A DNA stretch of 63,698 bases from Terriglobia bacterium. Lineage in GTDB: Bacteria > Acidobacteriota > UBA6911. A program made the position numbers and the translations under genes. Location: positions 1-63,698 of the forward strand of contig JAIQGI010000041.1 in NCBI GenBank assembly GCA_020072565.1, given 5' to 3'. The notes beneath the pieces were generated by a model. It had not been told where the DNA came from. It did not search any database and was given only the letters and a program-made list of their open reading frames with translations. This document shows, in pieces, positions 1 to 63,698 of the stretch (positions are counted from its first letter, which is position 1; each line of letters starts with the position of its first letter).

Positions 1-4
1 TGCC

Positions 5-83
5 GTCTCTATGGAAATCCGCAAAAAGCGCGGATTCCCACAGAGACTTGGAAAAGTCTCGCAAAAAGCAGCGAGACTTTCCC
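5..83. repeat. Two adjacent hairpin-forming repeats
   Basis: The first hairpin pairs GTCTCT (5-10) with AGAGAC (42-47) and AATCCGC (16-22) with GCGGATT (30-36). The second pairs AAGTCTCGC (54-62) with GCGAGACTT (71-79). Both loops carry an AAAAAG run and the outer bases resemble each other, so they look like two members of one small palindromic family. No gene was recognised in this stretch. They could be REP-like elements linked to the RAYT transposase gene about 1 kb downstream, but no second copy was found in the window. Confidence 0.5.
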
Positions 84-224
84 ACATTTCCCACAGGCCC
101 TACTGGTTTTTTATTTTCTGATGTAAAGACAAAAACACCCGGTAGCGAAAGCACCTTAAGAAGGCCGAGTTTTTGTCTAGACAATGGGGTACACCTTAGA
201 TCGCGAAGGAAGCTCCGCTTCTGC

Positions 225-317
225 AGGTGCCACGGCTAGGGCCTGATCGGCGAGGGGGTTATGTACGATAAGGCCGTTAACCGTTACCTTACGCCGTTAC
301 TCGCCCCCATGGCACCT
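225..317. other. Nested inverted repeat, possible structured element
   Basis: An outer stem of AGGTGCCA (225-232) and TGGCACCT (310-317) encloses an inner GGCGAG/CTCGCC pairing and three CCGTTA repeats. It lies in the gene-free stretch before the first open reading frame. It could be a structured RNA, a mobile-element end or chance. No RNA family was recognised. Confidence 0.3.
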
Positions 318-532
318 TAGTCTCCTGCGACATTCATTCCTGGCTTTGCGGACAATTTGCACTATCCTTGGTATTTCGGAGCCGCGCTATAACAGTGGGT
401 GTATGATTGACTTCGGCTGAAATGACAAAGACGAAACAGTCGGAAGCGTGACAGGCATGTTGGCCGCCTTTCATTGAAAACGATGACCGCCGTTGAATGC
501 AGATGCCTTCAAATTGGCCTGAGGAGGATAAC

Positions 533-1042
533 ATGACCAGGGATCAGCGCCTCCTGTGCATCAGGATTGCATTGATAATTTATTGCCCCTTGAGCTGTCT
601 TTTAGTCGGCCTATTATCATTATACATTGGGCGCATTGGCCCATCGTACGTTGCGGTGCTGTTCCAAGGCGGCTTGCTGCGAAACAGCATTCCATTCCCT
701 GGCTACCCGGGTTTTATTCAACTGCCCGGGTTGGTTCTCGGTTTTTGCTCGTTTGTTCTTGCGACATTTTTCAGCAGTTCCTCGCTTCGATTTGCAAGCT
801 TGTTCCAGATCCGCGTGTTACTCATTATTCTGATTTGGTTGCTTATCATTCCGGTTAAGGCCGTGGTTATATGGGAATCACAAGGAGCCGGTATAGAGGC
901 GTGGATGCGTTTGATTTTTGTGGCTGTCCATCTGATCATCGCATTCTTTGCTACCTACCTTCCGTTTTTGAAGAACAAATTGGCTGAGAAGTGCAGCAAC
1001 CATAATGCTTCCCTAGCTCGGTATTTAAGTAACCCAAAGTAA
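533..1042 (+). CDS. Hypothetical four-helix membrane protein
   Basis: A 169-residue protein of unrecognised family. Hydrophobic segments at about residues 9-32, 62-82, 93-114 and 126-145 predict a polytopic inner-membrane protein with a short charged C-terminus. The ATG at 533 is preferred over an in-frame ATG at 497 because GAGGAGG at 521-527 gives a near-perfect ribosome binding site. It stands alone between hairpin-rich DNA and the transposase gene. Base composition looks more AT-rich than the rest of the window, which may indicate a different origin. Confidence 0.6.
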   Translation: MTRDQRLLCIRIALIIYCPLSCLLVGLLSLYIGRIGPSYVAVLFQGGLLRNSIPFPGYPGFIQLPGLVLGFCSFVLATFFSSSSLRFASLFQIRVLLIILIWLLIIPVKAVVIWESQGAGIEAWMRLIFVAVHLIIAFFATYLPFLKNKLAEKCSNHNASLARYLSNPK

Positions 1043-1068
1043 AACAAGTTCTCGTAATGGGAATGAAC

Positions 1069-1080
1069 CTGGACACCCAT
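1069..1080 (+). repeat. GGACACCC motif upstream of RAYT gene
   Basis: CTGGACACCCAT lies 67 bases before the transposase start. Its inverted form follows the gene at 2500-2510, and three more copies sit at 5252-5319. The arrangement resembles the REP sequences that bracket RAYT genes. Confidence 0.5.
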
Positions 1081-1146
1081 TTTCTGTGGATTTTTTCTTG
1101 GCACATTCCATGAGTCCGCCGTTAGTAACGTCAAGAGAGGTGAACC

Positions 1147-2280
1147 ATGGCTTTGCCACGCAGCAAATACGTCCAGGAAGGGCAAGAAGGGGTCTATCAC
1201 TGTTTCAGCCGGTGCGTCCGCCGGGCATTCCTGTGCGGGTTCGACACGCTCACACTCCGGGACTTCTCCCACCGCAAGGCATGGCTGGTCGACAGGTTGC
1301 GGTATCTGGCGGCCATCTTCGCCATCGAAGTCTGCGCCTACGCCGTCATGGAGACTCACTACCACAGTATTTTGCGTACCCGTCCTGACATCGTCGCGCT
1401 GTGGTCTGATCGGGAAGTCGCAACCCATTGGCTGACACTCTTCCCCCAACATCGCCACATCAGCGGCGCTCCCATGCCACCCGTCGAGAAGGACATTACC
1501 GCCTTGGCGGATCGTCCCGAGCGCATCGCCGAACTACGCAAACGTCTGTGCAGCCTGAGCTGGTTCATGAGTCGGCTCAACGAATTCATCGCCCGGGCGG
1601 CAAACAAAGAGGATAAGGTCAAGGGCCGGTTCTGGGAATCGCGGTTCAAATGCCAGGCGCTGCTCGATGAAGCCGCCACCGCCTGCTGCATGGTGTATGT
1701 TGACCTCAATCCCATCCGGGCCGGTCTGGCAGCGACTCCGGAAGAGAGCGACTTCACCAGCATCCAGGAACGGATCCGCGCCTGGCGGAAAACAACGATG
1801 ACTGCCGGCGCCGCTCCGAGCAAAGAGGTCGGGCAACCGATCAATCATGAATCGGTCGGCAAGCGCACGACAGTGCCTGAGAATGCCGCGGCAATCTCGG
1901 ACCCCATTCCTGACGACCTTTCCATCTGGGCGCATCCCTCAGATGATTGGCTTTGTCCCATTCAATCAGAGTCCGGAAGGCGCGGGATCCTACAGATGAC
2001 TCCAGCCCAGTATTTCGATCTCGTGGACAAGTCGGGACGGATGATGCGGTCGGGCAAACTGGGAGCCATCGATGCCGATCTCGAGCCAATCCTGCGTCGG
2101 ATCGGCGCCAATCCCGACGCCTGGTTTGGAACCGTCTCCCGCTTCGGATCCAAATTCCGCCTTGCCGCCGGGATGGTTTCCAGTCTGCGCAATTTTGCAG
2201 ATCGCCTGGGCAGGCGCTGGCTCCAGGGCGCCGCCATGGCTCGCACCGTTTTCGGATCCCCGCCGCCGCAGTTGGCCTGA
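1147..2280 (+). CDS. REP-associated tyrosine (Y1, IS200-like) transposase
   Basis: A 377-residue single-strand DNA transposase of the Y1/HUH class. The metal-binding HUH motif is HYH at residues 71-73, following METHYHSIL. The conserved block GRFWESRFKCQ (160-170) and the motif YVDLNPIRAGL (184-194) match the RAYT-type family; Y184 is the likely nucleophile. Unlike IS200 TnpA it is a single-copy, housekeeping-style gene without a recognisable insertion-sequence end. A ribosome binding site (GAGAGGTG) precedes the ATG. The roughly 180 residues after the catalytic domain are of unknown role. Inverted GGACACCC motifs flank the gene, which suggests REP-like substrates nearby. Confidence 0.85.
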   Translation: MALPRSKYVQEGQEGVYHCFSRCVRRAFLCGFDTLTLRDFSHRKAWLVDRLRYLAAIFAIEVCAYAVMETHYHSILRTRPDIVALWSDREVATHWLTLFPQHRHISGAPMPPVEKDITALADRPERIAELRKRLCSLSWFMSRLNEFIARAANKEDKVKGRFWESRFKCQALLDEAATACCMVYVDLNPIRAGLAATPEESDFTSIQERIRAWRKTTMTAGAAPSKEVGQPINHESVGKRTTVPENAAAISDPIPDDLSIWAHPSDDWLCPIQSESGRRGILQMTPAQYFDLVDKSGRMMRSGKLGAIDADLEPILRRIGANPDAWFGTVSRFGSKFRLAAGMVSSLRNFADRLGRRWLQGAAMARTVFGSPPPQLA

Positions 2281-2662
2281 CGCAACGCGCGCTCAGGAGC
2301 GCAATCCGCCGCAGATCTGCATTTCTCTTCCATCCGCCTGATCGCCTCCGGCATGGTTTAGACGGTATCCTCCACGCCCGCCGGCAACGTCCGCCATCGC
2401 TCTGACCAGCCGGATGCGTTTCACCCAATTGGCACCAGTCTTTTCCTGTTCGCCAAACTGCCGTTCCTCCGGCTGAGGCTGAGGAATGTAAGCAAGTAGT
2501 GGGTGTCCAGCTTCCCCTTCGCGGACGATAAGGCCGCGGCGCACCGACACCGACGGGTTGTTGCAGGAACCCTGCACATCGAGCGCATAGAGGCATGACA
2601 GCAGAGCAGGACTGAACGCACCCTCACATGATGCCGCACCTGGCGCTCTCAATACTCGTTAC
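2281..2662. other. Gene-free stretch with RAYT-flanking motif
   Basis: Between the transposase and the VWFA gene no coding sequence could be supported. The only feature noted is TGGGTGTCCAG at 2500-2510, the inverted partner of the motif at 1069-1080. Open frames here look like chance openings in GC-rich DNA. Confidence 0.5.
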
Positions 2663-3685
2663 TCAACGGGCGTAGTATCCTTCCTTCGCCCGGATGACGA
2701 GATTCATTTGCCATCGGGCCTGTTGCTCCGGCGAGAGCTTGACCTTGATCGATCGGAACTTGCCGTCTCGAGCAACGTTTGATGGTGAGTATCCGAGACT
2801 GTAGCGGGCGCGCAGATGATCGAGAAGATCGGCCAATTTCTCGCTTATACCGGACTCGGTTGCAAGGATCACCTCTCCTCCCGTTCTCTGGGCGTAGTTT
2901 CGGAGGCTCCCGGGATGAAGCGCTTTGATCGCCGGGAGAAACATGGGATTGTTGACATACAAGACCGCCATGAGTTTGGACAGGGAACTCTGAGCCACCA
3001 AACCGCAAACCATGCTGTCCGATTCAAACAACTCCCCAAACGCCTGCCTCTCCGAATGGACGTGACCTCGAGGGAAGTTGGCCACCAACGCATCGTTCAG
3101 CACGATGATCACTCTGCGGCCAGGCGCGTTGTGCGACTTGCGTGACTGCACGGCTGCCTGGTAGACCGCCTCGTTCATAAGAGCACGTTCGCTGTTTAAG
3201 CTCAGCAACCGGCTCGCTCGGCCGATGGCATTTGCGATCTTTTGCGTGTTGAACGTAAAGTCTTCAACCACCCGGGCGGTTTTGGTGAAGGCCATCACCG
3301 CTACCTCGTCTTCAGGTCTCAAATGGCGCAATGCCTGTCCTGCACCTTCAGCCAATTGCCGAAGCACCGGACGTACAGTGGCCGTGATGTCGAACAGAAA
3401 GACTATCGACAGGGGCATCGTATCTCTGCTGAAATGAGTAATTTCTTGGCGGACGCCGCCCTCATAAACCGCGAAATCCGATCCAGTCAAACCACCGACT
3501 GCCTTCAGGGTCTTCTTGTCCACAACCTGAACATCGACAACCACCAGGTTTGCACTGATCTTGAAGACATTCTGCGGCACGGGCGGCTTCTCTGTCTCTG
3601 CAGGCTGGGATCCTGAACTGAACAGCAGCAATACCGCCGCTGCAGCCGCAAATGAAGTGATTCTGCGTTCAAACAGGAGCCTCAT
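2663..3685 (-). CDS. VWFA-related Acidobacterial domain protein
   Basis: A 340-residue exported protein with an N-terminal signal segment (about residues 8-28). Next comes a short beta domain typical of this group (NLVVVDVQVVD, then GLTGSDFAVYEGG) and a von Willebrand A-like domain (about 90-300). The MIDAS position reads DITAT rather than DxSxS, so metal binding may be weakened. The C-terminal ARYSLGYSPSN segment is characteristic of these Acidobacteria-enriched proteins, whose function is unknown. A fuller relative is at 59621-61882 and a fragment of another at 5060-5236. Confidence 0.8.
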   Translation of the reverse strand: MRLLFERRITSFAAAAAVLLLFSSGSQPAETEKPPVPQNVFKISANLVVVDVQVVDKKTLKAVGGLTGSDFAVYEGGVRQEITHFSRDTMPLSIVFLFDITATVRPVLRQLAEGAGQALRHLRPEDEVAVMAFTKTARVVEDFTFNTQKIANAIGRASRLLSLNSERALMNEAVYQAAVQSRKSHNAPGRRVIIVLNDALVANFPRGHVHSERQAFGELFESDSMVCGLVAQSSLSKLMAVLYVNNPMFLPAIKALHPGSLRNYAQRTGGEVILATESGISEKLADLLDHLRARYSLGYSPSNVARDGKFRSIKVKLSPEQQARWQMNLVIRAKEGYYAR

Positions 3686-3841
3686 CGACGCATCCCGGCC
3701 GTTGGCAAAGTTCCGCGTTCGCTTCTACATTTCTGGACGCTTCAACCGGCCAAAGAGTTCACTAAGATCGGTGGGCCGGGGTCGGACCACGCATATTTCA
3801 TGACTTCAAGTGAGTTACGTTCGGTTTCCTTGATGAAATCT

Positions 3842-3943
3842 ATGGCCGTCGTCATCCTGGGCGGACTGTTCACCTCGACGGCTCTCAGTCTGCTCGTCCT
3901 GCCGGCTCTGGCTTTGCGCTACGGCAGATTCGGCAAAGAATAA
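3842..3943 (+). pseudogene. C-terminal remnant of an RND efflux permease
   Basis: The frame ATG...TAA encodes 33 residues, beginning MAVVILGGLFTST and continuing LLVLPALALRYG. This matches the last transmembrane helix and tail of heavy-metal or multidrug RND pumps of the CusA/AcrB type. Nothing resembling the rest of a pump of about 1,000 residues precedes it. It is therefore a decayed 3' end, sitting directly before an IS91 fragment. Confidence 0.65.
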
Positions 3944-3992
3944 GATTGGCACTTAAGCCCGCGGCCCGGTTAGACCCTATGTGGAATGTCCT

Positions 3993-4124
3993 TCTCAGGG
4001 AGTCTACCGGCCGCGAAGCCCTCAAAACAGTGCGCTCTATCAGCTGGTCGAGGACCACTTCGACGAGCTCGAGCGCGTCTGGGACGAGCGCTACGAGCGC
4101 GAGCACGGATTCTGGCGTCCCGTC
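3993..4124 (+). pseudogene. N-terminal fragment of an IS91-family transposase
   Basis: The frame reads GVYRPRSPQNSALYQLVEDH, then FDELERVWDERYEREHGFWRPV. This is typical of the start of IS91-type (Y2) transposases, ahead of their zinc-binding domain. The similarity ends at about 4124 and the zinc ribbon and HUH catalytic domains are absent, so it is a relic. Its position between an RND remnant and a toxin-antitoxin pair suggests that past IS91 activity brought in or broke the neighbouring genes. Confidence 0.6.
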
Positions 4125-4338
4125 TCTGGTACACGGACACTCACCGTTATACGCAAATGCATATTTGCGATCATAGCGTCACCAGACTATGAAGATGAGG
4201 ATGAAACCGTGTGGGATCGTCACCGTGGCTCTGCAGCGAGGCGATCATGCCGGGCAGCGAGCGGCGATCGAACGTCGACTCTCTCCGTAAGTCAATAGTA
4301 AGTCGAAGGCGTCTCTCGCAATGTGATGAATGAGCGTG

Positions 4339-4374
4339 TTGACGCCATTGGGTGGTATGACATACAATCATACC
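4339..4374 (+). promoter_or_regulatory. Toxin-antitoxin promoter with overlapping operator
   Basis: TTGACG (4339-4344), an 18-base spacer and TACAAT (4363-4368) form a good sigma-70 promoter. The perfect inverted repeat GGTATGA (4354-4360) / TCATACC (4368-4374) covers the -10 element, 11 bases before the antitoxin start. This is where a ribbon-helix-helix antitoxin would bind to repress its own operon. Confidence 0.65.
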
Positions 4375-4385
4375 GCGAGGTCAAA

Positions 4386-4628
4386 ATGTCAAAATCAAAG
4401 ATCGCAATAACCCTTGAGGAAGCTACCCTGGAACTGCTGGATGAATTAGTCGCGCAGTCCATGTTCCCAAGCCGCAGCCAGGCAATTGAAGAAGCCCTTG
4501 GGGAGAAGCTCTCCCGATTGCAGCGCACCCGGCTGGCCAGGGAATGTGCCAAGCTCGATCCTGAATTCGAGCGGGCTCTAGCGGAGGAAGGGATGTCAGA
4601 GGACCTAAGGCAATGGCCCGAATACTGA
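4386..4628 (+). CDS. Ribbon-helix-helix antitoxin
   Basis: An 80-residue protein that begins with a short basic strand ([21 protein letters not shown]), followed by a helix-turn-helix ([12 protein letters not shown]) typical of CopG/MetJ-type ribbon-helix-helix DNA-binding antitoxins. The acidic C-terminal half would wrap the toxin. The ATG at 4386 is chosen because the earlier in-frame ATG at 4323 would place the promoter and operator inside the gene. The last 16 bases overlap the toxin gene, as expected for translational coupling. It should neutralise the MazF-like toxin and repress the operon. Confidence 0.85.
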
Positions 4629-4951
4629 GGGGAGAAATTCGCTGGGCCGACCTGAATCCGGCCCGAGGAAACGAGCAGGAAGGAAAGCGTCCTGTGCTGA
4701 TACTCAGCCACGACGTTTTTAATGAGCGGTCCGGCACGGTGATTGCGGTGGCGTTGACGAGCCAGCAGCAGCGAGCGGGGTTCCCGCTGACATTGGAGCT
4801 TCAATCACAGGATCTTCCCAAGAAATCGTGGGTCAAGATTAGCCAGATCCGCACGCTTGCGATCGAGCGGATAGGTTCCCGGCTCGGTAGAGCGGCGCCG
4901 GAAGAACTCGCAAAAGTTGTGGATGGAGTAATGGAAATCATAGGGACATAG
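4613..4951 (+). CDS. mazF: MazF/PemK-family mRNA interferase toxin
   Basis: A 112-residue toxin of the MazF/PemK fold, expected to cleave RNA at short sequence motifs when freed from its antitoxin. Diagnostic blocks are [20 protein letters not shown] (7-26) with R26, [19 protein letters not shown] with T49, and the C-terminal [11 protein letters not shown] (72-82). The length is normal and no disruption is seen. It overlaps the antitoxin gene upstream by 16 bases. The cleavage specificity cannot be read from sequence. Confidence 0.9.
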
Positions 4952-5059
4952 TTACACGGCTATCTCACCACGACATTTGCCCCTGCCACGTGCATCTTCG
5001 ACTGTCCCCCGATATAGCAGGCATGTACCAGTCTGCCACTCGCGCCGGAAAACCGGTGC

Positions 5060-5236
5060 CTATTTCTTGTCGATTACCCGCTTGGAGAGATCGACGGACC
5101 CTTGGCGTACACGCACTGTGAGATCAGATCGTCCCTTTATAGAAGCCTTAAGGGTACTTCTTTTGCAAGGCTGCACCTTTTCAGGATCGATGGACCAACC
5201 CAGTAGGTAATATCTGGATATCTCGCTTATGGTCGT
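5060..5236 (-). pseudogene. C-terminal remnant of a VWFA-related protein
   Basis: The minus-strand frame reads SEISRYYLLGWSIDPEKVQP and ends RVRQGSVDLSKRVIDKK. It aligns by eye with ASRYYLLGWHIDPDLLVP...LRQGAMDLSKLIPK in the intact protein at 59621-61882. Only this stretch of about 55 residues remains. The homology stops at the GGACACCC repeat cluster (5252-5319), so the gene may have been cut by that element. Confidence 0.65.
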
Positions 5237-5251
5237 AATCAGCGGGAAAAC

Positions 5252-5319
5252 GTGGACACCCACTGTTCTTCGCATCCTTGATGGGTGTCCACATTCTCCC
5301 ACATTCTCTGGGTGTCCAC
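5252..5319. repeat. Cluster of three GTGGACACCCA motifs, one inverted
   Basis: GTGGACACCCA (5252-5262) is followed by its exact reverse complement TGGGTGTCCAC at 5282-5292 and again at 5309-5319, giving two alternative hairpins with 11-base stems. The same core flanks the RAYT gene at 1069 and 2500. The layout resembles a REP doublet with an extra unit. Confidence 0.65.
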
Positions 5320-5327
5320 CTTCTCTG

Positions 5328-5365
5328 ATTGCGATCGCGATTGCGATTCCGATACCGATTCCGAC
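5328..5365. repeat. Short hexamer-like CGATTG/CGATTC repeat
   Basis: About six imperfect copies of a GCGATT/CCGATT unit follow directly after the GGACACCC cluster. It is a microsatellite-like tract. The rest of the gene-free stretch up to 5732 showed nothing else that could be supported. Confidence 0.5.
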
Positions 5366-5732
5366 GGGGCGCGCTTTCTACGTCTATTTTCGGGACAGCT
5401 TTTCATGCGCTGGGATGCACCCTGTGACGTATGAAAAGGAGTGCGAGGTCGGGCGAGGATGGAGCGCGCGCGTCTCGCGCTCGGTGCGTCCGTTTCCATG
5501 AGCCTTGCGCGGGAAACAAGAGCCACCTACAGTCCTTTGCATCCGCTTCGATGCCTGCCCGCAATCTTGGCATGAAGGGGCTTTCCTGAGACTCCGCGGA
5601 TTCGGCCCTCTGAACAAAATGCGGCAGGAACTTTTCAACCTCCAGGGCGTCTAATTCCCAAGCATCTATCGAGGTCGAGGACTGTCTTGCGTGGGATGAG
5701 CCTGGTTGCGATGTGAAAACCGGAGGTTCGAC

Positions 5733-6497
5733 ATGCTCGAGGCGCAACGCCTTACCAAGTACTACAACCGCAAGTGTGTGGTCCGGGAAGTCAGCTTCAA
5801 AATCCATCCGAATGACATTGTCGGATATCTCGGCCCGAACGGGGCCGGGAAGAGCACAACTGTGAAGATGATTGTGGGGCTGCTCAGATCCTCGAACGGC
5901 CAGGTTCTATTCAAGGGTCATCCCATAGAAAAACAGATCATCGAATTCAAGTCGCATCTCGGCTACGTGCCCGAGGAAGCGCTTCTCTATTCTCACCTTT
6001 CCGGACGCGAATATCTTCAGCTCGCCGGACGCCTCCGCTCCATGCCGGAAAATGCGCTGAATGCCAAAATCGATGAGCTGCTGCGATTATTTTCACTCAC
6101 CGCCTCCAAGCACGCGCCGATTTCTTCCTACTCCAAGGGTATGAAGCAAAAGATCATGATGATTGCCGCATTGCTCCATAATCCGGATATTCTGATTCTT
6201 GACGAACCTCTTTCAGGCCTCGATGTCACCTCGATTCTCATTGTCAGGAGTCTACTCAAATCTCTGGCCGCTCAAGGCAAGGCTGTCCTCTATAGTTCTC
6301 ACGTTCTTGAGGTGGTTGAAAAGATATGCAATCGGGTGCTGGTCATCCACAGAGGCAACCTCGTGGCGGATGACTCGATGGAAAACATGAAGCAACTCAT
6401 GCAGCTCCCGTCACTGGAGGAGATCTTCACTCAGCTGGTTCAGGATGAGAACACGGAACAGGTTGCCCGGCAAATGGCCGAAATTATTCAGAACTAG
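5733..6497 (+). CDS. ABC transporter ATP-binding protein
   Basis: A 254-residue nucleotide-binding subunit. It has Walker A GPNGAGKST (34-42), signature YSKGMKQ (133-139) in place of the canonical LSGGQ, Walker B ILILDEP (153-159) and the switch histidine H190. The layout and the degenerate signature are typical of ABC-2-type exporter ATPases. The ATG at 5733, 6 bases after GGAGG, is chosen over one at 5706. The next gene starts 9 bases downstream and encodes the membrane partner, so the pair forms one exporter. Its substrate is unknown. Confidence 0.9.
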   Translation: MLEAQRLTKYYNRKCVVREVSFKIHPNDIVGYLGPNGAGKSTTVKMIVGLLRSSNGQVLFKGHPIEKQIIEFKSHLGYVPEEALLYSHLSGREYLQLAGRLRSMPENALNAKIDELLRLFSLTASKHAPISSYSKGMKQKIMMIAALLHNPDILILDEPLSGLDVTSILIVRSLLKSLAAQGKAVLYSSHVLEVVEKICNRVLVIHRGNLVADDSMENMKQLMQLPSLEEIFTQLVQDENTEQVARQMAEIIQN

Positions 6498-6505
6498 GAG
6501 CGGAG

Positions 6506-8248
6506 ATGCCTGACCCGGATCCGGCCGTTCAATATAAGCACCTGGTGAAACACTTCTTCAGGCGGTTCTTTGATTTCGATGCCATCTCCGCGCCCCAATT
6601 GGATCTCATCGAAAAAAACCTTCTGACATTTCAAATCCTGGCCTTGCTGGTTTTGCCCGGTGTATTGAAGAGCCTGTTCCTCATTCCGAAATACGGGTAT
6701 TACATTTATCGGCCAATCTGGGAACGCGATCTCGCTTCGCTCACCGACAAGTGTTTCTTCCTTTCCCTGTCGATGATTTTGGTCGGATTTATCACGGTGT
6801 TCGAATGGGAGATGTTGTTTCCGGATCGTAAGGACTACCTGAATCTGACGCATCTGCCCATTGCGACGCGCACGCTGTTTTATGCAAAGGCAGCCGCATT
6901 GGCCGCATTCCTTCTGGTAATCACCGTTGCCATCGACCTTTGCCCGACCTTCCTGTTTCCGGGCGCCGTCCTCGCCAACAACCGCTTTGGCCACGAGGAA
7001 ATGGGCAAGACGATTTCGGTATCCTTCGGCATTCGATATGTCGTCAGCCACGCGATCAGCATGCTTTTGGGCAACATTTTCATTTTCCTCTCAGCGATCT
7101 CCTTGCAGGGGATCCTTATGACGCTGAGGCTGGCGCCCTGGATTTCGCGTTGGATGCGGTTTTTCTGCCTTCTGCTGTTCTTGTCTGCTTTGCTCTCTTT
7201 CCCTCAAATCTCATCGGTGGATCAGCTCATCCATAGTGCAAATCCCATCTCCGCCTTTTATCCGCCAATCTGGTTTGTCGGAGTCTACGACGTTCTGCTT
7301 GGAACGAAGGATCCGATGTTGCGGGCGATGGCGGGGCGAGCTCTTACGGGGCTGGCCTTTGCATGTGCCTTATCCATACTGAGTTACGCCGTGTGCTACC
7401 GGCGATTCCTCCACAAGACCATTGAATTCTGCGGTGGCCGGTTGCAAAAAGCAGGAGGTATCAGAAGGCTGGGCAATTGCATTCTGGATCGTTGGGTTGT
7501 CAGAAGCTCGGAAAGCAGGGCATCCTATCATTTCGTGGCACAAACGTTGTTCCGCAGCACGAGGCATACCCTGTATATCGGGACATTCTTTGCCGTGGGG
7601 CTTGCGATCGCAGCCACCGGCCTGGCAACAGTGGTTGTGAGCGACGATCGAGCCGTTGCCGGCCATTTGGACAGTGTCCTCCTGTCAATCCCGCTGATAC
7701 TGTCGTTTTTCCTTCTGGTGGGAATGAGAGTGATCTTTGCGATCCCTGTGGAATTGGAGGCCAACTGGCTATTCCAGATTGCTCCCATGCAACGGATCCA
7801 GAACAGCCATGAGGGACTGCGCAAATATCTGATTGGCGCGGTTGTCCTTCCTGTTTATTGTGTTGCCGGGTTCCTATATGCGTTGGTCTGGAATTGGAAC
7901 ATCGTTTGGCTGCACGTGTGCTTTGGGGTCACCGTGTCATGTGTGCTTATGGAATTGCTGCTGTTTCAATTCCCCAAGATACCCTTCACATGCTCCTACC
8001 GGTCGGGAGCGGGCCAGATCGTCCTTATGTTTCCGTTTTACTTTCTGGGTTTCAGCGGTTTCGCTTTTGGCCTGGCGAACCTTGGGTCCCACCTGGCGGG
8101 TCACCCTTATGAAATCCTGTGTTTCTATGGTCTTGCAGGATCACTCTTGCTGTTATTGATACGTTACAATAACAAGTCGGCTGGCACCTCAATTCGGTTT
8201 GAAGAGATATCCGAGGATGCCCCCATACTCTTGGACCTGAAAGGCTGA
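6506..8248 (+). CDS. ABC transporter membrane protein (putative permease)
   Basis: A 580-residue polytopic membrane protein with about a dozen hydrophobic segments spread along its length and no recognised enzymatic motif. AGGAGCGGAG directly before the ATG gives a strong ribosome binding site overlapping the end of the ATPase gene's trailer. The coupling to the ATPase is the main argument that it is the permease. It is about twice the size of a single ABC-2 permease, so one polypeptide may supply both membrane halves. Family assignment is uncertain. Confidence 0.7.
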   Translation: MPDPDPAVQYKHLVKHFFRRFFDFDAISAPQLDLIEKNLLTFQILALLVLPGVLKSLFLIPKYGYYIYRPIWERDLASLTDKCFFLSLSMILVGFITVFEWEMLFPDRKDYLNLTHLPIATRTLFYAKAAALAAFLLVITVAIDLCPTFLFPGAVLANNRFGHEEMGKTISVSFGIRYVVSHAISMLLGNIFIFLSAISLQGILMTLRLAPWISRWMRFFCLLLFLSALLSFPQISSVDQLIHSANPISAFYPPIWFVGVYDVLLGTKDPMLRAMAGRALTGLAFACALSILSYAVCYRRFLHKTIEFCGGRLQKAGGIRRLGNCILDRWVVRSSESRASYHFVAQTLFRSTRHTLYIGTFFAVGLAIAATGLATVVVSDDRAVAGHLDSVLLSIPLILSFFLLVGMRVIFAIPVELEANWLFQIAPMQRIQNSHEGLRKYLIGAVVLPVYCVAGFLYALVWNWNIVWLHVCFGVTVSCVLMELLLFQFPKIPFTCSYRSGAGQIVLMFPFYFLGFSGFAFGLANLGSHLAGHPYEILCFYGLAGSLLLLLIRYNNKSAGTSIRFEEISEDAPILLDLKG

Positions 8249-8549
8249 GGATCCCGATCCTTTGAGGTTGGCATCCCTGCACACGGAAACGAATTCGAAC
8301 CCGGTTTCCCGTTGATCGCGGAACGGCGGATCGATATGCGGTGTTCTGCCTGCGCTCATATTCGATTGGGCTTTCGCGAATGCGGACACAAGCAGCTGAG
8401 GGAAGGGAACCGAAGGGAAGGGCAAACCCGAACAGGGTGGCGCCCGTTGGTTGTCACGCGCACCGGGGTTCCCCGGATCGCCGCCGGCATCCGCCGCTAC
8501 TGCTTTGCCATCATGCCAGGCGAAAAGGTCACACGCACCGGCTCAGCGG
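8249..8549. other. Gene-free stretch
   Basis: No gene, RNA or clear repeat was recognised between the permease and the TonB-receptor-like remnant. Confidence 0.4.
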
Positions 8550-8765
8550 TCAGAAAGAATATTTGAGGGCGATCTCAATTTCGCGCGCGCGCCCGGCGCC
8601 GAAGATTTTTCCGAACACGGAAGTTCCGAAAGTGGATTCGGGTTCCTCGAAATTGGTGTTGTTGAAGGCATTGAATAACTGCACGCGGAATTCAACCATG
8701 CTCCCGCCCTCGCCGATCCGCGTCCTCTTGATCAGGCTGATGATTTTTGCGGGCGAAATGGCATG
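8550..8765 (-). pseudogene. C-terminal remnant of a TonB-receptor-like (Oar-type) barrel
   Basis: The minus-strand frame contains VEFRVQLFNAFNNTNFEEP and ends GAGRAREIEIALKYSF. This is the usual finish of large Acidobacteria Oar-like TonB-dependent barrels (FRAEFFNxFNHxNF...ARQIQFALKxxF), including the terminal aromatic residue that signals outer-membrane insertion. The remaining roughly 1,000 residues are missing, and the next intact gene starts close by on the other strand. It is a leftover 3' end. Confidence 0.6.
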
Positions 8766-8909
8766 ATATGATGGCGGTAGAAACTAAATGTATCCGTCGG
8801 GTCTCTGTTCCACAGAGGCCGATAGAGCAAGTCGGCTGATGCCTGCCCTTCTGGCCGCTTGTCTGAACCGGAGCGGTCTCAGCCGCGCGATGATGATCAA
8901 TGGAGCATC

Positions 8910-9692
8910 ATGGAACGCCCCCCAAACGGGCTTTTGACGATTCTCTTGTTGTTTGCGGTCTGCGCCGCGCTCGCGAATCCTGGGACTCACCGTCCATTTC
9001 CGCGTGCCGAAATCGATGTCCGCAAGATCATCGATCGCATTGACCGCATTTTCAGAGGCAACTCGTCGATCGGCACGATGGAGATGTCCGTGGTTACGAG
9101 CCACTGGCGCCGTGACATGACTCTGGCTATATGGTCCGAAGGGACAGACAAAGTCCTGGTGAAGGTTCTGGCGCCGAAGAAGGAGGCCGGGACGGCGACC
9201 TTGAAAGTCGGTTCGGACATCTGGAATTACCTGCCGAAAATCGATCGCACCATCCGGATCCCCACTTCGATGATGATGGCCTCGTGGATGGGCTCTCATT
9301 TCACCAACGACGACCTGGTGAAGGAGAGCCGCCTCGTACGGGATTATGACATCAAGCTTTCGTTCGACGGCGCCCGCGACGGTCAGGAGGTTTACGAATT
9401 CACGTTGACCCCATTGCCGCAGGCGCCGGTCGTCTGGGGGCGCATCACCATGGTGGTCCGCAAGAACGACTTGATGCCCCTTGGGGCGAAGTATTATGCG
9501 GAAGACGGCCGGCTCAAGCGCACCTTGGTGTTCTCCCAGTTTCGGGAGCTGGGAGGGCGGCTGGTTCCGAGTGTCATGCACATGACCCCGGAAGATAAGC
9601 CGGGGGAATATACCGAGATACGATATACCGAACTCAAATTCGACATCCCTCTGCCGCCGGACACGTTTTCGCTGGCAGCGTTGCGCAAATAA
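8910..9692 (+). CDS. LolA-like outer-membrane lipoprotein-sorting protein
   Basis: A 260-residue exported protein with a signal peptide (MERPPNGLLTILLLFAVCAA). It is followed by a domain of the LolA-like 'outer membrane lipoprotein-sorting' group: MEMSVVTSHW, KVLVKVLAPKKEAGTATLKV, IWNYLPKIDRTIRIP, then repeated beta strands. Such proteins have an open half-barrel that can hold lipids. The ATG at 8910 is preferred to one at 8859 because the signal peptide then sits at the N-terminus. It is the first gene of a tight operon with two permeases, an ATPase and an outer-membrane barrel, and likely acts as the periplasmic carrier. The cargo is unknown. Confidence 0.8.
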   Translation: MERPPNGLLTILLLFAVCAALANPGTHRPFPRAEIDVRKIIDRIDRIFRGNSSIGTMEMSVVTSHWRRDMTLAIWSEGTDKVLVKVLAPKKEAGTATLKVGSDIWNYLPKIDRTIRIPTSMMMASWMGSHFTNDDLVKESRLVRDYDIKLSFDGARDGQEVYEFTLTPLPQAPVVWGRITMVVRKNDLMPLGAKYYAEDGRLKRTLVFSQFRELGGRLVPSVMHMTPEDKPGEYTEIRYTELKFDIPLPPDTFSLAALRK

Positions 9693-9702
9693 ACAGGAAG
9701 AG

Positions 9703-10974
9703 ATGAGCGCGCTTTGGGTCGCACCACGGCTGGGCTGGCGCAATCTTTGGCGAAATCCGCGGCGCAGCATGATCACGCTGGCGGCGATTGCCGCGGCCTA
9801 TGCGTTTCTCATTGGCCTGATCGGCCTCATGGAAGGGCTCAAGGACCAATTGCTCCGTAACGGCACCCGTCTCCAGCTGGGTGACTTTCAGATCCACGAC
9901 AGCAGCTACCTCCCGGACCGGAACATCAACGACACCATAGGTGGGGACGAGGGAGTCGATCTGCAAGCGCTGCTTGCCCGCGTCTCCACGCAACCCGAGA
10001 TCGAGGGCCTTTCTCCCCGCGTTTATGGATTCGGTTTGCTTTCCACCGGTTCCTTCTCGTCCGGGGCCCAGATCCTCGGCGTCGAGCCCGCCGCCGAACT
10101 GAGCGTGACCACTCTCCTGCGTGGGCTCCTTCCGGGGAGCGGCTTTCCCGCGAAGGGCGGGCGGGGGTTGATCCTCGGGCATGCGCTGGCAGAAGAGATC
10201 CACGCCAAAATCGGCGTCGAGGTGGCTGTGGTGACCCAGGCCGCCGACGGCACTCTGGGCAATGACCTGTTCCAAGTCGTCGGCATCCTGCGCACCGGTT
10301 TGACCTATCAGGACCGGTCCCTCGCGGTGACTCACGGGAGCGATTTGCAGGAGCTGCTGGCGTTGGCGCCGGGCCGCATCCACGAACTGGCGGGGCGAAT
10401 CCGGGATCCGCTCCTCGCCGACGGGATTTGCGCCCGTTTGAACGGCTCCCGGGTGCTGCCGCCGCGCTCGCAGGCCCGGAGTTGGGGGGACCTGTCGCCC
10501 CAGTTACGGGACTATGTGAAATTGAGCGAAAGCACGAACGGGTTCATGATATTCATGGTGGCTCTGTTCGCGGCGTTCGGAGTCCTCAACACCACGATGA
10601 TGGCCGTGTTCGAGAGGACCCGCGAAATCGGCATGCTCGGGTCTCTCGGCATGCATCCGGCACTGATTCTCTTTACCATTCTGCTCGAGAGCCTGTTCCT
10701 CACCATGCTGGGATTGGCAGGAGGCTTCGGCATCGGGGCACTGATGATGTCCTATTTGACGGGCCATGGATTGGATTTGAGCCGGTGGATTGGCGAGGTT
10801 TCGATGTTGGGCACCCGGATGGATCCCATTCTGAAGGGCGCATGGGTCTGGGACCAGGTGATCTGGGCCGCCGCAGGTTTGATCGCGGCCACGCTGTTCG
10901 CGGCCTTTCTGCCCGCGCGCCGCGTAGCCTGGATGCGGCCCGTAGCCGCATTGACTGCGCCGACGGAAGGCTGA
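9703..10974 (+). CDS. FtsX/LolC-type ABC permease
   Basis: A 423-residue permease with the MacB/LolC architecture: a short cytoplasmic N-terminus (WRNLWRNPRRS), TM1 at about 22-42, a periplasmic domain of roughly 220 residues, and three C-terminal helices around 270-292, 320-345 and 385-412. The loop after TM2 carries FERTREIGMLGSLGM, the coupling motif that contacts the ATPase. It starts 11 bases after the LolA-like gene and ends 7 bases before the second permease. Two different permeases plus one ATPase match the LolCDE layout, where lipid-anchored cargo is extracted from the inner membrane. Confidence 0.88.
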   Translation: MSALWVAPRLGWRNLWRNPRRSMITLAAIAAAYAFLIGLIGLMEGLKDQLLRNGTRLQLGDFQIHDSSYLPDRNINDTIGGDEGVDLQALLARVSTQPEIEGLSPRVYGFGLLSTGSFSSGAQILGVEPAAELSVTTLLRGLLPGSGFPAKGGRGLILGHALAEEIHAKIGVEVAVVTQAADGTLGNDLFQVVGILRTGLTYQDRSLAVTHGSDLQELLALAPGRIHELAGRIRDPLLADGICARLNGSRVLPPRSQARSWGDLSPQLRDYVKLSESTNGFMIFMVALFAAFGVLNTTMMAVFERTREIGMLGSLGMHPALILFTILLESLFLTMLGLAGGFGIGALMMSYLTGHGLDLSRWIGEVSMLGTRMDPILKGAWVWDQVIWAAAGLIAATLFAAFLPARRVAWMRPVAALTAPTEG

Positions 10975-10980
10975 GACACT

Positions 10981-12228
10981 GTGAGGGTCCTGTTCACGAT
11001 CGCATGGAGAAACATCTGGCGGCACACGCGGCGCACACTCCTGACGGTGGGCACGGTGGCCCTCGGCTTGATGTTGCTCTTGCTTTCCGTTGGACTCGGC
11101 GACGGCGGACACTACCAGATGATCGACAGCGCAGTCAGGCTCGGCTCCGGCCACGTGGTAATTCAGGCGCCGGGCTATCAGCAGTCGCGGGGTGTCGCCA
11201 AGCTGATCGACGGCGGTGCGCAACGCCGGGCATTGGCGATGCTCGACACCGTCCACGACCGCTTCGCAATCCGGACCGTGCTCAGGCGGGTCTTCGCGTC
11301 AGGTCTCGCCGCTTCAGCCGAGGATTCCGCCGGGGTGCAAATGATCGGCATCGAGCCGGCCCGGGAAGAGGCGGTATCGCGCTTTGCCGAAAAGCTGGTC
11401 GAAGGCAGGTTTCTCGAATCCGATGATTCGGATGATGTAGTTCTCGGCAGCGGAGTCGCGCGCAGGCTCGCGCTCAGGCCGGGGGACAAGCTCGTCCTCA
11501 CCGTCCAGGAAGTCGGCGGCGCGGAGCTTCAGTCGATGCTGGTGCATGTCGGCGGGGTGATGCGGACCGGGATGGAGGATTTCGACGAATCGGTCCTTCT
11601 GCTGCCGCTGGTCACGGCGCAGCGTTTTTTCAGGATGGGCGAAGGGGTGCATCAGGTTGCCATGCTGATTGCGGACAGCCGTCTTGCGGAGCCTCTGGCG
11701 CGTCTCGGCCGGGAACAGCTCCCCGGCCTTGATGTGCTGACCTGGGCGCAGGCGCTGCCCGAGCTCAATGACTTCATCCGCGTCGACGACGCCGGCAACT
11801 ATCTGTTCAACACGGTCTTCTTTGTGCTGATTGCCTTCCTGGTGCTGAACACGCTACTGATGTCCGTGCTGGAACGGAAACGCGAGTTTGCGCTGCTCGA
11901 CGCCCTCGGGCTCACACCCGATCGCCGCTTTTCCATGATCATGCTGGAGGCAGGCTTCATCGCCCTTCTGTCGGCCGCCTTCGGCGCTGCGCTCGGATTG
12001 CTGGGCCACCTGTACTTTGCCGTCCATGGGATGCCGATAGACTGGTTCTACTCGGGCGAGATCTCGGCGGCAGGAGTTGCCTTCGATCCTGTCATCTACT
12101 CCAATCTGTCGGGGAACAGGATTCTCGGCTGCATCGGTCTTGTTTTTCTCTTAACCCTTCTGCTGGCCCTGATCCCCGCACGGCGGGCGGCGCGGCCGGC
12201 GGAGGCCTATCTGCTGGGGCGGACCTGA
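10981..12228 (+). CDS. FtsX/LolE-type ABC permease
   Basis: A 415-residue second permease of the same class, with a GTG start. It has WRNIWRHTRR before TM1, a large periplasmic domain, the coupling motif LERKREFALLDALGL in the first C-terminal loop, and a last helix ending at PARRAARPAEA. It differs enough from the preceding permease to form a heterodimer rather than a recent duplicate. The stop codon overlaps the ATPase start (TGATG), so the genes are translationally coupled. It is proposed to be one half of the LolCDE-like complex. Confidence 0.88.
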   Translation: MRVLFTIAWRNIWRHTRRTLLTVGTVALGLMLLLLSVGLGDGGHYQMIDSAVRLGSGHVVIQAPGYQQSRGVAKLIDGGAQRRALAMLDTVHDRFAIRTVLRRVFASGLAASAEDSAGVQMIGIEPAREEAVSRFAEKLVEGRFLESDDSDDVVLGSGVARRLALRPGDKLVLTVQEVGGAELQSMLVHVGGVMRTGMEDFDESVLLLPLVTAQRFFRMGEGVHQVAMLIADSRLAEPLARLGREQLPGLDVLTWAQALPELNDFIRVDDAGNYLFNTVFFVLIAFLVLNTLLMSVLERKREFALLDALGLTPDRRFSMIMLEAGFIALLSAAFGAALGLLGHLYFAVHGMPIDWFYSGEISAAGVAFDPVIYSNLSGNRILGCIGLVFLLTLLLALIPARRAARPAEAYLLGRT

Positions 12229-12941
12229 TGGCAGGCAACGAGTATGTCATCAAACTGGATAGCGTGTCCCGCGTGTACCGCCAGGGCGACCAGGCGGTCC
12301 ACGCGCTCGATCATGTCAGCCTGCGCATCCGGCCGGGTGAAATGGTAGTTGTAGCCGGACCCTCCGGATCGGGCAAAACCACGCTGCTAAACGTTGCCGG
12401 CGGGCTGGATCGGCCTACGGAAGGGAAGGTGTGGCTCGAAGAGCACGACTTGACTTCCATGAGCAGGCGGGCATTGGCGCAACTCCGCCTGCACGCGATC
12501 GGTTTCGTGTTTCAGGCCTACAACCTGATCCCCGTGCTGAGCGCGGAGGAAAACGCGGAATTCATCCTCTTGCTCCGCGGCGTGCCGGCAGCGGCGCGGC
12601 GGGCAAAGGTGCGGGCGGCGCTGGAAGCCGTCGGCCTGCAAGGGCTGGAGCACCGGCGCCCGCACCAGCTTTCCGGCGGCCAGCAGCAGCGCGTAGCCGT
12701 TGCCCGCGCCATCGTCGCCGAACCGGCCCTGGTCCTGGCCGACGAACCAACGGCCAATCTCGACAGCGTGGCTGCCACTGCCTTACTGGACCTGATGGTG
12801 ATCTTGAACCGGGAACAGGGGACGACGTTCCTCTTTTCGACGCATGATCCGCGGGTCATGCAGCGGGCGCGCCGCGTGATCAAGATGATGGACGGCCGCA
12901 TCGCGAGCGATGAGACCATTCCGAAGGGTGACCAGGCATAA
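12228..12941 (+). CDS. LolD/MacB-type ABC transporter ATPase
   Basis: A 237-residue ATPase with Walker A GPSGSGKTT (44-52), the Q-loop region FVFQAYNLIP, signature LSGGQQQR (148-155), Walker B LVLADEP and the D-loop ANLDS. Its sequence is of the LolD/FtsE/MacB type, which drives mechanotransmission by FtsX-type permeases rather than pumping through a channel. It overlaps the permease upstream (TGATG) and the barrel gene downstream (TAATG), placing all five genes in one transcript. Confidence 0.93.
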   Translation: MAGNEYVIKLDSVSRVYRQGDQAVHALDHVSLRIRPGEMVVVAGPSGSGKTTLLNVAGGLDRPTEGKVWLEEHDLTSMSRRALAQLRLHAIGFVFQAYNLIPVLSAEENAEFILLLRGVPAAARRAKVRAALEAVGLQGLEHRRPHQLSGGQQQRVAVARAIVAEPALVLADEPTANLDSVAATALLDLMVILNREQGTTFLFSTHDPRVMQRARRVIKMMDGRIASDETIPKGDQA

Positions 12942-14149
12942 TGCATTCGGAAATCGGCCGTTGCCTTAAGATCGCTGGTCTGCTGCTGGCCGCCGTTGCG
13001 GCCCAGTATCCGCCCCCCTTGCATGCGCAGCAGTTCTCCTGGGGGGCATCGGTGCGCGGCTATGAGTTCCTGCGGATCGAGGATTCGCCGGGGGCGACGC
13101 GCCGGGATGCGGAGTTTTCAATCTTCCGCCTGACCACCGGCTTTGAGATCACGCCCAGGATCAAGCTCGAGAGCCACGCGATTGCCAGCCTGCTTTCGCC
13201 GCCCTTCTCGGTTGCTGCGCGCGTGGCTACCTCCGACACATTCCGCTACCTGCCTTTGCAGCATTCCTCTCTGACCGGGAATAGCGCGAACTTCACTGCC
13301 GGCTTCGACCGCCTCAATCTCCAGCTCGATCTCAAGTCCGTCCGGATCGTCGCGGGCCGCCAGCCGATTACCTGGGGCGTATCCTATTTCTGGCCGGTGA
13401 TGGATCTGTTCGCTCCCTTTGCCCCCGAGCGCGTCGACCGTGATTACAAGCCCGGCGTGGACGCCGTCCGCTTCACGATTCCGATAGGATCCTATTCCGA
13501 GATCGACGTGGTCGGAGGTTCACTGGGTTCTTCTCCCTCCAGGGATTGGGCCGCCGGCACGCTTGCGCGCATTCATGCGGGCCGTGTCGATTTGGGATTC
13601 ATGGGGGGCAAATTCCATGGCGATACGGTGGCGGGGGGATTTTTTACCTCATCGTTGAGCGGCACCGGGTTCCGCGGCGAGCTGACCTGGACCCATTCGG
13701 GTGATCCGCAGGATCCGGCCCGCAGCCGCCCGAAATTCTGGCGCGGCACTCTCGGCGCGGACCGGCAATTGACCCCTACGGTAACGTTGACGCTGGAACT
13801 GGCCTGGAACGGATATGGCGTGGCCGACCCCTCCGGGTACCTCTCCCTGATCGGGGCCGATCGAGTGCTGCGCGGCGAGGTCACCGGCCTGGGGAGGATC
13901 TATGCGGGCGCATCAACGACTTGGCAGTTCCATCCCCTCTGGGTATTTGCCAATACGATCCTCGTGAATGGAAACGACCCTTCCGCGCTCTGGGTGCCCA
14001 CCTTCACATGGTCCACGGGCAACAACTCCGATGTTCTCCTCGGCGCCCAGGTCAGCATCGGCAGCCGTCCCGCCCCCGGACCGGTTCCGCGCAGCGAGTA
14101 CGGTTCGATTCCGGCCAACCTCTTTGCCGGTTTCAAGAAATACTTCTGA
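12941..14149 (+). CDS. Outer-membrane beta-barrel protein
   Basis: A 402-residue exported protein with a signal peptide (residues 1 to about 29, ending LHAQQ). It then has alternating polar/aromatic strands throughout and a C-terminal phenylalanine (NLFAGFKKYF), the outer-membrane assembly signal. It also contains a porin-like GRQPITWGVSYFWPV strand. No named family was recognised with certainty. Translational coupling to the LolD-like ATPase suggests it is the outer-membrane end of a route made of inner-membrane ABC complex, periplasmic LolA-like carrier and this barrel. An alternoative is that it is a passenger cargo protein. Confidence 0.75.
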   Translation: MHSEIGRCLKIAGLLLAAVAAQYPPPLHAQQFSWGASVRGYEFLRIEDSPGATRRDAEFSIFRLTTGFEITPRIKLESHAIASLLSPPFSVAARVATSDTFRYLPLQHSSLTGNSANFTAGFDRLNLQLDLKSVRIVAGRQPITWGVSYFWPVMDLFAPFAPERVDRDYKPGVDAVRFTIPIGSYSEIDVVGGSLGSSPSRDWAAGTLARIHAGRVDLGFMGGKFHGDTVAGGFFTSSLSGTGFRGELTWTHSGDPQDPARSRPKFWRGTLGADRQLTPTVTLTLELAWNGYGVADPSGYLSLIGADRVLRGEVTGLGRIYAGASTTWQFHPLWVFANTILVNGNDPSALWVPTFTWSTGNNSDVLLGAQVSIGSRPAPGPVPRSEYGSIPANLFAGFKKYF

Positions 14150-14163
14150 CCTGTTCCGAAAAT

Positions 14164-14235
14164 CGGGAAATGGGGACGCAAACCATTTGTCCACAGCTCC
14201 GGGAAATGGGGACGCAAACCATTTGTCCACAGCCC
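14164..14235. repeat. Two tandem 36-bp repeats with a GGAC...GTCC core
   Basis: The unit beginning CGGGAAATGGGGACGCAAAC and ending ATTTGTCCACAGC occurs at 14164 and again at 14200. Each contains GGGGAC and GTCC arms that could pair. It lies 15 bases after the barrel gene stop, between convergent genes. It resembles other GGAC-cored palindromes in the window. Confidence 0.7.
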
Positions 14236-14312
14236 TGATCATGCTTCGGGGCACTTTGAGCTCCTGGAGTTCCCGGCAGTTCGGAACATGGAGTTCTTGG
14301 CTGTGAGGCCTG

Positions 14313-15401
14313 TCACCTGGCAGATTTCTGGCGCGAGGGCAAAGAGGGCACCACAACCCGGACTGTGCCGAAGCCCCCTTCGCGATTACGGCTATAGCGC
14401 AGGTCGCGGAGTAATACGGCCATCCCTTTCGGCGCTGACTCGACGGTAACAACGGGAAAACGGGCAAAGCGGGCGAGATCGGCCATTTTGGGATCCGCCA
14501 GGGAATTCCGGAAGTAAGGATCTTCGAGGTTCTTCAGCACCATCTCAAGCCGCGGCGGCTGCCGGTGCCAGTCCCCCAGGCCGGAATCCGAAATGTAGTA
14601 CCGGTCCGGCGCCTGCAAGATGACTGTCCAGCGCAGCGGGGATTGCGGGCGTCCCGGAATGACATCGATCCGTTCCAGCGGCCCGGTAACGAGTTCGGGA
14701 CCCACGGAGTGAGCCTCGACGACAACAACTTGGCGTGCGGCGGCCAGGGCGCCAAGGTAGAGGGCCAGGGCCAGCAGAGCCGCACGCGCCGGAAGGAAGC
14801 CATGATCGAGCAGCATGCGAGCGATGCCCAGGCAGATGGCGACTCCCGCTATCCACAGGAGAGCTGTAACCGGCGACCAGCCCAGGATCACGATCAGCAG
14901 ACCAAGCAGGCCCAGGACCATCCAGGCGGCGCGGCCGCGATTCGAGCGTGCCAGCGGAGCGAGAGCGCAACCCAGGATCAGCCAGATCCAGAGATCAAGA
15001 ATCGTGAGCAGATCCCCGTATACTCTCGCGGAGCTGAACGGCAGCAGCGGCCGGATTCCGTAGTCGTTCAGGAAATCGAAGGCCGGGTGCGTCATCATGC
15101 CGGCCAGGGAAAGCCCCCAGAGCGGCATGAGAGCCGGCGCACGGACTGCTCCGGGGCTCCTGAACCGATAATAGAGCCAGAGCGCGCCCGCCAGGCAGAG
15201 CGACAGGCCGATGATCCCAACCGGAGTGTGGGATACCCCGCGGTGCACATCGAGGTAACTGCCCCTGCCCAGCTGCCACAGGATTTCGGCATCCGGAAGG
15301 TTCGCGCCGATCAGAAGCGCGGGCACGGCAAGCGCCGTCTTTTTCCCCAATCCTGCCCTTGCAAGCGACAGGCCGATCAGCGTGTGCGTTACATTGTCCA
15401 C
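14313..15401 (-). CDS. YdjM-like (DUF457) inner-membrane protein
   Basis: A 362-residue membrane protein beginning MDNVTHTLIGLSLARAGLG, with GANLPDAEILW and HRGVSHTPVG. These histidine/aspartate motifs define the YdjM/YbcI family, often annotated as metal-dependent hydrolases. Six to eight hydrophobic segments cover residues 20-230. The C-terminal 130 residues are soluble and include a strand-rich region (DVIPGRPQSPLRWTVILQAP) seen in longer family members. The role is unknown; LexA-regulated relatives exist in enterobacteria. It is a lone gene converging on the barrel operon. Confidence 0.75.
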   Translation of the reverse strand: MDNVTHTLIGLSLARAGLGKKTALAVPALLIGANLPDAEILWQLGRGSYLDVHRGVSHTPVGIIGLSLCLAGALWLYYRFRSPGAVRAPALMPLWGLSLAGMMTHPAFDFLNDYGIRPLLPFSSARVYGDLLTILDLWIWLILGCALAPLARSNRGRAAWMVLGLLGLLIVILGWSPVTALLWIAGVAICLGIARMLLDHGFLPARAALLALALYLGALAAARQVVVVEAHSVGPELVTGPLERIDVIPGRPQSPLRWTVILQAPDRYYISDSGLGDWHRQPPRLEMVLKNLEDPYFRNSLADPKMADLARFARFPVVTVESAPKGMAVLLRDLRYSRNREGGFGTVRVVVPSLPSRQKSAR

Positions 15402-15601
15402 TCGGGATCCACCAATCAGTTCATCAGACCGTTCGTGAATGCGACGTGACCTGGCCGCATCATGACCGCCGAGTGTCTGACATTGAGTAGCACATTGTCA
15501 ATCGTCTACATGCGGCCGGAGTTGAAATAATAGGCAATTGCTTGTGAGGTTCTGAGCATAGGCAGCAAGGGTTGCCGGGGAGAGGATGGGGAATTCTCCC
15601 T

Positions 15602-17389
15602 TCAGGAGCCGACGGGAGCGGTCATGACCCGGTCGCGTCCTTCGCGTTTGGCGCGATAGAGCGCCTCATCCGCGGCCTGCAGCAGCGTATCCAGCCTGTT
15701 TCCGTGCTCGGGGAAAGCTGCCACGCCTATAGAGACAGTTATGTTGCCGAGGCTCTGCAGCCGGTGTTGCACGTTCAGGTGGCGGGCGCACTCCCGCAAT
15801 TGTTCCGCGCGCTGCCTGGACACTTCCAGCGTCGCTTCAGGGAGAATCAGGGCAAATTCCTCGCCGCCATATCGACAGGCAATATCGCAGGAGCGGATGC
15901 CCGCTTTAAGCACGCTGCTGAATTCTCTCAACATCATGTCCCCGGCATCGTGGCCAAAGCTGTCATTGAAGCGCTTAAAGTTATCGAGGTCGAGCATGAG
16001 GATACCCATGGATCGGGAACTGCGCATCGCACGGCGCAGTTCCAGCTCTACAGATTCCTCCATGTAGCGACGGTTGAAAAGACCCGTGAGAGGATCACGC
16101 ACCGATTGCTGGCGGAGGGCGTCGCGCAGCCTCAGGTTGGCCACGGCGAGAGAGATCTGATCGGCGACAGTGCCGGCCAGCTTTTGCCCCGCTTCGGACA
16201 TCCAGGCGGCCTCCCCATCGCCGCTGCCGCTGTTTCTCTGAAGATGAATGAGCCCGAGGGCCTCACCCTGGGCCATCAGAGGCAGGCAGACATACGGGCC
16301 CGTCATATCTCCGGCGTGGCGGCAACGCAATGCCGAGGCAGCGTCCTGAACGTGGTTCAACCGCCCTCGGCGCAGGGCCCAGCAGTCTGCCGGCGGGAAA
16401 ACCTGCTCATTTAACCGGGGCTCTCCCCACACGGCTGCTATCTCCACAATGTTGCGCGAATTGCTGATGACGCCCAACGCTCCCGAAACGGACGGAAGAA
16501 TATGAGGAACGCATTGGGCGATCACCTTGAACGCTTCTTCTGCGGTCTCGCAGGAATGCAAAAGATCGCCCAAGTCACTCAACCGGCCGATTTCCTGGGC
16601 ACGGCGTTCCAACTCATTGACGGAGTGCAGGAGCTCGCCATTCGAGCGCTGCAATGCCTGCTCGGTCTTTCTTACCTGGTCCATATCCCTGAAAATGATT
16701 ACACCGGCAGTTAGCAGTATGAGCCCGCAGAGCGCACTTCCAGTGAGAAGAGTGTAATAGGTCCGCCGGACATGCGCCTCAGCCACACGCTGGCGTTCAT
16801 CGAGAAGCCATTGCTCTCTGTCCGCCAGGCCGGCGAGGCGCCGGCGAATCTCATCGGTCAACTGTTTACTGCGGCCAGCCTGCATCAGCTCGACCGCGAT
16901 CCCGAACCCCTTATCCGGTCTTGATTCGACCACTCTTTGAGCCAGGGCAATACGCTCATTAATGAGTGGGCCCAGTTCATCGAGGCCGCGCCGCTGGCCG
17001 GGATCAGCCATCAGCAGATAAAGTTCCTTGATGGTCTCGTGGGCTGCGGCGATCCCCTGATCGTATGGGTGAAGGTACGATTCCTCCGGTGTGATAATGT
17101 ATGCGCTCTCCCCGATCTCAATCTCATCCAGCTGGGAGCGGAGATTGGACAGGTGTTCCATCACATGGCGGGTTTGCGTCACCCAGTTTCCGGTACCAAC
17201 GAGATCGGAGACCGTGCGGTAGGACACTACCCCGACGACCAGCAGAACCACGAAGGCCAGAACGAATCCCGCGCCGATCTTTCTTTCAACCGGCCAGCGG
17301 CCAAAAACACTATGGTTCAATTTAAGCTCCTTGTGACAGCGTGGATTTGAGACTGAAACGACCGGATTTGTCAAGCAGTCCTTCAGCAA
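15602..17389 (-). CDS. Membrane-bound diguanylate cyclase (CHASE3-like, GAF, GGDEF)
   Basis: A 595-residue signalling enzyme predicted to make cyclic di-GMP from two GTP. TM1 (about 38-57) and TM2 (about 210-233) bracket a helical periplasmic CHASE3-like sensor. A coiled coil (about 238-270) and a GAF domain (about 275-420) follow. The C-terminal GGDEF domain has the active-site motif GGEEF at 508-512 and an inhibitory-site motif RSCD at 499-502, so product feedback is expected. No EAL domain is present. No earlier or later ATG offers a better start. It stands alone, and neighbours give no hint of its target. Confidence 0.92.
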   Translation of the reverse strand: MLKDCLTNPVVSVSNPRCHKELKLNHSVFGRWPVERKIGAGFVLAFVVLLVVGVVSYRTVSDLVGTGNWVTQTRHVMEHLSNLRSQLDEIEIGESAYIITPEESYLHPYDQGIAAAHETIKELYLLMADPGQRRGLDELGPLINERIALAQRVVESRPDKGFGIAVELMQAGRSKQLTDEIRRRLAGLADREQWLLDERQRVAEAHVRRTYYTLLTGSALCGLILLTAGVIIFRDMDQVRKTEQALQRSNGELLHSVNELERRAQEIGRLSDLGDLLHSCETAEEAFKVIAQCVPHILPSVSGALGVISNSRNIVEIAAVWGEPRLNEQVFPPADCWALRRGRLNHVQDAASALRCRHAGDMTGPYVCLPLMAQGEALGLIHLQRNSGSGDGEAAWMSEAGQKLAGTVADQISLAVANLRLRDALRQQSVRDPLTGLFNRRYMEESVELELRRAMRSSRSMGILMLDLDNFKRFNDSFGHDAGDMMLREFSSVLKAGIRSCDIACRYGGEEFALILPEATLEVSRQRAEQLRECARHLNVQHRLQSLGNITVSIGVAAFPEHGNRLDTLLQAADEALYRAKREGRDRVMTAPVGS

Positions 17390-17514
17390 GCGGACGCATC
17401 GGTCTGGCGCTTGAAATCTCTTTGAATCGCCCCTTGCTTACGTAGTGATCGGACAGCAGTCGGCCGTTCCACTTCGGAGCGTATATCGGCGACCGGCTCG
17501 GAATCTACCGCGCA

Positions 17515-18309
17515 ATGGTTGAGGCCGGGCCGGCAACCGTGTCCGATCTCGCTGCCAGAACCCACCTCAACGAACGTTACATGCGGGAATGGCTCGCCCT
17601 CATGGCGACAGCCGGATATGTCCTCTATGACGCGGCAAATTCCCGGTATCGTTTGCCCCGCGAGTATGCCACGGTTCTGTGCGACGAAAACTCGCCCCTG
17701 TTCATGGGCGGATTTGTCGAACTGCTGGCCTGCGTCTTCCCGACGAACAAAGTGATGGAAGGAATCCGCGGCGGCAAAGGCCCGCTCTCGGAGGATTACC
17801 CGCCCGAACTTTGGGAAGGAGTCGAGAGGTCCACGGCGCCCGGTTACCGCAATTTCCTGACCGAGATCTATATTCCGGCAATGCCCGACATTGCGGCGCG
17901 CCTGCGCGCCAGCGGGGCCGCTCTCGATGTCGGATGCGGCGGCGGCCTTGCATCGCTGGAGAGCGCAATAGCCTATCCGAAAGCTGAGGTCTTCGGCCTG
18001 GACGTGTTTGCACCCTCGATTGAAAGGGCCAGGAAAAACGCCGCATCGGCCGGCCTAGGCGACCGCATCCATTTCGATACCTATGACGGCATCACGCTGC
18101 CCGCGGAACGCTTCGACCTGATCACGCTTTGCTACACGGTTCACCACCTGACGGATCCGGTCAAGACCCTGGGCTCGATCGGCAATGCGCTGAGAAAAGG
18201 GGGATCGCTTATGATCATGGAGGCCAATGTGCCGGAAACGATCGCAGCGAGCGTCGGCAATACCTATGCAAAATGGGTTTCGAATTTCAATCTCGAATTT
18301 GGTCTTTGA
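17515..18309 (+). pseudogene. SAM-dependent methyltransferase, truncated at both ends
   Basis: The 264-residue frame has a winged-helix segment (VSDLAARTHLNERYMREWLA), a Rossmann motif I (ALDVGCGGG, 137-145), acidic motif II (VFGLDVF) and LITLCYTVHHL. This matches Rv2258c-type methyltransferases of about 350 residues. Homology continues upstream of the ATG (FGAYIGDRLGIYRAM) back to a TGA, with no start codon. The frame ends abruptly after NFNLEFGL, before the usual C-terminal 70-80 residues. It therefore looks like an inactivated core rather than a working gene. A short functional version with an unusual start cannot be excluded. Confidence 0.65.
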
Positions 18310-18329
18310 CCTATGCGCAGGTTTTGCGG

Positions 18330-19052
18330 ATGATTGCCCCTATGCCGACACGTCTTGAGGAAATTCGTGCCGCACTCAGGCATTACGCGGACTCCCGGAA
18401 GGCGCGCGATCTCCAGTGGTTTTTCAAGACCGGGCCGGGCGGCTACGGGGAAGGGGACGTGTTTCTCGGCGTGAGCGTGCCGGCGGTGCGCAAGGTCGCG
18501 AGACTATACCGCGATTTGGTCCTCGAGGATGCCGTTGAGCTATTGTCTTCTCCCCTGCATGAAGAGCGCCAGCTAGCGCTCTTTATTCTGACCGGCTGGT
18601 ACGAAAGAGGCGACGAAAGCCTTCGGCGGATCATCTACAGGTTCTATCTCCGGAACGCGAAACACATCAACAACTGGGACCTGGTGGATTGCTCTGCGCC
18701 GCACATCGTCGGGCGCCACCTTTACCGCCGGAGTCGCGCGCCGCTCTACCGCTTTGCGGAATCACGCTCGGTCTGGAAACGGCGCATCGCCATCATGTCC
18801 ACCTTCTATTTCGTGCGGCAAGGGGACTTCATCGATACGTTGGCCCTCACCGACCGCCTCATTCACGACCCGGAGGATCTTATTCACAAAGCCGCCGGAT
18901 GGATGATCCGCGAAATCGGCAATCGCGACCAGCAAGCCGCAGAGGCCTTCCTGAAAGAGCGTTGCCGAACGATGCCACGCACGATGCTGCGCTACGCGAC
19001 CGAAAAGTTCCCGGAGGAAACGAGACTCCGATATCTCCGGGGAGAGGCCTGA
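18330..19052 (+). CDS. AlkD-like DNA alkylation repair protein
   Basis: A 240-residue all-helical HEAT-like repeat protein of the AlkD DNA glycosylase family, which removes alkylated bases such as 3- and 7-methylpurines without base flipping. Family blocks seen are VSVPAVRKVAR, HEERQLALFIL, NNWDLVDCSAPHIVG (with the W-D pair that lies near the substrate) and VWKRRIAIMSTF. The ATG at 18330 is chosen; one at 18342 is also possible. A much earlier in-frame ATG (18129) lies inside the methyltransferase frame and is unlikely. It starts just downstream of the truncated methyltransferase. Confidence 0.88.
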   Translation: MIAPMPTRLEEIRAALRHYADSRKARDLQWFFKTGPGGYGEGDVFLGVSVPAVRKVARLYRDLVLEDAVELLSSPLHEERQLALFILTGWYERGDESLRRIIYRFYLRNAKHINNWDLVDCSAPHIVGRHLYRRSRAPLYRFAESRSVWKRRIAIMSTFYFVRQGDFIDTLALTDRLIHDPEDLIHKAAGWMIREIGNRDQQAAEAFLKERCRTMPRTMLRYATEKFPEETRLRYLRGEA

Positions 19053-19217
19053 CGGGCCGGTATCCCAAAGCGCTGCGAAGTAGCCGGTCCAAATCCGGCG
19101 ACGGCATTGCCCTGCGCGGCTCCGAACGGACCGGCGGGCTTGATGCTGTCCGGGAGCGCGGCCGTCCCGCCCGATCTAGGGATAGGCATGCGCTTGGCCT
19201 AAACAGTAATCCAGGCC

Positions 19218-19244
19218 AAAGAAAACAGCGGGCAAGATGCCCGC
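19218..19244 (-). terminator. Rho-independent terminator after the cyclophilin gene
   Basis: On the minus strand a GCGGGC/GCCCGC stem with the loop ATCTT is followed by TGTTTTCTTT, 25 bases beyond the cyclophilin stop codon. Confidence 0.65.
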
Positions 19245-19268
19245 ATCGAGGCCGCCATCTTTTTGCAC

Positions 19269-19892
19269 CTACTTCCGGTACGCCTTGAGGATCTGGATGG
19301 GCGGGTCGAGCGTTTCGGTGCCGTACGCGCCGCGCCGACCGGTCGGCAACGTGTGCGCGGCTTGAACCTTTTTGACGACGTCCATGCCTCCCACGACACG
19401 GCCGAAGACGGCAAAACCTTGGCCATCCGAGTTGCGCATGCCGCCGAAATCCATCTCGGGCTGATCACCGATCAGAATCGAAAATGAGGCCCTCGCGGTG
19501 TCCGGCCCGTTGCGAGCCATCGACAGCACGCCGTTCACATGCTTCAACCCGGTCACGTTCGTACGCTCCAGCGGGATCGGCGGGAATTGCTCACGGTTGC
19601 GCTCCGGGTTGATCTGGATCTGGATGACCTGGATCTCGACATCGTGCCGCGTCGTGTTGTCCAGCCGCACGGCGCGGTTGATGATCCCGCCGTCATAGAA
19701 CTTCCCGTCGACATACTTCAGGAAGTTCTCTCCGGTGATTGGCGCATGGACCACATCCACTTCCATCGTGATCTTGCCGAGCTCGGTCTCGAAGATCACC
19801 AGCACGGGCTGCGTGGGCGCCGGCGTCTGGGCCCCGAGCGGGATGGAGAGAAACAACACGGCCGCGAAGGATAGAATTCCGAAAGTTTTCAT
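19269..19892 (-). CDS. Secreted cyclophilin-type peptidyl-prolyl isomerase
   Basis: A 207-residue protein with a signal peptide (MKTFGILSFAAVLFLSIPLGAQ minus its last residues) and a bacterial cyclophilin domain: ETELGKITMEVDVVHAPITG, NFLKYVDGKFYDG, then SMARNGPDTARASFSILIGD and FAVFGRVVGGMDVV. It would catalyse proline isomerisation during folding in the periplasm. The usual catalytic arginine region reads INRAVRLDN, slightly divergent. A rho-independent terminator follows. A fragment of a second cyclophilin lies at 59411-59566. Confidence 0.88.
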   Translation of the reverse strand: MKTFGILSFAAVLFLSIPLGAQTPAPTQPVLVIFETELGKITMEVDVVHAPITGENFLKYVDGKFYDGGIINRAVRLDNTTRHDVEIQVIQIQINPERNREQFPPIPLERTNVTGLKHVNGVLSMARNGPDTARASFSILIGDQPEMDFGGMRNSDGQGFAVFGRVVGGMDVVKKVQAAHTLPTGRRGAYGTETLDPPIQILKAYRK

Positions 19893-20376
19893 TGTTTAGC
19901 CTCATCCGGAAAAACTTGTCCGGATTCAGAATCCGCGGGTCAAAACGGATGCGTGAAAATGACATACCCGCTGTGCCGCTTCAAGCCTCTGATATCGGGT
20001 TACGTCAACCCTTTTGCTGCTCTCGCGTCCAGAAGTATAGATCATAACTCCAAAACGACGGCTCCGATCCGTGATGCTGATTTCAATCTGGCTCAGAGAC
20101 CTCGCGCGATCCGCCCCCATGCTTTGCTCTTAACCTCGTGTGCTGGCTACCGCAGTCATGGTGTCCATTTGGGATGTTACATTCGACTATGTGCCCGCGC
20201 AACTGCGGGCCCCCGGCGGCCGCGCTGCCGGTTCGTCGGTTGTCCTCTTGATTCTGGATTTAGGGTTGCGCAGATTGGAGTGTGGATCAGGGCTTCAAAC
20301 CAAATGTTGCGAGATCAGGCAGACCGCCTCTGATCAACCGTGCAAAGGAAATCCAAAATCCGTGATCCAGAATCAC
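19893..20376. other. Gene-free stretch
   Basis: The 484 bases between the cyclophilin gene and cysE hold no supported gene. Short AT-rich stretches resemble dispersed intergenic sequence. Both flanking genes run on the minus strand, so the right half lies downstream of cysE. Confidence 0.4.
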
Positions 20377-21303
20377 TCAGATGCCGGCGCCAAAGTGGAA
20401 GGCGTCATAGTGGGCACTCCCCTGCGTCACCCGGCTGCCGGGAGGGACTCCGCGGGTGAGCCAGACGTTGCCGCCGATCACGGACTCCCGCCCGATGGTG
20501 ACACGGCCGAGAATGGTTGCCCCCGAGTAGATAATGACATCGTCCTCGATGATCGGATGGCGGGGCACCCCCTTGATGGGATGGCCGTTTTCATCCAGGG
20601 GAAAGCTCTTAGCACCCAGGGTGACACCCTGGTAGAGCGTAACGCGGTTGCCGATGACGCAGGTTTCGCCAATCACCACACCGGTGCCGTGATCAATGAA
20701 GAATCGCTTTCCGATCCGGGCACCGGGGTGGATGTCGATACCCGTGGTGCTGTGAGCGATTTCGGTGATCATCCGCGGCAGCAGCGGGACGTCGAGTTCC
20801 CAGAGTGCATGAGCGATGCGACAGAAGGTGAGCGCATAGAGCCCAGGGTAAGCAAGAATCGCTTCATCCGGCGTGGTGCAGGCCGGATCGCCCTGATACG
20901 CCGCCTTGACATCTTCCAGGAGGGTCTGCTGAAGCTCCGGCAATCGCTGCAGGAACTGCTGGGTCAGGTCCGCGGCGCGCTGGCTGCAGCCTGGAATTTC
21001 TTCCGGCGCCGAACAGTTAAAGCAAAGTGCGCGCCGGACTTGCTCCTCCAGGTCCCGGGCGACGAGGTCCAGCGTTGCGCCAACGTGGAAACGGACATTG
21101 TCGGCGCCGGCTTCCGGGCTGCCGAAGTATCCGGGGAACAATATCGCCCGGAGCTCTTCCAGGATCTCGGCCGCGGCCTTTCGGGAAGGCAGCGGCTGGA
21201 CACAGGGCGGACGCTTCTCGAGCATGGCAAAGCGGCCCGGATAGCCGCTCAGCTCATCGACGATTGACGCCATCTCCACACGGCTCACTCCAACCTCAGA
21301 CAT
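20377..21303 (-). CDS. cysE: Serine O-acetyltransferase (EpsC/CysE type)
   Basis: A 308-residue enzyme that acetylates L-serine with acetyl-CoA, the first step of cysteine synthesis. A helical N-terminal domain (about 1-180) precedes a left-handed beta-helix of hexapeptide repeats. Motifs include [20 protein letters not shown] with the catalytic histidine, [21 protein letters not shown], and [19 protein letters not shown]. The start ATG at 21303 overlaps the end of cysK by 8 bases. The overlap with cysK makes a two-gene cysteine synthesis operon. Confidence 0.93.
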
Positions 21304-22246
21304 GGGCGCCCTCCGAATCCAGATCCTCAAAAAGCCAGGTGCTCAGGTAGCGCTCGGCGTTTGAGGGGATGATCACAACGACTTTTTTCCCCTTGTTTTC
21401 CGGCCGCATAGCGACCTGCAGCGCCGCCACCAGGGCTGCGCCCGACGAGATGCCGACCGCCACGCCTTCTTCCCGCGCCGCACGCCTCGCCATCTCTCCG
21501 GCCTCGACATGACCGACCTGGATGACCTCATCGATCAACTCGGAGCGCAACACCTTAGGAATGAATCCTGCGCCGAGACCCTGAATCTTGTGGGAACCCG
21601 GTTTGCCCCCAGACAACACGGGAGAGTCCTTTGGTTCGACCGCAATCGCCTTGAAACCAGGCTTGCGCGGCTTGATCACTTCGGCCACGCCGGTGATGGT
21701 CCCACCAGTGCCCACGCCGGAGATCAGGATGTCCACCTGGCCGTCGGTGTCGGCCCAGATCTCCTCGGCAGTCGTCCGGCGATGCACAGCCGGATTGGCG
21801 GGATTATTGAACTGCTGAAGCATCAAATAATTAGGGTGCTCCTCCACTATTTGCTCCGCCTTGCGGATGGCCCCCTTCATCCCTTCTGAGCCCGGGGTCA
21901 GGATAAGCTTGGCGCCAAACACCTTGAGCAGCTTGCGGCGCTCCAGGCTCATCGTCTCGGGCATCGTCAGAATCAGCGGGTAGTGTTTGGCGGCGCAAAC
22001 GAGCGCCAGGGCGATGCCGGTGTTTCCACTCGTCGGCTCAACCAGGACCGTGCCATCCTTGATCATCCCCCGTTCTTCTGCAGCCTGGACCATGCTCAGA
22101 CCTATGCGATCCTTGACGCTGCCTCCCGGGTTGGAAAACTCGAGCTTGAGCAATACCTCAGCGACGCAGCCCTTCGAGAGCGAATTGAGGCGCACGAGCG
22201 GTGTCCCTCCGATGAGGTCGACGATACTGTTGGCAATTTTGGCCAT
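21296..22246 (-). CDS. cysK: Cysteine synthase A
   Basis: A 316-residue PLP enzyme converting O-acetylserine and sulfide to cysteine. The PLP lysine is K45 in GGSVKDRIG, the substrate-binding loop is TSGNTG (72-77), and the phosphate-binding loop is GVGTGGT (177-183). The ATG at 22246 follows GGGAG by a normal spacing and is preferred over one at 22300 that adds 18 residues. The 3' end overlaps cysE. The 276 bases upstream hold no clear riboswitch or operator. Confidence 0.95.
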
Positions 22247-22522
22247 CGAAATCTCCCGGCTGTCAGTTTCCAGGGCAGGCTCTTCCAGATTAAAACGCAA
22301 ATAGACCGCCTGTCACCATCAGAAAGCGGGCCCCAGCAACTGCGTTCACAATAACTTAAGGCCCAACCTCCCTCTTGGAGCTGGAGCCCCGACAACATTC
22401 CCGACCGACGTAGTCACAAAGACAAATTAAGAACCCATTCATCACACTCGAATGCTAACGTAAACGTAAGAGTCGTGCAAGGTCGAATCTCCGGCTTTTG
22501 CCTTTCCAGGGGTATTGGCGGG

Positions 22523-23305
22523 CTATTTTGTTGCCGGGTTGTCTCGCAGCCTGACGGATGCCACCCAAGGCTCCAGGTTGCGGCCGTATTGCAGGGTGAC
22601 GGTGTAGCGCGGCTCCTGACCCATTTGCGGCTTCAGTGGGGAGATGAGCCTGGCTTGGGGCAGGGGGACATTGATGTCGGAAGGGAGGATCTGGGAAACA
22701 AATCCAACGCAGTTGTGAGATGTTATCGATCCGGAAGCCGGATCCTTCACATCTTCCAGACTTGCCCTCAAAACAGCTTGCACGATGAGGTACCTGCTCT
22801 GGTCGGGATATCGGCTGCGGAGCGCCGTCAGACTTTTTGCCGCACCCACGGGGACAAGGTGCGACACGTTGCGGGGATCTCTTTCTTCGCTCGGGTTGCC
22901 GGGTGTGCGTTGAGCGGCGGATTGCCTTCGTTTTTTCTCCTCCTCCGCCTGCTGCAGCCATTGCTCCCAAGCCTTTCCCTCATACTCCAGGGCTACATAG
23001 GCCACGCGGGGCAGCAGGGAGAGATCTCTGCCCGGCGTTCCCGCGGGGATATGGAAATCGAAGCCGATTTCCTCCAGCTCGGCACGACTGAAAACCTCAC
23101 CCGCCTGTGCCGGCTGCCGGATCCACTCAAGTCTCAGGCCGACGCCAGAGTTGTCCTGGCCCATGCTCTGCAACGGCAATTCGCGTTCGGTGAGCTCGAT
23201 CGTCTGCACGGGTCCGCCCGCTCGATTCCTCGAGACACCGATCAACGCGATGGCGTTGGTGGCAAGAATGGCCGCGATCCCCAGGATCAGGCAGGGTCTC
23301 TTCAT
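22523..23305 (-). CDS. DUF4824-like exported protein
   Basis: A 260-residue protein with an N-terminal membrane or signal segment (CLILGIAAILATNAIALIGV), then a soluble domain rich in charged residues (LPLQSMGQDNSGVGLRLEW). This matches the DUF4824 family as remembered; function is unknown. Its ATG overlaps the stop of the upstream DUF2157 gene (ATGA), and the two families commonly travel together. The product is probably tethered to the inner membrane facing the periplasm. Confidence 0.65.
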   Translation of the reverse strand: MKRPCLILGIAAILATNAIALIGVSRNRAGGPVQTIELTERELPLQSMGQDNSGVGLRLEWIRQPAQAGEVFSRAELEEIGFDFHIPAGTPGRDLSLLPRVAYVALEYEGKAWEQWLQQAEEEKKRRQSAAQRTPGNPSEERDPRNVSHLVPVGAAKSLTALRSRYPDQSRYLIVQAVLRASLEDVKDPASGSITSHNCVGFVSQILPSDINVPLPQARLISPLKPQMGQEPRYTVTLQYGRNLEPWVASVRLRDNPATK

Positions 23306-24375
23306 GCCGTCTCCATTTTTCCGGTTCCGGTTCTGATCTTGCGGAACACCGCCAGAAGTACCAGCGCGATGATCCCGATGATGAGGAAGAAAAGGTACTT
23401 GGGCATCCAGTCCCACCACCAATTGAACAGGCGGAGGAACAGATAAATTGCGAAGAATGCGGATCCGAGGTTTACCGCTTCCATCATGCGGCGCTGGACG
23501 CCGATCCAGATGGCAGCGATGACGGCGCCAAAACCTGTTACTTGATAGATGCCTTCCACGGCTTTCTTCGGGAACGGGAGATAAGTCAGGTGGCCCAGGT
23601 TACCCAGCATGAGCAGCGCCAGGAAGAGGAAGAGAAGTCCGAACAGTCGGTAGACGGTGGCGAAGCCGGGATGCTTGCTGTGGCGATGAATCAGGGGGAT
23701 TGCCAGCAATGCCATGCCGCCCGGCAGGAAAGTCTCCGGGCGGTCCATGACCGCATCAAAGGATCCGCCGCTCAGCGACATAATCTGCGCCGCGACAAAA
23801 ATGACGAGCAAGACCAGTCCGGCAGCCAACTCCAGCCGCAGGGAGTAGCCGTAAGCCAGCACCAGTGCAAACACTCCCCAGGCAAGGAAGGCGTTCTGCG
23901 ACGGTGCCAGGTTGAAAATGTAACCGAGCACGTTCAGGTTCAATACAAATGATGCAAATACCACGAGCGCCAGGAGCGATGTGTAATAGAGAGTTCTTTC
24001 TCTTCGGGAGACGAACTCCATGGCGATCAACCCGAGGATGGGAATCGAGACGAGAAGCGCGACCTGAACCGGCGTGCTCAGCAGTCCCCAATAGCGATAG
24101 AAAAACAGAAACACCGCCGCGCACAAAGCCAGCCCGCCGAGAGCCGATGCGATGCGCATGGCGAGTGAAATCTGCTTCTGGGATTCGCTGACGTCGACGT
24201 CGAAACGCCCGGCCAGCTCGGCCAGCGTCTTGTCGAGGTGGGTATCGAGCCGCGCCCGCTGCTCGTCGGTGAGACCCAGGACTCCTTCGCGGGTCAGCTG
24301 CTCCAGCTCGCGCCGGAAGGAGTGGATGCGGTCCACGCGTTGCTGGGCTTCCTTCTTTCCCGAAGTCTCGGCCAT
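23302..24375 (-). CDS. DUF2157-type polytopic membrane protein
   Basis: A 357-residue protein with a cytoplasmic N-terminal helical region of about 75 residues (LEQLTREGVLGLTDEQRARL) followed by eight to ten transmembrane helices. The N-terminus and helix-rich body fit the DUF2157 family of uncharacterised membrane proteins. The ATG at 24375 is preferred to one at 24399. It is coupled to the DUF4824-like gene through an ATGA overlap, so the two products probably work together. Confidence 0.7.
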   Translation of the reverse strand: MAETSGKKEAQQRVDRIHSFRRELEQLTREGVLGLTDEQRARLDTHLDKTLAELAGRFDVDVSESQKQISLAMRIASALGGLALCAAVFLFFYRYWGLLSTPVQVALLVSIPILGLIAMEFVSRRERTLYYTSLLALVVFASFVLNLNVLGYIFNLAPSQNAFLAWGVFALVLAYGYSLRLELAAGLVLLVIFVAAQIMSLSGGSFDAVMDRPETFLPGGMALLAIPLIHRHSKHPGFATVYRLFGLLFLFLALLMLGNLGHLTYLPFPKKAVEGIYQVTGFGAVIAAIWIGVQRRMMEAVNLGSAFFAIYLFLRLFNWWWDWMPKYLFFLIIGIIALVLLAVFRKIRTGTGKMETA

Positions 24376-24428
24376 TTGCAGCGATCTTATTCGATTCAAA
24401 CGCCGAAAACAATGGGCTCAAAAACAAA

Positions 24429-24503
24429 ATCTCAACGCAAAGGACGCGGCGCCCGCGGAGAAGAACATTTTAACCGCGAGCTCCACGCCCTCCGCGTTGA
24501 GAT
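24429..24503. repeat. Large imperfect palindrome (ATCTCAACGC family)
   Basis: ATCTCAACGC at 24429-24438 pairs with GCGTTGAGAT at 24494-24503, and the pairing continues through GGACGC/GGGCG-type stretches. A related piece, CTCTGCGTTGAGATT, occurs near 59346. It lies between two minus-strand genes and looks like a dispersed intergenic palindrome. Confidence 0.5.
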
Positions 24504-24532
24504 GTTCTCACGCACTGGGATCGAGGACAGGA

Positions 24533-27500
24533 CTATTTGACGTTAGGATCTGCTTCGACCACCACCCTGGTGAAGTACTCCTTGTCTCCAACCGTAAGCT
24601 TGACGCGATAAACGCCTGGTTCGACGGCGGCACCGCCGCCTCCTCGACCGCCGCCGCCACCGGGGAATTGGCCCGGGGCTCCGGCTGCCTGACCCGCGCC
24701 AGCGCCTCTGATGCCGGCACCCTGACCTGCGGCGCCGGCTGCGCCCGCCCCGGCTGCGCCTGCTCTGGCTCCGGCAGCTCCGGCTGCGGCCACACCCGCG
24801 GCACCACCTCTACCGCCTGCGGCCTGAGCTCCGGCCCCCGGCACACCGCCTCCGCCGCCGAATCCGCCTCTGCCACCGCCGCCGACCTGCCACTGCACCC
24901 GATGCAGGCCTGCGTCCTTGCCTCCCGCCGGCGTCATTTCCTGCAACACCCTACCGTCAACATCCATGATGGCGACTTTGACGTCCGCGGATGCAGCAGA
25001 CTTCAGGAAGTAGCTGATGGCTGTTCCCGCTCGAGGGTTGGTACCTCTGAAGATCTTGTCGCGGGGAAGCCCCCGGTCCACATAGATGTCCGTCTGGTAC
25101 ATGGTTGCCGGGCGCACGGAGAACAGGGTCGCGTCGTCGGACATCGCCTTGTCCGTCAGCTGCTGCAGGGCGGTGACGTCATCCATGATCCAGATGCTGC
25201 GCCCGTGAGTCCCGAGGATCAAATCGTTGTCACGCGGATGCATGATCACGTCATCGACAGGCACGTTGGGGAGACCGGTCATGAATCTCTTCCATTCGCC
25301 CCCGCCGTTCAGCGAAATATAGAAGCCAAGCTCGGTACCCAGATACAGCAGGTTTTTGTTCTTGGCATCTTCGAGGATGACGTTGACGTGCCATTCCTGG
25401 GGCAGATTGTCGGCGATGGAAGTCCAGGTCGCCCCGAAGTCGCGGGTGACATACACATAGGGCCTCAGGTCGTCGTAGCGATGCCCGTCGATGGCCACGT
25501 AGCAGGTGCCGGCATCGAAATGCGACGGGGCCACGCGTGTAATCTGATAATACTTGTCCTTCGGGATCCCGGGAATGTTGTCGGCCACATTTCTCCAGTT
25601 AAGCCCGCCGTCACGGCTTACCTGAACGTTGCCGTCATCCGTGCCGGCCCACATGACTCCCGGCACGGCGAAGGACTCGGCCAGGGTGACGATATGGCCG
25701 AAACTCCCATATCCGTCGTGCTTGGAGAACATATCTTTGTCTCCCGGCACGTCCATGATGGACAGGGTCTTGCGATCAATCCCTTTGGTGAGGTCAGGAC
25801 CGGCCATCCAGGTGTCGCCCCGGTTCAACGACTTGAAGAACCGATTGCCCGCGGTGTACACGGTCCGCGGATTATGGGGTGACAGCACGATAGGGGTATT
25901 CCAGTACCAGCGGAGCTGCTCGCCGGCCGGCAAAGGAGGAACGATGTTGTTGCCGCCGCCGAATCCCGTCTGTGCCGCCTGCGCCGCCATGGCCTGCTGC
26001 TGGGCCTGTTGCTCCGGAGTGACCTCGGCGTTGGGCGCACCCCCGCCCTGGCCGCCGCGTCCTCTGGCACCTGTTCTCGGCTGGATGTTGGTGGGCCGCC
26101 CGGTTCTGAGGTCGTAGCGCGACATGCTCCCGTTCTGCGATTCGGTGTACACGATGTTGTAGTCCGTCGGGTCCACCTGGCAGTAGAAACCATCTCCGCC
26201 GCCGATCCGGAACCAGTCGGAATTGATGGGGCCATCGCTGTTGCGGGTCGCACTGGGGCCACCCCAGCTGCCGTTGTCCTGCAACCCGCCATACACATAG
26301 TAGGGCTTGCGCATGTCCGCGGCGACCGCATAGAACTGGCCCACTGCGATCGTGTTGACGAATTCCCACGTTTCGCACTGGTCATAAGTGACATCCAGAC
26401 CGCCATCATTGCCGATCATTACGTGGTTCCCGTTCTTGGGGTCGACCCAGATGGCATGGTTGTCGGTGTGGATAATGCCCTGGACCGTCCTGAACGTTTT
26501 CCCGCCGTCGGTGGCTTTGTAGAACTGAGCGCCGCCCGTGTAAACAATTTCGCTGTTGCTGGGATCGACCCGGATCTGGCTGTAATACATGGCACGGTTG
26601 TTGTTGTTGCTGACAACATGCCATGTCTTGCCCTTGTCGTCGGATCGCCACACGCCGTCTTTCGCAGGATCGGGATTTCCCGCCGGCGTCTCTCCGCCGC
26701 GTCCGCCGCCACCGCCACCTCCGAATCCACCACCACGTCCGCCCGCAGCCGCCTGAGCAGCGGCCTGGGCAGCCTGTTCAGCTGACATGGCATCGGAGCC
26801 ACCGCCTGCTCCCCCCCATTTGAGGGCTTCGATCTGAGCGTAGAGGATATTTGGGTTTGAGCGGGATACGTCCAGACCGATGCGGCCGAGTTCCGGACCG
26901 GGGAGTCCGCCGGTCAGTCTGGTCCAGGTCTTGCCGGCATCGCTGGTTTTCCAGATGCTGCTCCCCGGGCCGCCTCCGTTGAATCCCCAAGCCGTCCGCC
27001 GCCGCTGATAGGAGGCGGCATACAGCGTCTTGTTGTCGCCGGGATCCATCACGAGATCAGTGAACCCGGTGTTCTCGTCGATGAACTTCACATTGGTCCA
27101 GGTCTGGCCGCCGTCGGTTGTCTTGTAGATGCCCCGCTCCTTATTGGGCCCGAACAGATGGCCCAGCGCTGCGACATAGACGACGTTGGGATCTTTGGGA
27201 TCGGGCACGATTCGGGCGATCGTTTGAGTTTCCTTCAGTCCCATGAAGGTGAACGTCTTCCCGGCGTCCGCCGATTTGTAGACTCCCGCGCCGAAGGACG
27301 AGCTCTGACGATTGTTGGCTTCGCCGGTGCCGACCCAGATGATGCTGGGATTGGGCTGGTAAATTGCGATATCACCGATGGAAATCACAGGATAAGTATC
27401 AAAGATCGGCTCAAAGGTGGTGCCGTTGTTGACGGTCTTCCACAGGCCGCCGGTAGCAAATCCTACATAGAACATGGCAGGATTGCTCTCCACGGCTTCG

Positions 27501-27706
27501 ATATCGTCAATGCGGCCCGCCATGCTCGCAGGTCCGATCGAACGCCAGCGAAACTCCTTGAGTATTGGATCTTCGGATTGGTTGATGGCAGGCCCGGCCG
27601 GTGGTGCTCCCCCGCGTCCCTGACTCCATGCCGCTGCTGTGAGCAGCAGGCAAATCATCAATCCAAGCCAAATCTTGATGTGACGAGTTCGTCGCTCTCG
27701 TTTCAT
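24533..27706 (-). CDS. Large secreted BNR/VPS10-like propeller protein
   Basis: A 1057-residue exported protein with a signal peptide ending near AAAWSQG. Many BNR/sortilin-type blades follow (GLWKTVNNGTTFEPIF, GVYKSADAGKTF, GIYKTTDGGQTW, SIWKTSDAGKTW), with Asp-box S/TxDxGxxW motifs that form one or two beta-propellers up to about residue 800. Glycine/alanine-rich inserts occur at about 305-345 and 935-1025. Annotation pipelines usually call these 'glycosyl hydrolase', but no catalytic acid pair could be assigned. A paralogue of similar size lies at 31661-34732. It may bind or degrade extracellular polymers. Confidence 0.8.
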   Translation of the reverse strand: MKRERRTRHIKIWLGLMICLLLTAAAWSQGRGGAPPAGPAINQSEDPILKEFRWRSIGPASMAGRIDDIEAVESNPAMFYVGFATGGLWKTVNNGTTFEPIFDTYPVISIGDIAIYQPNPSIIWVGTGEANNRQSSSFGAGVYKSADAGKTFTFMGLKETQTIARIVPDPKDPNVVYVAALGHLFGPNKERGIYKTTDGGQTWTNVKFIDENTGFTDLVMDPGDNKTLYAASYQRRRTAWGFNGGGPGSSIWKTSDAGKTWTRLTGGLPGPELGRIGLDVSRSNPNILYAQIEALKWGGAGGGSDAMSAEQAAQAAAQAAAGGRGGGFGGGGGGGRGGETPAGNPDPAKDGVWRSDDKGKTWHVVSNNNNRAMYYSQIRVDPSNSEIVYTGGAQFYKATDGGKTFRTVQGIIHTDNHAIWVDPKNGNHVMIGNDGGLDVTYDQCETWEFVNTIAVGQFYAVAADMRKPYYVYGGLQDNGSWGGPSATRNSDGPINSDWFRIGGGDGFYCQVDPTDYNIVYTESQNGSMSRYDLRTGRPTNIQPRTGARGRGGQGGGAPNAEVTPEQQAQQQAMAAQAAQTGFGGGNNIVPPLPAGEQLRWYWNTPIVLSPHNPRTVYTAGNRFFKSLNRGDTWMAGPDLTKGIDRKTLSIMDVPGDKDMFSKHDGYGSFGHIVTLAESFAVPGVMWAGTDDGNVQVSRDGGLNWRNVADNIPGIPKDKYYQITRVAPSHFDAGTCYVAIDGHRYDDLRPYVYVTRDFGATWTSIADNLPQEWHVNVILEDAKNKNLLYLGTELGFYISLNGGGEWKRFMTGLPNVPVDDVIMHPRDNDLILGTHGRSIWIMDDVTALQQLTDKAMSDDATLFSVRPATMYQTDIYVDRGLPRDKIFRGTNPRAGTAISYFLKSAASADVKVAIMDVDGRVLQEMTPAGGKDAGLHRVQWQVGGGGRGGFGGGGGVPGAGAQAAGGRGGAAGVAAAGAAGARAGAAGAGAAGAAGQGAGIRGAGAGQAAGAPGQFPGGGGGRGGGGAAVEPGVYRVKLTVGDKEYFTRVVVEADPNVK

Positions 27707-27943
27707 AGGTGCGACCCTTTCCTAGATTGGATGTTGGGGGAAAACCAGGTCAACGTATCCCCGTTCCGACCCCTGGTCCCGTCTCTTATACGCCATGCCG
27801 CCGGCGTTTGTAACACTCTTTTCACGTGCTTCATCGATTCTGAAGAGCAACGCACCCACACAGAGTCCCCGGAGCCCGTCCGGCAGAGGCGTTCTTCTCA
27901 GCGCTCCGTGCGCCCTCTGCCTTGAGATTTTGATGATGCCCAA

Positions 27944-29248
27944 CTACCGGAAGAACAGAACCCAGATCAGGATAAAGATCGGGATCAGCACCGGCAGTGA
28001 ATAACGGAAAATGTACCCGAAAAACGAAGGGCACCTGACTCCATGGTGCTCTGCAATCGACTTGACCATGAAATTAGGGCCGTTGCCGATGTAGGTGTTT
28101 GCTCCGAAAAAGACCGCTCCTACCGAGATCGCCTGAAGCAACCGGCCATGCTCGGTCAGCAGGATCTTAATGTGCTCGGTGTTGCCGAGGGTGAGCTGAT
28201 GCAATCCCATCGCCGCGCCGAGAAAATTGAGATAGGTCGGAGCATTGTCGAGAAAGCTCGAGAGGATGCCTGTGGACCAATAAAACTGTCCCGCAGTCCT
28301 GATCCCGAGGTGATCGGCGTTCAGCGCGAGCCAGTCGAGCGCCGGCACCATGGTGGCGAAGATGCCGGCGAAAAGGATGGCCACTTCCTTGATCGGAGCG
28401 AAGGTGAACTCATTGGCGCGCAGAGCCTCCTTCCGGGCGAAACGGTGAGCGGCGGTGGCTGCTGAGATCATGATGATTTCGCGCACCGGCGTTCTGGCAA
28501 AAACGGCTGCGAGAATAATGAACAGAAACAAGAAGCTGTGGGTTCCGCGCAGTTCGAACCGCGCGCTTTTGACATGGCGGGATTTTTCATCAGCCTGCTT
28601 CCGATGGGCGTATGTATCCACCGCAAAGAACACAGCCAGCACCAGGACCATGGCCAACAGCCAGATATGCCATACCTTTTGCATCGTCCACTGAAACGGC
28701 ACCCCATTCAGGTAGCCGAGGAACAGGGGCGGATCGGCCGTGGGCGTCAGTGCGCCGCCCATGTTGCTGACAATGAAGATGAAGAACGCGATGTGATAGC
28801 CGCGCACACGGGGCCGGTTGATGCGCAGGAACGGCCGGATGAGGAGCATCGATGCGCCGGTCGTGCCCAGAATGTTCGAAACCAGCGCGCCTGCGGCCAG
28901 AAGCAGCGTGTTCACCAGCGGCGTGGCGCGGCGCTCGGTGTGCAGGAAAATGCCGCCGGCTGCGACAAACAGCGATCCGATCAGCACGATGAAGCTGAAG
29001 TATTCGACGAAGGTCTCCATCATGCGGCGGTAATCCAGGCAGACGGCGTAGTAGGCAAAAACGATGACTCCCAGGCCGATCGAAACGTGCGGGTAGTATT
29101 TCTCCCACCAATGGCGATTGATGAATGGTGCGATGGCGATCGCCAGGAGCAGAAGCGCAAAGGGAAGTATCATCCAGGGGTTGACCGGGAGGATTTGGCT
29201 ACTGGCCCCGACGATCTGGTCCGGCATTCTCTGCATCATCCGCCTCAT
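27944..29248 (-). CDS. Sodium:proton antiporter (NhaD/citrate-transporter superfamily)
   Basis: A 434-residue membrane protein with about twelve helices and the motif SNMGGALTPTADPPLFLGYL, typical of ion-transporter superfamily antiporters that exchange sodium for protons. ASMLLIRPF and SSFLDNAPTYLNFLGA are further family blocks. Several ATGs cluster at the start (29248, 29239, 29227); an upstream frame to 29434 lacks the character of protein. It diverges from the cation diffusion facilitator gene, and both deal with ion balance. Confidence 0.82.
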   Translation of the reverse strand: MRRMMQRMPDQIVGASSQILPVNPWMILPFALLLLAIAIAPFINRHWWEKYYPHVSIGLGVIVFAYYAVCLDYRRMMETFVEYFSFIVLIGSLFVAAGGIFLHTERRATPLVNTLLLAAGALVSNILGTTGASMLLIRPFLRINRPRVRGYHIAFFIFIVSNMGGALTPTADPPLFLGYLNGVPFQWTMQKVWHIWLLAMVLVLAVFFAVDTYAHRKQADEKSRHVKSARFELRGTHSFLFLFIILAAVFARTPVREIIMISAATAAHRFARKEALRANEFTFAPIKEVAILFAGIFATMVPALDWLALNADHLGIRTAGQFYWSTGILSSFLDNAPTYLNFLGAAMGLHQLTLGNTEHIKILLTEHGRLLQAISVGAVFFGANTYIGNGPNFMVKSIAEHHGVRCPSFFGYIFRYSLPVLIPIFILIWVLFFR

Positions 29249-29379
29249 CAAACCACGAAACACACAAGATGCGCGAAGATTTTTTCGTGTGCATCGTCTT
29301 ATGTGGTAAGTATTCGTGCGCCTTCGATTCGGAATTTCAGGCTTGAATGGAGTAGAATGATCGCAAAGGATACCTTTTG

Positions 29380-30825
29380 GTGACACAAGCGAATCTGCAG
29401 GAGCAAGTCCGTGAAAAACGCCTTGTTGCCGCAACTTCGGTAGCGGCCGCCATCTTTCTTACAGGCACCAAGCTGGTCATCGGCCTCATTACTGGGAGCC
29501 TCGGGATTCTGGCGGAAGCTGCACACTCGGGGCTCGACCTGGCGGCCGCCGTGATCACCTTGCTGGCGGTGAGGGTGAGTGATCGACCCGCCGACGAATC
29601 GCATCTTTATGGTCACGGCAAGGTCGAGAATCTGAGCGCGCTCGCCGAGACGGGGCTGTTGTTCATCACGTGCCTCTGGATCCTTTACGAAGCCATCCGG
29701 CGCCTCTTCTTCGTGGAAGTTGAGATCAATCCCAGCGTGTGGGCCTTTCTCACCATGGCGATTTCAATTGTCATCGACTTCTCACGGTCGCGGGCGCTGG
29801 GACGCATCGCGCGCAAATACCACAGCCAGGCTCTGGAAGCTGATGCGCTGCATTTCAGCACCGACATCTGGAGCTCCGCGGTCGTGCTCGTGGGACTCGG
29901 ACTGGTGCGCTACGGCGAGGCCACGGGCACGAAGTCGATCTTTGCGCGCGCCGACGCGGCGGCTGCCTTGATTGTCGCTCTTATCGTGGTGTATGTGAGC
30001 GTGCAACTCGGACGCCGGACCATCGACATTTTGCTGGATAGCGCTCCCGCCGGGTTGGCGGAGCATTACGCGGCGGCCTTGTCGGGAGTCAACGGTGTGC
30101 TGCGCGTCTCGCGCATCCGCGTGCGCAACGTCGGCAGCCAGGTCTTTGTTGATTTGAGCGTGGATGTGCCGCGGTATCTGTCCTTCGAGGAGAGTCACGC
30201 CGTGACTCAGCGGGCGCAGGAGGCGGTGCGCGGCGTATCGCCCAATGCCGACGTGGTCGTGCACGCCGACCCCGTCTCCGAGAATGAAGGGGTGCTCGAG
30301 AGAATCCGGGCGGTGGCGGCGCGCTCGCATTCAGCGGTGCACAACATTACCACGCACTCGACCGAGCGCGGCATCTGGATTGACCTCGACCTCGAGGTCG
30401 ATCCCGAGCTCAGCTTCGAAAGCGCGCACTTGCTGGCCACCGAGCTGGAGACGCAGCTGCGCCAGGAATTGGGCGCGGGTGATCTGCCCACCACGGTCGC
30501 AGATGTACATGTGCACATTGAGCCCCGGAGTGAAGTGCTGGCGCCAGGCCTTGAAATCGCGGAGGCGGAAGCTGCCCGCTATCACGAACGGATCGAGGCC
30601 GTCTGCCGCGAACTGGAGCGCACGCGCGGCTGTCAGGATGTCGAGCTTCACCGAATGAGGGGCAAGGTGTATCTCTCGCTGCACCTGCTCGTCGACACGG
30701 ATTGTCCTGTCGGCGAGGTGCACGGGATTGCCGAAGAACTGGAAAGCCGCTTGCGCCTCGAGTTTCCTCAGCTCGGGCGCATCGTGATCCACGCGGAGCC
30801 CGCCGGCAAGACCCTCTCGAAATGA
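29380..30825 (+). CDS. Cation diffusion facilitator with enlarged C-terminus
   Basis: A 481-residue CDF-family exporter of divalent metals in exchange for protons. Metal-site residues are H49 and D53 (HSGLD) and H158 and D162 (HFSTD); HLYGHGKVE (75-83) is the family's cytoplasmic loop. Six helices span about 15-215. The remaining 265 residues look like three ferredoxin-like dimerisation modules in a row, where usual family members have one. A GTG start at 29380 after AAAGGA is preferred to the TTG at 29377. It is divergent from the antiporter. Confidence 0.88.
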   Translation: MTQANLQEQVREKRLVAATSVAAAIFLTGTKLVIGLITGSLGILAEAAHSGLDLAAAVITLLAVRVSDRPADESHLYGHGKVENLSALAETGLLFITCLWILYEAIRRLFFVEVEINPSVWAFLTMAISIVIDFSRSRALGRIARKYHSQALEADALHFSTDIWSSAVVLVGLGLVRYGEATGTKSIFARADAAAALIVALIVVYVSVQLGRRTIDILLDSAPAGLAEHYAAALSGVNGVLRVSRIRVRNVGSQVFVDLSVDVPRYLSFEESHAVTQRAQEAVRGVSPNADVVVHADPVSENEGVLERIRAVAARSHSAVHNITTHSTERGIWIDLDLEVDPELSFESAHLLATELETQLRQELGAGDLPTTVADVHVHIEPRSEVLAPGLEIAEAEAARYHERIEAVCRELERTRGCQDVELHRMRGKVYLSLHLLVDTDCPVGEVHGIAEELESRLRLEFPQLGRIVIHAEPAGKTLSK

Positions 30826-30857
30826 CTTTGGATTGCGGATTTTGGATTTGTGAACGG

Positions 30858-31559
30858 CTACCATTCAATGAATCCGCCGCCCATCAGGTCATGGCAGGCG
30901 CACTCCTGGTCAGGATCAAAAGCTTGAACCCAATCCGCCAGCTTTATGGCGGCTGCTCTCGGCGGTGTATCGGCATCCACCGCACCTGCATCCGTCTTCA
31001 GTTTCCCGGGGTGGAGGGCAACCACACGGATGCCTTCACCTCTGAGTTCGTGATCCAGGCAGGCTGTGAGCATGTTCTGAGCGCACTTGGCGATCTGATA
31101 GGAGTAAATGCCCCGGAAGTGCCCCGCGACCGTGCGGGTTATGGATCCCCACCTGGAGGTTACGTTGACCACGATGGGCCTCCCGGCTTTCCGCAGAAAC
31201 GGCAGCGCGGCCCGAGTGCAGCGGAATGCGCCCACACAATGAACCCGAAACAAACTCTCGATATCTTCCGGGGCCGTGCTCGGCAGCCAGCGCAGCTTTT
31301 TGATGTTGCCGGCGTTGTTGATGAGCACATCGAGCGAACCGCAGTCCCGCTCCAGGACGCCGAAGATCTGCCGTTCCACGTCGGCGGACGCAACATCGCC
31401 GACAACCGGGTGACACGCGGCTCCGTAATCTGAATTCAGTCCCGCTGCGACAGCCGGATCCCGGACGAGGGGAAAGACGGTCCATCCGCGTCCAGCGTAT
31501 ACATCCAGTAATTCGCGTCCGAATCCCCTGCCGGCGCCGGTAATGAACACACTCGGCAT
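30858..31559 (-). CDS. Short-chain dehydrogenase/reductase
   Basis: A 233-residue SDR oxidoreductase. The cofactor-binding motif TGAGRGFG is at residues 7-14, NNAG at 81-84, and the catalytic YxxxK at Y154 and K158 (YSYQIAKC). The structural serine is likely S135 or S139. The ATG at 31559 follows GGAG and leaves the Rossmann strand at the N-terminus. The substrate is unknown. It lies between the cation facilitator gene and the second BNR protein, on the same strand as the latter but about 100 bases away. Confidence 0.88.
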   Translation of the reverse strand: MPSVFITGAGRGFGRELLDVYAGRGWTVFPLVRDPAVAAGLNSDYGAACHPVVGDVASADVERQIFGVLERDCGSLDVLINNAGNIKKLRWLPSTAPEDIESLFRVHCVGAFRCTRAALPFLRKAGRPIVVNVTSRWGSITRTVAGHFRGIYSYQIAKCAQNMLTACLDHELRGEGIRVVALHPGKLKTDAGAVDADTPPRAAAIKLADWVQAFDPDQECACHDLMGGGFIEW

Positions 31560-31660
31560 TTCCAGGCTCCAATAACGAAACCGCAGGCGCACGCAGATGA
31601 GCGCGAGTGATCATCAGCGCTTCTCTGCGTGCACCTGCAGTTCCCCGATTTATCAGGCGG

Positions 31661-34600
31661 TTAGTTTTCCTTCTTAATGGACGTCGAGACGATTGCATTC
31701 AGGTCTGCGGCTGCCTGCGCAGCCTCCTCTTTATATTCACGCAGGAGCAGCAGCATGCCGTCACTGGGCCGGGCGATCGTCCCCGTCACGGAGCCGAGCA
31801 GAGAGTTGACATTCTCGCGCAGCTTCGCACCGCAACGGTAGCTCATGGTGCATTCGCGCACAAGCTTGGCATGCAACTGATTGAGCTGATCCAGTGCGGG
31901 GCGGCGCGCCGGATCGGAGAGGGACGTCAGCTGACGCGTCAGGTCCTCCACACGATTGACCAAACCGGTGACTGTGACACTGAGCGCCTGCACCTCCTGC
32001 GCCGTGTTGGACTGCGCCTGGAGATCGGCCGCCGAAACCTTTACTTTCGGGTCAAGCACGACACGGGCCGGTTTGCTCATCTGTTTGCTGCCGACCTGGA
32101 GCACGACGTTGTATTCGCCGGGTACGACCTGCGGGCTGGAACCACCGCCGCCGCGCCCGCCGCCGCCACGCCCTCCGGCTCCGGGAGCGCCTGCCGCCGG
32201 GCCGGTGCCGGGCGCACCGCCGGGAGCCGCCTGCGGCCCTTCGATGCGCAGATCCCAAATCACCCGGTTCACGCCCGCCCGGTTCGTCTGGTTGCGGAAG
32301 GTGCGCATCGCCTTGCCGGCTTTATCGGTGATTGTGATGCTTACCTGGTCGGTCGTGGCTGCTCTGAGATAGTAATCAATGGCCGCCCCATAAGGTGGAT
32401 TCGGAGCGCCGTAGTCCTTCGCGCCGACGGAGCCATCACGTCCCGCAAGCTGGCGGCGCATGGCCGGTTGAATGTCGAACAGGAAGGCATCGCTCGCCCT
32501 GGCTTGTGCCAGTTGTTGCAGCGGAGTGATGTTGTCGAGAATGTAGGCGCCGCGGCCATGCGTGCCGACAATCATGTCGTTGTCGCGGGGATGAATGGCG
32601 ATGTCCCTGACTGCCACCGGCGGCATGTTGTTGCGGATCGGCACCCAGTGGCCGCCGTCGTCCCAGGATGCAAAAATGCCCAACTCGGTGCCCAGATACA
32701 GCAGGTTTTTCACCTTCGGATCTTCGCGCACCACGTGAACGTAACCTTTTCCGGGCAGGTCGCCCCGGATCGAGGTCCAGGTCTGGCCGTAGTCGGTGGT
32801 CTTGTATGCGTATGGCGCGAAGTCGTTGTCCTGATGACGATCCACTGCGACATACGCTGTGCCGGCATCGTAGTGCGAGGCCTCGATGGTCGGGATCCAG
32901 GGGTTGGGCGCCAGACCTTTGATGTTGCCGATCGTATTGGTCCATTTTTTGCCGCCATCCTGTGTCACCTGAATGTTGCCGTCGTCGGTGCCTGCCCAGA
33001 TTACGCCCGCCCTGACCGGTGATTCGGCTATGGTGAGGATCGTACAGTGGAATTCCGCCGCGGTGTTGTCGGTTACGATTTCGCCACCGGAAGACTGTTG
33101 TTTGCTTTTGTCGTTGGTGCTCAGATCGGGGCTGATGATCTCCCACGAATAGCCCTGATTGGTCGTCTTAAATATGACCTGGGCGCCGAAATAAATAGTG
33201 CTCGGATTTTGCGGGGAAGCGGCGATCGGCGGATTCCAGTTGAACCGGTATCTGTAATTGAAAATGGGACTCCCCGTGGGGCCGACGTCCTTGGGATAGG
33301 GCGTGACATTGCGCGACACGCCGGAGTTGCGATCGAGCAGGGTGATCGAGCCCCCCTCGAGATCGGTGTAGACGAGGTGAGGCGCATTGAGGTCCGGTAC
33401 GGCGAAGAAGCCGTCGCTCCCGCCGATGGTGTACCAGTCGCGCTTTCGGATGCCGTTGCTGAACATCGTCGCGCTCGGCCCGACCCAGCAACCGTTGTCC
33501 TGCAGGCCTCCGTAGACAAGGTAGGGCACCTGCAGGTCGTAGGTGATGTGATAGAACTGCGCGAACGAAATGTTGTTGATGACTTCCCATGTGCGCCCGC
33601 CGTCGAGCGAAACCTGGAAGCCGCCGTCGCTGCCCGAAAGGACGTAATTGGAGTTCTTCGGATCGATCCAGAGCGCCTGGTGATCGGAGTGCACACCCTG
33701 GGCGATGCTCGAGAAGGTGCGCCCGCCATCGATGGACATCATCAGGCTGCCGCCCAAGGAATAGACTCTCTCTGGATTGTTTGGATCCACTCTCAGGTCA
33801 CTGTAATAAAAAGGGCGGAAGTTGATATTCGGGTTGTTGAGCACCATGCGCCAGGTGTCGCCGCGATCATCCGAACGGAACAGATTGCCTTCGATCTTTG
33901 TCTCCGTGATCATGTAAACGGTGTTCGGATTGCTCGGGGCCACGGCCACACCGATGCGGTCCATCGGCGTTTTGGGCAGCCCCTGGATCAGCTTATCCCA
34001 CGTCTCCCCGCCATCCTTGGAGCGGTAGAGTGCCGTCCGGCCGCTGCCGCTGTCGAAACGCCACGGCCTGCGGCGATAGGTGTACATGCCGGCGTAGAGG
34101 ATGCTCGGATTCCGGGAATCGATATCGATGTCGGAGCAACCGGTGTCCGCGTCCAGGTAAAGTACCCTCTTCCAGGTCTTGCCGGCGTCGGTTGTCTTGA
34201 ACACCCCACGTTCCTCGTTCGGCCCCCACTCGTGGCCGAGCGCTGCAATCCAGGCGGTGTTGGGATCCGTGGGATGGACACGGATGCGCTTGATCCGCTC
34301 GGTATCCGTCAGGCCCACATGCTGCCATGTCTGCCCGCCATCGGCCGAACGGTACACGCCGTCGCCAAAACCGGCATCGTTGCGTGGATCGCCTTCCCCC
34401 GTCCCGACCCAGATGACATTCGGATTGGACGGCGCGAGGGCGACGGCGCCGATGGAGGACACCTCCTGGTTGTCGAAGATCGGCGTGAATGTCATCCCGC
34501 CATTGGTGGTCTTGAAGATGCCGCCAACGGCTCCGGCGACATAATAGGTGTTCGGATCGCCCGGCACGCCCACAATGTCGGTGACGCGGCCGCCCGGATT

Positions 34601-34732
34601 GGCCGGACCGATGGAGCGCCAGCGCAAATTGGCCAGGCTGGCCGCGTCATTCGCTTGTGGCGCCGCATTGTAAGCCGCCAGCGGCAGAAGCGCCGCGGCC
34701 AGCAAAAATGCAAGGATCAACCGTTTCTTCAT
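31661..34732 (-). CDS. Large secreted BNR/VPS10-like propeller protein (paralogue)
   Basis: A 1023-residue exported protein with a signal peptide (MKKRLILAFLLAAALLPLAA). It has BNR blades (GIFKTTNGGMTFTPIF, GVYRSADGGQTW, GVFKTTDAGKTWKRVL) parallel to those at 24533-27706: both share LRWRSIGPA near residue 40 and NVIWVGTGE or a close form. After the propellers comes a beta-sandwich (VSITITDKAGKAMRTF), a glycine-rich insert (about 860-890) and a C-terminal helical tail. The function is unknown. The two paralogues lie within 10 kb, which suggests an old local duplication with intervening insertions. Confidence 0.8.
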   Translation of the reverse strand: MKKRLILAFLLAAALLPLAAYNAAPQANDAASLANLRWRSIGPANPGGRVTDIVGVPGDPNTYYVAGAVGGIFKTTNGGMTFTPIFDNQEVSSIGAVALAPSNPNVIWVGTGEGDPRNDAGFGDGVYRSADGGQTWQHVGLTDTERIKRIRVHPTDPNTAWIAALGHEWGPNEERGVFKTTDAGKTWKRVLYLDADTGCSDIDIDSRNPSILYAGMYTYRRRPWRFDSGSGRTALYRSKDGGETWDKLIQGLPKTPMDRIGVAVAPSNPNTVYMITETKIEGNLFRSDDRGDTWRMVLNNPNINFRPFYYSDLRVDPNNPERVYSLGGSLMMSIDGGRTFSSIAQGVHSDHQALWIDPKNSNYVLSGSDGGFQVSLDGGRTWEVINNISFAQFYHITYDLQVPYLVYGGLQDNGCWVGPSATMFSNGIRKRDWYTIGGSDGFFAVPDLNAPHLVYTDLEGGSITLLDRNSGVSRNVTPYPKDVGPTGSPIFNYRYRFNWNPPIAASPQNPSTIYFGAQVIFKTTNQGYSWEIISPDLSTNDKSKQQSSGGEIVTDNTAAEFHCTILTIAESPVRAGVIWAGTDDGNIQVTQDGGKKWTNTIGNIKGLAPNPWIPTIEASHYDAGTAYVAVDRHQDNDFAPYAYKTTDYGQTWTSIRGDLPGKGYVHVVREDPKVKNLLYLGTELGIFASWDDGGHWVPIRNNMPPVAVRDIAIHPRDNDMIVGTHGRGAYILDNITPLQQLAQARASDAFLFDIQPAMRRQLAGRDGSVGAKDYGAPNPPYGAAIDYYLRAATTDQVSITITDKAGKAMRTFRNQTNRAGVNRVIWDLRIEGPQAAPGGAPGTGPAAGAPGAGGRGGGGRGGGGSSPQVVPGEYNVVLQVGSKQMSKPARVVLDPKVKVSAADLQAQSNTAQEVQALSVTVTGLVNRVEDLTRQLTSLSDPARRPALDQLNQLHAKLVRECTMSYRCGAKLRENVNSLLGSVTGTIARPSDGMLLLLREYKEEAAQAAADLNAIVSTSIKKEN

Positions 34733-35040
34733 AACCCGCCTCCATATTGTCCAGATTGCAGTGTGATCGCTCCCGCGAGACCTTTCGCCGGATGTGAATG
34801 ACTTCGCTCACGCTCGATCCTGAGCTTCCGGCGTTTGGGTAAATGCCTCAATTCCACCCGGCTTGATTCGATGTGCCCTCACTATATCGTGACGGGGTCG
34901 TCTCTGCAAAATTCAATTTTTCCAAGCTGGATATGAGGAACACTCGGGACACAGCCGCAGCCAGAATGGTGACCACGAAACACTCGAGCCGCACGAGAAC
35001 ATCCTCCTGCGCTTTTGGTATTCTGCGGTCGGTGTCCTTG
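34733..35040. other. Intergenic stretch upstream of BNR gene
   Basis: No gene was recognised. The right part carries ACCACGAAACACTCG, a fragment of the dispersed sequence also seen near 29254-29308 and 36160-36205. It should contain the promoter of the BNR gene, but no convincing -35/-10 pair was found. Confidence 0.4.
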
Positions 35041-36036
35041 TTAATCGGGGGATTGATGGTTTGCCAGGGCCCGCTCGATTTGCTCGATTTCTTCCGTGCT
35101 GAGATGGAATTCTGCGGCTCCGATGAAACCGTCGACCTGAGCGGGCCGGCGCGCACCGACGATGGCGCCTGTAACTGAGGGCAACCGGAGTGTCCAGGCG
35201 ATTGCCACTTCGCCTGGAGAACGTCCGTGCCGAGCGCCGATGGCGCGGAGCTGTTCCACCAGCTTCAGATTCCGGGTGAGTTTCGGCTCCTGGAACTGCG
35301 GGCTTTGCGCGCGCCGCCAGTCGTCCTTGGGCATCCCGGCGATACGCTCCCGCGTCATGGCGCCGCTGAGCAGGCCGGAATGCATAGGCGAGTAAACGAT
35401 TACACCGATGTTGTGCACGGCACAGTAGGGCAGGATCCGGGTTTCGATGTCGCGCTTCAACATGGAATAAGGAGGCTGGAGCGAACTCACGGGCGCGATG
35501 GCACGGATGCGTTCCAGTTGTGTGACGTCAAAGTTGGAGACCCCAAGGTGGCGGATCTTGCCCTGTTTCTGCAGGCCGGAGAGTGTACGCCACGCATCCT
35601 CAATGCCTGCGTCCGGCGAAGTCGGTCCGGGCGCCCAACTCGGCCAATGAATCTGATACAGGTCGATCGTCTCTGCGCGGAGACGCCGCAGGCTGTTCTC
35701 CAACTCTTTCCGGAGGGAAGCCGGCTCCAGGCTGTGCGTGATGTTGCCCTTTTCATCCCAGACCAGGCTGCACTTCGTAAATACCAAGGGCCTGCGGGTG
35801 CTGGGCAATTTCGCCAGTGCTCGTGCCACGACCTCCTCAGAGTGCCCCAGACCGTAAACCGCTGCCGTGTCGATCCAGTTGATGCCGAGGTCGAGGGCGT
35901 GATGAATGGCAGCGAGCGATTCCTCGTCATCCTGGGGACCCCATGCGAATGCCCAACCTCCACCCCCCATCGCCCAGGCCCCCAATCCGATCGGAGTAAT
36001 TTCAAAGCCGGTGTTGCCCAGTTGCCGTTTTTCCAT
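35041..36036 (-). CDS. Aldo/keto reductase
   Basis: A 331-residue NADPH-dependent oxidoreductase with the (beta/alpha)8 fold. Family motifs are GLGAWAMGGGGWAFAWG at the start, DTAAVYGLGHSEEVVARAL with the catalytic Asp and Tyr, VFTKCSLVW with the catalytic Lys, and IDLYQIHWP with the His. The C-terminal QVDGFIGAAEF region fits the cofactor-binding end. The ATG at 36036 is the only sensible start. The substrate cannot be assigned. Confidence 0.9.
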   Translation of the reverse strand: MEKRQLGNTGFEITPIGLGAWAMGGGGWAFAWGPQDDEESLAAIHHALDLGINWIDTAAVYGLGHSEEVVARALAKLPSTRRPLVFTKCSLVWDEKGNITHSLEPASLRKELENSLRRLRAETIDLYQIHWPSWAPGPTSPDAGIEDAWRTLSGLQKQGKIRHLGVSNFDVTQLERIRAIAPVSSLQPPYSMLKRDIETRILPYCAVHNIGVIVYSPMHSGLLSGAMTRERIAGMPKDDWRRAQSPQFQEPKLTRNLKLVEQLRAIGARHGRSPGEVAIAWTLRLPSVTGAIVGARRPAQVDGFIGAAEFHLSTEEIEQIERALANHQSPD

Positions 36037-36328
36037 GGACGTTATTCCTCTGACCCCATTCGCCCGGCAAACATGCCGTGCTCAAACCCAGGAAACTACG
36101 GATAGACGCGGGGGAACGCAATGCCGCCTGACGTCCGCGGCCAACATTCAAGCCACAAACACATGAAATCCTTTTCGCGTGCTTCGTGTATTTCGTGGAT
36201 TCTGTGGCGGAGCCCGGAGGCCATCCTCGTCCGGCTGAGGTCGACAGCGGTTGCCGAGGCTGCATGTGTTGCAGCCTTCGGCAACATCTCCGCGGCAGAT
36301 GGACGAACTTGGCCGGATCCTGATTTTC
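36037..36328. other. Gene-free stretch with dispersed repeat fragment
   Basis: Contains TTCGCGTGCTTCGTGTATTT at about 36175, the same style as the inverted repeat near 29254-29308. No gene is supported. Confidence 0.4.
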
Positions 36329-36685
36329 CTACTTTGTAGGCTTCACATCAGAAAGCGTATAGTCTGCCCCCATCTTCATCTGGTCGGCAGCGACCTTGAG
36401 AGCTTTCTGAACATCCGACAATTTGACGGTGCTGTCTTTTTTGACGGTAAACTGGAGCGTCATCTTCGAGGTATCCACCGAAACAGCATCAATCTCCTTC
36501 ATTTTTTCCAATGTCTGTTTGATGAGCGGGCCGCACCCGCCACACACGATCGCCTTCACCTTGGCGGAATACGTTCCTGGTTTCAAAACGTCCTGGGATT
36601 GCTGGGCGGCGAGGGACACTGTGGAAATCATCGCCAGCAGGGCGATAGTTGCAACCAAACTGAGCCATACGGTTTTCCTGTTCAT
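36329..36685 (-). CDS. Exported heavy-metal-associated (HMA) domain protein
   Basis: A 118-residue protein with a signal peptide (about 1-27) and one HMA domain. The metal-binding motif is CGGC (C48 and C51) in AIVCGGCGPLIKQTL, followed by the beta-alpha-beta pattern (DAVSVDTSKMTLQFTV). In the periplasm it could carry copper, mercury or zinc. The usual methionine of the MxCxxC motif is replaced by Ile/Val. It lies with a DUF5666-like gene and a CusRS-style two-component system on one strand, suggesting metal handling. Confidence 0.8.
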   Translation of the reverse strand: MNRKTVWLSLVATIALLAMISTVSLAAQQSQDVLKPGTYSAKVKAIVCGGCGPLIKQTLEKMKEIDAVSVDTSKMTLQFTVKKDSTVKLSDVQKALKVAADQMKMGADYTLSDVKPTK

Positions 36686-36972
36686 GTAGAGACTCCTCTT
36701 ACTTTTGCATTTGGCTTTGCAGTTGATTCCGATTGGACATTCCTAGGTCAATACACACACAGCTTACGCAAGAGGGACGGCTTGATCAATAGGGACATGC
36801 GGCATCGCCCTGTCTCATGTTGGCATTGCAGGACTAGGGGCCGGAGCCGGCCTGTGCTCCGGAAGTGACTCCTCAAGAACGGAAAGCAGCCACGAATGGC
36901 TCGGATTTCGAGAATAGCGACATTCGTGAAATTCGTGCCGTGCGCGGCTGCCTTTAACAGCCTCCAGACCGG

Positions 36973-37329
36973 CTATTTTTTGGGCTTGCTGGCCTTGGCC
37001 ACAGCGGGAGAGGCCTTGACCATGGTTGCGATGTCTTGACCCTTCTCCACCCGGTAATGCACGGTGGCTCTGTCACCTGCCTTCATATCGCCTTCCTTCT
37101 TGGTCTGATCGTTGATCAGGAAGGTCGATTGTTCCTCTTTGCCCTTCACTCGGTGGGAGAGCACCAGCTTGTTCGCTTCCACTGAGCTGACGACTCCCAT
37201 TGCCGTATGGGTTACAACCGCCCTCGGCTTGGTCGTCTTGGCACTGGTTCCAGCCGCGGTTCCTTGAGCAAAAGCTGCGAGGGCCATGAGGAGGATCAGC
37301 CCCATCGCTAAAGTTACAGCACGCTTCAT
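36973..37329 (-). CDS. Exported DUF5666-like OB-fold protein
   Basis: A 118-residue exported protein: signal peptide (KRAVTLAMGLILLMALAAFA), a linker, then GVVSSVEANKLVLSHR, FLINDQTKKEG and DMKAGDRATVHYRVE. This is the pattern of the small beta-barrel DUF5666 family. The tail is lysine-rich. The ATG at 37329 follows AAGGAG and is preferred to one at 37347. Upstream lies a phased GATTAAGCC array that could serve the neighbouring response regulator. The function is unknown. Confidence 0.65.
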   Translation of the reverse strand: MKRAVTLAMGLILLMALAAFAQGTAAGTSAKTTKPRAVVTHTAMGVVSSVEANKLVLSHRVKGKEEQSTFLINDQTKKEGDMKAGDRATVHYRVEKGQDIATMVKASPAVAKASKPKK

Positions 37330-37398
37330 ATCCTTGTCTCCTTTCAATCATGCTTGAGATTGCCACTGCACTCTCGAGACAAAGGCTACCAACCGGAC

Positions 37399-37440
37399 GA
37401 TTAAGCCAGGATTAAGCCCAAATTATTTCCTGATTAATCC
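37399..37440. promoter_or_regulatory. Helically phased GATTAAGCC direct repeats
   Basis: GATTAAGCC occurs at 37399-37407 and 37410-37418, 11 bases apart. A close match GATTAATCC is at 37432-37440, 22 bases further on, with a weaker copy at 37421. OmpR-family regulators bind tandem direct repeats of this spacing. The array is upstream of the DUF5666-like gene and just beyond the histidine kinase stop. Confidence 0.5.
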
Positions 37441-37466
37441 TCTCGCTGCCGTTAGATCTGGAGAGA

Positions 37467-38900
37467 TCAGGTTGTGTGGGAATCGGCAGGCGCCAGCGGA
37501 AGCGTCACGCGAAAGACAGTCCCCTGTTTAGGCTGGCTATCCACGCTGACTCGGCCCTGATGTTCTTTTACGACCCACTCGACCAGGCTGAGGCCCAGCC
37601 CGGCTCCGTCCAGCTCCTTGGAGCGTGATGGATCGCCTCGATAGAAGAGCTCAAAAACGTGCGGCAGTGCCTGCGCCTCTATTCCGATACCGTTGTCGCG
37701 CACTTCCAGGACAGCGTCGCCATCCTGCCTGCGAACGCTGATCTCGACGCGGCCGCCGTCGCGGGTAAATTTGATCGCGTTATCGAGAAGATTCAGGATG
37801 ACTCGCTCCAACCACCCTGCATCACCGACGACGGTAACCTCGCCTTCCTGCACGCCCTCGAGGGTGATGGCTTTGTTGGCGGCCAAGATTTCCATCTGTT
37901 CCACGAGGGACCGTGCCAGATCCGAGAGGTTCACATTTTCGCGTGCGAGCTTGATCTGTCCCGCCTCTGCGCGCGCCAGGGTAAGCATCTGGTCGGTCAT
38001 TTGCGAAAGCTTGGCAAACTCCTCCAGCTGGCTTTCCAGCACCCGCCGGTAATCGCTCGCGCTGCCCGCTTTGGCCAGTGCGATTTCAGCCTCTCCTCTC
38101 AAGGCCGTCAGCGGAGTGCGGAACTCATGCGAAATGCTGGCTGTGAATTCCTTCATTTGCCCGACGGACTTTTCCAGGCGGCCAAACATGTCATTGAAGG
38201 TGTTTGCCAGCCGGTCCAGCTCGTCCCCGGTGCCCGTCAAAGGCAGCCGCTTGTGAAGCTGGGAGATGCTCATTTCCTGGACGGTGGCACTCAGGGATTC
38301 CAGCGGCCGCAGCACCCTCCCAGCGATCCACCACCCCGAGAACACGGCGAGTATGATCCCGGAGGGGAGCAGCCATAAAATGATTTGGAGTGATTGGCGC
38401 AAGGTGGTCTTCCGTGGCGTGAGTGGAGCGCCGACCTGCAGGAGATAGGATTGCCCGGCAGGGAGTCGTACCAGATCGTTGTGAAACAGCAACTCCACTT
38501 GATCCGTCTCGAGTCCGGTGAAGTCAGAGCCCTGGGCCACCTGCCTGACCAGTTCCTTCAGCTCGTCGGGTGTGTATTGAAATCCCAGCGCTTCCAATTG
38601 CGGTGAACGCGTGATCATGGCGCCGCTGGCAGCGTCGTAGATCTGATAGTACCGGATTGCGTTTCCCACGAAAAACGCCTCTTCCGGGTCAGCCGGGTCA
38701 TAGACCAGATCCGCTTGATCGCCCTTGAAATGCAGATATCCCCGCAGAGCGGCGGTGCGTTCCCGCAATTCAGCATGCAGATCCCTGTCCAACTGGTACG
38801 CCAGCAGGTTGTAGAACAGCAGGCTCGCGATGGCCAGGAGCAATGTGATGACCGCGGCGTAAAAGAGGGCCAGTTTGGTGCGCAGCTTGGGCGGCTTCAT
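37467..38900 (-). CDS. Sensor histidine kinase (CusS-like)
   Basis: A 477-residue membrane kinase. TM1 is at about 9-31 and TM2 at about 168-190, around a periplasmic sensor of about 135 residues. A HAMP linker (RPLESLSATVQEM) follows, then the phospho-acceptor helix (SISHEFRTPLTALRGEAEIAL) and an ATPase domain with NLLDNAIKF, DNGIGIE and GAGLGLSLV. The ATG at 38900 overlaps the stop of the response regulator gene (ATGA). The order and the OmpR-type partner resemble CusRS/CopRS metal sensors; the HMA gene nearby supports that but does not prove it. Confidence 0.92.
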   Translation of the reverse strand: MKPPKLRTKLALFYAAVITLLLAIASLLFYNLLAYQLDRDLHAELRERTAALRGYLHFKGDQADLVYDPADPEEAFFVGNAIRYYQIYDAASGAMITRSPQLEALGFQYTPDELKELVRQVAQGSDFTGLETDQVELLFHNDLVRLPAGQSYLLQVGAPLTPRKTTLRQSLQIILWLLPSGIILAVFSGWWIAGRVLRPLESLSATVQEMSISQLHKRLPLTGTGDELDRLANTFNDMFGRLEKSVGQMKEFTASISHEFRTPLTALRGEAEIALAKAGSASDYRRVLESQLEEFAKLSQMTDQMLTLARAEAGQIKLARENVNLSDLARSLVEQMEILAANKAITLEGVQEGEVTVVGDAGWLERVILNLLDNAIKFTRDGGRVEISVRRQDGDAVLEVRDNGIGIEAQALPHVFELFYRGDPSRSKELDGAGLGLSLVEWVVKEHQGRVSVDSQPKQGTVFRVTLPLAPADSHTT

Positions 38901-39577
38901 GGAGGGGTGTCCGTGAGGAGGTAGCCCACCCCGCGCAGTGTGTGTATCAGGGGGGGCGAAAAGCCTTTGTCGATCTTGTTGCGCAGCCAATTGATGTGGA
39001 CATCCACGACGTTGCTGACGGCATCAAAATGAATGTCCCAGACATGTTCGACGATCATATTCCGGGTCACCGGGCAGTTGGCATTCCGGAGCAGGAATTC
39101 GAGCAGCGCATACTCCTTGGGCTTCAACTCGATGCGCTGCCCTGCTCTCTTCACAATGCGGGTGGAGGTGTCCATTTCCAGGTCGGCGATCCGGAGCTTG
39201 ACGTCTTCCTTGGAGGCCCGGCGGAGCAAGGCGCGAACCCGGGCGGAAAGCTCGGCATAAGCGAACGGTTTGATCAGGTAGTCATCTGCTCCGCTGTCCA
39301 GGCCGGTTACTCTGTCCTCGAGATCGGTCTTGGCGGTGAGTATCAGAACCGGCAGCTGTGGATTCCTGGCCCGGATGCGCCGCAGCACTTCCAAGCCCGG
39401 CACGCGCGGCAGCATGAGGTCTAAAATGACCAGGTCGTACTCGAAGCTCTCAGCCTGGTAAGCTCCGCTCTCGCCGTCGTGGGCGACATCCACCGCATGG
39501 CTCTCCTGCTGCAAGCCCTGCTGAATGAATCCCGCCACTTTCTTGTCATCTTCCACAACGAGGATGCGCACGCTCAA
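38897..39577 (-). CDS. OmpR-family response regulator (CusR-like)
   Basis: A 226-residue regulator with a receiver domain (acidic residues E9, D10, D11; phospho-acceptor D53; T81; K103) and a winged-helix DNA-binding domain (KEYALLEFLLRNA, NVVDVHINWLRNKID, RGVGYLL). It should be phosphorylated by the co-transcribed kinase and bind tandem direct repeats. The GATTAAGCC array about 1.5 kb downstream is a candidate target. The sequence is most like heavy-metal regulators CusR/CopR. Confidence 0.94.
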   Translation of the reverse strand: MSVRILVVEDDKKVAGFIQQGLQQESHAVDVAHDGESGAYQAESFEYDLVILDLMLPRVPGLEVLRRIRARNPQLPVLILTAKTDLEDRVTGLDSGADDYLIKPFAYAELSARVRALLRRASKEDVKLRIADLEMDTSTRIVKRAGQRIELKPKEYALLEFLLRNANCPVTRNMIVEHVWDIHFDAVSNVVDVHINWLRNKIDKGFSPPLIHTLRGVGYLLTDTPP

Positions 39578-39773
39578 TCCCTTTCATCCGCCTGATATTT
39601 TACCGCGGGTCCAGGAGCTCTGCGAACCGTGCCGCCTTTGGGGCGGATTGTTTGTCGCATCATCAGGTGCTGGCGTCCAGCGGGTAAGCCCTGCCGAACT
39701 TTGAACCGTGTGCTCGATACGGAGGAGCGATACTCATTCCGGACGGGGATGCCGGCGTCGGGACGATTTCCAT

Positions 39774-40586
39774 TCAGCCTCCGCACGGATGCCGGACCAG
39801 TAATGCCTCCGGATTTTGGGAAAATCGGTCGGCGAGAATGGCTGCGCCGAGCGCCCCGGTGAATTGAGGCTCCGAGGGGACTCGGATTGCATGCCCGGTA
39901 ATTTCAGCGAGCGCCTTGCGGACCCCCACGTTTTTGGCCACACCGCCTGTGAACACAACATCGTTCTGCAGTCCGATCCTTCCCGACATGCCGAGGATTC
40001 TTCGCGCCACGGCGTTGAACACGCCGCGCAGCACTGATTCCAGCGATGCTCCCTGATGCAGGAGCCCGACAATCTCCGTCTCGGCAAACACGGCGCACAT
40101 CGACGATATTTCATGCGGCTTGTCCGCACGCAGGCCCGCCTCTCCTGTCATCTCGACGGGGATCGACAGTGTCCGCGCCACGGTCTCGATGAATTTCCCG
40201 GTACCGGCTGCGCAACGGTCATTCATCACAAAATCCTGCACCAATCCTCGTTGGTCCAGCCGCATCATCTTTGAATCCTGGCCACCGATTTCTATGATGG
40301 TGCGGGCTTCGGGGATTTCGGAGACGACTCCGGCGGCGTGACAGGTGATTTCAGAGATGGCGCGATCGGCCTGGGCAAAGTAATTCCGTCCAAAGCCGGT
40401 GGTTATGATGCGGGCGATGGCAGAACGCTCGAGCCGAACCTCCTCGAGAAGTCCTTCCAGGGCTCTTTTGGCGTGCTCGGCAGGGGAAGCACCTGAAAGC
40501 GCCATGCACTTCCCGACCACACTCCTGCCCTCGAGCAGCACAATCTCGATCGTGGTCGATCCTATGTCCAATCCGCAGGCGAGCAT
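39774..40586 (-). CDS. Acyl-CoA dehydratase activase-type ATPase (BadF/BcrD/HgdC family)
   Basis: A 270-residue ASKHA-fold ATPase that uses ATP to drive low-potential electron transfer to a partner enzyme. Motifs are GLDIGSTTIEIVLLEG, GGQDSK (101-106), NDRCAAGTGKFIE and SSMCAVFAETEI. Cysteines C125 and C164 would ligate one [4Fe-4S] cluster at the dimer interface. The ATG at 40586 leaves one base after the stop of the reductase gene, so they are co-translated. Such activases are oxygen-sensitive, implying an anaerobic or microaerobic phase of life. Confidence 0.9.
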   Translation of the reverse strand: MLACGLDIGSTTIEIVLLEGRSVVGKCMALSGASPAEHAKRALEGLLEEVRLERSAIARIITTGFGRNYFAQADRAISEITCHAAGVVSEIPEARTIIEIGGQDSKMMRLDQRGLVQDFVMNDRCAAGTGKFIETVARTLSIPVEMTGEAGLRADKPHEISSMCAVFAETEIVGLLHQGASLESVLRGVFNAVARRILGMSGRIGLQNDVVFTGGVAKNVGVRKALAEITGHAIRVPSEPQFTGALGAAILADRFSQNPEALLVRHPCGG

Positions 40587-40587
40587 A

Positions 40588-41910
40588 TCAGGCCGGTTGC
40601 GCCTTTTTCGACTGGATGAGCTCGCCAAAGGATTCGATCCTCACCTTCAGCTGCTCGAGATCCTCGAATGAAAAATCGGTGACAATCTTCAGCGATGGGA
40701 CATTCGCCGACGCAAGTGCTTTGTCAATGACTTTCGCCTCAATGTTGTAAGTATGACAGAACGCGAGGATGCTCTGGGCCACGCCGTCAATGTCGTACTC
40801 ACGGACTGTTTTCAAGATGTTCTGTACCCGCTCCGTGTTCGGACTGAAGCAGGCGCAATCGATGGAGAAATACCGGTCGGCGATGGCTGCCATCATTCCA
40901 TCCAGATCATCCGGCGATTCGTCCACGAGATCACGATAATAGCGCATCCCGGTGCAGGACTCGTCTGCGACCACCTGCAGGCCGGACGACTCGAGGGCAT
41001 AATGCACTTTGACATTTCCCATCGGCGACGGGGTCCCCGCCAGCAGAATCCTGGGCCCGCGCCATTCGTATGATGAAATGCCCTGTTTCACCCTGCTTTC
41101 CAGCTCGCTGATCAGCTCTTCACAGGCAGCGATGAACACCTGGACATCCTGATTTAAGGCAATTTGAGAAACAAGAAGGGCATCGAGACCCGAGATCGGA
41201 GGATCAGGAAGCCTGCGAAACGCGTTTATCTGCTGGAGGACCCTCCGCCGCTTGTTCACGAGGGCGATCGTCTCTTTCAGCTTTGAAACAGTCACAGTCA
41301 CACCTGACAGCTTCTCGACATATTCCCGGAAGCGCCTGACCTCCGAATGCCAGAGCGCGCGGTCCATCTCGTTTTTCTTTTGAGGGACCTCCATCACTTC
41401 AAAACCGAGGAGGTCCCATGCTTTCTTCTTGGCGTCGCAGGTTGTTTCGCCGACCACGCCATCCTTCAATCTCCGGTAAGGGCAGGTGTTGCTGAACACC
41501 ATGCCAAAGGTCGACCTGATCAGCGGGCAGATGTCTCTCGGGAACATCTTGTCGGCGTAATCAACCGGCCAGTGCGAGCCGCCGCAGAGCGGAATCGGCA
41601 AGACACCGGCAGCCAGCGCGATTTCATCGGGTACGTAGATGCAGAATGTCCCGATCGACTTCCCCCCCTTTGCGCGGTACTCGAGGATCTCCTCGACACG
41701 CTCTGCGTGGGAAGCATGAAACGCCCGATCGAAGAACTCCATTGCGGCCGGGCGGTTCCTCGCCGCACGGCACGTTCTCTCATGCAATGCGTCGTTATAT
41801 GCCACAAGCTGATCGTGGAGTTCCAGATTCACTCCGGCTCTCATCAAAATGTCGTGTGCATGTGCCATGAGACTGCGCCGCTGCAATTTCTCAGGACTGG
41901 CGCCTTTCAA
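40588..41910 (-). CDS. Double-cubane-cluster-type anaerobic reductase (HgdB/YjiM-like)
   Basis: A protein of 440 residues from a TTG at 41910, or 426 from an ATG at 41868; neither has a strong ribosome binding site. It belongs to the 2-hydroxyacyl-CoA dehydratase D-subunit superfamily. Conserved cysteines occur in PRDICPLIRSTFG, SNTCPYRRL, GETTCDAKKKAWDL, DESCTGMRYY and DCACFSPN. TTCDxKKK is the block recalled for the YjiM/double-cubane group rather than true dehydratases. It would receive electrons from the activase encoded next to it. The physiological substrate is unknown. Confidence 0.82.
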   Translation of the reverse strand: MKGASPEKLQRRSLMAHAHDILMRAGVNLELHDQLVAYNDALHERTCRAARNRPAAMEFFDRAFHASHAERVEEILEYRAKGGKSIGTFCIYVPDEIALAAGVLPIPLCGGSHWPVDYADKMFPRDICPLIRSTFGMVFSNTCPYRRLKDGVVGETTCDAKKKAWDLLGFEVMEVPQKKNEMDRALWHSEVRRFREYVEKLSGVTVTVSKLKETIALVNKRRRVLQQINAFRRLPDPPISGLDALLVSQIALNQDVQVFIAACEELISELESRVKQGISSYEWRGPRILLAGTPSPMGNVKVHYALESSGLQVVADESCTGMRYYRDLVDESPDDLDGMMAAIADRYFSIDCACFSPNTERVQNILKTVREYDIDGVAQSILAFCHTYNIEAKVIDKALASANVPSLKIVTDFSFEDLEQLKVRIESFGELIQSKKAQPA

Positions 41911-42176
41911 TCAAAAGGTTCCCACAAATTGTCCGCTAGGGTTCCGGAAAGATCAAACCGGGAGTCTTCATCTCACATCCCCAGGCCGTTCGTCAAGATA
42001 ATGACGAGGGGAAGCGGCATGAAAATGACAATTTACCGCCCTGCCTTTTCTGTCATGGGTCGTGATCGCGGTCGTGCCCGGTAGTTTATGTACATCAATA
42101 AAACCGATCACGACTACGATGTTTGTGAGGGGCGCTATTTTCGAAGCAGCCCCTCACGCGCCGCGGCGCACTCAGT

Positions 42177-42276
42177 GACGCATGAAAATCGGGGCAACGT
42201 TGGGAGACATGAGGAGGGTCGCGGCTGGCAGCCGCGATCCACGTCGTGGGCGCGGGCGGTCCGCCCGCGCTCCGCT
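42177..42276 (+). repeat. Dispersed repeat with GC-rich palindrome, copy A
   Basis: The core beginning GACGCATGAAAATCGGGGCA and running to ACATGAGGAGGG recurs in inverted orientation at 49383-49424. It is followed by GCGCGGGCGG (42250-42259) and CCGCCCGCGC (42261-42270), a near-perfect palindrome. The remaining bases from 41911 showed no gene. Confidence 0.6.
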
Positions 42277-42282
42277 TAATTA

Positions 42283-42522
42283 TCAGGGCGCCTGACTACC
42301 CGCCACGGCAGTTTGCCGCTGTGGTTGTTGGGGCGCGGGGGCGACATTGAAGACAGCCTTCAGCCGCTCGCGATACTGCGGGATCAGCATCAGCCAGGCC
42401 GCGGCTCGGCGGTTGGGCTTGATGAGAAGGAAGGGCAAAATGATGATTGCCGGCAGGAAAAGCGCCAGCCCTCTGGTCCAGGGCCAATGATAGGTAACGG
42501 GTGCAGCCTCAGTGGGGCTCAT
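42283..42522 (-). pseudogene. Small membrane protein, probably a truncated N-terminus
   Basis: A 79-residue frame: MSPTEAAPVTYHWPWTRG, a hydrophobic helix (ALFLPAIIILPFLLI), KPNRRAAAWLMLIPQ, then a proline/glutamine-rich tail. The start looks like that of a larger multi-helix protein, but the frame ends at the dispersed repeat (copy A) seven bases away. It is most likely a gene cut by the repeat; a short genuine protein is possible. Confidence 0.4.
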
Positions 42523-42952
42523 GCTCCCCAGATCGTACGAGGTGAAGGATCGAGAGACTGAATCTGCAGAGGAGCCCGACCCGAACCCTATGAAATGCGG
42601 TATTCATCCCAGTACTCCACATCTGGTTGGACTTGGTGAGCTACAAGTAAGTCGACTGGTCGTATTTTAAGTCAGTTGACCATCCTGATCCTAATCATTT
42701 TGAAGAAATGAGTTGCGCGCAACAAACACCCCATTGACGGATGCTGGCAGTGGCTTTTTTTGATAGAAACCGCGCCGCCCCGGGACGGACCCTCACGCTC
42801 GACGGCAGGTCGTACTCCATGGTTGGCGTACTCGGGATCATTTGTAAGCGATGCTCGTTCCGCACCGGCTGTGGTTTTTGCGGTATTGAATCGACAATTC
42901 CAAGCTGTTTCTCTAAGATAAGCGCGTCGTCTCAGCGACCATATGCACTCCC
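42523..42952. other. Gene-free stretch with a possible ADOP remnant
   Basis: Around 42777-42836 the plus strand reads APGRTLTLDGRSYSMVGVLG. This resembles the periplasmic segment of acidobacterial FtsX/MacB-type permeases (VGRTLTLDGRSYTVVGV). It is only about 20 residues long, so this is tentative. A direct repeat AGTCGACTGGTC / AGTCAGTTGACC lies near 42653-42683. Confidence 0.3.
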
Positions 42953-45105
42953 ATGATCAATCGGGATCTCAGACTTCAAATGGGGAAAATGGCTATGACG
43001 CAGCATCCCGGCATTCCATGCCTGGCAGGCTTATGCGCAATCGGCGCGGCGATCGGACTCCTCACGGGTGCCCCCCGGACCGAAACGATCTGGCTTTCAT
43101 CGCTTGATCTCTCGAAAGCAAGAGTGACGGACAAGGTCCGGCCGGCGATCGACAAGACCATCGACGGCAAAACACTCACTATCAACAAACAGACCTTTGG
43201 CCGGGGCATTTGCGTCAATGGCTACACAGTCTTATACATCCGGCTGAATGGCGGCAGCGATGAGTTTTCCGCCATTCTGGGCGTCGATGATGAAAGTCAG
43301 GTGAGCCCGCAACCCTCCGGCGGGGCCGCCGGCCAATCGGGGCGCGGGGGCGCGGGCCAGGGTTCAGGCGGCCGGGGCGGAGCGTCGACGCTCCCGATGA
43401 GTGTGCGCATTCTCGCCGACGAGAACAAAATGCTCTATGAAAACAATGCCATCCCGCCCGGCAGCGATGGTGTGCCGATAGAAGTCGACACCAAAGGCGT
43501 CAGTCTGATGGCCATCATCGTCAACAGTGGCGGCGGCGGGCGCGGAGGACGGGGAGGCGGCGGGGGCGGCTCTGCGCACTACGATCTGGCTGAGGCGAGA
43601 TTCGAAGTATCGGGCACAAAGCCGGTGGTGGTCGAGATCCCCGGCGAGGCCAGGGAGGTGCTGACGCCCAAGGTCGGTCCCAAACCCAGGATCAATGGCC
43701 CCGCGCTGACGGGAGTGACACCCGGACGACCTGTGCTCTACAAGATCCCCGCAACGGGAACCAGGCCCATTTCCTATTCGGTCGACAGACTTCCTGGAGG
43801 GCTCAAGGTCGATCCGGCGACCGGCATCATCACCGGCACGATCCAGAACAAGGGGACCTGCCCGGTCACACTTCGCGCCCGGAATTCGGCGGGCGAAGCC
43901 CGGAAGGAATTCAAGATCGTGGCCGAAGGCCAACTGTCGCTGACCCCGGCGCTGGGCTGGAACAGTTGGAACGCACGCGGCCGCAACGTCACCGAGGCCC
44001 TCGTGCGCCGGACGGCCGACGCCTTCGTGGACAAGGGCCTCATCGATCACGGCTGGACCTACATCTGCATCGACGATGGCTGGGAACGCAGCCCGCGCCA
44101 GAGCGACGAGTTGTTCGAAGGGCCGACGCGCGACGAGCAGGGCAACTTCATTCCCAACAAGAAATTTCCCGACATGAAGGCGCTCGGGGATTACATCCAC
44201 AGCAAGGGGCTCAAGTTCGGCATTTACAGCAGCCCCGGCCCGACCACCTGCCAGGGGCTCGAGGCGAGCTTTAGCACGAGGAACAGGATGTCAGGCAGTG
44301 GTGCTCATGGGGCGTTGATTACCTGAAGTACGACTGGTGCAGCTACCGGGCGGAGGCGCCGGGCCTGGCGGGGCTGAAGAAGCCTTACCAGCTGATGCGC
44401 ACTCTGCTCAACAAGGCTCCGCGAGATATTGTGTACAGCATATGCCAGTACGGCAACGGCAACGTTTGGGAATGGGGCGCCGAGCCCGACATCTGCGGCA
44501 ATTCATGGCGCACCACCGGTGACATTCGCGACAATTGGCCCCAGACGATGCAAATCGGCTTCAACCCCCGCTGGTCGGAGATCGACATCGGCCAGTACGG
44601 AGGGCCCGGCCACTGGAACGATGTCGACATGCTGGTCGTCGGCGTCGTCGGCTGGAGCTACGAGCCGCAGCACGAATCGAACCTGTCGCCCGCCGAGCAA
44701 CTCAGCCACGTCTCGCTCTGGACGCTCCACGCTGCGCCGCTCATCCTTGGGTGCGACCTGGCGCAGGCCGATGACTTCACGGTAGGTTTGCTGACCAACG
44801 ACGAAGTTCTGGCAGTCGATCAGGACCCGATGGGCAGGGGAGCCAAGACCGTTTACAGATCACCCGGCGCAAACCTGCAGGTCTGGGCGCGCCCGCTGTC
44901 GGACGGTTCCAAGGCGGTCGGCCTGTTCAATCTCGAAGAGATGCCGATGAGGGTGACAGCCAGGTGGTCCGATCTGGGCATCAGCGGCGGGCAGGTAGTG
45001 CGCGACCTGTGGCGGCAGAAAAACCTCGGCACATTCACCAACGAGTACACCGGCGAAATTCCGCGTCACGGCTGCATGCTGCTCAAGATCTCGGCGGCGA
45101 AATAA
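42953..45105 (+). pseudogene. GH27 alpha-galactosidase-like gene with NPCBM domain, frameshifted
   Basis: The first frame (to 44326) encodes a signal segment, an NPCBM-like carbohydrate-binding domain with glycine-rich loops, and a putative-Ig linker (GLKVDPATGIITGTIQNKG). The start of a GH27 barrel follows (LGWNSWNARGRNVTEALVRR, CIDDGWE). At about 44270-44275 (TTTAGCAC) one base is missing: the other frame continues HEEQDVRQWCSWGVDYLKYD, with the nucleophile Asp codon at 44332, and runs to 45105. As written, the enzyme loses its catalytic residue. Either a real pseudogene or an assembly error; the second frame is otherwise intact. The amidohydrolase gene follows after 43 bases. Confidence 0.85.
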
Positions 45106-45148
45106 GCCGGGGTCTGGAAGAGTTACAATTCATCGGAAAAGGAGGCTT

Positions 45149-46441
45149 ATGAGCAGAATCGCGAGGGCATCCATATTGTTTTTGTGCCTGATCCTGTGTC
45201 TCATTGTTCGAATGCCGGCACAGAACCGGCCGGCGGCGCAGAATCAGCAAAGCCGGCCCGCGACGGCATATCTGCTCAAGCCATCCCGTGTCTGGGATGG
45301 CGTGACGGATCAACCGCACGATGGCTGGGTCGTTAGCGTCCGCGGCGAACGCATCGAGGCGGTCGGCCCCGCGGCTGAGGTCAAAGCTCCCGCGGATGCC
45401 AAAGTGATAGAAATGTCCGGGACAACCTTAATGCCGGGCCTCATCGAGGCTCACGCCCACGTTCTTTTGCACCCTTATAGTGAGACTTCCTGGAACGACC
45501 AGGTCGCGCATGAATCTCTCTCGTTGCGCGTGGCGCGGGCGACGAATCACCTGCGCAATACGCTGCTGGCCGGGTTCACAACCCTTCGGGACCTTGGGAC
45601 GGAAGGCGCCGGCTACGCAGATGTGGGTCTCAAGCAGGCGGTCCAGCAGGGAATCATTCCGGGTCCGAGAATGCAGGTCGCCACCCGCGCCATCGTCGCT
45701 ACCGGGAGCTATGGGCCGAAAGGCTTTGCCTCGGAATGGCGCGTGCCGCAAGGTGCGGAGGAGGCGGACGGGATCGACAGCCTGATTCGAGTCGTGCGCG
45801 ACCAGATCGGCCATGGCGCCGACTGGGTCAAACTGTACGCCGATTATCGTTGGGGCGCGAATGGTACGACCGCTCCCACTTTTTCGATCGACGAGATCAA
45901 GCTCGCCGTGGAAACCGCCCGCAGCAGCGGAAGACCGGTCTCGGCGCACGCCACAACCGCCGAGGCGATGCGCCGCTGCGTACTCGCAGGCGTGGAAACG
46001 ATCGAGCACGGCGACGGCGGCACGCCCGAGGTCTTCCAGTTGATGAAGGAGCATGGCACGGTTCTTTGCCCAACCGTTTCTGTTGCCGGGCCCAATTCGG
46101 CCCGCAAACGCGCCAGTTTCAAAGCCGCGCTCGATGCCGGCGTCACGATTGCCAGCGGCAGCGACGTCGGCGTGTTCGCGCACGGAGACAATGCCCGCGA
46201 GATTGAAATCATGGTGGGCTTCGGCATGCCGCTCCTGAATGCCTTGCGTTCCGCCACCTCGGTCGACGCGCGCGTGCTGCACATGGAAGATCAGGTCGGG
46301 CAGGTCAAGGCCGGTCTGTTCGCGGATCTGATCGCGGTCGACGGCGATCCGACCCGTGATCTTTCAGCGATTCGCAAAGTTCGTTTTGTCATGAAGGGCG
46401 GCATAGTGTACGAACAGGGAGGCGAACCGGTGCAGCGCTAG
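45149..46441 (+). CDS. Exported amidohydrolase (imidazolonepropionase-like)
   Basis: A 430-residue metal-dependent hydrolase with a signal peptide (about 1-25). Metal-site motifs are HAHVLLHP (HxH at 102-104), a lysine in [11 protein letters not shown] that may be carboxylated, [18 protein letters not shown] and [11 protein letters not shown]. The fold is the TIM-barrel amidohydrolase superfamily in the imidazolonepropionase/Xaa-Pro dipeptidase-like branch; the substrate is unknown. AAAGGAGG before the ATG gives a strong ribosome binding site. It follows the alpha-galactosidase-like gene and precedes a GH3 gene. Confidence 0.87.
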
Positions 46442-46482
46442 CCTGAATTGTTCACGAAGCAGAACCGCACGCCGAGTAAGAG

Positions 46483-46555
46483 CGAACGGTCGGCGTCGGT
46501 CAGCGTTTTTCCGCGTCCAAAAATGCATTTTGGTGGCACATTCATGAATAATCCG
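46483..46555 (+). repeat. Dispersed 73-bp repeat, copy 1
   Basis: Begins CGAACGGTCGGCGTCGGTCA and ends ATGAATAATCCG. A copy of the same length with about ten differences is at 57213-57285. It fills the leader between the amidohydrolase and GH3 genes. Confidence 0.75.
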
Positions 46556-46627
46556 GGCTCGCGGGTGCCCGAATTCCGGATCGCTGTCAGGCATAGTTCC
46601 TCATGCTATTTTCAGCCGAGGTCCACT

Positions 46628-49312
46628 ATGAGCAGGATCATGCCCCGTCATTTCCGTCGATCCCTGGTCGTCCTCATTGCCGTCTGCGCCATCGGCACGG
46701 CACTTCTGTCCCGGAGCCAGGAGCCGCCGCCCTACCGCAACGCCAGCCTGCCGGTCGAGGTGCGCGTGCGTGACCTCATATCTCGCATGACGCTCGAAGA
46801 AAAGTTCTGGCAGTTGTTCATGATTCCCGGCGATCTCGATAATCCGGCAAACGACTACTCGCAAGGTATCTTCGGGCTGCAGATTGCGACCGCGCGCCGG
46901 CAGTCGGGGGACGGGGCGACGGCAGCGGCGCTCGCACGCGCGCACGCCGAGCGCATCAACGCGATTCAGCGCTACTTCGTCGAGAAGACGCGCCTCGGCA
47001 TTCCGATCATCCCTTTCGAAGAGGCCGTGCACGGCATCCAGCGCGAAGGCGCGACCGTGTTCCCGCAGGCGATCGCGCTCTCCGCGACCTGGGACATGGG
47101 GTTGATGGAACGGGTAGCCGGCGCGATCGCGGATGAAGTAAGGACGCGCGGCATTCGGGATGTGCTCTCGCCGGTCGTGAATATCGCCGACGATGTGCGC
47201 TGGGGGCGGGTGGAGGAAACCTACGGCGAGGATCCATATCTGGCGTCGGCGATGGCGCGCGCGTTCGTAGCGACGTTTGAGAAGAAAGGCGTGGTCGCGA
47301 CGCCGAAGCACTTTGTGGCCAACGTGGGCGAGGGGGGGCGCGACAGCTATCCGATCGGTGTGAGCGAGCGCACCCTCGCAGAACGGTACTTCCCGCCATT
47401 CATCGCGGCCATCAGGGACGCGGGCGCACGCTCGGTCATGACATCGTACAACTCCGTCGAAGGATCGCCGGCGACGCAGAATCGGCGCTTGCTGAACGGC
47501 ATTCTGAAAGGCGAATGGGGGTTCCGCGGCTTCGTGATCTCCGACGCATCGGCCACGAGCGGGGCGACGGTGCTCCACATGACCGAGGCGAGCACGGCGA
47601 GCGCGGTGCAGGACGCGTTCGAGGCGGGGCTGGACGTCGTGTTCCAGTCGCAGTACGGCCAGCAGCGGCCCTATCTGGACGCGTTTCAGCGTGGCCTGAT
47701 AGCGCCGGAAATCATCGACGCCGCGGTGGCGCGCGTGCTGCGCGCGAAGTTCGAGTTGGGCCTGTTCGAGCAACCGTACGTCGATCCGGGCGCCGCGGCG
47801 GCGGCGAACGGTTCGGTGGAACATCGGGCGCTCGCGCGCGAGGCGGCGCGTGAGTCGATCGTCCTGCTGAAGAATGACAACCGCGTGCTGCCGCTCGCCA
47901 AGACGATACGGTCGATCGCGGTGGTGGGCGCCGACGCGGAGGAGGCGCGCCTCGGGGGCTACAGCGGGCCGGGATCGAAGAAGGAGTCGATTCTCGAGGG
48001 CATTCGTCAAGCGCTCGGATCGACGGTCGAGATTCGCTACGCGCCCGGCCCCGGGAGAGTCGTGCCGGACTTCGTGGTTGTGCCGGCCGGCGCGCTGGCA
48101 TCGCAGTCCAAAGGCCAGGAGGTGCGCGGGCTCACGGGCGAGTACTTTGACAATCGGCGCTTCGAAGGCCAGCCGCGGTTCGCACGCGCCGATTTGCGTT
48201 TGGACTTCCGGTGGACGCTGAATTCTCCCGGACGCAGCATCCCTTTCGACTGGTACTCGATTCGCTGGACCGGCACGATCACTGCGCCGGCGGAAGGAGT
48301 CCGCCGAATCGGCGTCGAGGCGAATGACGGCTACCGTCTGTACCTGGACGGTAAGCTGGTGATCGACGATTGGATCAAACGGTCCTACGGCCGGCGCACC
48401 GCCGAAACCGCGTGGCTACCAGGATCGCATCACACCATCAAGCTCGAGTACTTCGAGAGTGCCGGCAACGCGCGGTTGCGCCTCGTGTGGGATGCGGGAG
48501 TGAAGGACGAATCGAGCGCGAAAATCGGCAGCGCAGTGGCGGTCGCCCGCGAGAGCGATGCGGCCGTCGTAGTTGCCGGTCTCGAAGAAGGCGAGTTCCG
48601 CGACCGTGCAAGACTGAGCCTGCCGGGCCGGCAGGAAGAACTGATCGAGGCGATCGCAAAGACGGGCAAGCCGACCATCGTGGTGCTCGTCGGCGGCAGC
48701 GCCATCACGATGTCTCCGTGGCTCGACCAGGTGGACGCCGTGCTCGATGCCTGGTATCCGGGCGAGGCGGGCGGACCTGCGGTGGCCGATGTGCTTTTTG
48801 GCGACGCCAACCCCGCCGCCCGCCTGCCGATCACGTTTCCGGTGTTCGAAGGTCAGTTGCCGCTCTGCTACAACCACAAACCGACCGGTCGAGGAGACGA
48901 CTACGCAGATCTCACCGGGATGCCGCTCTTCCCGTTCGGCTTCGGATTGAGCTACACAACCTTCGAGTACTCGGACTTGGCGATCCACCCGCAGGAAATA
49001 GGGGCGTCGGACACGGTACAAATACGATGCACGGTCGAAAATACGGGCGCGCGCGCCGGCGACGAAGTCGTGCAGCTATATATCCGCGATGTGCTGGCAT
49101 CGGTGGCGCAGCCGGTCATCGAATTGAAAGGATTCCGCCGCATTCACCTCGCGCCGGGAGCGCGCGCGACCGTGGCGTTCACCCTTGGCCCCGCCGAGCT
49201 GAGAATGCTCGACCGGGACATGAAGTGGGTGGTCGAACCGGGGACGTTCCGTGTGCTCGTCGGCAGCTCTTCCAAGGATATCCACCTGCGCGGGGAATTC
49301 ACGGTTAGGTGA
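46628..49312 (+). CDS. GH3 beta-glycosidase with PA14 insert
   Basis: An 894-residue exported enzyme. Signal peptide (about 1-30), GH3 N-terminal barrel (RVRDLISRMTLEEKFWQLF), the nucleophile D306 in RGFVISDASATSG, the alpha/beta sandwich (SIVLLKNDNRVLPL), a PA14 sugar-binding insert (GLTGEYFDNRRFEG ... RLYLDGKLVIDDWIK) and a C-terminal fibronectin-III-like domain (ENTGARAGDEVVQLYI). This is the layout of beta-glucosidases or beta-xylosidases. The ATG at 46628 follows GAGG; an in-frame extension to 46448 would translate a dispersed repeat and is rejected. Codon use looks more GCG/CGC-rich than in neighbours. Confidence 0.92.
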   Translation: MSRIMPRHFRRSLVVLIAVCAIGTALLSRSQEPPPYRNASLPVEVRVRDLISRMTLEEKFWQLFMIPGDLDNPANDYSQGIFGLQIATARRQSGDGATAAALARAHAERINAIQRYFVEKTRLGIPIIPFEEAVHGIQREGATVFPQAIALSATWDMGLMERVAGAIADEVRTRGIRDVLSPVVNIADDVRWGRVEETYGEDPYLASAMARAFVATFEKKGVVATPKHFVANVGEGGRDSYPIGVSERTLAERYFPPFIAAIRDAGARSVMTSYNSVEGSPATQNRRLLNGILKGEWGFRGFVISDASATSGATVLHMTEASTASAVQDAFEAGLDVVFQSQYGQQRPYLDAFQRGLIAPEIIDAAVARVLRAKFELGLFEQPYVDPGAAAAANGSVEHRALAREAARESIVLLKNDNRVLPLAKTIRSIAVVGADAEEARLGGYSGPGSKKESILEGIRQALGSTVEIRYAPGPGRVVPDFVVVPAGALASQSKGQEVRGLTGEYFDNRRFEGQPRFARADLRLDFRWTLNSPGRSIPFDWYSIRWTGTITAPAEGVRRIGVEANDGYRLYLDGKLVIDDWIKRSYGRRTAETAWLPGSHHTIKLEYFESAGNARLRLVWDAGVKDESSAKIGSAVAVARESDAAVVVAGLEEGEFRDRARLSLPGRQEELIEAIAKTGKPTIVVLVGGSAITMSPWLDQVDAVLDAWYPGEAGGPAVADVLFGDANPAARLPITFPVFEGQLPLCYNHKPTGRGDDYADLTGMPLFPFGFGLSYTTFEYSDLAIHPQEIGASDTVQIRCTVENTGARAGDEVVQLYIRDVLASVAQPVIELKGFRRIHLAPGARATVAFTLGPAELRMLDRDMKWVVEPGTFRVLVGSSSKDIHLRGEFTVR

Positions 49313-49334
49313 GAAACAAATCGCGTACACCACC

Positions 49335-49428
49335 CCTGTTCCAAAAATTGACTCTGCCGGGCGCGGTCGGGCGGGCCGCGCCCCTCCTCATGTCTCCCAA
49401 CATCGCCCCTATTTTCATGCATCCTAGG
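49335..49428 (-). repeat. Dispersed repeat with GC-rich palindrome, copy B
   Basis: The reverse complement carries ATGCATGAAAATAGGGGCGA through ACATGAGGAGGG, matching copy A at 42178-42219. Next to it lies a GGGCGCGG...CCGCGCCC palindrome. The rest of the gene-free stretch to 49846 showed nothing recognisable. Confidence 0.6.
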
Positions 49429-49846
49429 GTGTGCCCCGGCGCATGAGCGGCTGCTTCGGACGACGCGCGCCGCCGGCCCATCCACGTGCAGGTGAAGCGG
49501 ATGAAAGATCCGCGCATCCGCACCCGCGACGGCTGCTCTTCTCGGTGACCGTACGCGACGCGGTTTTTCGCTCAACTCCTGAACACGTCCTTCGTTGTTG
49601 ATTCCTCCCATCGAGTACTGAAGGCAGTGCGACCTCCGTTTGCCGGAGATTTGAGGCAGCGATGCCGGCCCGGTCGCGTTCCGCGTTTTCGCGAGCGGAA
49701 AAGCCTTAACCGCAGGGAAATTCCGGCCGAAGAGTAGAGAGGAAGCGTATCTGTCTTTCCCCTCGGTTACGGCGCATGTGCTGTCAGATGTGGTTCTCCG
49801 CTCAGATTCATTTTATGCAGAACCCTGATAAATTAAGGAATTTCCA

Positions 49847-51094
49847 TTGAACAAGCCACTCTTGGTTTCGTATTTCGCAGCCGGCGTGTCGCTTTTGGTC
49901 ACGGCCCTCCAGATCACGCGCCCAAGCGCGCTTTCCACGCCCATCCCGGCTGAGGCTCCAGGTCAGGTCGCTGCGGCGCCGGCTCAACCGCAGGTGCCTC
50001 GGAAACGGGACTTCCTGAATCAGGAAGCCCGAGGTCTCTACGTAACCTCCTGGATAGCAGGAATGAAGCGGTTCCGGGAAATCGCCGACGGCATGGCCAG
50101 TTCCGAGCTCAACACGCTGGTCATCGACATCAAGGATTGTTCCGGAAAGGTCGGCTACGATTCGGCGGTGCCTTTGGTGGCCGAGATCAAGGCTCATGAG
50201 CGACGCATCCGTGACCTGGGAGCGGTGCTCAACTATTGCCAGGAGCGGAAAATACACACGATCGCGCGTATTGCCGTCTTTCAGGATCCGGTGCTTGCCT
50301 CAGCCAAGCCGGAGCTGGCGGTAAAGACCACCGGCGGCGCCACCTGGAAGGACCGCAACGGCCAGACCTGGGTTGATTCCTCGTCACGCAAGGTATGGGA
50401 ATATAACCTGAACCTCGCCAAGGAGGCGGCCTCCAGGGGATTCGACGAGGTCCAATTCGATTACGTTCGCTTCCCCACCGATGGCCGTCTCGAGGATCTG
50501 GCATATCCCTTATACAAGGCGGACGTTCCAAAGCACCAGGTGATAAAGGAATTTTTCAGATACCTGGACCAAGAGCTGAAGCCGCTGGACGTCCTCGTGT
50601 CTGCCGATATTTTCGGACTCACAACAGTCGCCGAGGACGACCTTAACATCGGACAGAAGATCGATGACATAGCGCCCTATGTGGATTATCTCTGTCCCAT
50701 GGTATATCCCTCACACTACCCACCGGGCTACATGGGCTTCGCAAAGCCTGCCGAACACCCTTACAAAGTGGTCTACGACAGCTGCGTGAGAGGGCTGGAC
50801 AAGATCAAGGGGCAACGAGCGAAATTGCGGCCCTGGATTCAGGACTTCGATCTGGGGGCCATCTATGACCGGCACATGATTCTGGAGCAGATCCAGGCGC
50901 TCCGCGACGCCGGAGCCTTCGGCTTCTGTGCCTGGAACGCGCGCAATGTGTATACCACCGAGGCCTATAAGCCGCCGCTCCCTCAAGCCAACCCCAATCC
51001 CCCGTTCCGCGCCGCGCTGACTGCCGAGCTGGAACGCAGACACCAGGCCAAAGCCTCTCAGACACAGGGGAATAAAAGCCCGAATAAGCAGTGA
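49847..51094 (+). CDS. DUF4015 glycoside-hydrolase-like protein
   Basis: A 415-residue exported protein using a TTG start, 6 bases after AAGGAA. After a signal/anchor segment and a proline-rich linker comes a TIM-barrel domain: RGLYVTSWIAGMKRFREIAD, LNTLVIDIKDCSGKVGYDS, GFDEVQFDYVRFPTDG (with the family's acidic pair), VSADIFGLTTVAEDD and LCPMVYPSHYPPGYMG. These blocks define DUF4015, thought to be polysaccharide-active. The substrate is unknown. It completes the hydrolase block with GH27 and GH3 but is transcribed on its own. Confidence 0.85.
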   Translation: MNKPLLVSYFAAGVSLLVTALQITRPSALSTPIPAEAPGQVAAAPAQPQVPRKRDFLNQEARGLYVTSWIAGMKRFREIADGMASSELNTLVIDIKDCSGKVGYDSAVPLVAEIKAHERRIRDLGAVLNYCQERKIHTIARIAVFQDPVLASAKPELAVKTTGGATWKDRNGQTWVDSSSRKVWEYNLNLAKEAASRGFDEVQFDYVRFPTDGRLEDLAYPLYKADVPKHQVIKEFFRYLDQELKPLDVLVSADIFGLTTVAEDDLNIGQKIDDIAPYVDYLCPMVYPSHYPPGYMGFAKPAEHPYKVVYDSCVRGLDKIKGQRAKLRPWIQDFDLGAIYDRHMILEQIQALRDAGAFGFCAWNARNVYTTEAYKPPLPQANPNPPFRAALTAELERRHQAKASQTQGNKSPNKQ

Positions 51095-51388
51095 AATCCG
51101 CTCAGCAAATGGATGAATGGTCTTGGGCTTTGTGGCATGATAGTGGGACTGGAGCCGGATCTGTGAGGTTTGGTTCTGACAAGGCTGGTGGCCCCGTGTA
51201 GATGTGCCGCGTGTCTTGTTTTGCCTAAAACCGGCGACGGCGGAATGGCGACGTCATGAGTCTTAGGGCAATCGACTTCGTCAATCCTGCCGCGCTCGGG
51301 TACCCATGGATCCATTACCCAGATCCGGCCTTTCTCCATGAGCAGTGTGATTGGGGACAAACCAAAGACAAAACGAGGGAGCGAGCCT
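51095..51388. other. Gene-free stretch
   Basis: No gene, repeat or hairpin could be supported here, apart from the ribosome binding site GAGGGAGCG directly before the PepSY-like gene. Confidence 0.4.
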
Positions 51389-52075
51389 ATGAAGTTGAGA
51401 CGGATCATCCTCAGTATGGCTGTTTTGGCAATCGCCGCGGGATGCGCGGTTCGAGTGTGGTCGCAGGCAAAACCAGAAGAAAAAGATCCGGTCCTGAAAA
51501 TGTCTCAGGTGCCCCAGAAGGTCCAACAAGCGATCAAAACGTACGCATCCCCAGCAGAAATCAAAAAGATCACCAAGGGCGATGTAGATGGCACGATGGC
51601 CTATGAATTCGAGATCGAGAAGGGTGGGAGAAAAGCCGAGGTCTCAATAACCCCGGACGGGAAGTTGCTGACCTCAGAAGAGGAAATACCACCGTCGGAG
51701 GTTCCCGAAGCCGCGCGCAAGGTCATGGATGCCCATGCTGCTGGCGGCAAAGTCGTTTCGACAGAAAAGGTCTTTGAAAACGGCAAGACGGCTTTTGGCG
51801 CGGTGATCGAAAAGGGCGGGAAACAATCAGAGATTTCGGTAGCCCCCGATGGAAAACTGACCGGCTCCGAGGAAGATATACCGCTGTCCGAAGTTCCCGA
51901 AGCCGCGCGCAAAACCATTGATGCCCAAGCGGCGGGTGGCAAGATCATCTCGACGAAAAAGGTCCTGGAAGACGGCAAGACCGTTTTTGCGGCGGTATTC
52001 GAAAAAGGCGGCCGGCAGACGGAGATCACGGTTGCCCCGGATGGCAAACTCGTCGACACCGAGGTTATCAAGTAG
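51389..52075 (+). CDS. Exported protein with three PepSY-like repeats
   Basis: A 228-residue exported protein; AIAAGC near residue 19 could be a lipobox. The mature part is three repeats of about 63 residues. Repeats two and three are nearly alike: SEVPEAARKVMDAHAAGGKV and SEVPEAARKTIDAQAAGGKI. The first (VPQKVQQAIKTYASPAEIKK) is more divergent. Each ends with KGGRxxEVxxxPDGKL, the pattern of PepSY-like domains (DUF2874/BLIP-like). The ATG at 51389 has GAGGGAG upstream. The role is unknown, possibly peptidase inhibition or envelope binding. Confidence 0.75.
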   Translation: MKLRRIILSMAVLAIAAGCAVRVWSQAKPEEKDPVLKMSQVPQKVQQAIKTYASPAEIKKITKGDVDGTMAYEFEIEKGGRKAEVSITPDGKLLTSEEEIPPSEVPEAARKVMDAHAAGGKVVSTEKVFENGKTAFGAVIEKGGKQSEISVAPDGKLTGSEEDIPLSEVPEAARKTIDAQAAGGKIISTKKVLEDGKTVFAAVFEKGGRQTEITVAPDGKLVDTEVIK

Positions 52076-52252
52076 CCGCAATCCAGGGAGCCGTCAGCAA
52101 GTCAATCATGCGGGCCTAAGGCTGATTTCCGGCCAGCCACTTGACCGGAATACGGATTGGTACATTTATTCTCGCCGGTTTTTCGGTAACCCGTTTTCTG
52201 GTCGCGCGGTCCGCCGCCGCGCAGAGTCCGCCCTTCACCCCAATGCGGACCC

Positions 52253-52789
52253 TCACGCTGCGCTGTCTATGAGAATCTGTCGACAGACATTGAGGCACTC
52301 ACCGCAGACATTTCCTCGCGGGCCCGTGAGCAGCAGCCTGTCGCTCGTCCTGCCTTTGCCGCAGAAGGAGCACCGGGCCCTCGCACCCTCGCCGGCCAAG
52401 GCCAGAGAACCATAAGGGGAACTGCCGGTCATGCTCTCTTCCGCAGCTGCGATACACGCGTCACAAATGTAGACCTTGGGCCCTGCGATAAGCCTGGCAA
52501 CCTGGCTTTGCGGGCGATTGCAGAAGGTGCAGGTCAAGTCGTTCTTCACGTTGCGCGCGCGCCAGACCCTTTGCCACCAGCTGCCGCCGGCCCCGTCGAC
52601 CATCTGCTGCACGCGCTGATGGCTCAAATCGAGCGCCTGGGCGATTTCCCTCAAGGAACCTCCGGCCAGGTGCATTCGGCGGACGATTGCGTGATACTCA
52701 TTACGAGCCAGTTGAACCTGACGTTCGGCGTCGGCAAGCCGGGTCCCGGCGGCTCGGGCCTTCTTCAGCAGCGCTTCGTGGATGGTCAT
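52253..52789 (-). CDS. HTH protein with two ClpX-type C4 zinc fingers
   Basis: A 178-residue protein. An N-terminal helical region (1-43) precedes a sigma-like or Fis-like helix-turn-helix ([20 protein letters not shown], 45-64). Two ClpX-type zinc fingers follow: C87, C90, C109, C112 and C140, C143, C162, C165. In ClpX a single such finger dimerises and binds adaptors or substrates; here two are joined to a DNA-binding motif and no AAA+ domain is present. GGAGG precedes the ATG at 52789. The promoter is filled by two related palindromes that it could bind. Confidence 0.8.
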
Positions 52790-52803
52790 CGGATCCTCCC
52801 GGT

Positions 52804-52849
52804 GTCTATAGTACATAGACATATTAGTCCATACGGTATAGACAGTCAA
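52804..52849 (-). promoter_or_regulatory. Promoter with two GTCTAT palindromes
   Basis: Read on the minus strand: -35 TTGACT (52849-52844), a 17-base spacer and -10 TAATAT (52826-52821). The spacer itself is the dyad GTCTATACCGTATGGAC (52843-52827). A second dyad, GTCTAT-N5-ATAGAC (52804-52820), covers the expected start site. Both share GTCTAT half-sites, as in an autoregulated gene. Confidence 0.75.
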
Positions 52850-53141
52850 GAAAAATCTGCGGCGGCCCGGCCGGCGCGCTCTGACGCGGTGATGCCTAAG
52901 GTCTTCATGGATGCGTCGTCCCTGCTCTTTCATGACAGCCGCGCATCTCAATAAGGGACTGTTTTGGATCAGGCAGAGATCAAAATGGTCTGTGGCCGGC
53001 TATGAGTCAATCCCGCGCGTTCTCAATAAGTGGTCAGGATCAGGCCGCCCCACACGAAAATCTCGACCCTCTCGCAGAGGCCGGGTTCACCCGGTTGGTT
53101 GACATGCGGGCCGGATTCAGCTCGCGGCGCGTTTTTTCCCC

Positions 53142-53182
53142 TTGACTATTGACACGAGAGGGCCGATATTGCGCTTGTCAAT
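53142..53182 (+). promoter_or_regulatory. PadR-ADOP promoter with flanking dyad
   Basis: TTGACT (53142-53147), a 17-base spacer and GATATT (53165-53170). ATTGACA (53148-53154) and TGTCAAT (53176-53182) form a perfect 7-bp inverted repeat around the -10, a likely PadR operator. Confidence 0.5.
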
Positions 53183-53199
53183 AATTGAGGGGAGAACCC

Positions 53200-53529
53200 A
53201 TGGGTAAGCCGACCGACCTTGTGCAGGGTACTTTGGATCTTCTGATCCTCAAGACCATTGCGCTCGAACCGATGCACGGCTGGGGGATCGCGCAGCGCAT
53301 CAAGCTGGTCTCGAAGGAGGTGCTGCAGGTAAATCAGGGAGCGCTCTACCCCGCCCTGCACCGCCTGGAACAGCAGGGGTGGATCAAGGCGAAGTGGGGC
53401 GAGTCGGAGAACAATCGCCGTGCCAGGTATTACTCGGTGACGCCGGCGGGCCGCAAGTATCTGAATCGGGAGCGCGCGAATTGGGACCGGTTGTCCGCGG
53501 CCATTGACCTGGTGCTCGAGACACCTTGA
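53200..53529 (+). CDS. PadR-family transcriptional regulator
   Basis: A 109-residue winged-helix regulator: LVQGTLDLLILKTIALEPMH, the recognition region (VLQVNQGALYPALHRLEQQG) and the wing (RRARYYSVTPAGRKYL). It is of the short, one-helix C-terminal type found beside acidobacterial permeases. The ATG at 53200 after GAGGGGAG is preferred to an in-frame codon at 53185. The permease gene starts 13 bases downstream, so it likely controls it, probably in response to a small molecule. Confidence 0.92.
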   Translation: MGKPTDLVQGTLDLLILKTIALEPMHGWGIAQRIKLVSKEVLQVNQGALYPALHRLEQQGWIKAKWGESENNRRARYYSVTPAGRKYLNRERANWDRLSAAIDLVLETP

Positions 53530-53542
53530 GGCGAAGCGAAAA

Positions 53543-56215
53543 ATGGCGCGCTGGACCTACAAATTGCCGCTGCGTCTCCGCTCGTTATTCCGCCGCAGCC
53601 GTGTCGAAAAGGAGCTCGACGAAGAGCTCCGCTACCATCTGGAAAACGAGATCCAGCAATACATTGCGCAGGGGATGGCGCCGGAAGAAGCTCGTTATGC
53701 CGCTCTGCGCGAGCTGGGCGGCGTCGAGCAGCACAAGGAAGAGTGCCGCGATGCCCGCGGCCTGCGATGGCTCGATGAACTCGGGCAGGACTTGCGTTAC
53801 AGCTTGCGCGGGATACGTCGAAGTCCAGGATTTGCGGCGATGGCCCTGGTTACCCTTGCGGTTGGAATTGGTGCGAATGCCGCAGTGTTCGGCCTGGTAG
53901 ACCGGCTGCTCCTGCGCTCCCTGCCCGTAAAAGCGCCTCAGGAACTCCTGGCACTCACCTGGGGCTATCGGGCCGATAATGCAAACAATCAATTCTCGTA
54001 CCCCGAATACAGGGCTTATTGTGATGAAAACGAAGTCTTCTCGGGCTTGCTCGCCTTTTCAAACGAGAGTCTGAGCATAGGGGTCGGCGATCAGCGGCCG
54101 ACCGTGCGCGGAGCGTTGGTATCCACAAACTACTTCGACATGCTGGGAGTGGATGCTGCCATAGGACGGGTTCTCCTGCCGGAGGAAAAGGTGCCCGCGG
54201 TGGTGATTTCCTACGGTCTGTGGCAGCGATGGTTCGGCTCATCCCCCGACGCCGTCGGCCGGACCATGACGATCAATCAGGCAAGCTATGTGGTGGTGGG
54301 CGTGGCGCGCAAAGGCTTCAACGGAGCCTATGCCGACAGGGCCACTGAGATTTGGGTGCCTCTTGCGATGCGCGCCGGCGTCCGGCCGGACGACCGCAAT
54401 ACAGATCGGCCGACTTACCACTGGCTGAACGTATGGGGCCGGCTCAAGCCGGGGATCAGCATGGTTCAGGCTCAAACGGCGATGAATGTGTTGCTGAAGC
54501 GCGTTGTCAATCCGGCCTATGCGGCTGGGTATCGGGCTGCGCGTCACCGTGAGCTCCAATTGTCACTCGAACCTGTCGGCAGGGGTCTCTCGTTTCTCCG
54601 CCAGAATCTGGAGAGGCCGCTTGCTCTGCTCATGGTCGTCGTGGGTTTGATCCTGTTGATCGCCTGCATCAATATATCGAGTCTGCTGCTGGCGCGGACC
54701 ATTTCGAGACGGCGTGAGATGGCAATTCGCCGGGCCTTGGGAGCTCCCAGGATCCGCCTGATTGTCCAGCTTCTTATGGAGGGCGTCATCCTCTGCATTT
54801 GCGGCGGTGTCGCCGGCATTCTGCTGGCGCAGTGGATCACTCGCCTGTGGATCGCGTCTCAGCCGAACATTGATCTGGCCACCAGCCCCCTTGCTGCGAC
54901 CCCTGATGGCCGAATTCTTCTTTTTGCGCTTCTGGTCTCGGCTGTTGCCGGCCTGATATCGGGATCCGCGGCGGCACTTCACTGTTCCAAGCCGGATCTG
55001 ACCACCGCACTCAAGGGCGACAGGGCAGGCTTGACTCACGGCGTGCGCCGTTATGGCCTGCGACATGCGATGGTGGGGATCGAGATCGCCTTGGCGGTCG
55101 TCGTGCTTCTCGGAGCCGGACTGTTGATCAGGAATCTGCTGCATCTGTTCGCAATTGATCCGGCAATGAATGACGTTTTTCTGGTGCGCGTTGATTTGCC
55201 GGGCGCAGACAGCATAGCCCACAACGGGGATCTCTACCTGCGGGTCGCCGAACGCCTCAAGCATCTCCCCGGAATCGAGGCGGTCAGTGCTGCCAATATT
55301 ATCCCGTTTGGCGGGGCGAGCGCCGGACGAAGCATCTGGCCTGAAGGTTATGAGTCTCAGTCGGACGTGATCCCCAGCGCTGATTACAATCTTGTGGGGC
55401 CGGGCTATCATGAACTCATCGGAACTCCGATCCTGCAGGGTCGTGGGTTTGCCGAGTCCGATCGCGCGGGTTCGCCGCCGGTTGCCATTATCAACCTGGC
55501 TTTTGCACGCCTTTATTTCCCGGGACAAAATCCGATCGGTAAAAAGCTCTGGTCTTCCCGATCCAGGAGTTCTGCCTGTTATGAGATTGTGGGGGTGGCC
55601 GGGGATCGGAAGTATCACAGCCTGCGCGAGCCCGCGATTCCTCATATCGATCTCCCGGTGCTGCAGGACAACGGGACGCCGGGAACCTTATGCCTGCGCA
55701 CCTCGCACCGAGGGGAGCATCTGCTGTCGGCCATTCAGGGTGAACTGAGCGCCGTCGATCCGAGGATCAAACTCGGAAAGACCAGCACGCTGGCAGAAAT
55801 GCTCAGCGATTCCATCGCAACGGACCGGATGCTGACGATTCTGACCACGGTTCTTGCCGTGATCGCCTTCTCGATCGTAGTTGTCGGAATATACGCGCTG
55901 ATCGCGCACTCATTGAACCAGCGCACCCGAGAGCTGGGGATCCGCATTGCCTTGGGAGCCCCTTCACGCAACGTGCGGATGCTTCTACTGAGGGAAGGGG
56001 GCGGCGTGGCCATCACGGGGCTCGCGGCAGGACTGCTTGTGTACCTGGCGCTGGCCCGGTTCATCTCCAGCCTGTTATTCGAAATCAGCCCGATGGATCC
56101 GCCTGCCTTAGCGTTTGTTTCATTACTGGTCATCTTCATTGCACTCCTGGCCAGTTACATACCTGGACGTCGCGCCGGAGGAATTGATCCGATCAAGGTG
56201 CTCCGCTGTGAATAG
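53543..56215 (+). CDS. Duplicated FtsX/MacB-type ABC permease (ADOP)
   Basis: An 890-residue permease with no ATPase of its own. The N-terminal cytoplasmic prefix (about 1-85, LRSLFRRSRVEKELDEELRY) is typical of the acidobacterial duplicated orphan permease family. Two MacB-like periplasmic domains and two sets of FtsX helices follow; coupling motifs are RRREMAIRRALGAPR and QRTRELGIRIALGAP. The C-terminus ends AGGIDPIKVLRCE. It probably pairs with an ATPase encoded elsewhere, or transmits force without a dedicated one. It is preceded by a PadR regulator. Confidence 0.92.
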   Translation: MARWTYKLPLRLRSLFRRSRVEKELDEELRYHLENEIQQYIAQGMAPEEARYAALRELGGVEQHKEECRDARGLRWLDELGQDLRYSLRGIRRSPGFAAMALVTLAVGIGANAAVFGLVDRLLLRSLPVKAPQELLALTWGYRADNANNQFSYPEYRAYCDENEVFSGLLAFSNESLSIGVGDQRPTVRGALVSTNYFDMLGVDAAIGRVLLPEEKVPAVVISYGLWQRWFGSSPDAVGRTMTINQASYVVVGVARKGFNGAYADRATEIWVPLAMRAGVRPDDRNTDRPTYHWLNVWGRLKPGISMVQAQTAMNVLLKRVVNPAYAAGYRAARHRELQLSLEPVGRGLSFLRQNLERPLALLMVVVGLILLIACINISSLLLARTISRRREMAIRRALGAPRIRLIVQLLMEGVILCICGGVAGILLAQWITRLWIASQPNIDLATSPLAATPDGRILLFALLVSAVAGLISGSAAALHCSKPDLTTALKGDRAGLTHGVRRYGLRHAMVGIEIALAVVVLLGAGLLIRNLLHLFAIDPAMNDVFLVRVDLPGADSIAHNGDLYLRVAERLKHLPGIEAVSAANIIPFGGASAGRSIWPEGYESQSDVIPSADYNLVGPGYHELIGTPILQGRGFAESDRAGSPPVAIINLAFARLYFPGQNPIGKKLWSSRSRSSACYEIVGVAGDRKYHSLREPAIPHIDLPVLQDNGTPGTLCLRTSHRGEHLLSAIQGELSAVDPRIKLGKTSTLAEMLSDSIATDRMLTILTTVLAVIAFSIVVVGIYALIAHSLNQRTRELGIRIALGAPSRNVRMLLLREGGGVAITGLAAGLLVYLALARFISSLLFEISPMDPPALAFVSLLVIFIALLASYIPGRRAGGIDPIKVLRCE

Positions 56216-56301
56216 TGAATTGACCTCTACAACCAGGTCAACCTCAGTCCCCACGCGCCCGCCCGCTGCAGGCGCCGCTTCGGCAGCGAGCGGCCACAGA
56301 G

Positions 56302-56868
56302 CTACATCAAACCGGGAAAGAGACGCTTCGTGCGCGCACAGTAGGCAGCATAGGGCGGACCGAGGGCCACAAGAAGCGCTCGTTCTTCTTTCGCAATTCG
56401 GTTGATGACCGCGAGGGTGCTCGGCGCCATGAGGCCGAGGAGGCTGAGCCAGTTGGCGTAAAACAGACCCAGGCCGAACAAGGCCAGGAGAAGCCCCGAA
56501 TACGAGGGGTGCCGAACCAGGCGGTACAGACCGTGCTGAACCAACGCGTGGTTCTGTTGGATGGCGACATCGACGGTGAAGAGACGACCGAGAGTCACGA
56601 TCGAGATCCAGCGAATGGTGAGCCCTGTGAGGAGAAAGGCGAGGGCAAGGCCGTGAACCAGGCTGCCGGGTAACCGAAGCCTGGCTGAGGGGACCCACTG
56701 GAAAGCTATGGCGCAGGTGATGCCGAGCCCGATGGCGAGCCATAGGAGCCGCATCGAGCCGCGGTCTTTACTTTGGGCGGAGCGCGAGTCGGCCCGTTTG
56801 AGGATCGCGAGCGCGATCTCCGAAATGGGAAAGAGACCGACCACGACCCAGAGGACCGTTTCGAGCAT
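56302..56868 (-). CDS. Isoprenylcysteine carboxyl methyltransferase-like (ICMT) protein
   Basis: A 188-residue membrane protein of the ICMT/phospholipid methyltransferase family. Four to five helices and the motif HGLYRLVRHPSYSG, which binds S-adenosylmethionine, are visible, followed by KEERALLVALGPPYAAY. Bacterial members methylate unknown small substrates. The start is ATG at 56868 or GTG at 56871 after GGAGG. It begins 17 bases past a possible attC site, as a gene cassette would. Confidence 0.8.
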   Translation of the reverse strand: MLETVLWVVVGLFPISEIALAILKRADSRSAQSKDRGSMRLLWLAIGLGITCAIAFQWVPSARLRLPGSLVHGLALAFLLTGLTIRWISIVTLGRLFTVDVAIQQNHALVQHGLYRLVRHPSYSGLLLALFGLGLFYANWLSLLGLMAPSTLAVINRIAKEERALLVALGPPYAAYCARTKRLFPGLM

Positions 56869-57110
56869 CACAGTTGCCTCCGCCGCCCAACACCGGCGCT
56901 CAGCGGCGCGGCTTTTCGCGTCCGCTGGAGGGCTTTGTCAGGCCTCCGGTAAATGCAGGCATCAAGAATGGAGAGAACCTCGTCAAGCACCCCTTTTGAG
57001 GCCCTGCCGATGTGGTGGACCTTGCGTGCGCGATAATCGATCGGCTTGAGCTGCTCAACGTATAGCCTGCAAGAAGAGGCCCTGTCAAGTTCGCTGGAAA
57101 CTCGTTTGAG
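56868..57110 (-). pseudogene. C-terminal toxin-like fragment (MazF/PemK type)
   Basis: The minus-strand frame gives CRLYVEQLKPIDYRARKVHH, then GRASKGVLDEVLSILDACI. This resembles the C-terminal strand-helix of PemK/MazF toxins (VEQLRAIDxRxR...VLDEVLxxL). It continues into KALQRTRKAAPLSAG, peptide read through the attC-like palindrome. No N-terminus precedes it. The assignment is tentative. Confidence 0.4.
56885..56943 (-). other. Possible integron attC site
   Basis: On the minus strand GCCTGAC (R'') and GTTGGGC (R', matching GTTRRRY) bound a 59-base imperfect palindrome whose middle pairs CAGCGG...CGCG with CGCG...CCGCTG and leaves unpaired bases. Size, boundaries and the gene start 17 bases beyond R' fit an attC. 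No integrase is present in the window. Confidence 0.5.
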
Positions 57111-57212
57111 AACTGACCGGAATCGGGCGGAACCAGATAAAAAGGAAAAGAAGATTCATGAGGCAGAACCGCACCTCGGTGAAAAGCGACAGAAGTGCAC
57201 GCCGGCCAACAC

Positions 57213-57285
57213 CGAACGGTCAGCGTCTGTCAGCGTTTTCCCGCGTCCGAAACTGCATTTTGGTCGCACATTCACGAATAATCCG
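57213..57285 (+). repeat. Dispersed 73-bp repeat, copy 2
   Basis: Begins CGAACGGTCAGCGTCTGTCA and ends ACGAATAATCCG. It is the counterpart of 46483-46555. The shared flank GCAGAACCGCAC also occurs upstream of both, so the original element may be about 100 bases. Confidence 0.75.
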
Positions 57286-57323
57286 CGCCAGTGTGCAGTC
57301 TGAATTGATGAACATTAAGGGTG

Positions 57324-57413
57324 TGGCGGAGGAAGTAGGATTCGAACCCACGAGGGAGTTGCCCCCCTAACGGTTTTCAAGACCGCCGCCTTCGACCACT
57401 CGGCCATTCCTCC
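57324..57413 (-). tRNA. tRNA-Ser (TGA anticodon)
   Basis: A 90-base serine tRNA with a long variable arm. The acceptor stem GGAGGAA/TTCCTCC, anticodon TGA in CTTGAAA, T-loop GGTTCGAATCC and an encoded CCA end are all present. It reads UCA-family serine codons. Confidence 0.95.
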
Positions 57414-57492
57414 AACCTGTAAATAGCAGAAAAGATTATATCTTTGCCTTTACAGTTTTCAAGGCGAAACGCCATTTTCGGGGCATTGTCAC

Positions 57493-58317
57493 TCAATTGT
57501 GGCCACGCGGCGCCAAAACCATCACAACAAAACTAGGGACGCCACCCACCATGTTTTGCCCATTTGAGACATTACTGGTTCTTTCCATTTGTGCAAAATA
57601 GGGTGGTGTCCCTTGCTCCACGCTCACGATCTTGTCGTAAGTCATGCGCACGGTCTGCCCGCTCACGATTGTTTCCAGGGAATGCGCAAACAATATGTCG
57701 CCAATCTTTTTGTAGTCGCTGGGGTAACCTTCGGATTCCACATCCTGCCCCCTAATGCCCATTCTGGAAGTGATCTTGACGGGGAGGAAGGTCGTGGCAT
57801 CGACAAAGTAGGTGGAGGTAATGCCGACTTTGAGTGTGACTCTGAGCTTATAGGCGGGCGAGCCCTTGACGTCCTCCTTGCCGAGAAGTTCGACGGTATT
57901 ACCGGCGGCCTTGATGCCGCTCAGGGCGCCTATGGAACCTTCGAGACTCGTGCCGGTGAGCTTGGAAACCGTGGCCTCGTCCAGCTTCTGCGGCGCCGAC
58001 GAGCCCGCGAGCGGGTTTATCATCCAGCCGGTAGTGCCGTCGTACGCCGTAACGACACTCTGGCCCATGGCAGACGTCTCGGTGCGCACCTTGTTGGGAC
58101 GCTTGATCGAGACGGTTGTCGCCATTTCCATTTGGGCATCCCCCATCGTTATCCTGGCAGTCATCCTGAGGGTCTGGACTTTGCTTATGGCCTCGGCGCC
58201 GCCAATGGCATCCTCATTTTTTTTCAGGATCTGGTCAAGCGTGAGATCCTGTGCCGGCGCTGCAATGCCGATGAGAACGATAAACAATAAAGCGTACAGA
58301 CTGCGGCTTATGAGCAT
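57493..58317 (-). CDS. LolA-like exported protein with repeat-derived C-terminus
   Basis: A 274-residue protein with a signal peptide (LYALLFIVLIGIAAPAQ) and a LolA-like lipoprotein-sorting domain: DLTLDQILKKNEDAIGG, RMTARITMGDAQMEM, GTTGWMINPLAGSSAPQKL, TYFVDATTFLPVKI, then MTYDKIVSVE. From there the last 33 residues (QGTPPYFAQMERTSNVSNGQ onward) are encoded by the palindromic element at 57535-57613, so the native C-terminus has been replaced. AGGAGGAG precedes the ATG. It may still work, since the core fold is complete. Confidence 0.75.
   Translation of the reverse strand: MLISRSLYALLFIVLIGIAAPAQDLTLDQILKKNEDAIGGAEAISKVQTLRMTARITMGDAQMEMATTVSIKRPNKVRTETSAMGQSVVTAYDGTTGWMINPLAGSSAPQKLDEATVSKLTGTSLEGSIGALSGIKAAGNTVELLGKEDVKGSPAYKLRVTLKVGITSTYFVDATTFLPVKITSRMGIRGQDVESEGYPSDYKKIGDILFAHSLETIVSGQTVRMTYDKIVSVEQGTPPYFAQMERTSNVSNGQNMVGGVPSFVVMVLAPRGHN
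57535..57613. repeat. GGGACGCC palindromic element, copy 1 (inside a gene)
   Basis: AGGGACGCCACCC at one end pairs with GGGTGGTGTCCCT at the other. The whole element matches copy 2 at 58732-58807 with few changes. It lies inside the 3' coding end of the LolA-like gene. Confidence 0.8.
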
Positions 58318-58545
58318 GGCTCCTCCTGAATCCCCAAGGTCAACTCACCGGATAATACGTGTGCGTTCTCCAATTGGTTCGTTGGCAACAAGAATGGGTG
58401 GGGAACAAATTGGAAACAATAGGTGCTGAAAACCGGTCAAAATCGCTACTGTTACAATCCATTTTATTGGATCACCAAAAACCGCCGATTTATAACCTTC
58501 TGTACCGTAATCGGTGCTAAGGCCAGAAGCGTGCCCCCTATGACT

Positions 58546-58731
58546 CTATCTCCACCTATCGCCAGGCTTCTTGATGTAGTGCGCAAATACATACGTCCAG
58601 GGAATCACGATAATGTCCAATACGATTCCGATCAACATTCCCTGCGTAAGGTCGCTTGAGCGGCCAGCCGCCCGCAGAGGAACATACACTGCGAGCACCC
58701 AAAACGTCTTGTAGAACAGCTGCACGAAACC
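58546..58731 (-). pseudogene. C-terminal fragment of a membrane protein
   Basis: The minus-strand frame reads PGFVQLFYKTFWVLAVYVPL, then a helix (GMLIGIVLDIIVIPWTYVF) and AHYIKKPGDRWR before a stop. The N-terminal part ends at the palindromic element (58732-58807), which carries an in-frame stop. It is a gene interrupted by the repeat; the family was not recognised. Confidence 0.5.
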
Positions 58732-58807
58732 AGGGACGCCACCCTATTTTGCCCATTTGAGAACATGACTTGTTCTTTCGACTTATGCAAAATAGGGCGG
58801 CGTCCCT
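58732..58807. repeat. GGGACGCC palindromic element, copy 2
   Basis: GGGACGCCACCCTATTTTGC pairs with GCAAAATAGGGCGGCGTCCC: arms of 20 bases with one mismatch and a 36-base loop. Copy 1 is at 57535-57613. Confidence 0.85.
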
Positions 58808-59096
58808 AGTTGCCAAACGTGCCGAACAATGGGCCGTGTAGCAGATACGCCGCGAACCTGGCGCTGCAGACACACCGCAGCGCGATTAGCTTCGAAAGAA
58901 TTTCGCTTTTCGACAACTGTTACAGTGCCTCTTTTTTGGAAGCCTAAAACCGGGCGATTGTAACAGAATTGTCACGCTACAGCGTCAACAATGGGGCAAA
59001 ACAGGGCAAGGTGCGATAAGAAGGGAATCGCGCTAAATTGCGGCTGACAAAGGGATTTAGTTGATTCTTAACGGTTTAACAAAAACCCCCGATAAG
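58808..59096. other. AT-richer gene-free stretch
   Basis: Between the palindrome and the tRNA-Ser fragment. It contains several TTGTAACAG/TGTTACAG-like pieces (CTGTTACAG near 58920, TTGTAACAGAATTGTCAC near 58960) but no gene. Confidence 0.4.
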
Positions 59097-59139
59097 CGTT
59101 TCAAGACCGCCGCCTTCGACCACCCGGCCATTCCTCCGC
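59089..59139 (-). pseudogene. Partial tRNA-Ser copy
   Basis: The minus strand matches the 5' half of the tRNA-Ser at 57324-57413, from GGAGGAATGGCCG through the D arm to the anticodon loop, with one change in about 40 bases. It then decays near the variable arm, and the T arm is missing. It cannot be functional. Confidence 0.8.
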
Positions 59140-59410
59140 GGTTCTAAATTGCGGGAAAAGTTATACTTGCTCTGGCATATTTTGCAGGATCCGCGAATAC
59201 TCTTCCTGCGACGCGGACACTGCGGGCAAAAAGCAGGTACGAATGACACAAAGTACATGAATGCGCCTGCTTTATATTTCTCCGGCGCGTTCGTCCGTGG
59301 CGGGCGAGAATCGCAAGTGTTCTGCGGTCCCTGCGACCTCAGCGAGCTCTGCGTTGAGATTCATTGGCTGCGATTGTGCCGCGCCGTGTCATTCGTCGCC
59401 GGCTTTGTTC

Positions 59411-59566
59411 TCACTGTCTGAATCGCAGATGCTCTTCATCTCTCGATCTGTTGTGGCATCGTTCGGGTGTCCTGCTTTCGATGCGGTCGATCGTGCCTCT
59501 TTCCAACACCCCATCGATCCCTTCCAGCCTCCGGATTATCTTGGCAAAAACGGTGTAGTTGGGATC
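59411..59566 (-). pseudogene. C-terminal remnant of a cyclophilin
   Basis: The minus-strand frame reads DPNYTVFAKIIRRLEGIDGV, then LERGTIDRIES. This resembles the usual cyclophilin end (YTVFGRVVEGMDVVDRI). It has no start and is preceded by a stop. It is unrelated in position to the intact cyclophilin at 19269-19892. Confidence 0.45.
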
Positions 59567-59620
59567 CTAAGATGATAGTATGCATTCCCAGGTGCAATCC
59601 TCAGACTTGGGGCTCTGGTT

Positions 59621-61882
59621 ATGTTGCGGAAACATTCCTGCGTGCATCCTGTGAAGGCTCTCTCCCTGCTCTTACTGTTCTGCCTGGAGGCACGACCTTT
59701 CTACACCCAAAGTCAAACGCCCGCAGCTACGCAGAAGACCACCGCGGAAGCCACCATCCGTGTCGGAGTCGGATTGGTCCAGACCGACGTCACGGTTTTC
59801 GACCGCCAGGGCCGCTTCGTCGACGATCTGAAGGCGGATCAGTTTCAACTGCTGGTCGACGGAAAACCGCAATCGATCGATTTTTTCGAACTGGTGACTG
59901 AAGGAGGCCCGACGGCGGAGAAGGCGTCGGCCAGAGTCACGCCATCCACTTCCACTCCGAGCCGGAAAACGTCTATCCGTCCGGACGCCGGCCGCACTCT
60001 CCTCTTTTTCCTCGATGACCTTCATCTTTCGGCTGACAGCATGATGCGATCACGGACCGCGCTCCTGAGCCTGATCGATCAGAGCATGGGTGTGAATGAC
60101 CGGGCGGCCATCTTTACCGCTTCCAGGCAACTTGGGTTCCTGCAGCAGCTCAGTGATAACAAGTCCGTTTTGCGCATGGCTGTGGCTCGATTGACATTCA
60201 ACAATGAAGCGATCCGGGACCTCGCACGGCCAGTCATGACCGAGGCGCAGGCGGCAGCCATAGAACAGGCGGATCCAGACGTTTTCGGATACTTTGTGGA
60301 CCAAACCGTAAGCGCGGACGGATTGCCCAATGATGCACAGGGTAGAGCCATGGCGGCGGAAATTGTACGCGGCCGTGCCGCCGCGCTTGCTCATGTTTCC
60401 GCAGAATTTTCGGCACGATCTCTGACCACACTTGGGAACGTCGTGCAGTCATGCGCGGCTCTGCCGGGGCGCAAGTTGCTCTTTTTTTTATCCGACGGCT
60501 TTATTCTGCAACCCCAGAAAGCAGACATCGTGTACCGGCTGAGACTGGTCGCAGAAGCTGCGGCGCGTGCGGCGATCGTGATTTACACCCTGGATACGCG
60601 TGGTCTTATGGTGGGCCTCCCGAATGCAGCCTCTCCCCAGGTGTTTGCCGTCCCGCTGCCTCCACGCTCTGGTGCCGCGGCTGGCGGAGAGGTTTCGACG
60701 GGCACTGCAACCGCGGAGCCCGCGGGGCGTCTGGAGCGTGGTCCCAACGAAGTGCTGGCGGCGCAGGATGGACTCAATGCCCTGGCGTCAGACACCGGCG
60801 GACGATTCTTCAAGAACACCAACGCGTTGGACACCGCCATCGTCGCCGGCATGGAAGAAGCCTCCCGCTATTACCTTTTGGGATGGCACATCGATCCTGA
60901 CCTCCTGGTGCCGGGAAAGTACAGCTCGATCAGGATAAAGCTCAAAGATCGCCCGGACTTGAGTGTCCACCTGCGCCAGGGCGCGATGGATCTCTCCAAG
61001 CTCATTCCCAAATCCCAGCCCAAGGCCGGCAAAGCGGCGCCGGCAAAAGCTGCTCCGAATACTGAACTGGTCCAGGCGCTTCAATTTCCCTGGCCTATCG
61101 AAGAGCTGCCCATATTCCTTTATGCAGGGTATTACTACCAGCCCGAAAAAGGGTATGTTCTGGATATATCCTTTCAAGTCGAAGTCGAAGGTCAAGATTC
61201 CGGCGCAAGTTCCGGCAAGGATGATCGGATCGAGGTCATGGGCATTGTAGCCAACCGAGAGGGTGGCAACGTCGATAGATTCAAGGACAGCATCGGCCAG
61301 TCTGCAGATCCCTCGAGTCCGGCGCAGCCCGGGAAGGGAAGATTTGCCGGTGTCCGTTTGGTGGGCATTGAGCCGGGCATTTATCAGGTGCGCGTTGCGG
61401 TGCGCGATCCCAAAAGCGGCCGTTTAGGCAGCGCCCACCAGTGGGTCGATGTGCCGCGTGCGGATCTTCTTCCCACGCCAAACAAAAAGATTTTATTGGG
61501 CAGCATCTTTCTGAGACGGAAACAAATCACCGAATCCCCTGAAACCAGTGTGTCGCGCGGCGCCTTCGATGAACAGCCGTTCAGTGCAACGCGCCGATAC
61601 CTGCCCGCCCGCTTGCCGTACTCGGTGCAGATTTATAATGCGGCCAGCGCCTCCATTTCGATGCAGACAAAAATATATCGAGGCAACCAGGTCGTTTCCC
61701 AATCACCCTCAAGACCCCTTGCTGTCGGCGCTGCTGAGATCAGCGGGCCATTTTTTGTCAACAGCGAGGTATCGCTGGAAGGCCTCCCTTCCGGCTCCTA
61801 CGTCCTGGAAGTGATCGCGACTGAATCCTCGGTAAATGCGGTCGCGAAACAACAGGTCCCCTTCTGGATCCAAGCCAAATGA
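59621..61882 (+). CDS. VWFA-related Acidobacterial protein with C-terminal extension
   Basis: A 753-residue exported protein. Signal segment (about 10-28), a leading beta domain (VQTDVTVFDRQGRFVDDLKA), a von Willebrand A-like domain (LLFFLDDLHLSADSMMRSRT; about 125-330) and the family's closing segment (SRYYLLGWHIDPDLL, then SVHLRQGAMDLSK). About 270 further residues of beta-sandwich character follow (FAGVRLVGIEPGIYQVRVAV). The MIDAS-like site reads DDLHLS. Function is unknown in this group. The fragment at 5060-5236 is its closest relative in the window. Confidence 0.82.
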   Translation: MLRKHSCVHPVKALSLLLLFCLEARPFYTQSQTPAATQKTTAEATIRVGVGLVQTDVTVFDRQGRFVDDLKADQFQLLVDGKPQSIDFFELVTEGGPTAEKASARVTPSTSTPSRKTSIRPDAGRTLLFFLDDLHLSADSMMRSRTALLSLIDQSMGVNDRAAIFTASRQLGFLQQLSDNKSVLRMAVARLTFNNEAIRDLARPVMTEAQAAAIEQADPDVFGYFVDQTVSADGLPNDAQGRAMAAEIVRGRAAALAHVSAEFSARSLTTLGNVVQSCAALPGRKLLFFLSDGFILQPQKADIVYRLRLVAEAAARAAIVIYTLDTRGLMVGLPNAASPQVFAVPLPPRSGAAAGGEVSTGTATAEPAGRLERGPNEVLAAQDGLNALASDTGGRFFKNTNALDTAIVAGMEEASRYYLLGWHIDPDLLVPGKYSSIRIKLKDRPDLSVHLRQGAMDLSKLIPKSQPKAGKAAPAKAAPNTELVQALQFPWPIEELPIFLYAGYYYQPEKGYVLDISFQVEVEGQDSGASSGKDDRIEVMGIVANREGGNVDRFKDSIGQSADPSSPAQPGKGRFAGVRLVGIEPGIYQVRVAVRDPKSGRLGSAHQWVDVPRADLLPTPNKKILLGSIFLRRKQITESPETSVSRGAFDEQPFSATRRYLPARLPYSVQIYNAASASISMQTKIYRGNQVVSQSPSRPLAVGAAEISGPFFVNSEVSLEGLPSGSYVLEVIATESSVNAVAKQQVPFWIQAK

Positions 61883-61957
61883 TGGGCGGAGCGACTCTGG
61901 TTACGGTTGATGAACCAAGAACGCGCTATTCCTCATCCGTGATTTAAGGAGATTCCG

Positions 61958-62350
61958 ATGCCCAGAACCTTCGTAATAGTTGTTGCGTTCGTTCTTGTAC
62001 TGCACGGCCTCATCCACCTGATGGGCACCGCAGTCTACACGAAGATGGCTACCATCGAGGGATTGAAGTACAAGACCACTCTGCTCGGGGGGCGATGGGA
62101 TCTGGGAGAAAGCGGCATTCGGGTGTTCGGCGCTCTGTGGGCCGTGGCTGCCGTCGGTTTTGTCGTTGCCGCAGTGGCACTCATGGCCGGGTGGGGGTGG
62201 TGGCAGTTGATGTTGGTGGGGGTCGGCGTGTTCTCGCTGGTACTTACTGTGCTGGATTGGAGCAATGCTTTTGCCGGCGCCATCATCAACATCGCCATCC
62301 TGGCCGCGGTGTTGCTGGGACCGCGCGTCGTCCATTGGTTCTCTAATTGA
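61958..62350 (+). CDS. Small four-helix membrane protein
   Basis: A 130-residue protein with four hydrophobic segments (about 5-25, 55-78, 80-100, 105-125) and a conserved-looking HGLIHLMGTA in the first. No family name was recognised, although similar small proteins are common near metabolic genes. GGAG precedes the ATG. It lies 75 bases after the VWFA gene on the same strand, so it may share its transcript. Confidence 0.65.
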   Translation: MPRTFVIVVAFVLVLHGLIHLMGTAVYTKMATIEGLKYKTTLLGGRWDLGESGIRVFGALWAVAAVGFVVAAVALMAGWGWWQLMLVGVGVFSLVLTVLDWSNAFAGAIINIAILAAVLLGPRVVHWFSN

Positions 62351-62675
62351 GAGCGCGCTGGGGGGCATCGGGATAATGAGGAGATGAGCGTGAACTTCCC
62401 TCGTAACTCAGACATCTAATTCGTAGTAGACCGCGTTGTCAGGGTCTCATTTTCACTGAATTTCGATCAGATCGGGCTTTGGAGGATGATCGTGCGTCAG
62501 GGCCAGAATCAGCATGCCCGTGACGGCAGATCTTATCTAGGACGGCATCCCGGGATGCGGGCCGAGGCAGGGCATGGGGCGTAACTTTTTTTGCTGCGCT
62601 TTCGACAGAGGCAGCAGTTGGGGGCCTGACGGCGATCGATCGCTTCGTCACGTCGTCTGCGGGCCGAAGGAGTGC

Positions 62676-63584
62676 ATGAGCCTGCCATTGGACGGCCACG
62701 GTGACAGGACCGGCAGCGCGGTAATAGCTGGGCCCGGACTGGGTGCCGCGGATCGCGCGCATTCCAGGGATAGCGGCGCCCGGGGCGTGATCTCTGCCCG
62801 CGGCCTGGCCCGTGCCTTGGCTGCAGGGCTGGTCGTCGCCTTGACTGCCGGCACGGTGCTGTCGGGCCGAAGCGCGTTCTCGCATCCTTCAGCGCAAGGT
62901 TCGCAGGTGAACCTCAACGCCGGATACTGGCTCGACAAGCTGGAGAAGTGGCGGACCGCAGTCGCGCAGCATGATCCCGGAAAGTTGGATGATGCGGCCA
63001 CGACCATCAGCAGCTGGACCAGGAGCGACCTGATGGGCTTGCTCGCCGAGATCCGGGAGCTGGTGAAATTGCTGCACGAGTCGCCCGCACGCGCCGTAGG
63101 ATCGCTGGAACAGCAATGGCTAGGGCTCACGGGCGACGAGGCCCGGCACGGCGACGTGAGCCGCATACTCAAGCGTGGCGCACTGCTGCACACCGACATC
63201 GCCATACTGGCGCCAGGCACGGCGTCTCCGACACGGATGGGTGCGGTGGTATTGGTTCAGATCAACGATGGTCGTGCTGTCGGCCGGGGCGACATGACTC
63301 ACTGGGAATTCGCGCGCCTGCTGCTCGACTCCGTCTATCCGCATCCGTCAGACGACGACATGGTTCGTCAATGGTACCTCGCCACGACCGCCTGGATGCA
63401 CAGCAGCCGTCAATGGGGAACGTCGACGGCGCATCTCGAACGCGCACAAGCGATCTTTCCGTCCGACGCGGGCATTCTGTTTTTCAACGGGGTCTTGCAC
63501 GAGAGCTACGCCGGCGCCGGCGCGCAGAACTTCCTGCGTGCCGCAGCACCCGGAGTTCGATTTAGCTCAGTCCGCCAGGTCTAA
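62676..63584 (+). pseudogene. Hypothetical protein cut by an IS200/IS605 element
   Basis: A 302-residue frame with a membrane or signal segment (about 44-62, ARALAAGLVVALTAGTVLSG) and a helical body (YWLDKLEKWRTAVAQHDPGK; WYLATTAWMHSSRQW; HLERAQAIFPSDAGILFFNG). The body resembles acidobacterial proteins that go on into TPR repeats. The last residues (RFSSVRQV) and the stop appear to come from insertion-sequence DNA, so the C-terminal TPR part is lost. AAGGAG before the ATG at 62676 favours this start over 62574. Confidence 0.55.
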
Positions 63585-63588
63585 GCCC

Positions 63589-63605
63589 ACCGCCTTTCAG
63601 GCGGT
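63589..63605. mobile_element. Left-end hairpin of an IS200/IS605 element
   Basis: ACCGCC-TTTCA-GGCGGT forms a 6-bp stem 33 bases before the transposase start. Subterminal hairpins like this are the recognition signals of Y1 transposases. The exact element tip probably lies just upstream, inside the preceding frame. Confidence 0.6.
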
Positions 63606-63638
63606 CAGCTTTCAGCTCAAATATAATAGAATGGGGGC

Positions 63639-63698
63639 ATGGTCGAATACAGGCACAGCGCGCACGCGGTCTACGACATCAAGTATCACGTGATTTGG
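63639..63698 (+). CDS. tnpA: IS200/IS605 transposase TnpA, first 20 codons
   Basis: The window ends inside this gene. The 20 residues MVEYRHSAHAVYDIKYHVIW are the standard N-terminus of IS200/IS605 TnpA, a single-strand DNA transposase. GGGGG lies just before the ATG. The HUH motif and catalytic Tyr would lie beyond the window. Confidence 0.85.
   Translation, partial: MVEYRHSAHAVYDIKYHVIW

Follow-up and report, generated by a model that had tools for sequence, protein, structure and literature searches.

REPs have been described inside ORFs and at C-termini, and REP termini can give TAG stop codons (PMC3733652). In-frame MITE and RPE fusions have been reviewed (PMC2229807, PMC10969869). In TIRtrons and TIRYTs, inverted repeats (TIRs) flank Y1 HuH transposase genes and are also present as dispersed dimers; some TIRYTs are acidobacterial (PMC3733652), and most belong to subclass 2.1 (PMC6006769). 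E. coli REPs situated within 15 nt of stop codons are cited in PMC12306157. An earlier sequence-only reading of the locus described here had called the insertion of REP-like DNA as protein tails rarely documented, which is too strong given these REP, MITE and RPE reports.

The window is the whole stretch of DNA analysed, 63,698 nt. It is contig C41 of a draft genome of 7.46 Mb, which is split over 135 contigs. Its relevant features are as follows.

57324..57413, minus strand: tRNA-Ser (anticodon TGA), intact; read as the attR side of an integrated element
57493..57612, minus strand: predicted non-native tail, 39 codons plus stop, ~26 codons from the element and the remainder from flanking DNA
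57531..57613, minus strand: REP1, palindromic element copy 1; its minus-strand reading codes GTPPYFAQMERTSNVSNGQNMVGGVPS, with which the non-native tail begins
57613..58317, minus strand: homologous part of a LolA-like / DUF2092-like periplasmic protein gene, 235 codons, 3' end truncated at the element edge
58546..58728, minus strand: 3' remnant of a small membrane-protein gene, unnamed family, 59 codons, 5'-truncated at the inner edge of copy 2
58728..58811, no strand assigned: REP2, palindromic element copy 2; 25-bp arms, near-perfect palindrome
59099..59137, minus strand: 5' half (nt 1-39) of tRNA-Ser(UGA), which keeps the ancestral upstream region; read as attL

The two palindromes and their setting

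Two related palindromic copies had been proposed from the sequence and both are present, at 57531-57613 and 58728-58811. They have the same orientation, arms of 20-25 nt and 83% identity with the loop included. The loop is common to the two and is unlike that of the other copies from the same genome in the alignment. Modeled as single-stranded DNA, copy 2 folds into a 25-bp stem with a free energy of -29.2 kcal/mol (z -10.6). Copy 1 has four extra bases in one arm and a weaker fold (z -2.8); its palindrome is decayed.

Copy 2 was first thought to interrupt the membrane-protein gene; however, nothing of the 5' half of this gene is present, and what remains is its 3' 59 codons. A 161-column profile of the membrane family aligns only over its last ~64 columns, from VQLFYK beside the element edge, and the N-terminal ~95 residues are absent in every frame upstream, beyond copy 2. 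The closest homologues in the phylum are ~145-160 aa. A longer query from the membrane family shows no match in the window's own genome at E<=0.001. The gene is thus a truncated remnant rather than one split by an insertion.

The LolA-like gene is cut at the inner edge of copy 1 and the membrane gene at that of copy 2, and neither missing half adjoins the cut. Together with the shared loop and the overall identity of the two copies, this is the pattern that would be left if the palindromes bounded a 1.1-kb passenger and the whole moved as a composite unit, cutting both genes; the passenger would hold the membrane gene's 3' half and the LolA-like gene's 5' part. However, neither a donor site nor another copy of the segment is seen in the genome, no such composite was seen elsewhere, and deletions beside elements on a decaying island give the same pattern. 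A composite unit is therefore considered improbable. An inversion between copies 1 and 2 was also considered; translations of the outer flanks, read by eye, gave nothing recognisable.

The two tRNA copies are 1.7 kb apart, and the DNA between them is read as the remnant of an integrated element that holds both palindromes and both truncated genes. No integrase was recognised in these 1.7 kb. A tandem duplication of tRNA plus palindrome was rejected; the order is tRNA-REP1-REP2-tRNA half. In several relatives, the intact tRNA is preceded by sequence like that preceding the window fragment (ending accgc followed by GGAGG, or similar). In G004, the tRNA's contig also carries a relative of the gene that comes after the fragment in the window (59621-61882). 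For these reasons the fragment most likely represents the old 5' half, and the 1.7-kb insertion would have supplied a new one. At locus L129 of G010, a similar tRNA-Ser 5' fragment is followed by related sequence, with 73% identity over 186 bases, fragment included. This shared fragment-adjoining sequence probably marks the end of a single family of elements that integrate in tRNA-Ser.

Some further observations concern the tRNA fragment. The displaced 5' half, 1.7 kb off, looks like the footprint of an integration at the anticodon loop. G010 has several similar tRNA-Ser 5' fragments; others are found in G019 and, where a contig ends, in G002. Window positions 58955-59098 and L129 near 5028-5211 show that the sequence adjoining the fragment is related between two genera.

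The C-terminal end of the LolA-like protein

Copy 1 is inside a 274-aa ORF on the minus strand (57493-58317) and supplies its end. The ORF has weak matches, under the profile cut-offs, to the DUF2092 and LolA profiles, and a Shine-Dalgarno-like AGGAGGAG precedes the ATG. The arm of copy 1 reads GGG ACA CCA CCC TAT TTT GCA in this ORF. The protein tracks its homologues up to KIVSV and then reads EQGTPPYFAQMERTSNVSNGQNMVGGVPSFVVMVLAPRGHN, and the departure is at the element edge. The tail represents residues 236-274, ~26 of which come from the element and ~11-13 from DNA beyond it. The earlier view that copy 1 provides the tail of the LolA-like protein holds as to the end of the ORF but not as to its length, which had been put at 33 codons: 39 are non-native and only ~26 of these are from the element.

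A native C-terminus is found in 13/13 LolA homologues, including a paralogue in the same genome with 62% identity, and none has a tail of this type. Near its end, the C-terminus that they share has an aromatic F and, in most cases, a proline, e.g., IDDGLFSLPAK. This native end was not found beyond copy 1 in any frame; the best score is -2.2 bits, where shuffled sequences reach 1.7 and the paralogue 31. Because all 13 homologues end natively and the end is absent beyond the element, the tail is non-native and the native last ~15 codons are lost, not displaced. The comparison of relatives that had been suggested thus supports a mobile REP-like palindrome as a protein tail. It refutes the alternative that the tail is native and the palindrome a coding feature of the LolA-like protein family, against which there is also the presence of relatives of the same element between genes elsewhere; nothing was found in favour of this alternative, and it has a negligible probability. 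A search of the genome with the tail peptide gave matches to the two copies in the window and to nothing else.

No empty site was found for copy 1. A clean insertion cannot be demonstrated, since the native 3' remainder of the gene is missing, i.e., it has been deleted; the order of insertion and deletion at copy 1 we infer.

The preferred reading, to which we assign a probability of about 0.8, is that a REP/TIR-type palindrome with arms like Y1 TIRs replaced the 3' end of the LolA-like gene and would be read as a tail. Pseudogene decay can fit the sequence as well. Here a deletion would have truncated the LolA-like ORF, the palindrome would have adjoined it by chance, and the tail would be an accident of frame without a consequential product. 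The remnant island carries another truncated gene, the copy 1 palindrome is itself decaying and the native C-terminus of all homologues has been lost, all of which are consistent with decay. On the other hand, the 235 homologous codons are intact and are preceded by a good ribosome-binding site, and the genome's own paralogue is 62% identical. Decay alone is assessed at slightly less than an even chance; it differs from the replacement by a palindrome mainly in whether the product matters.

An element family at stop codons

The genome has 27 arm-like sites, as opposed to four with a reversed pattern. A covariance model built from eight copies detects 13 distinct palindromes at 13 places, so the search for more copies reveals a multi-copy family. 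The same model has many matches in G012, G002 and G001, which are other genera of the taxonomic family, and in G004, of the same genus; dozens of members are found across the taxonomic family. A strict pattern of the full palindrome has no match in a collection of 84,980 species; the members differ in arms and loop.

Y1 (IS200-like HuH) transposases (PF01797) have eight matches in the genome. On contigs C46 and C63 (27167), the transposase gene is flanked by arms like those of the palindromes, in inverted orientation. GGGAC-type arms are present on either side of the gene in 45 of the 76 named relatives of the C46 transposase whose flanks are long enough, compared with one in the shuffled control, and GGGGACGCTACCC is the reading of most arms among the relatives listed. 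As the arms match inverted repeats that flank Y1 transposase genes, the palindromes are best read as putative non-autonomous REP/TIR-type elements, kin to the ends of a Y1 transposase lineage, and the transposase may mobilise them. This ties the GGGGACGCTACCC palindromes to a widespread Y1 lineage across several phyla. The transposases with GGGGACGCTACCC ends (L239-L318) are found in Proteobacteria, Planctomycetes and others.

Two side observations were made on repeats in G000. Contigs C42 (at its start), C6 and C46 (at their ends) terminate near these palindromes, as is expected for repeats in a short-read assembly. Loci L035 (G000:C13:22741) and L038 (G000:C34:93653) are two copies of a ~100-bp element with the arm TCAAAAACGGGTGACGTCCC; the L035 copy, in C13, is within an ORF that resembles a decayed DDE-type transposase.

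The elements are concentrated behind genes. Thirty of 64 are at most 15 nt from a gene's stop codon, compared with ~4 expected from intergenic space, an enrichment that is approximate in that the gene caller was simple and home-made and the elements are related to one another. Of 66 copies surveyed, 61 are clear of called genes and two are read as tails. The element end AAATAG, followed by GGGACGC, can supply a stop codon: six ORFs are terminated by a TAG that belongs to the element and is followed immediately by GGG ACG (GGG GCG in one). This TAG is in the same phase as the tail in the window, where the codon at that position is CAA. Stop-adjacent elements as a whole have no phase bias (17/16/15), and the fixed phase is therefore confined to the class with an element-supplied TAG.

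These properties suggest a sequence of steps for the preferred reading. The REP/TIR-type family would settle preferentially just behind stop codons, and copy 1 would have come to lie across the 3' end of the LolA-like gene; both are part of a decayed element that is integrated in tRNA-Ser(UGA). With CAA in place of the element's TAG, translation would continue through the palindrome in the phase GTPPYF and give a predicted 39-residue tail. The loss of a stop codon is not proven, since the outer edge of copy 1 (GAGCAAGGGAC) also resembles the ends of TAG-less elements (GAAACAAGGGAC at C95). Either copy 1 formerly had TAG or TAA at the CAA position, an ancestral stop that we infer to have been lost, or it is of a TAG-less subfamily. 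The tailed LolA-like protein is a predicted product, and PPYFAQMERTSNVSNGQNMVGG is a peptide that would mark its translation; LGTLPGSADDYSGMRPPR would do so for a G004-like case.

A TPM-domain gene of G004 continues for 22-24 codons within an element, read in the same phase, and ends ...DEVIDRKKLGTLPGSADDYSGMRPPRDA. The window's genome has a 75% orthologue of this gene that ends ...DEVIDRTRNTGIS and is element-free. Other full-length TPM homologues also end shortly past the corresponding position without an element. G004 provides a second, independent tail. A simple route to tails is for an element without a TAG of its own, whether never present or later lost, to land on a stop codon. A broader proposal is that the family is targeted to the region of stop codons and that its members often carry a stop of their own, that stop loss or absence is a repeated route by which host proteins gain GT(P/L)P-type tails, and that some of these could be functional; this is speculative and rather unlikely.

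Comparison with known palindromic elements

As in TIRYT TIRs, the arms are inverted around a Y1 transposase gene (C46, C63) and are also found in multi-copy palindromes. The published TIR motif GGGGWSAS (TIRYT) is near the GGGGACGC of the window family and is matched by GGGGACAG in G001 copies; the main arm (GGGGACGCTACCC, with GGGGACGC as the motif stretch) differs from it at one position (position 7). The string GGGGACGCTACCC was not found in the literature searched.

The elements resemble GTAG REPs and REPINs in being short palindromes by the 3' ends of genes, with termini that give TAG stops. Their arms, however, are unrelated in sequence to those of GTAG REPs and REPINs, and they do not have the GTAG tetranucleotide of GTAG REPs at the 5' foot of the hairpin; by inspection they end in AAATAGGGGACGC or AAACCAGGGACGC. 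The E. coli REPs cited above are alike in location relative to stops; they lie behind the stop codon, whereas copy 1 is within the ORF.

A palindrome in frame within a host protein is also a property of Rickettsia palindromic elements (RPE) (PMC2229807, PMC10969869), to which the present case is likened by location only. RPEs occur in frame within many genes, where they code for a conserved peptide. Copy 1 instead takes the place of a 3' end, and most of its family is intergenic, with 61/66 copies outside called genes.

The event is of a known kind: both REP-supplied stops and REP-coded tails have been published. What is added here is a particular family, two tails with homologue controls, and the link between the phase of the tail and the element's own stop. 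The window and G004 provide two checkable cases of a mobile palindrome becoming protein sequence, one of them with a 75% element-free orthologue.
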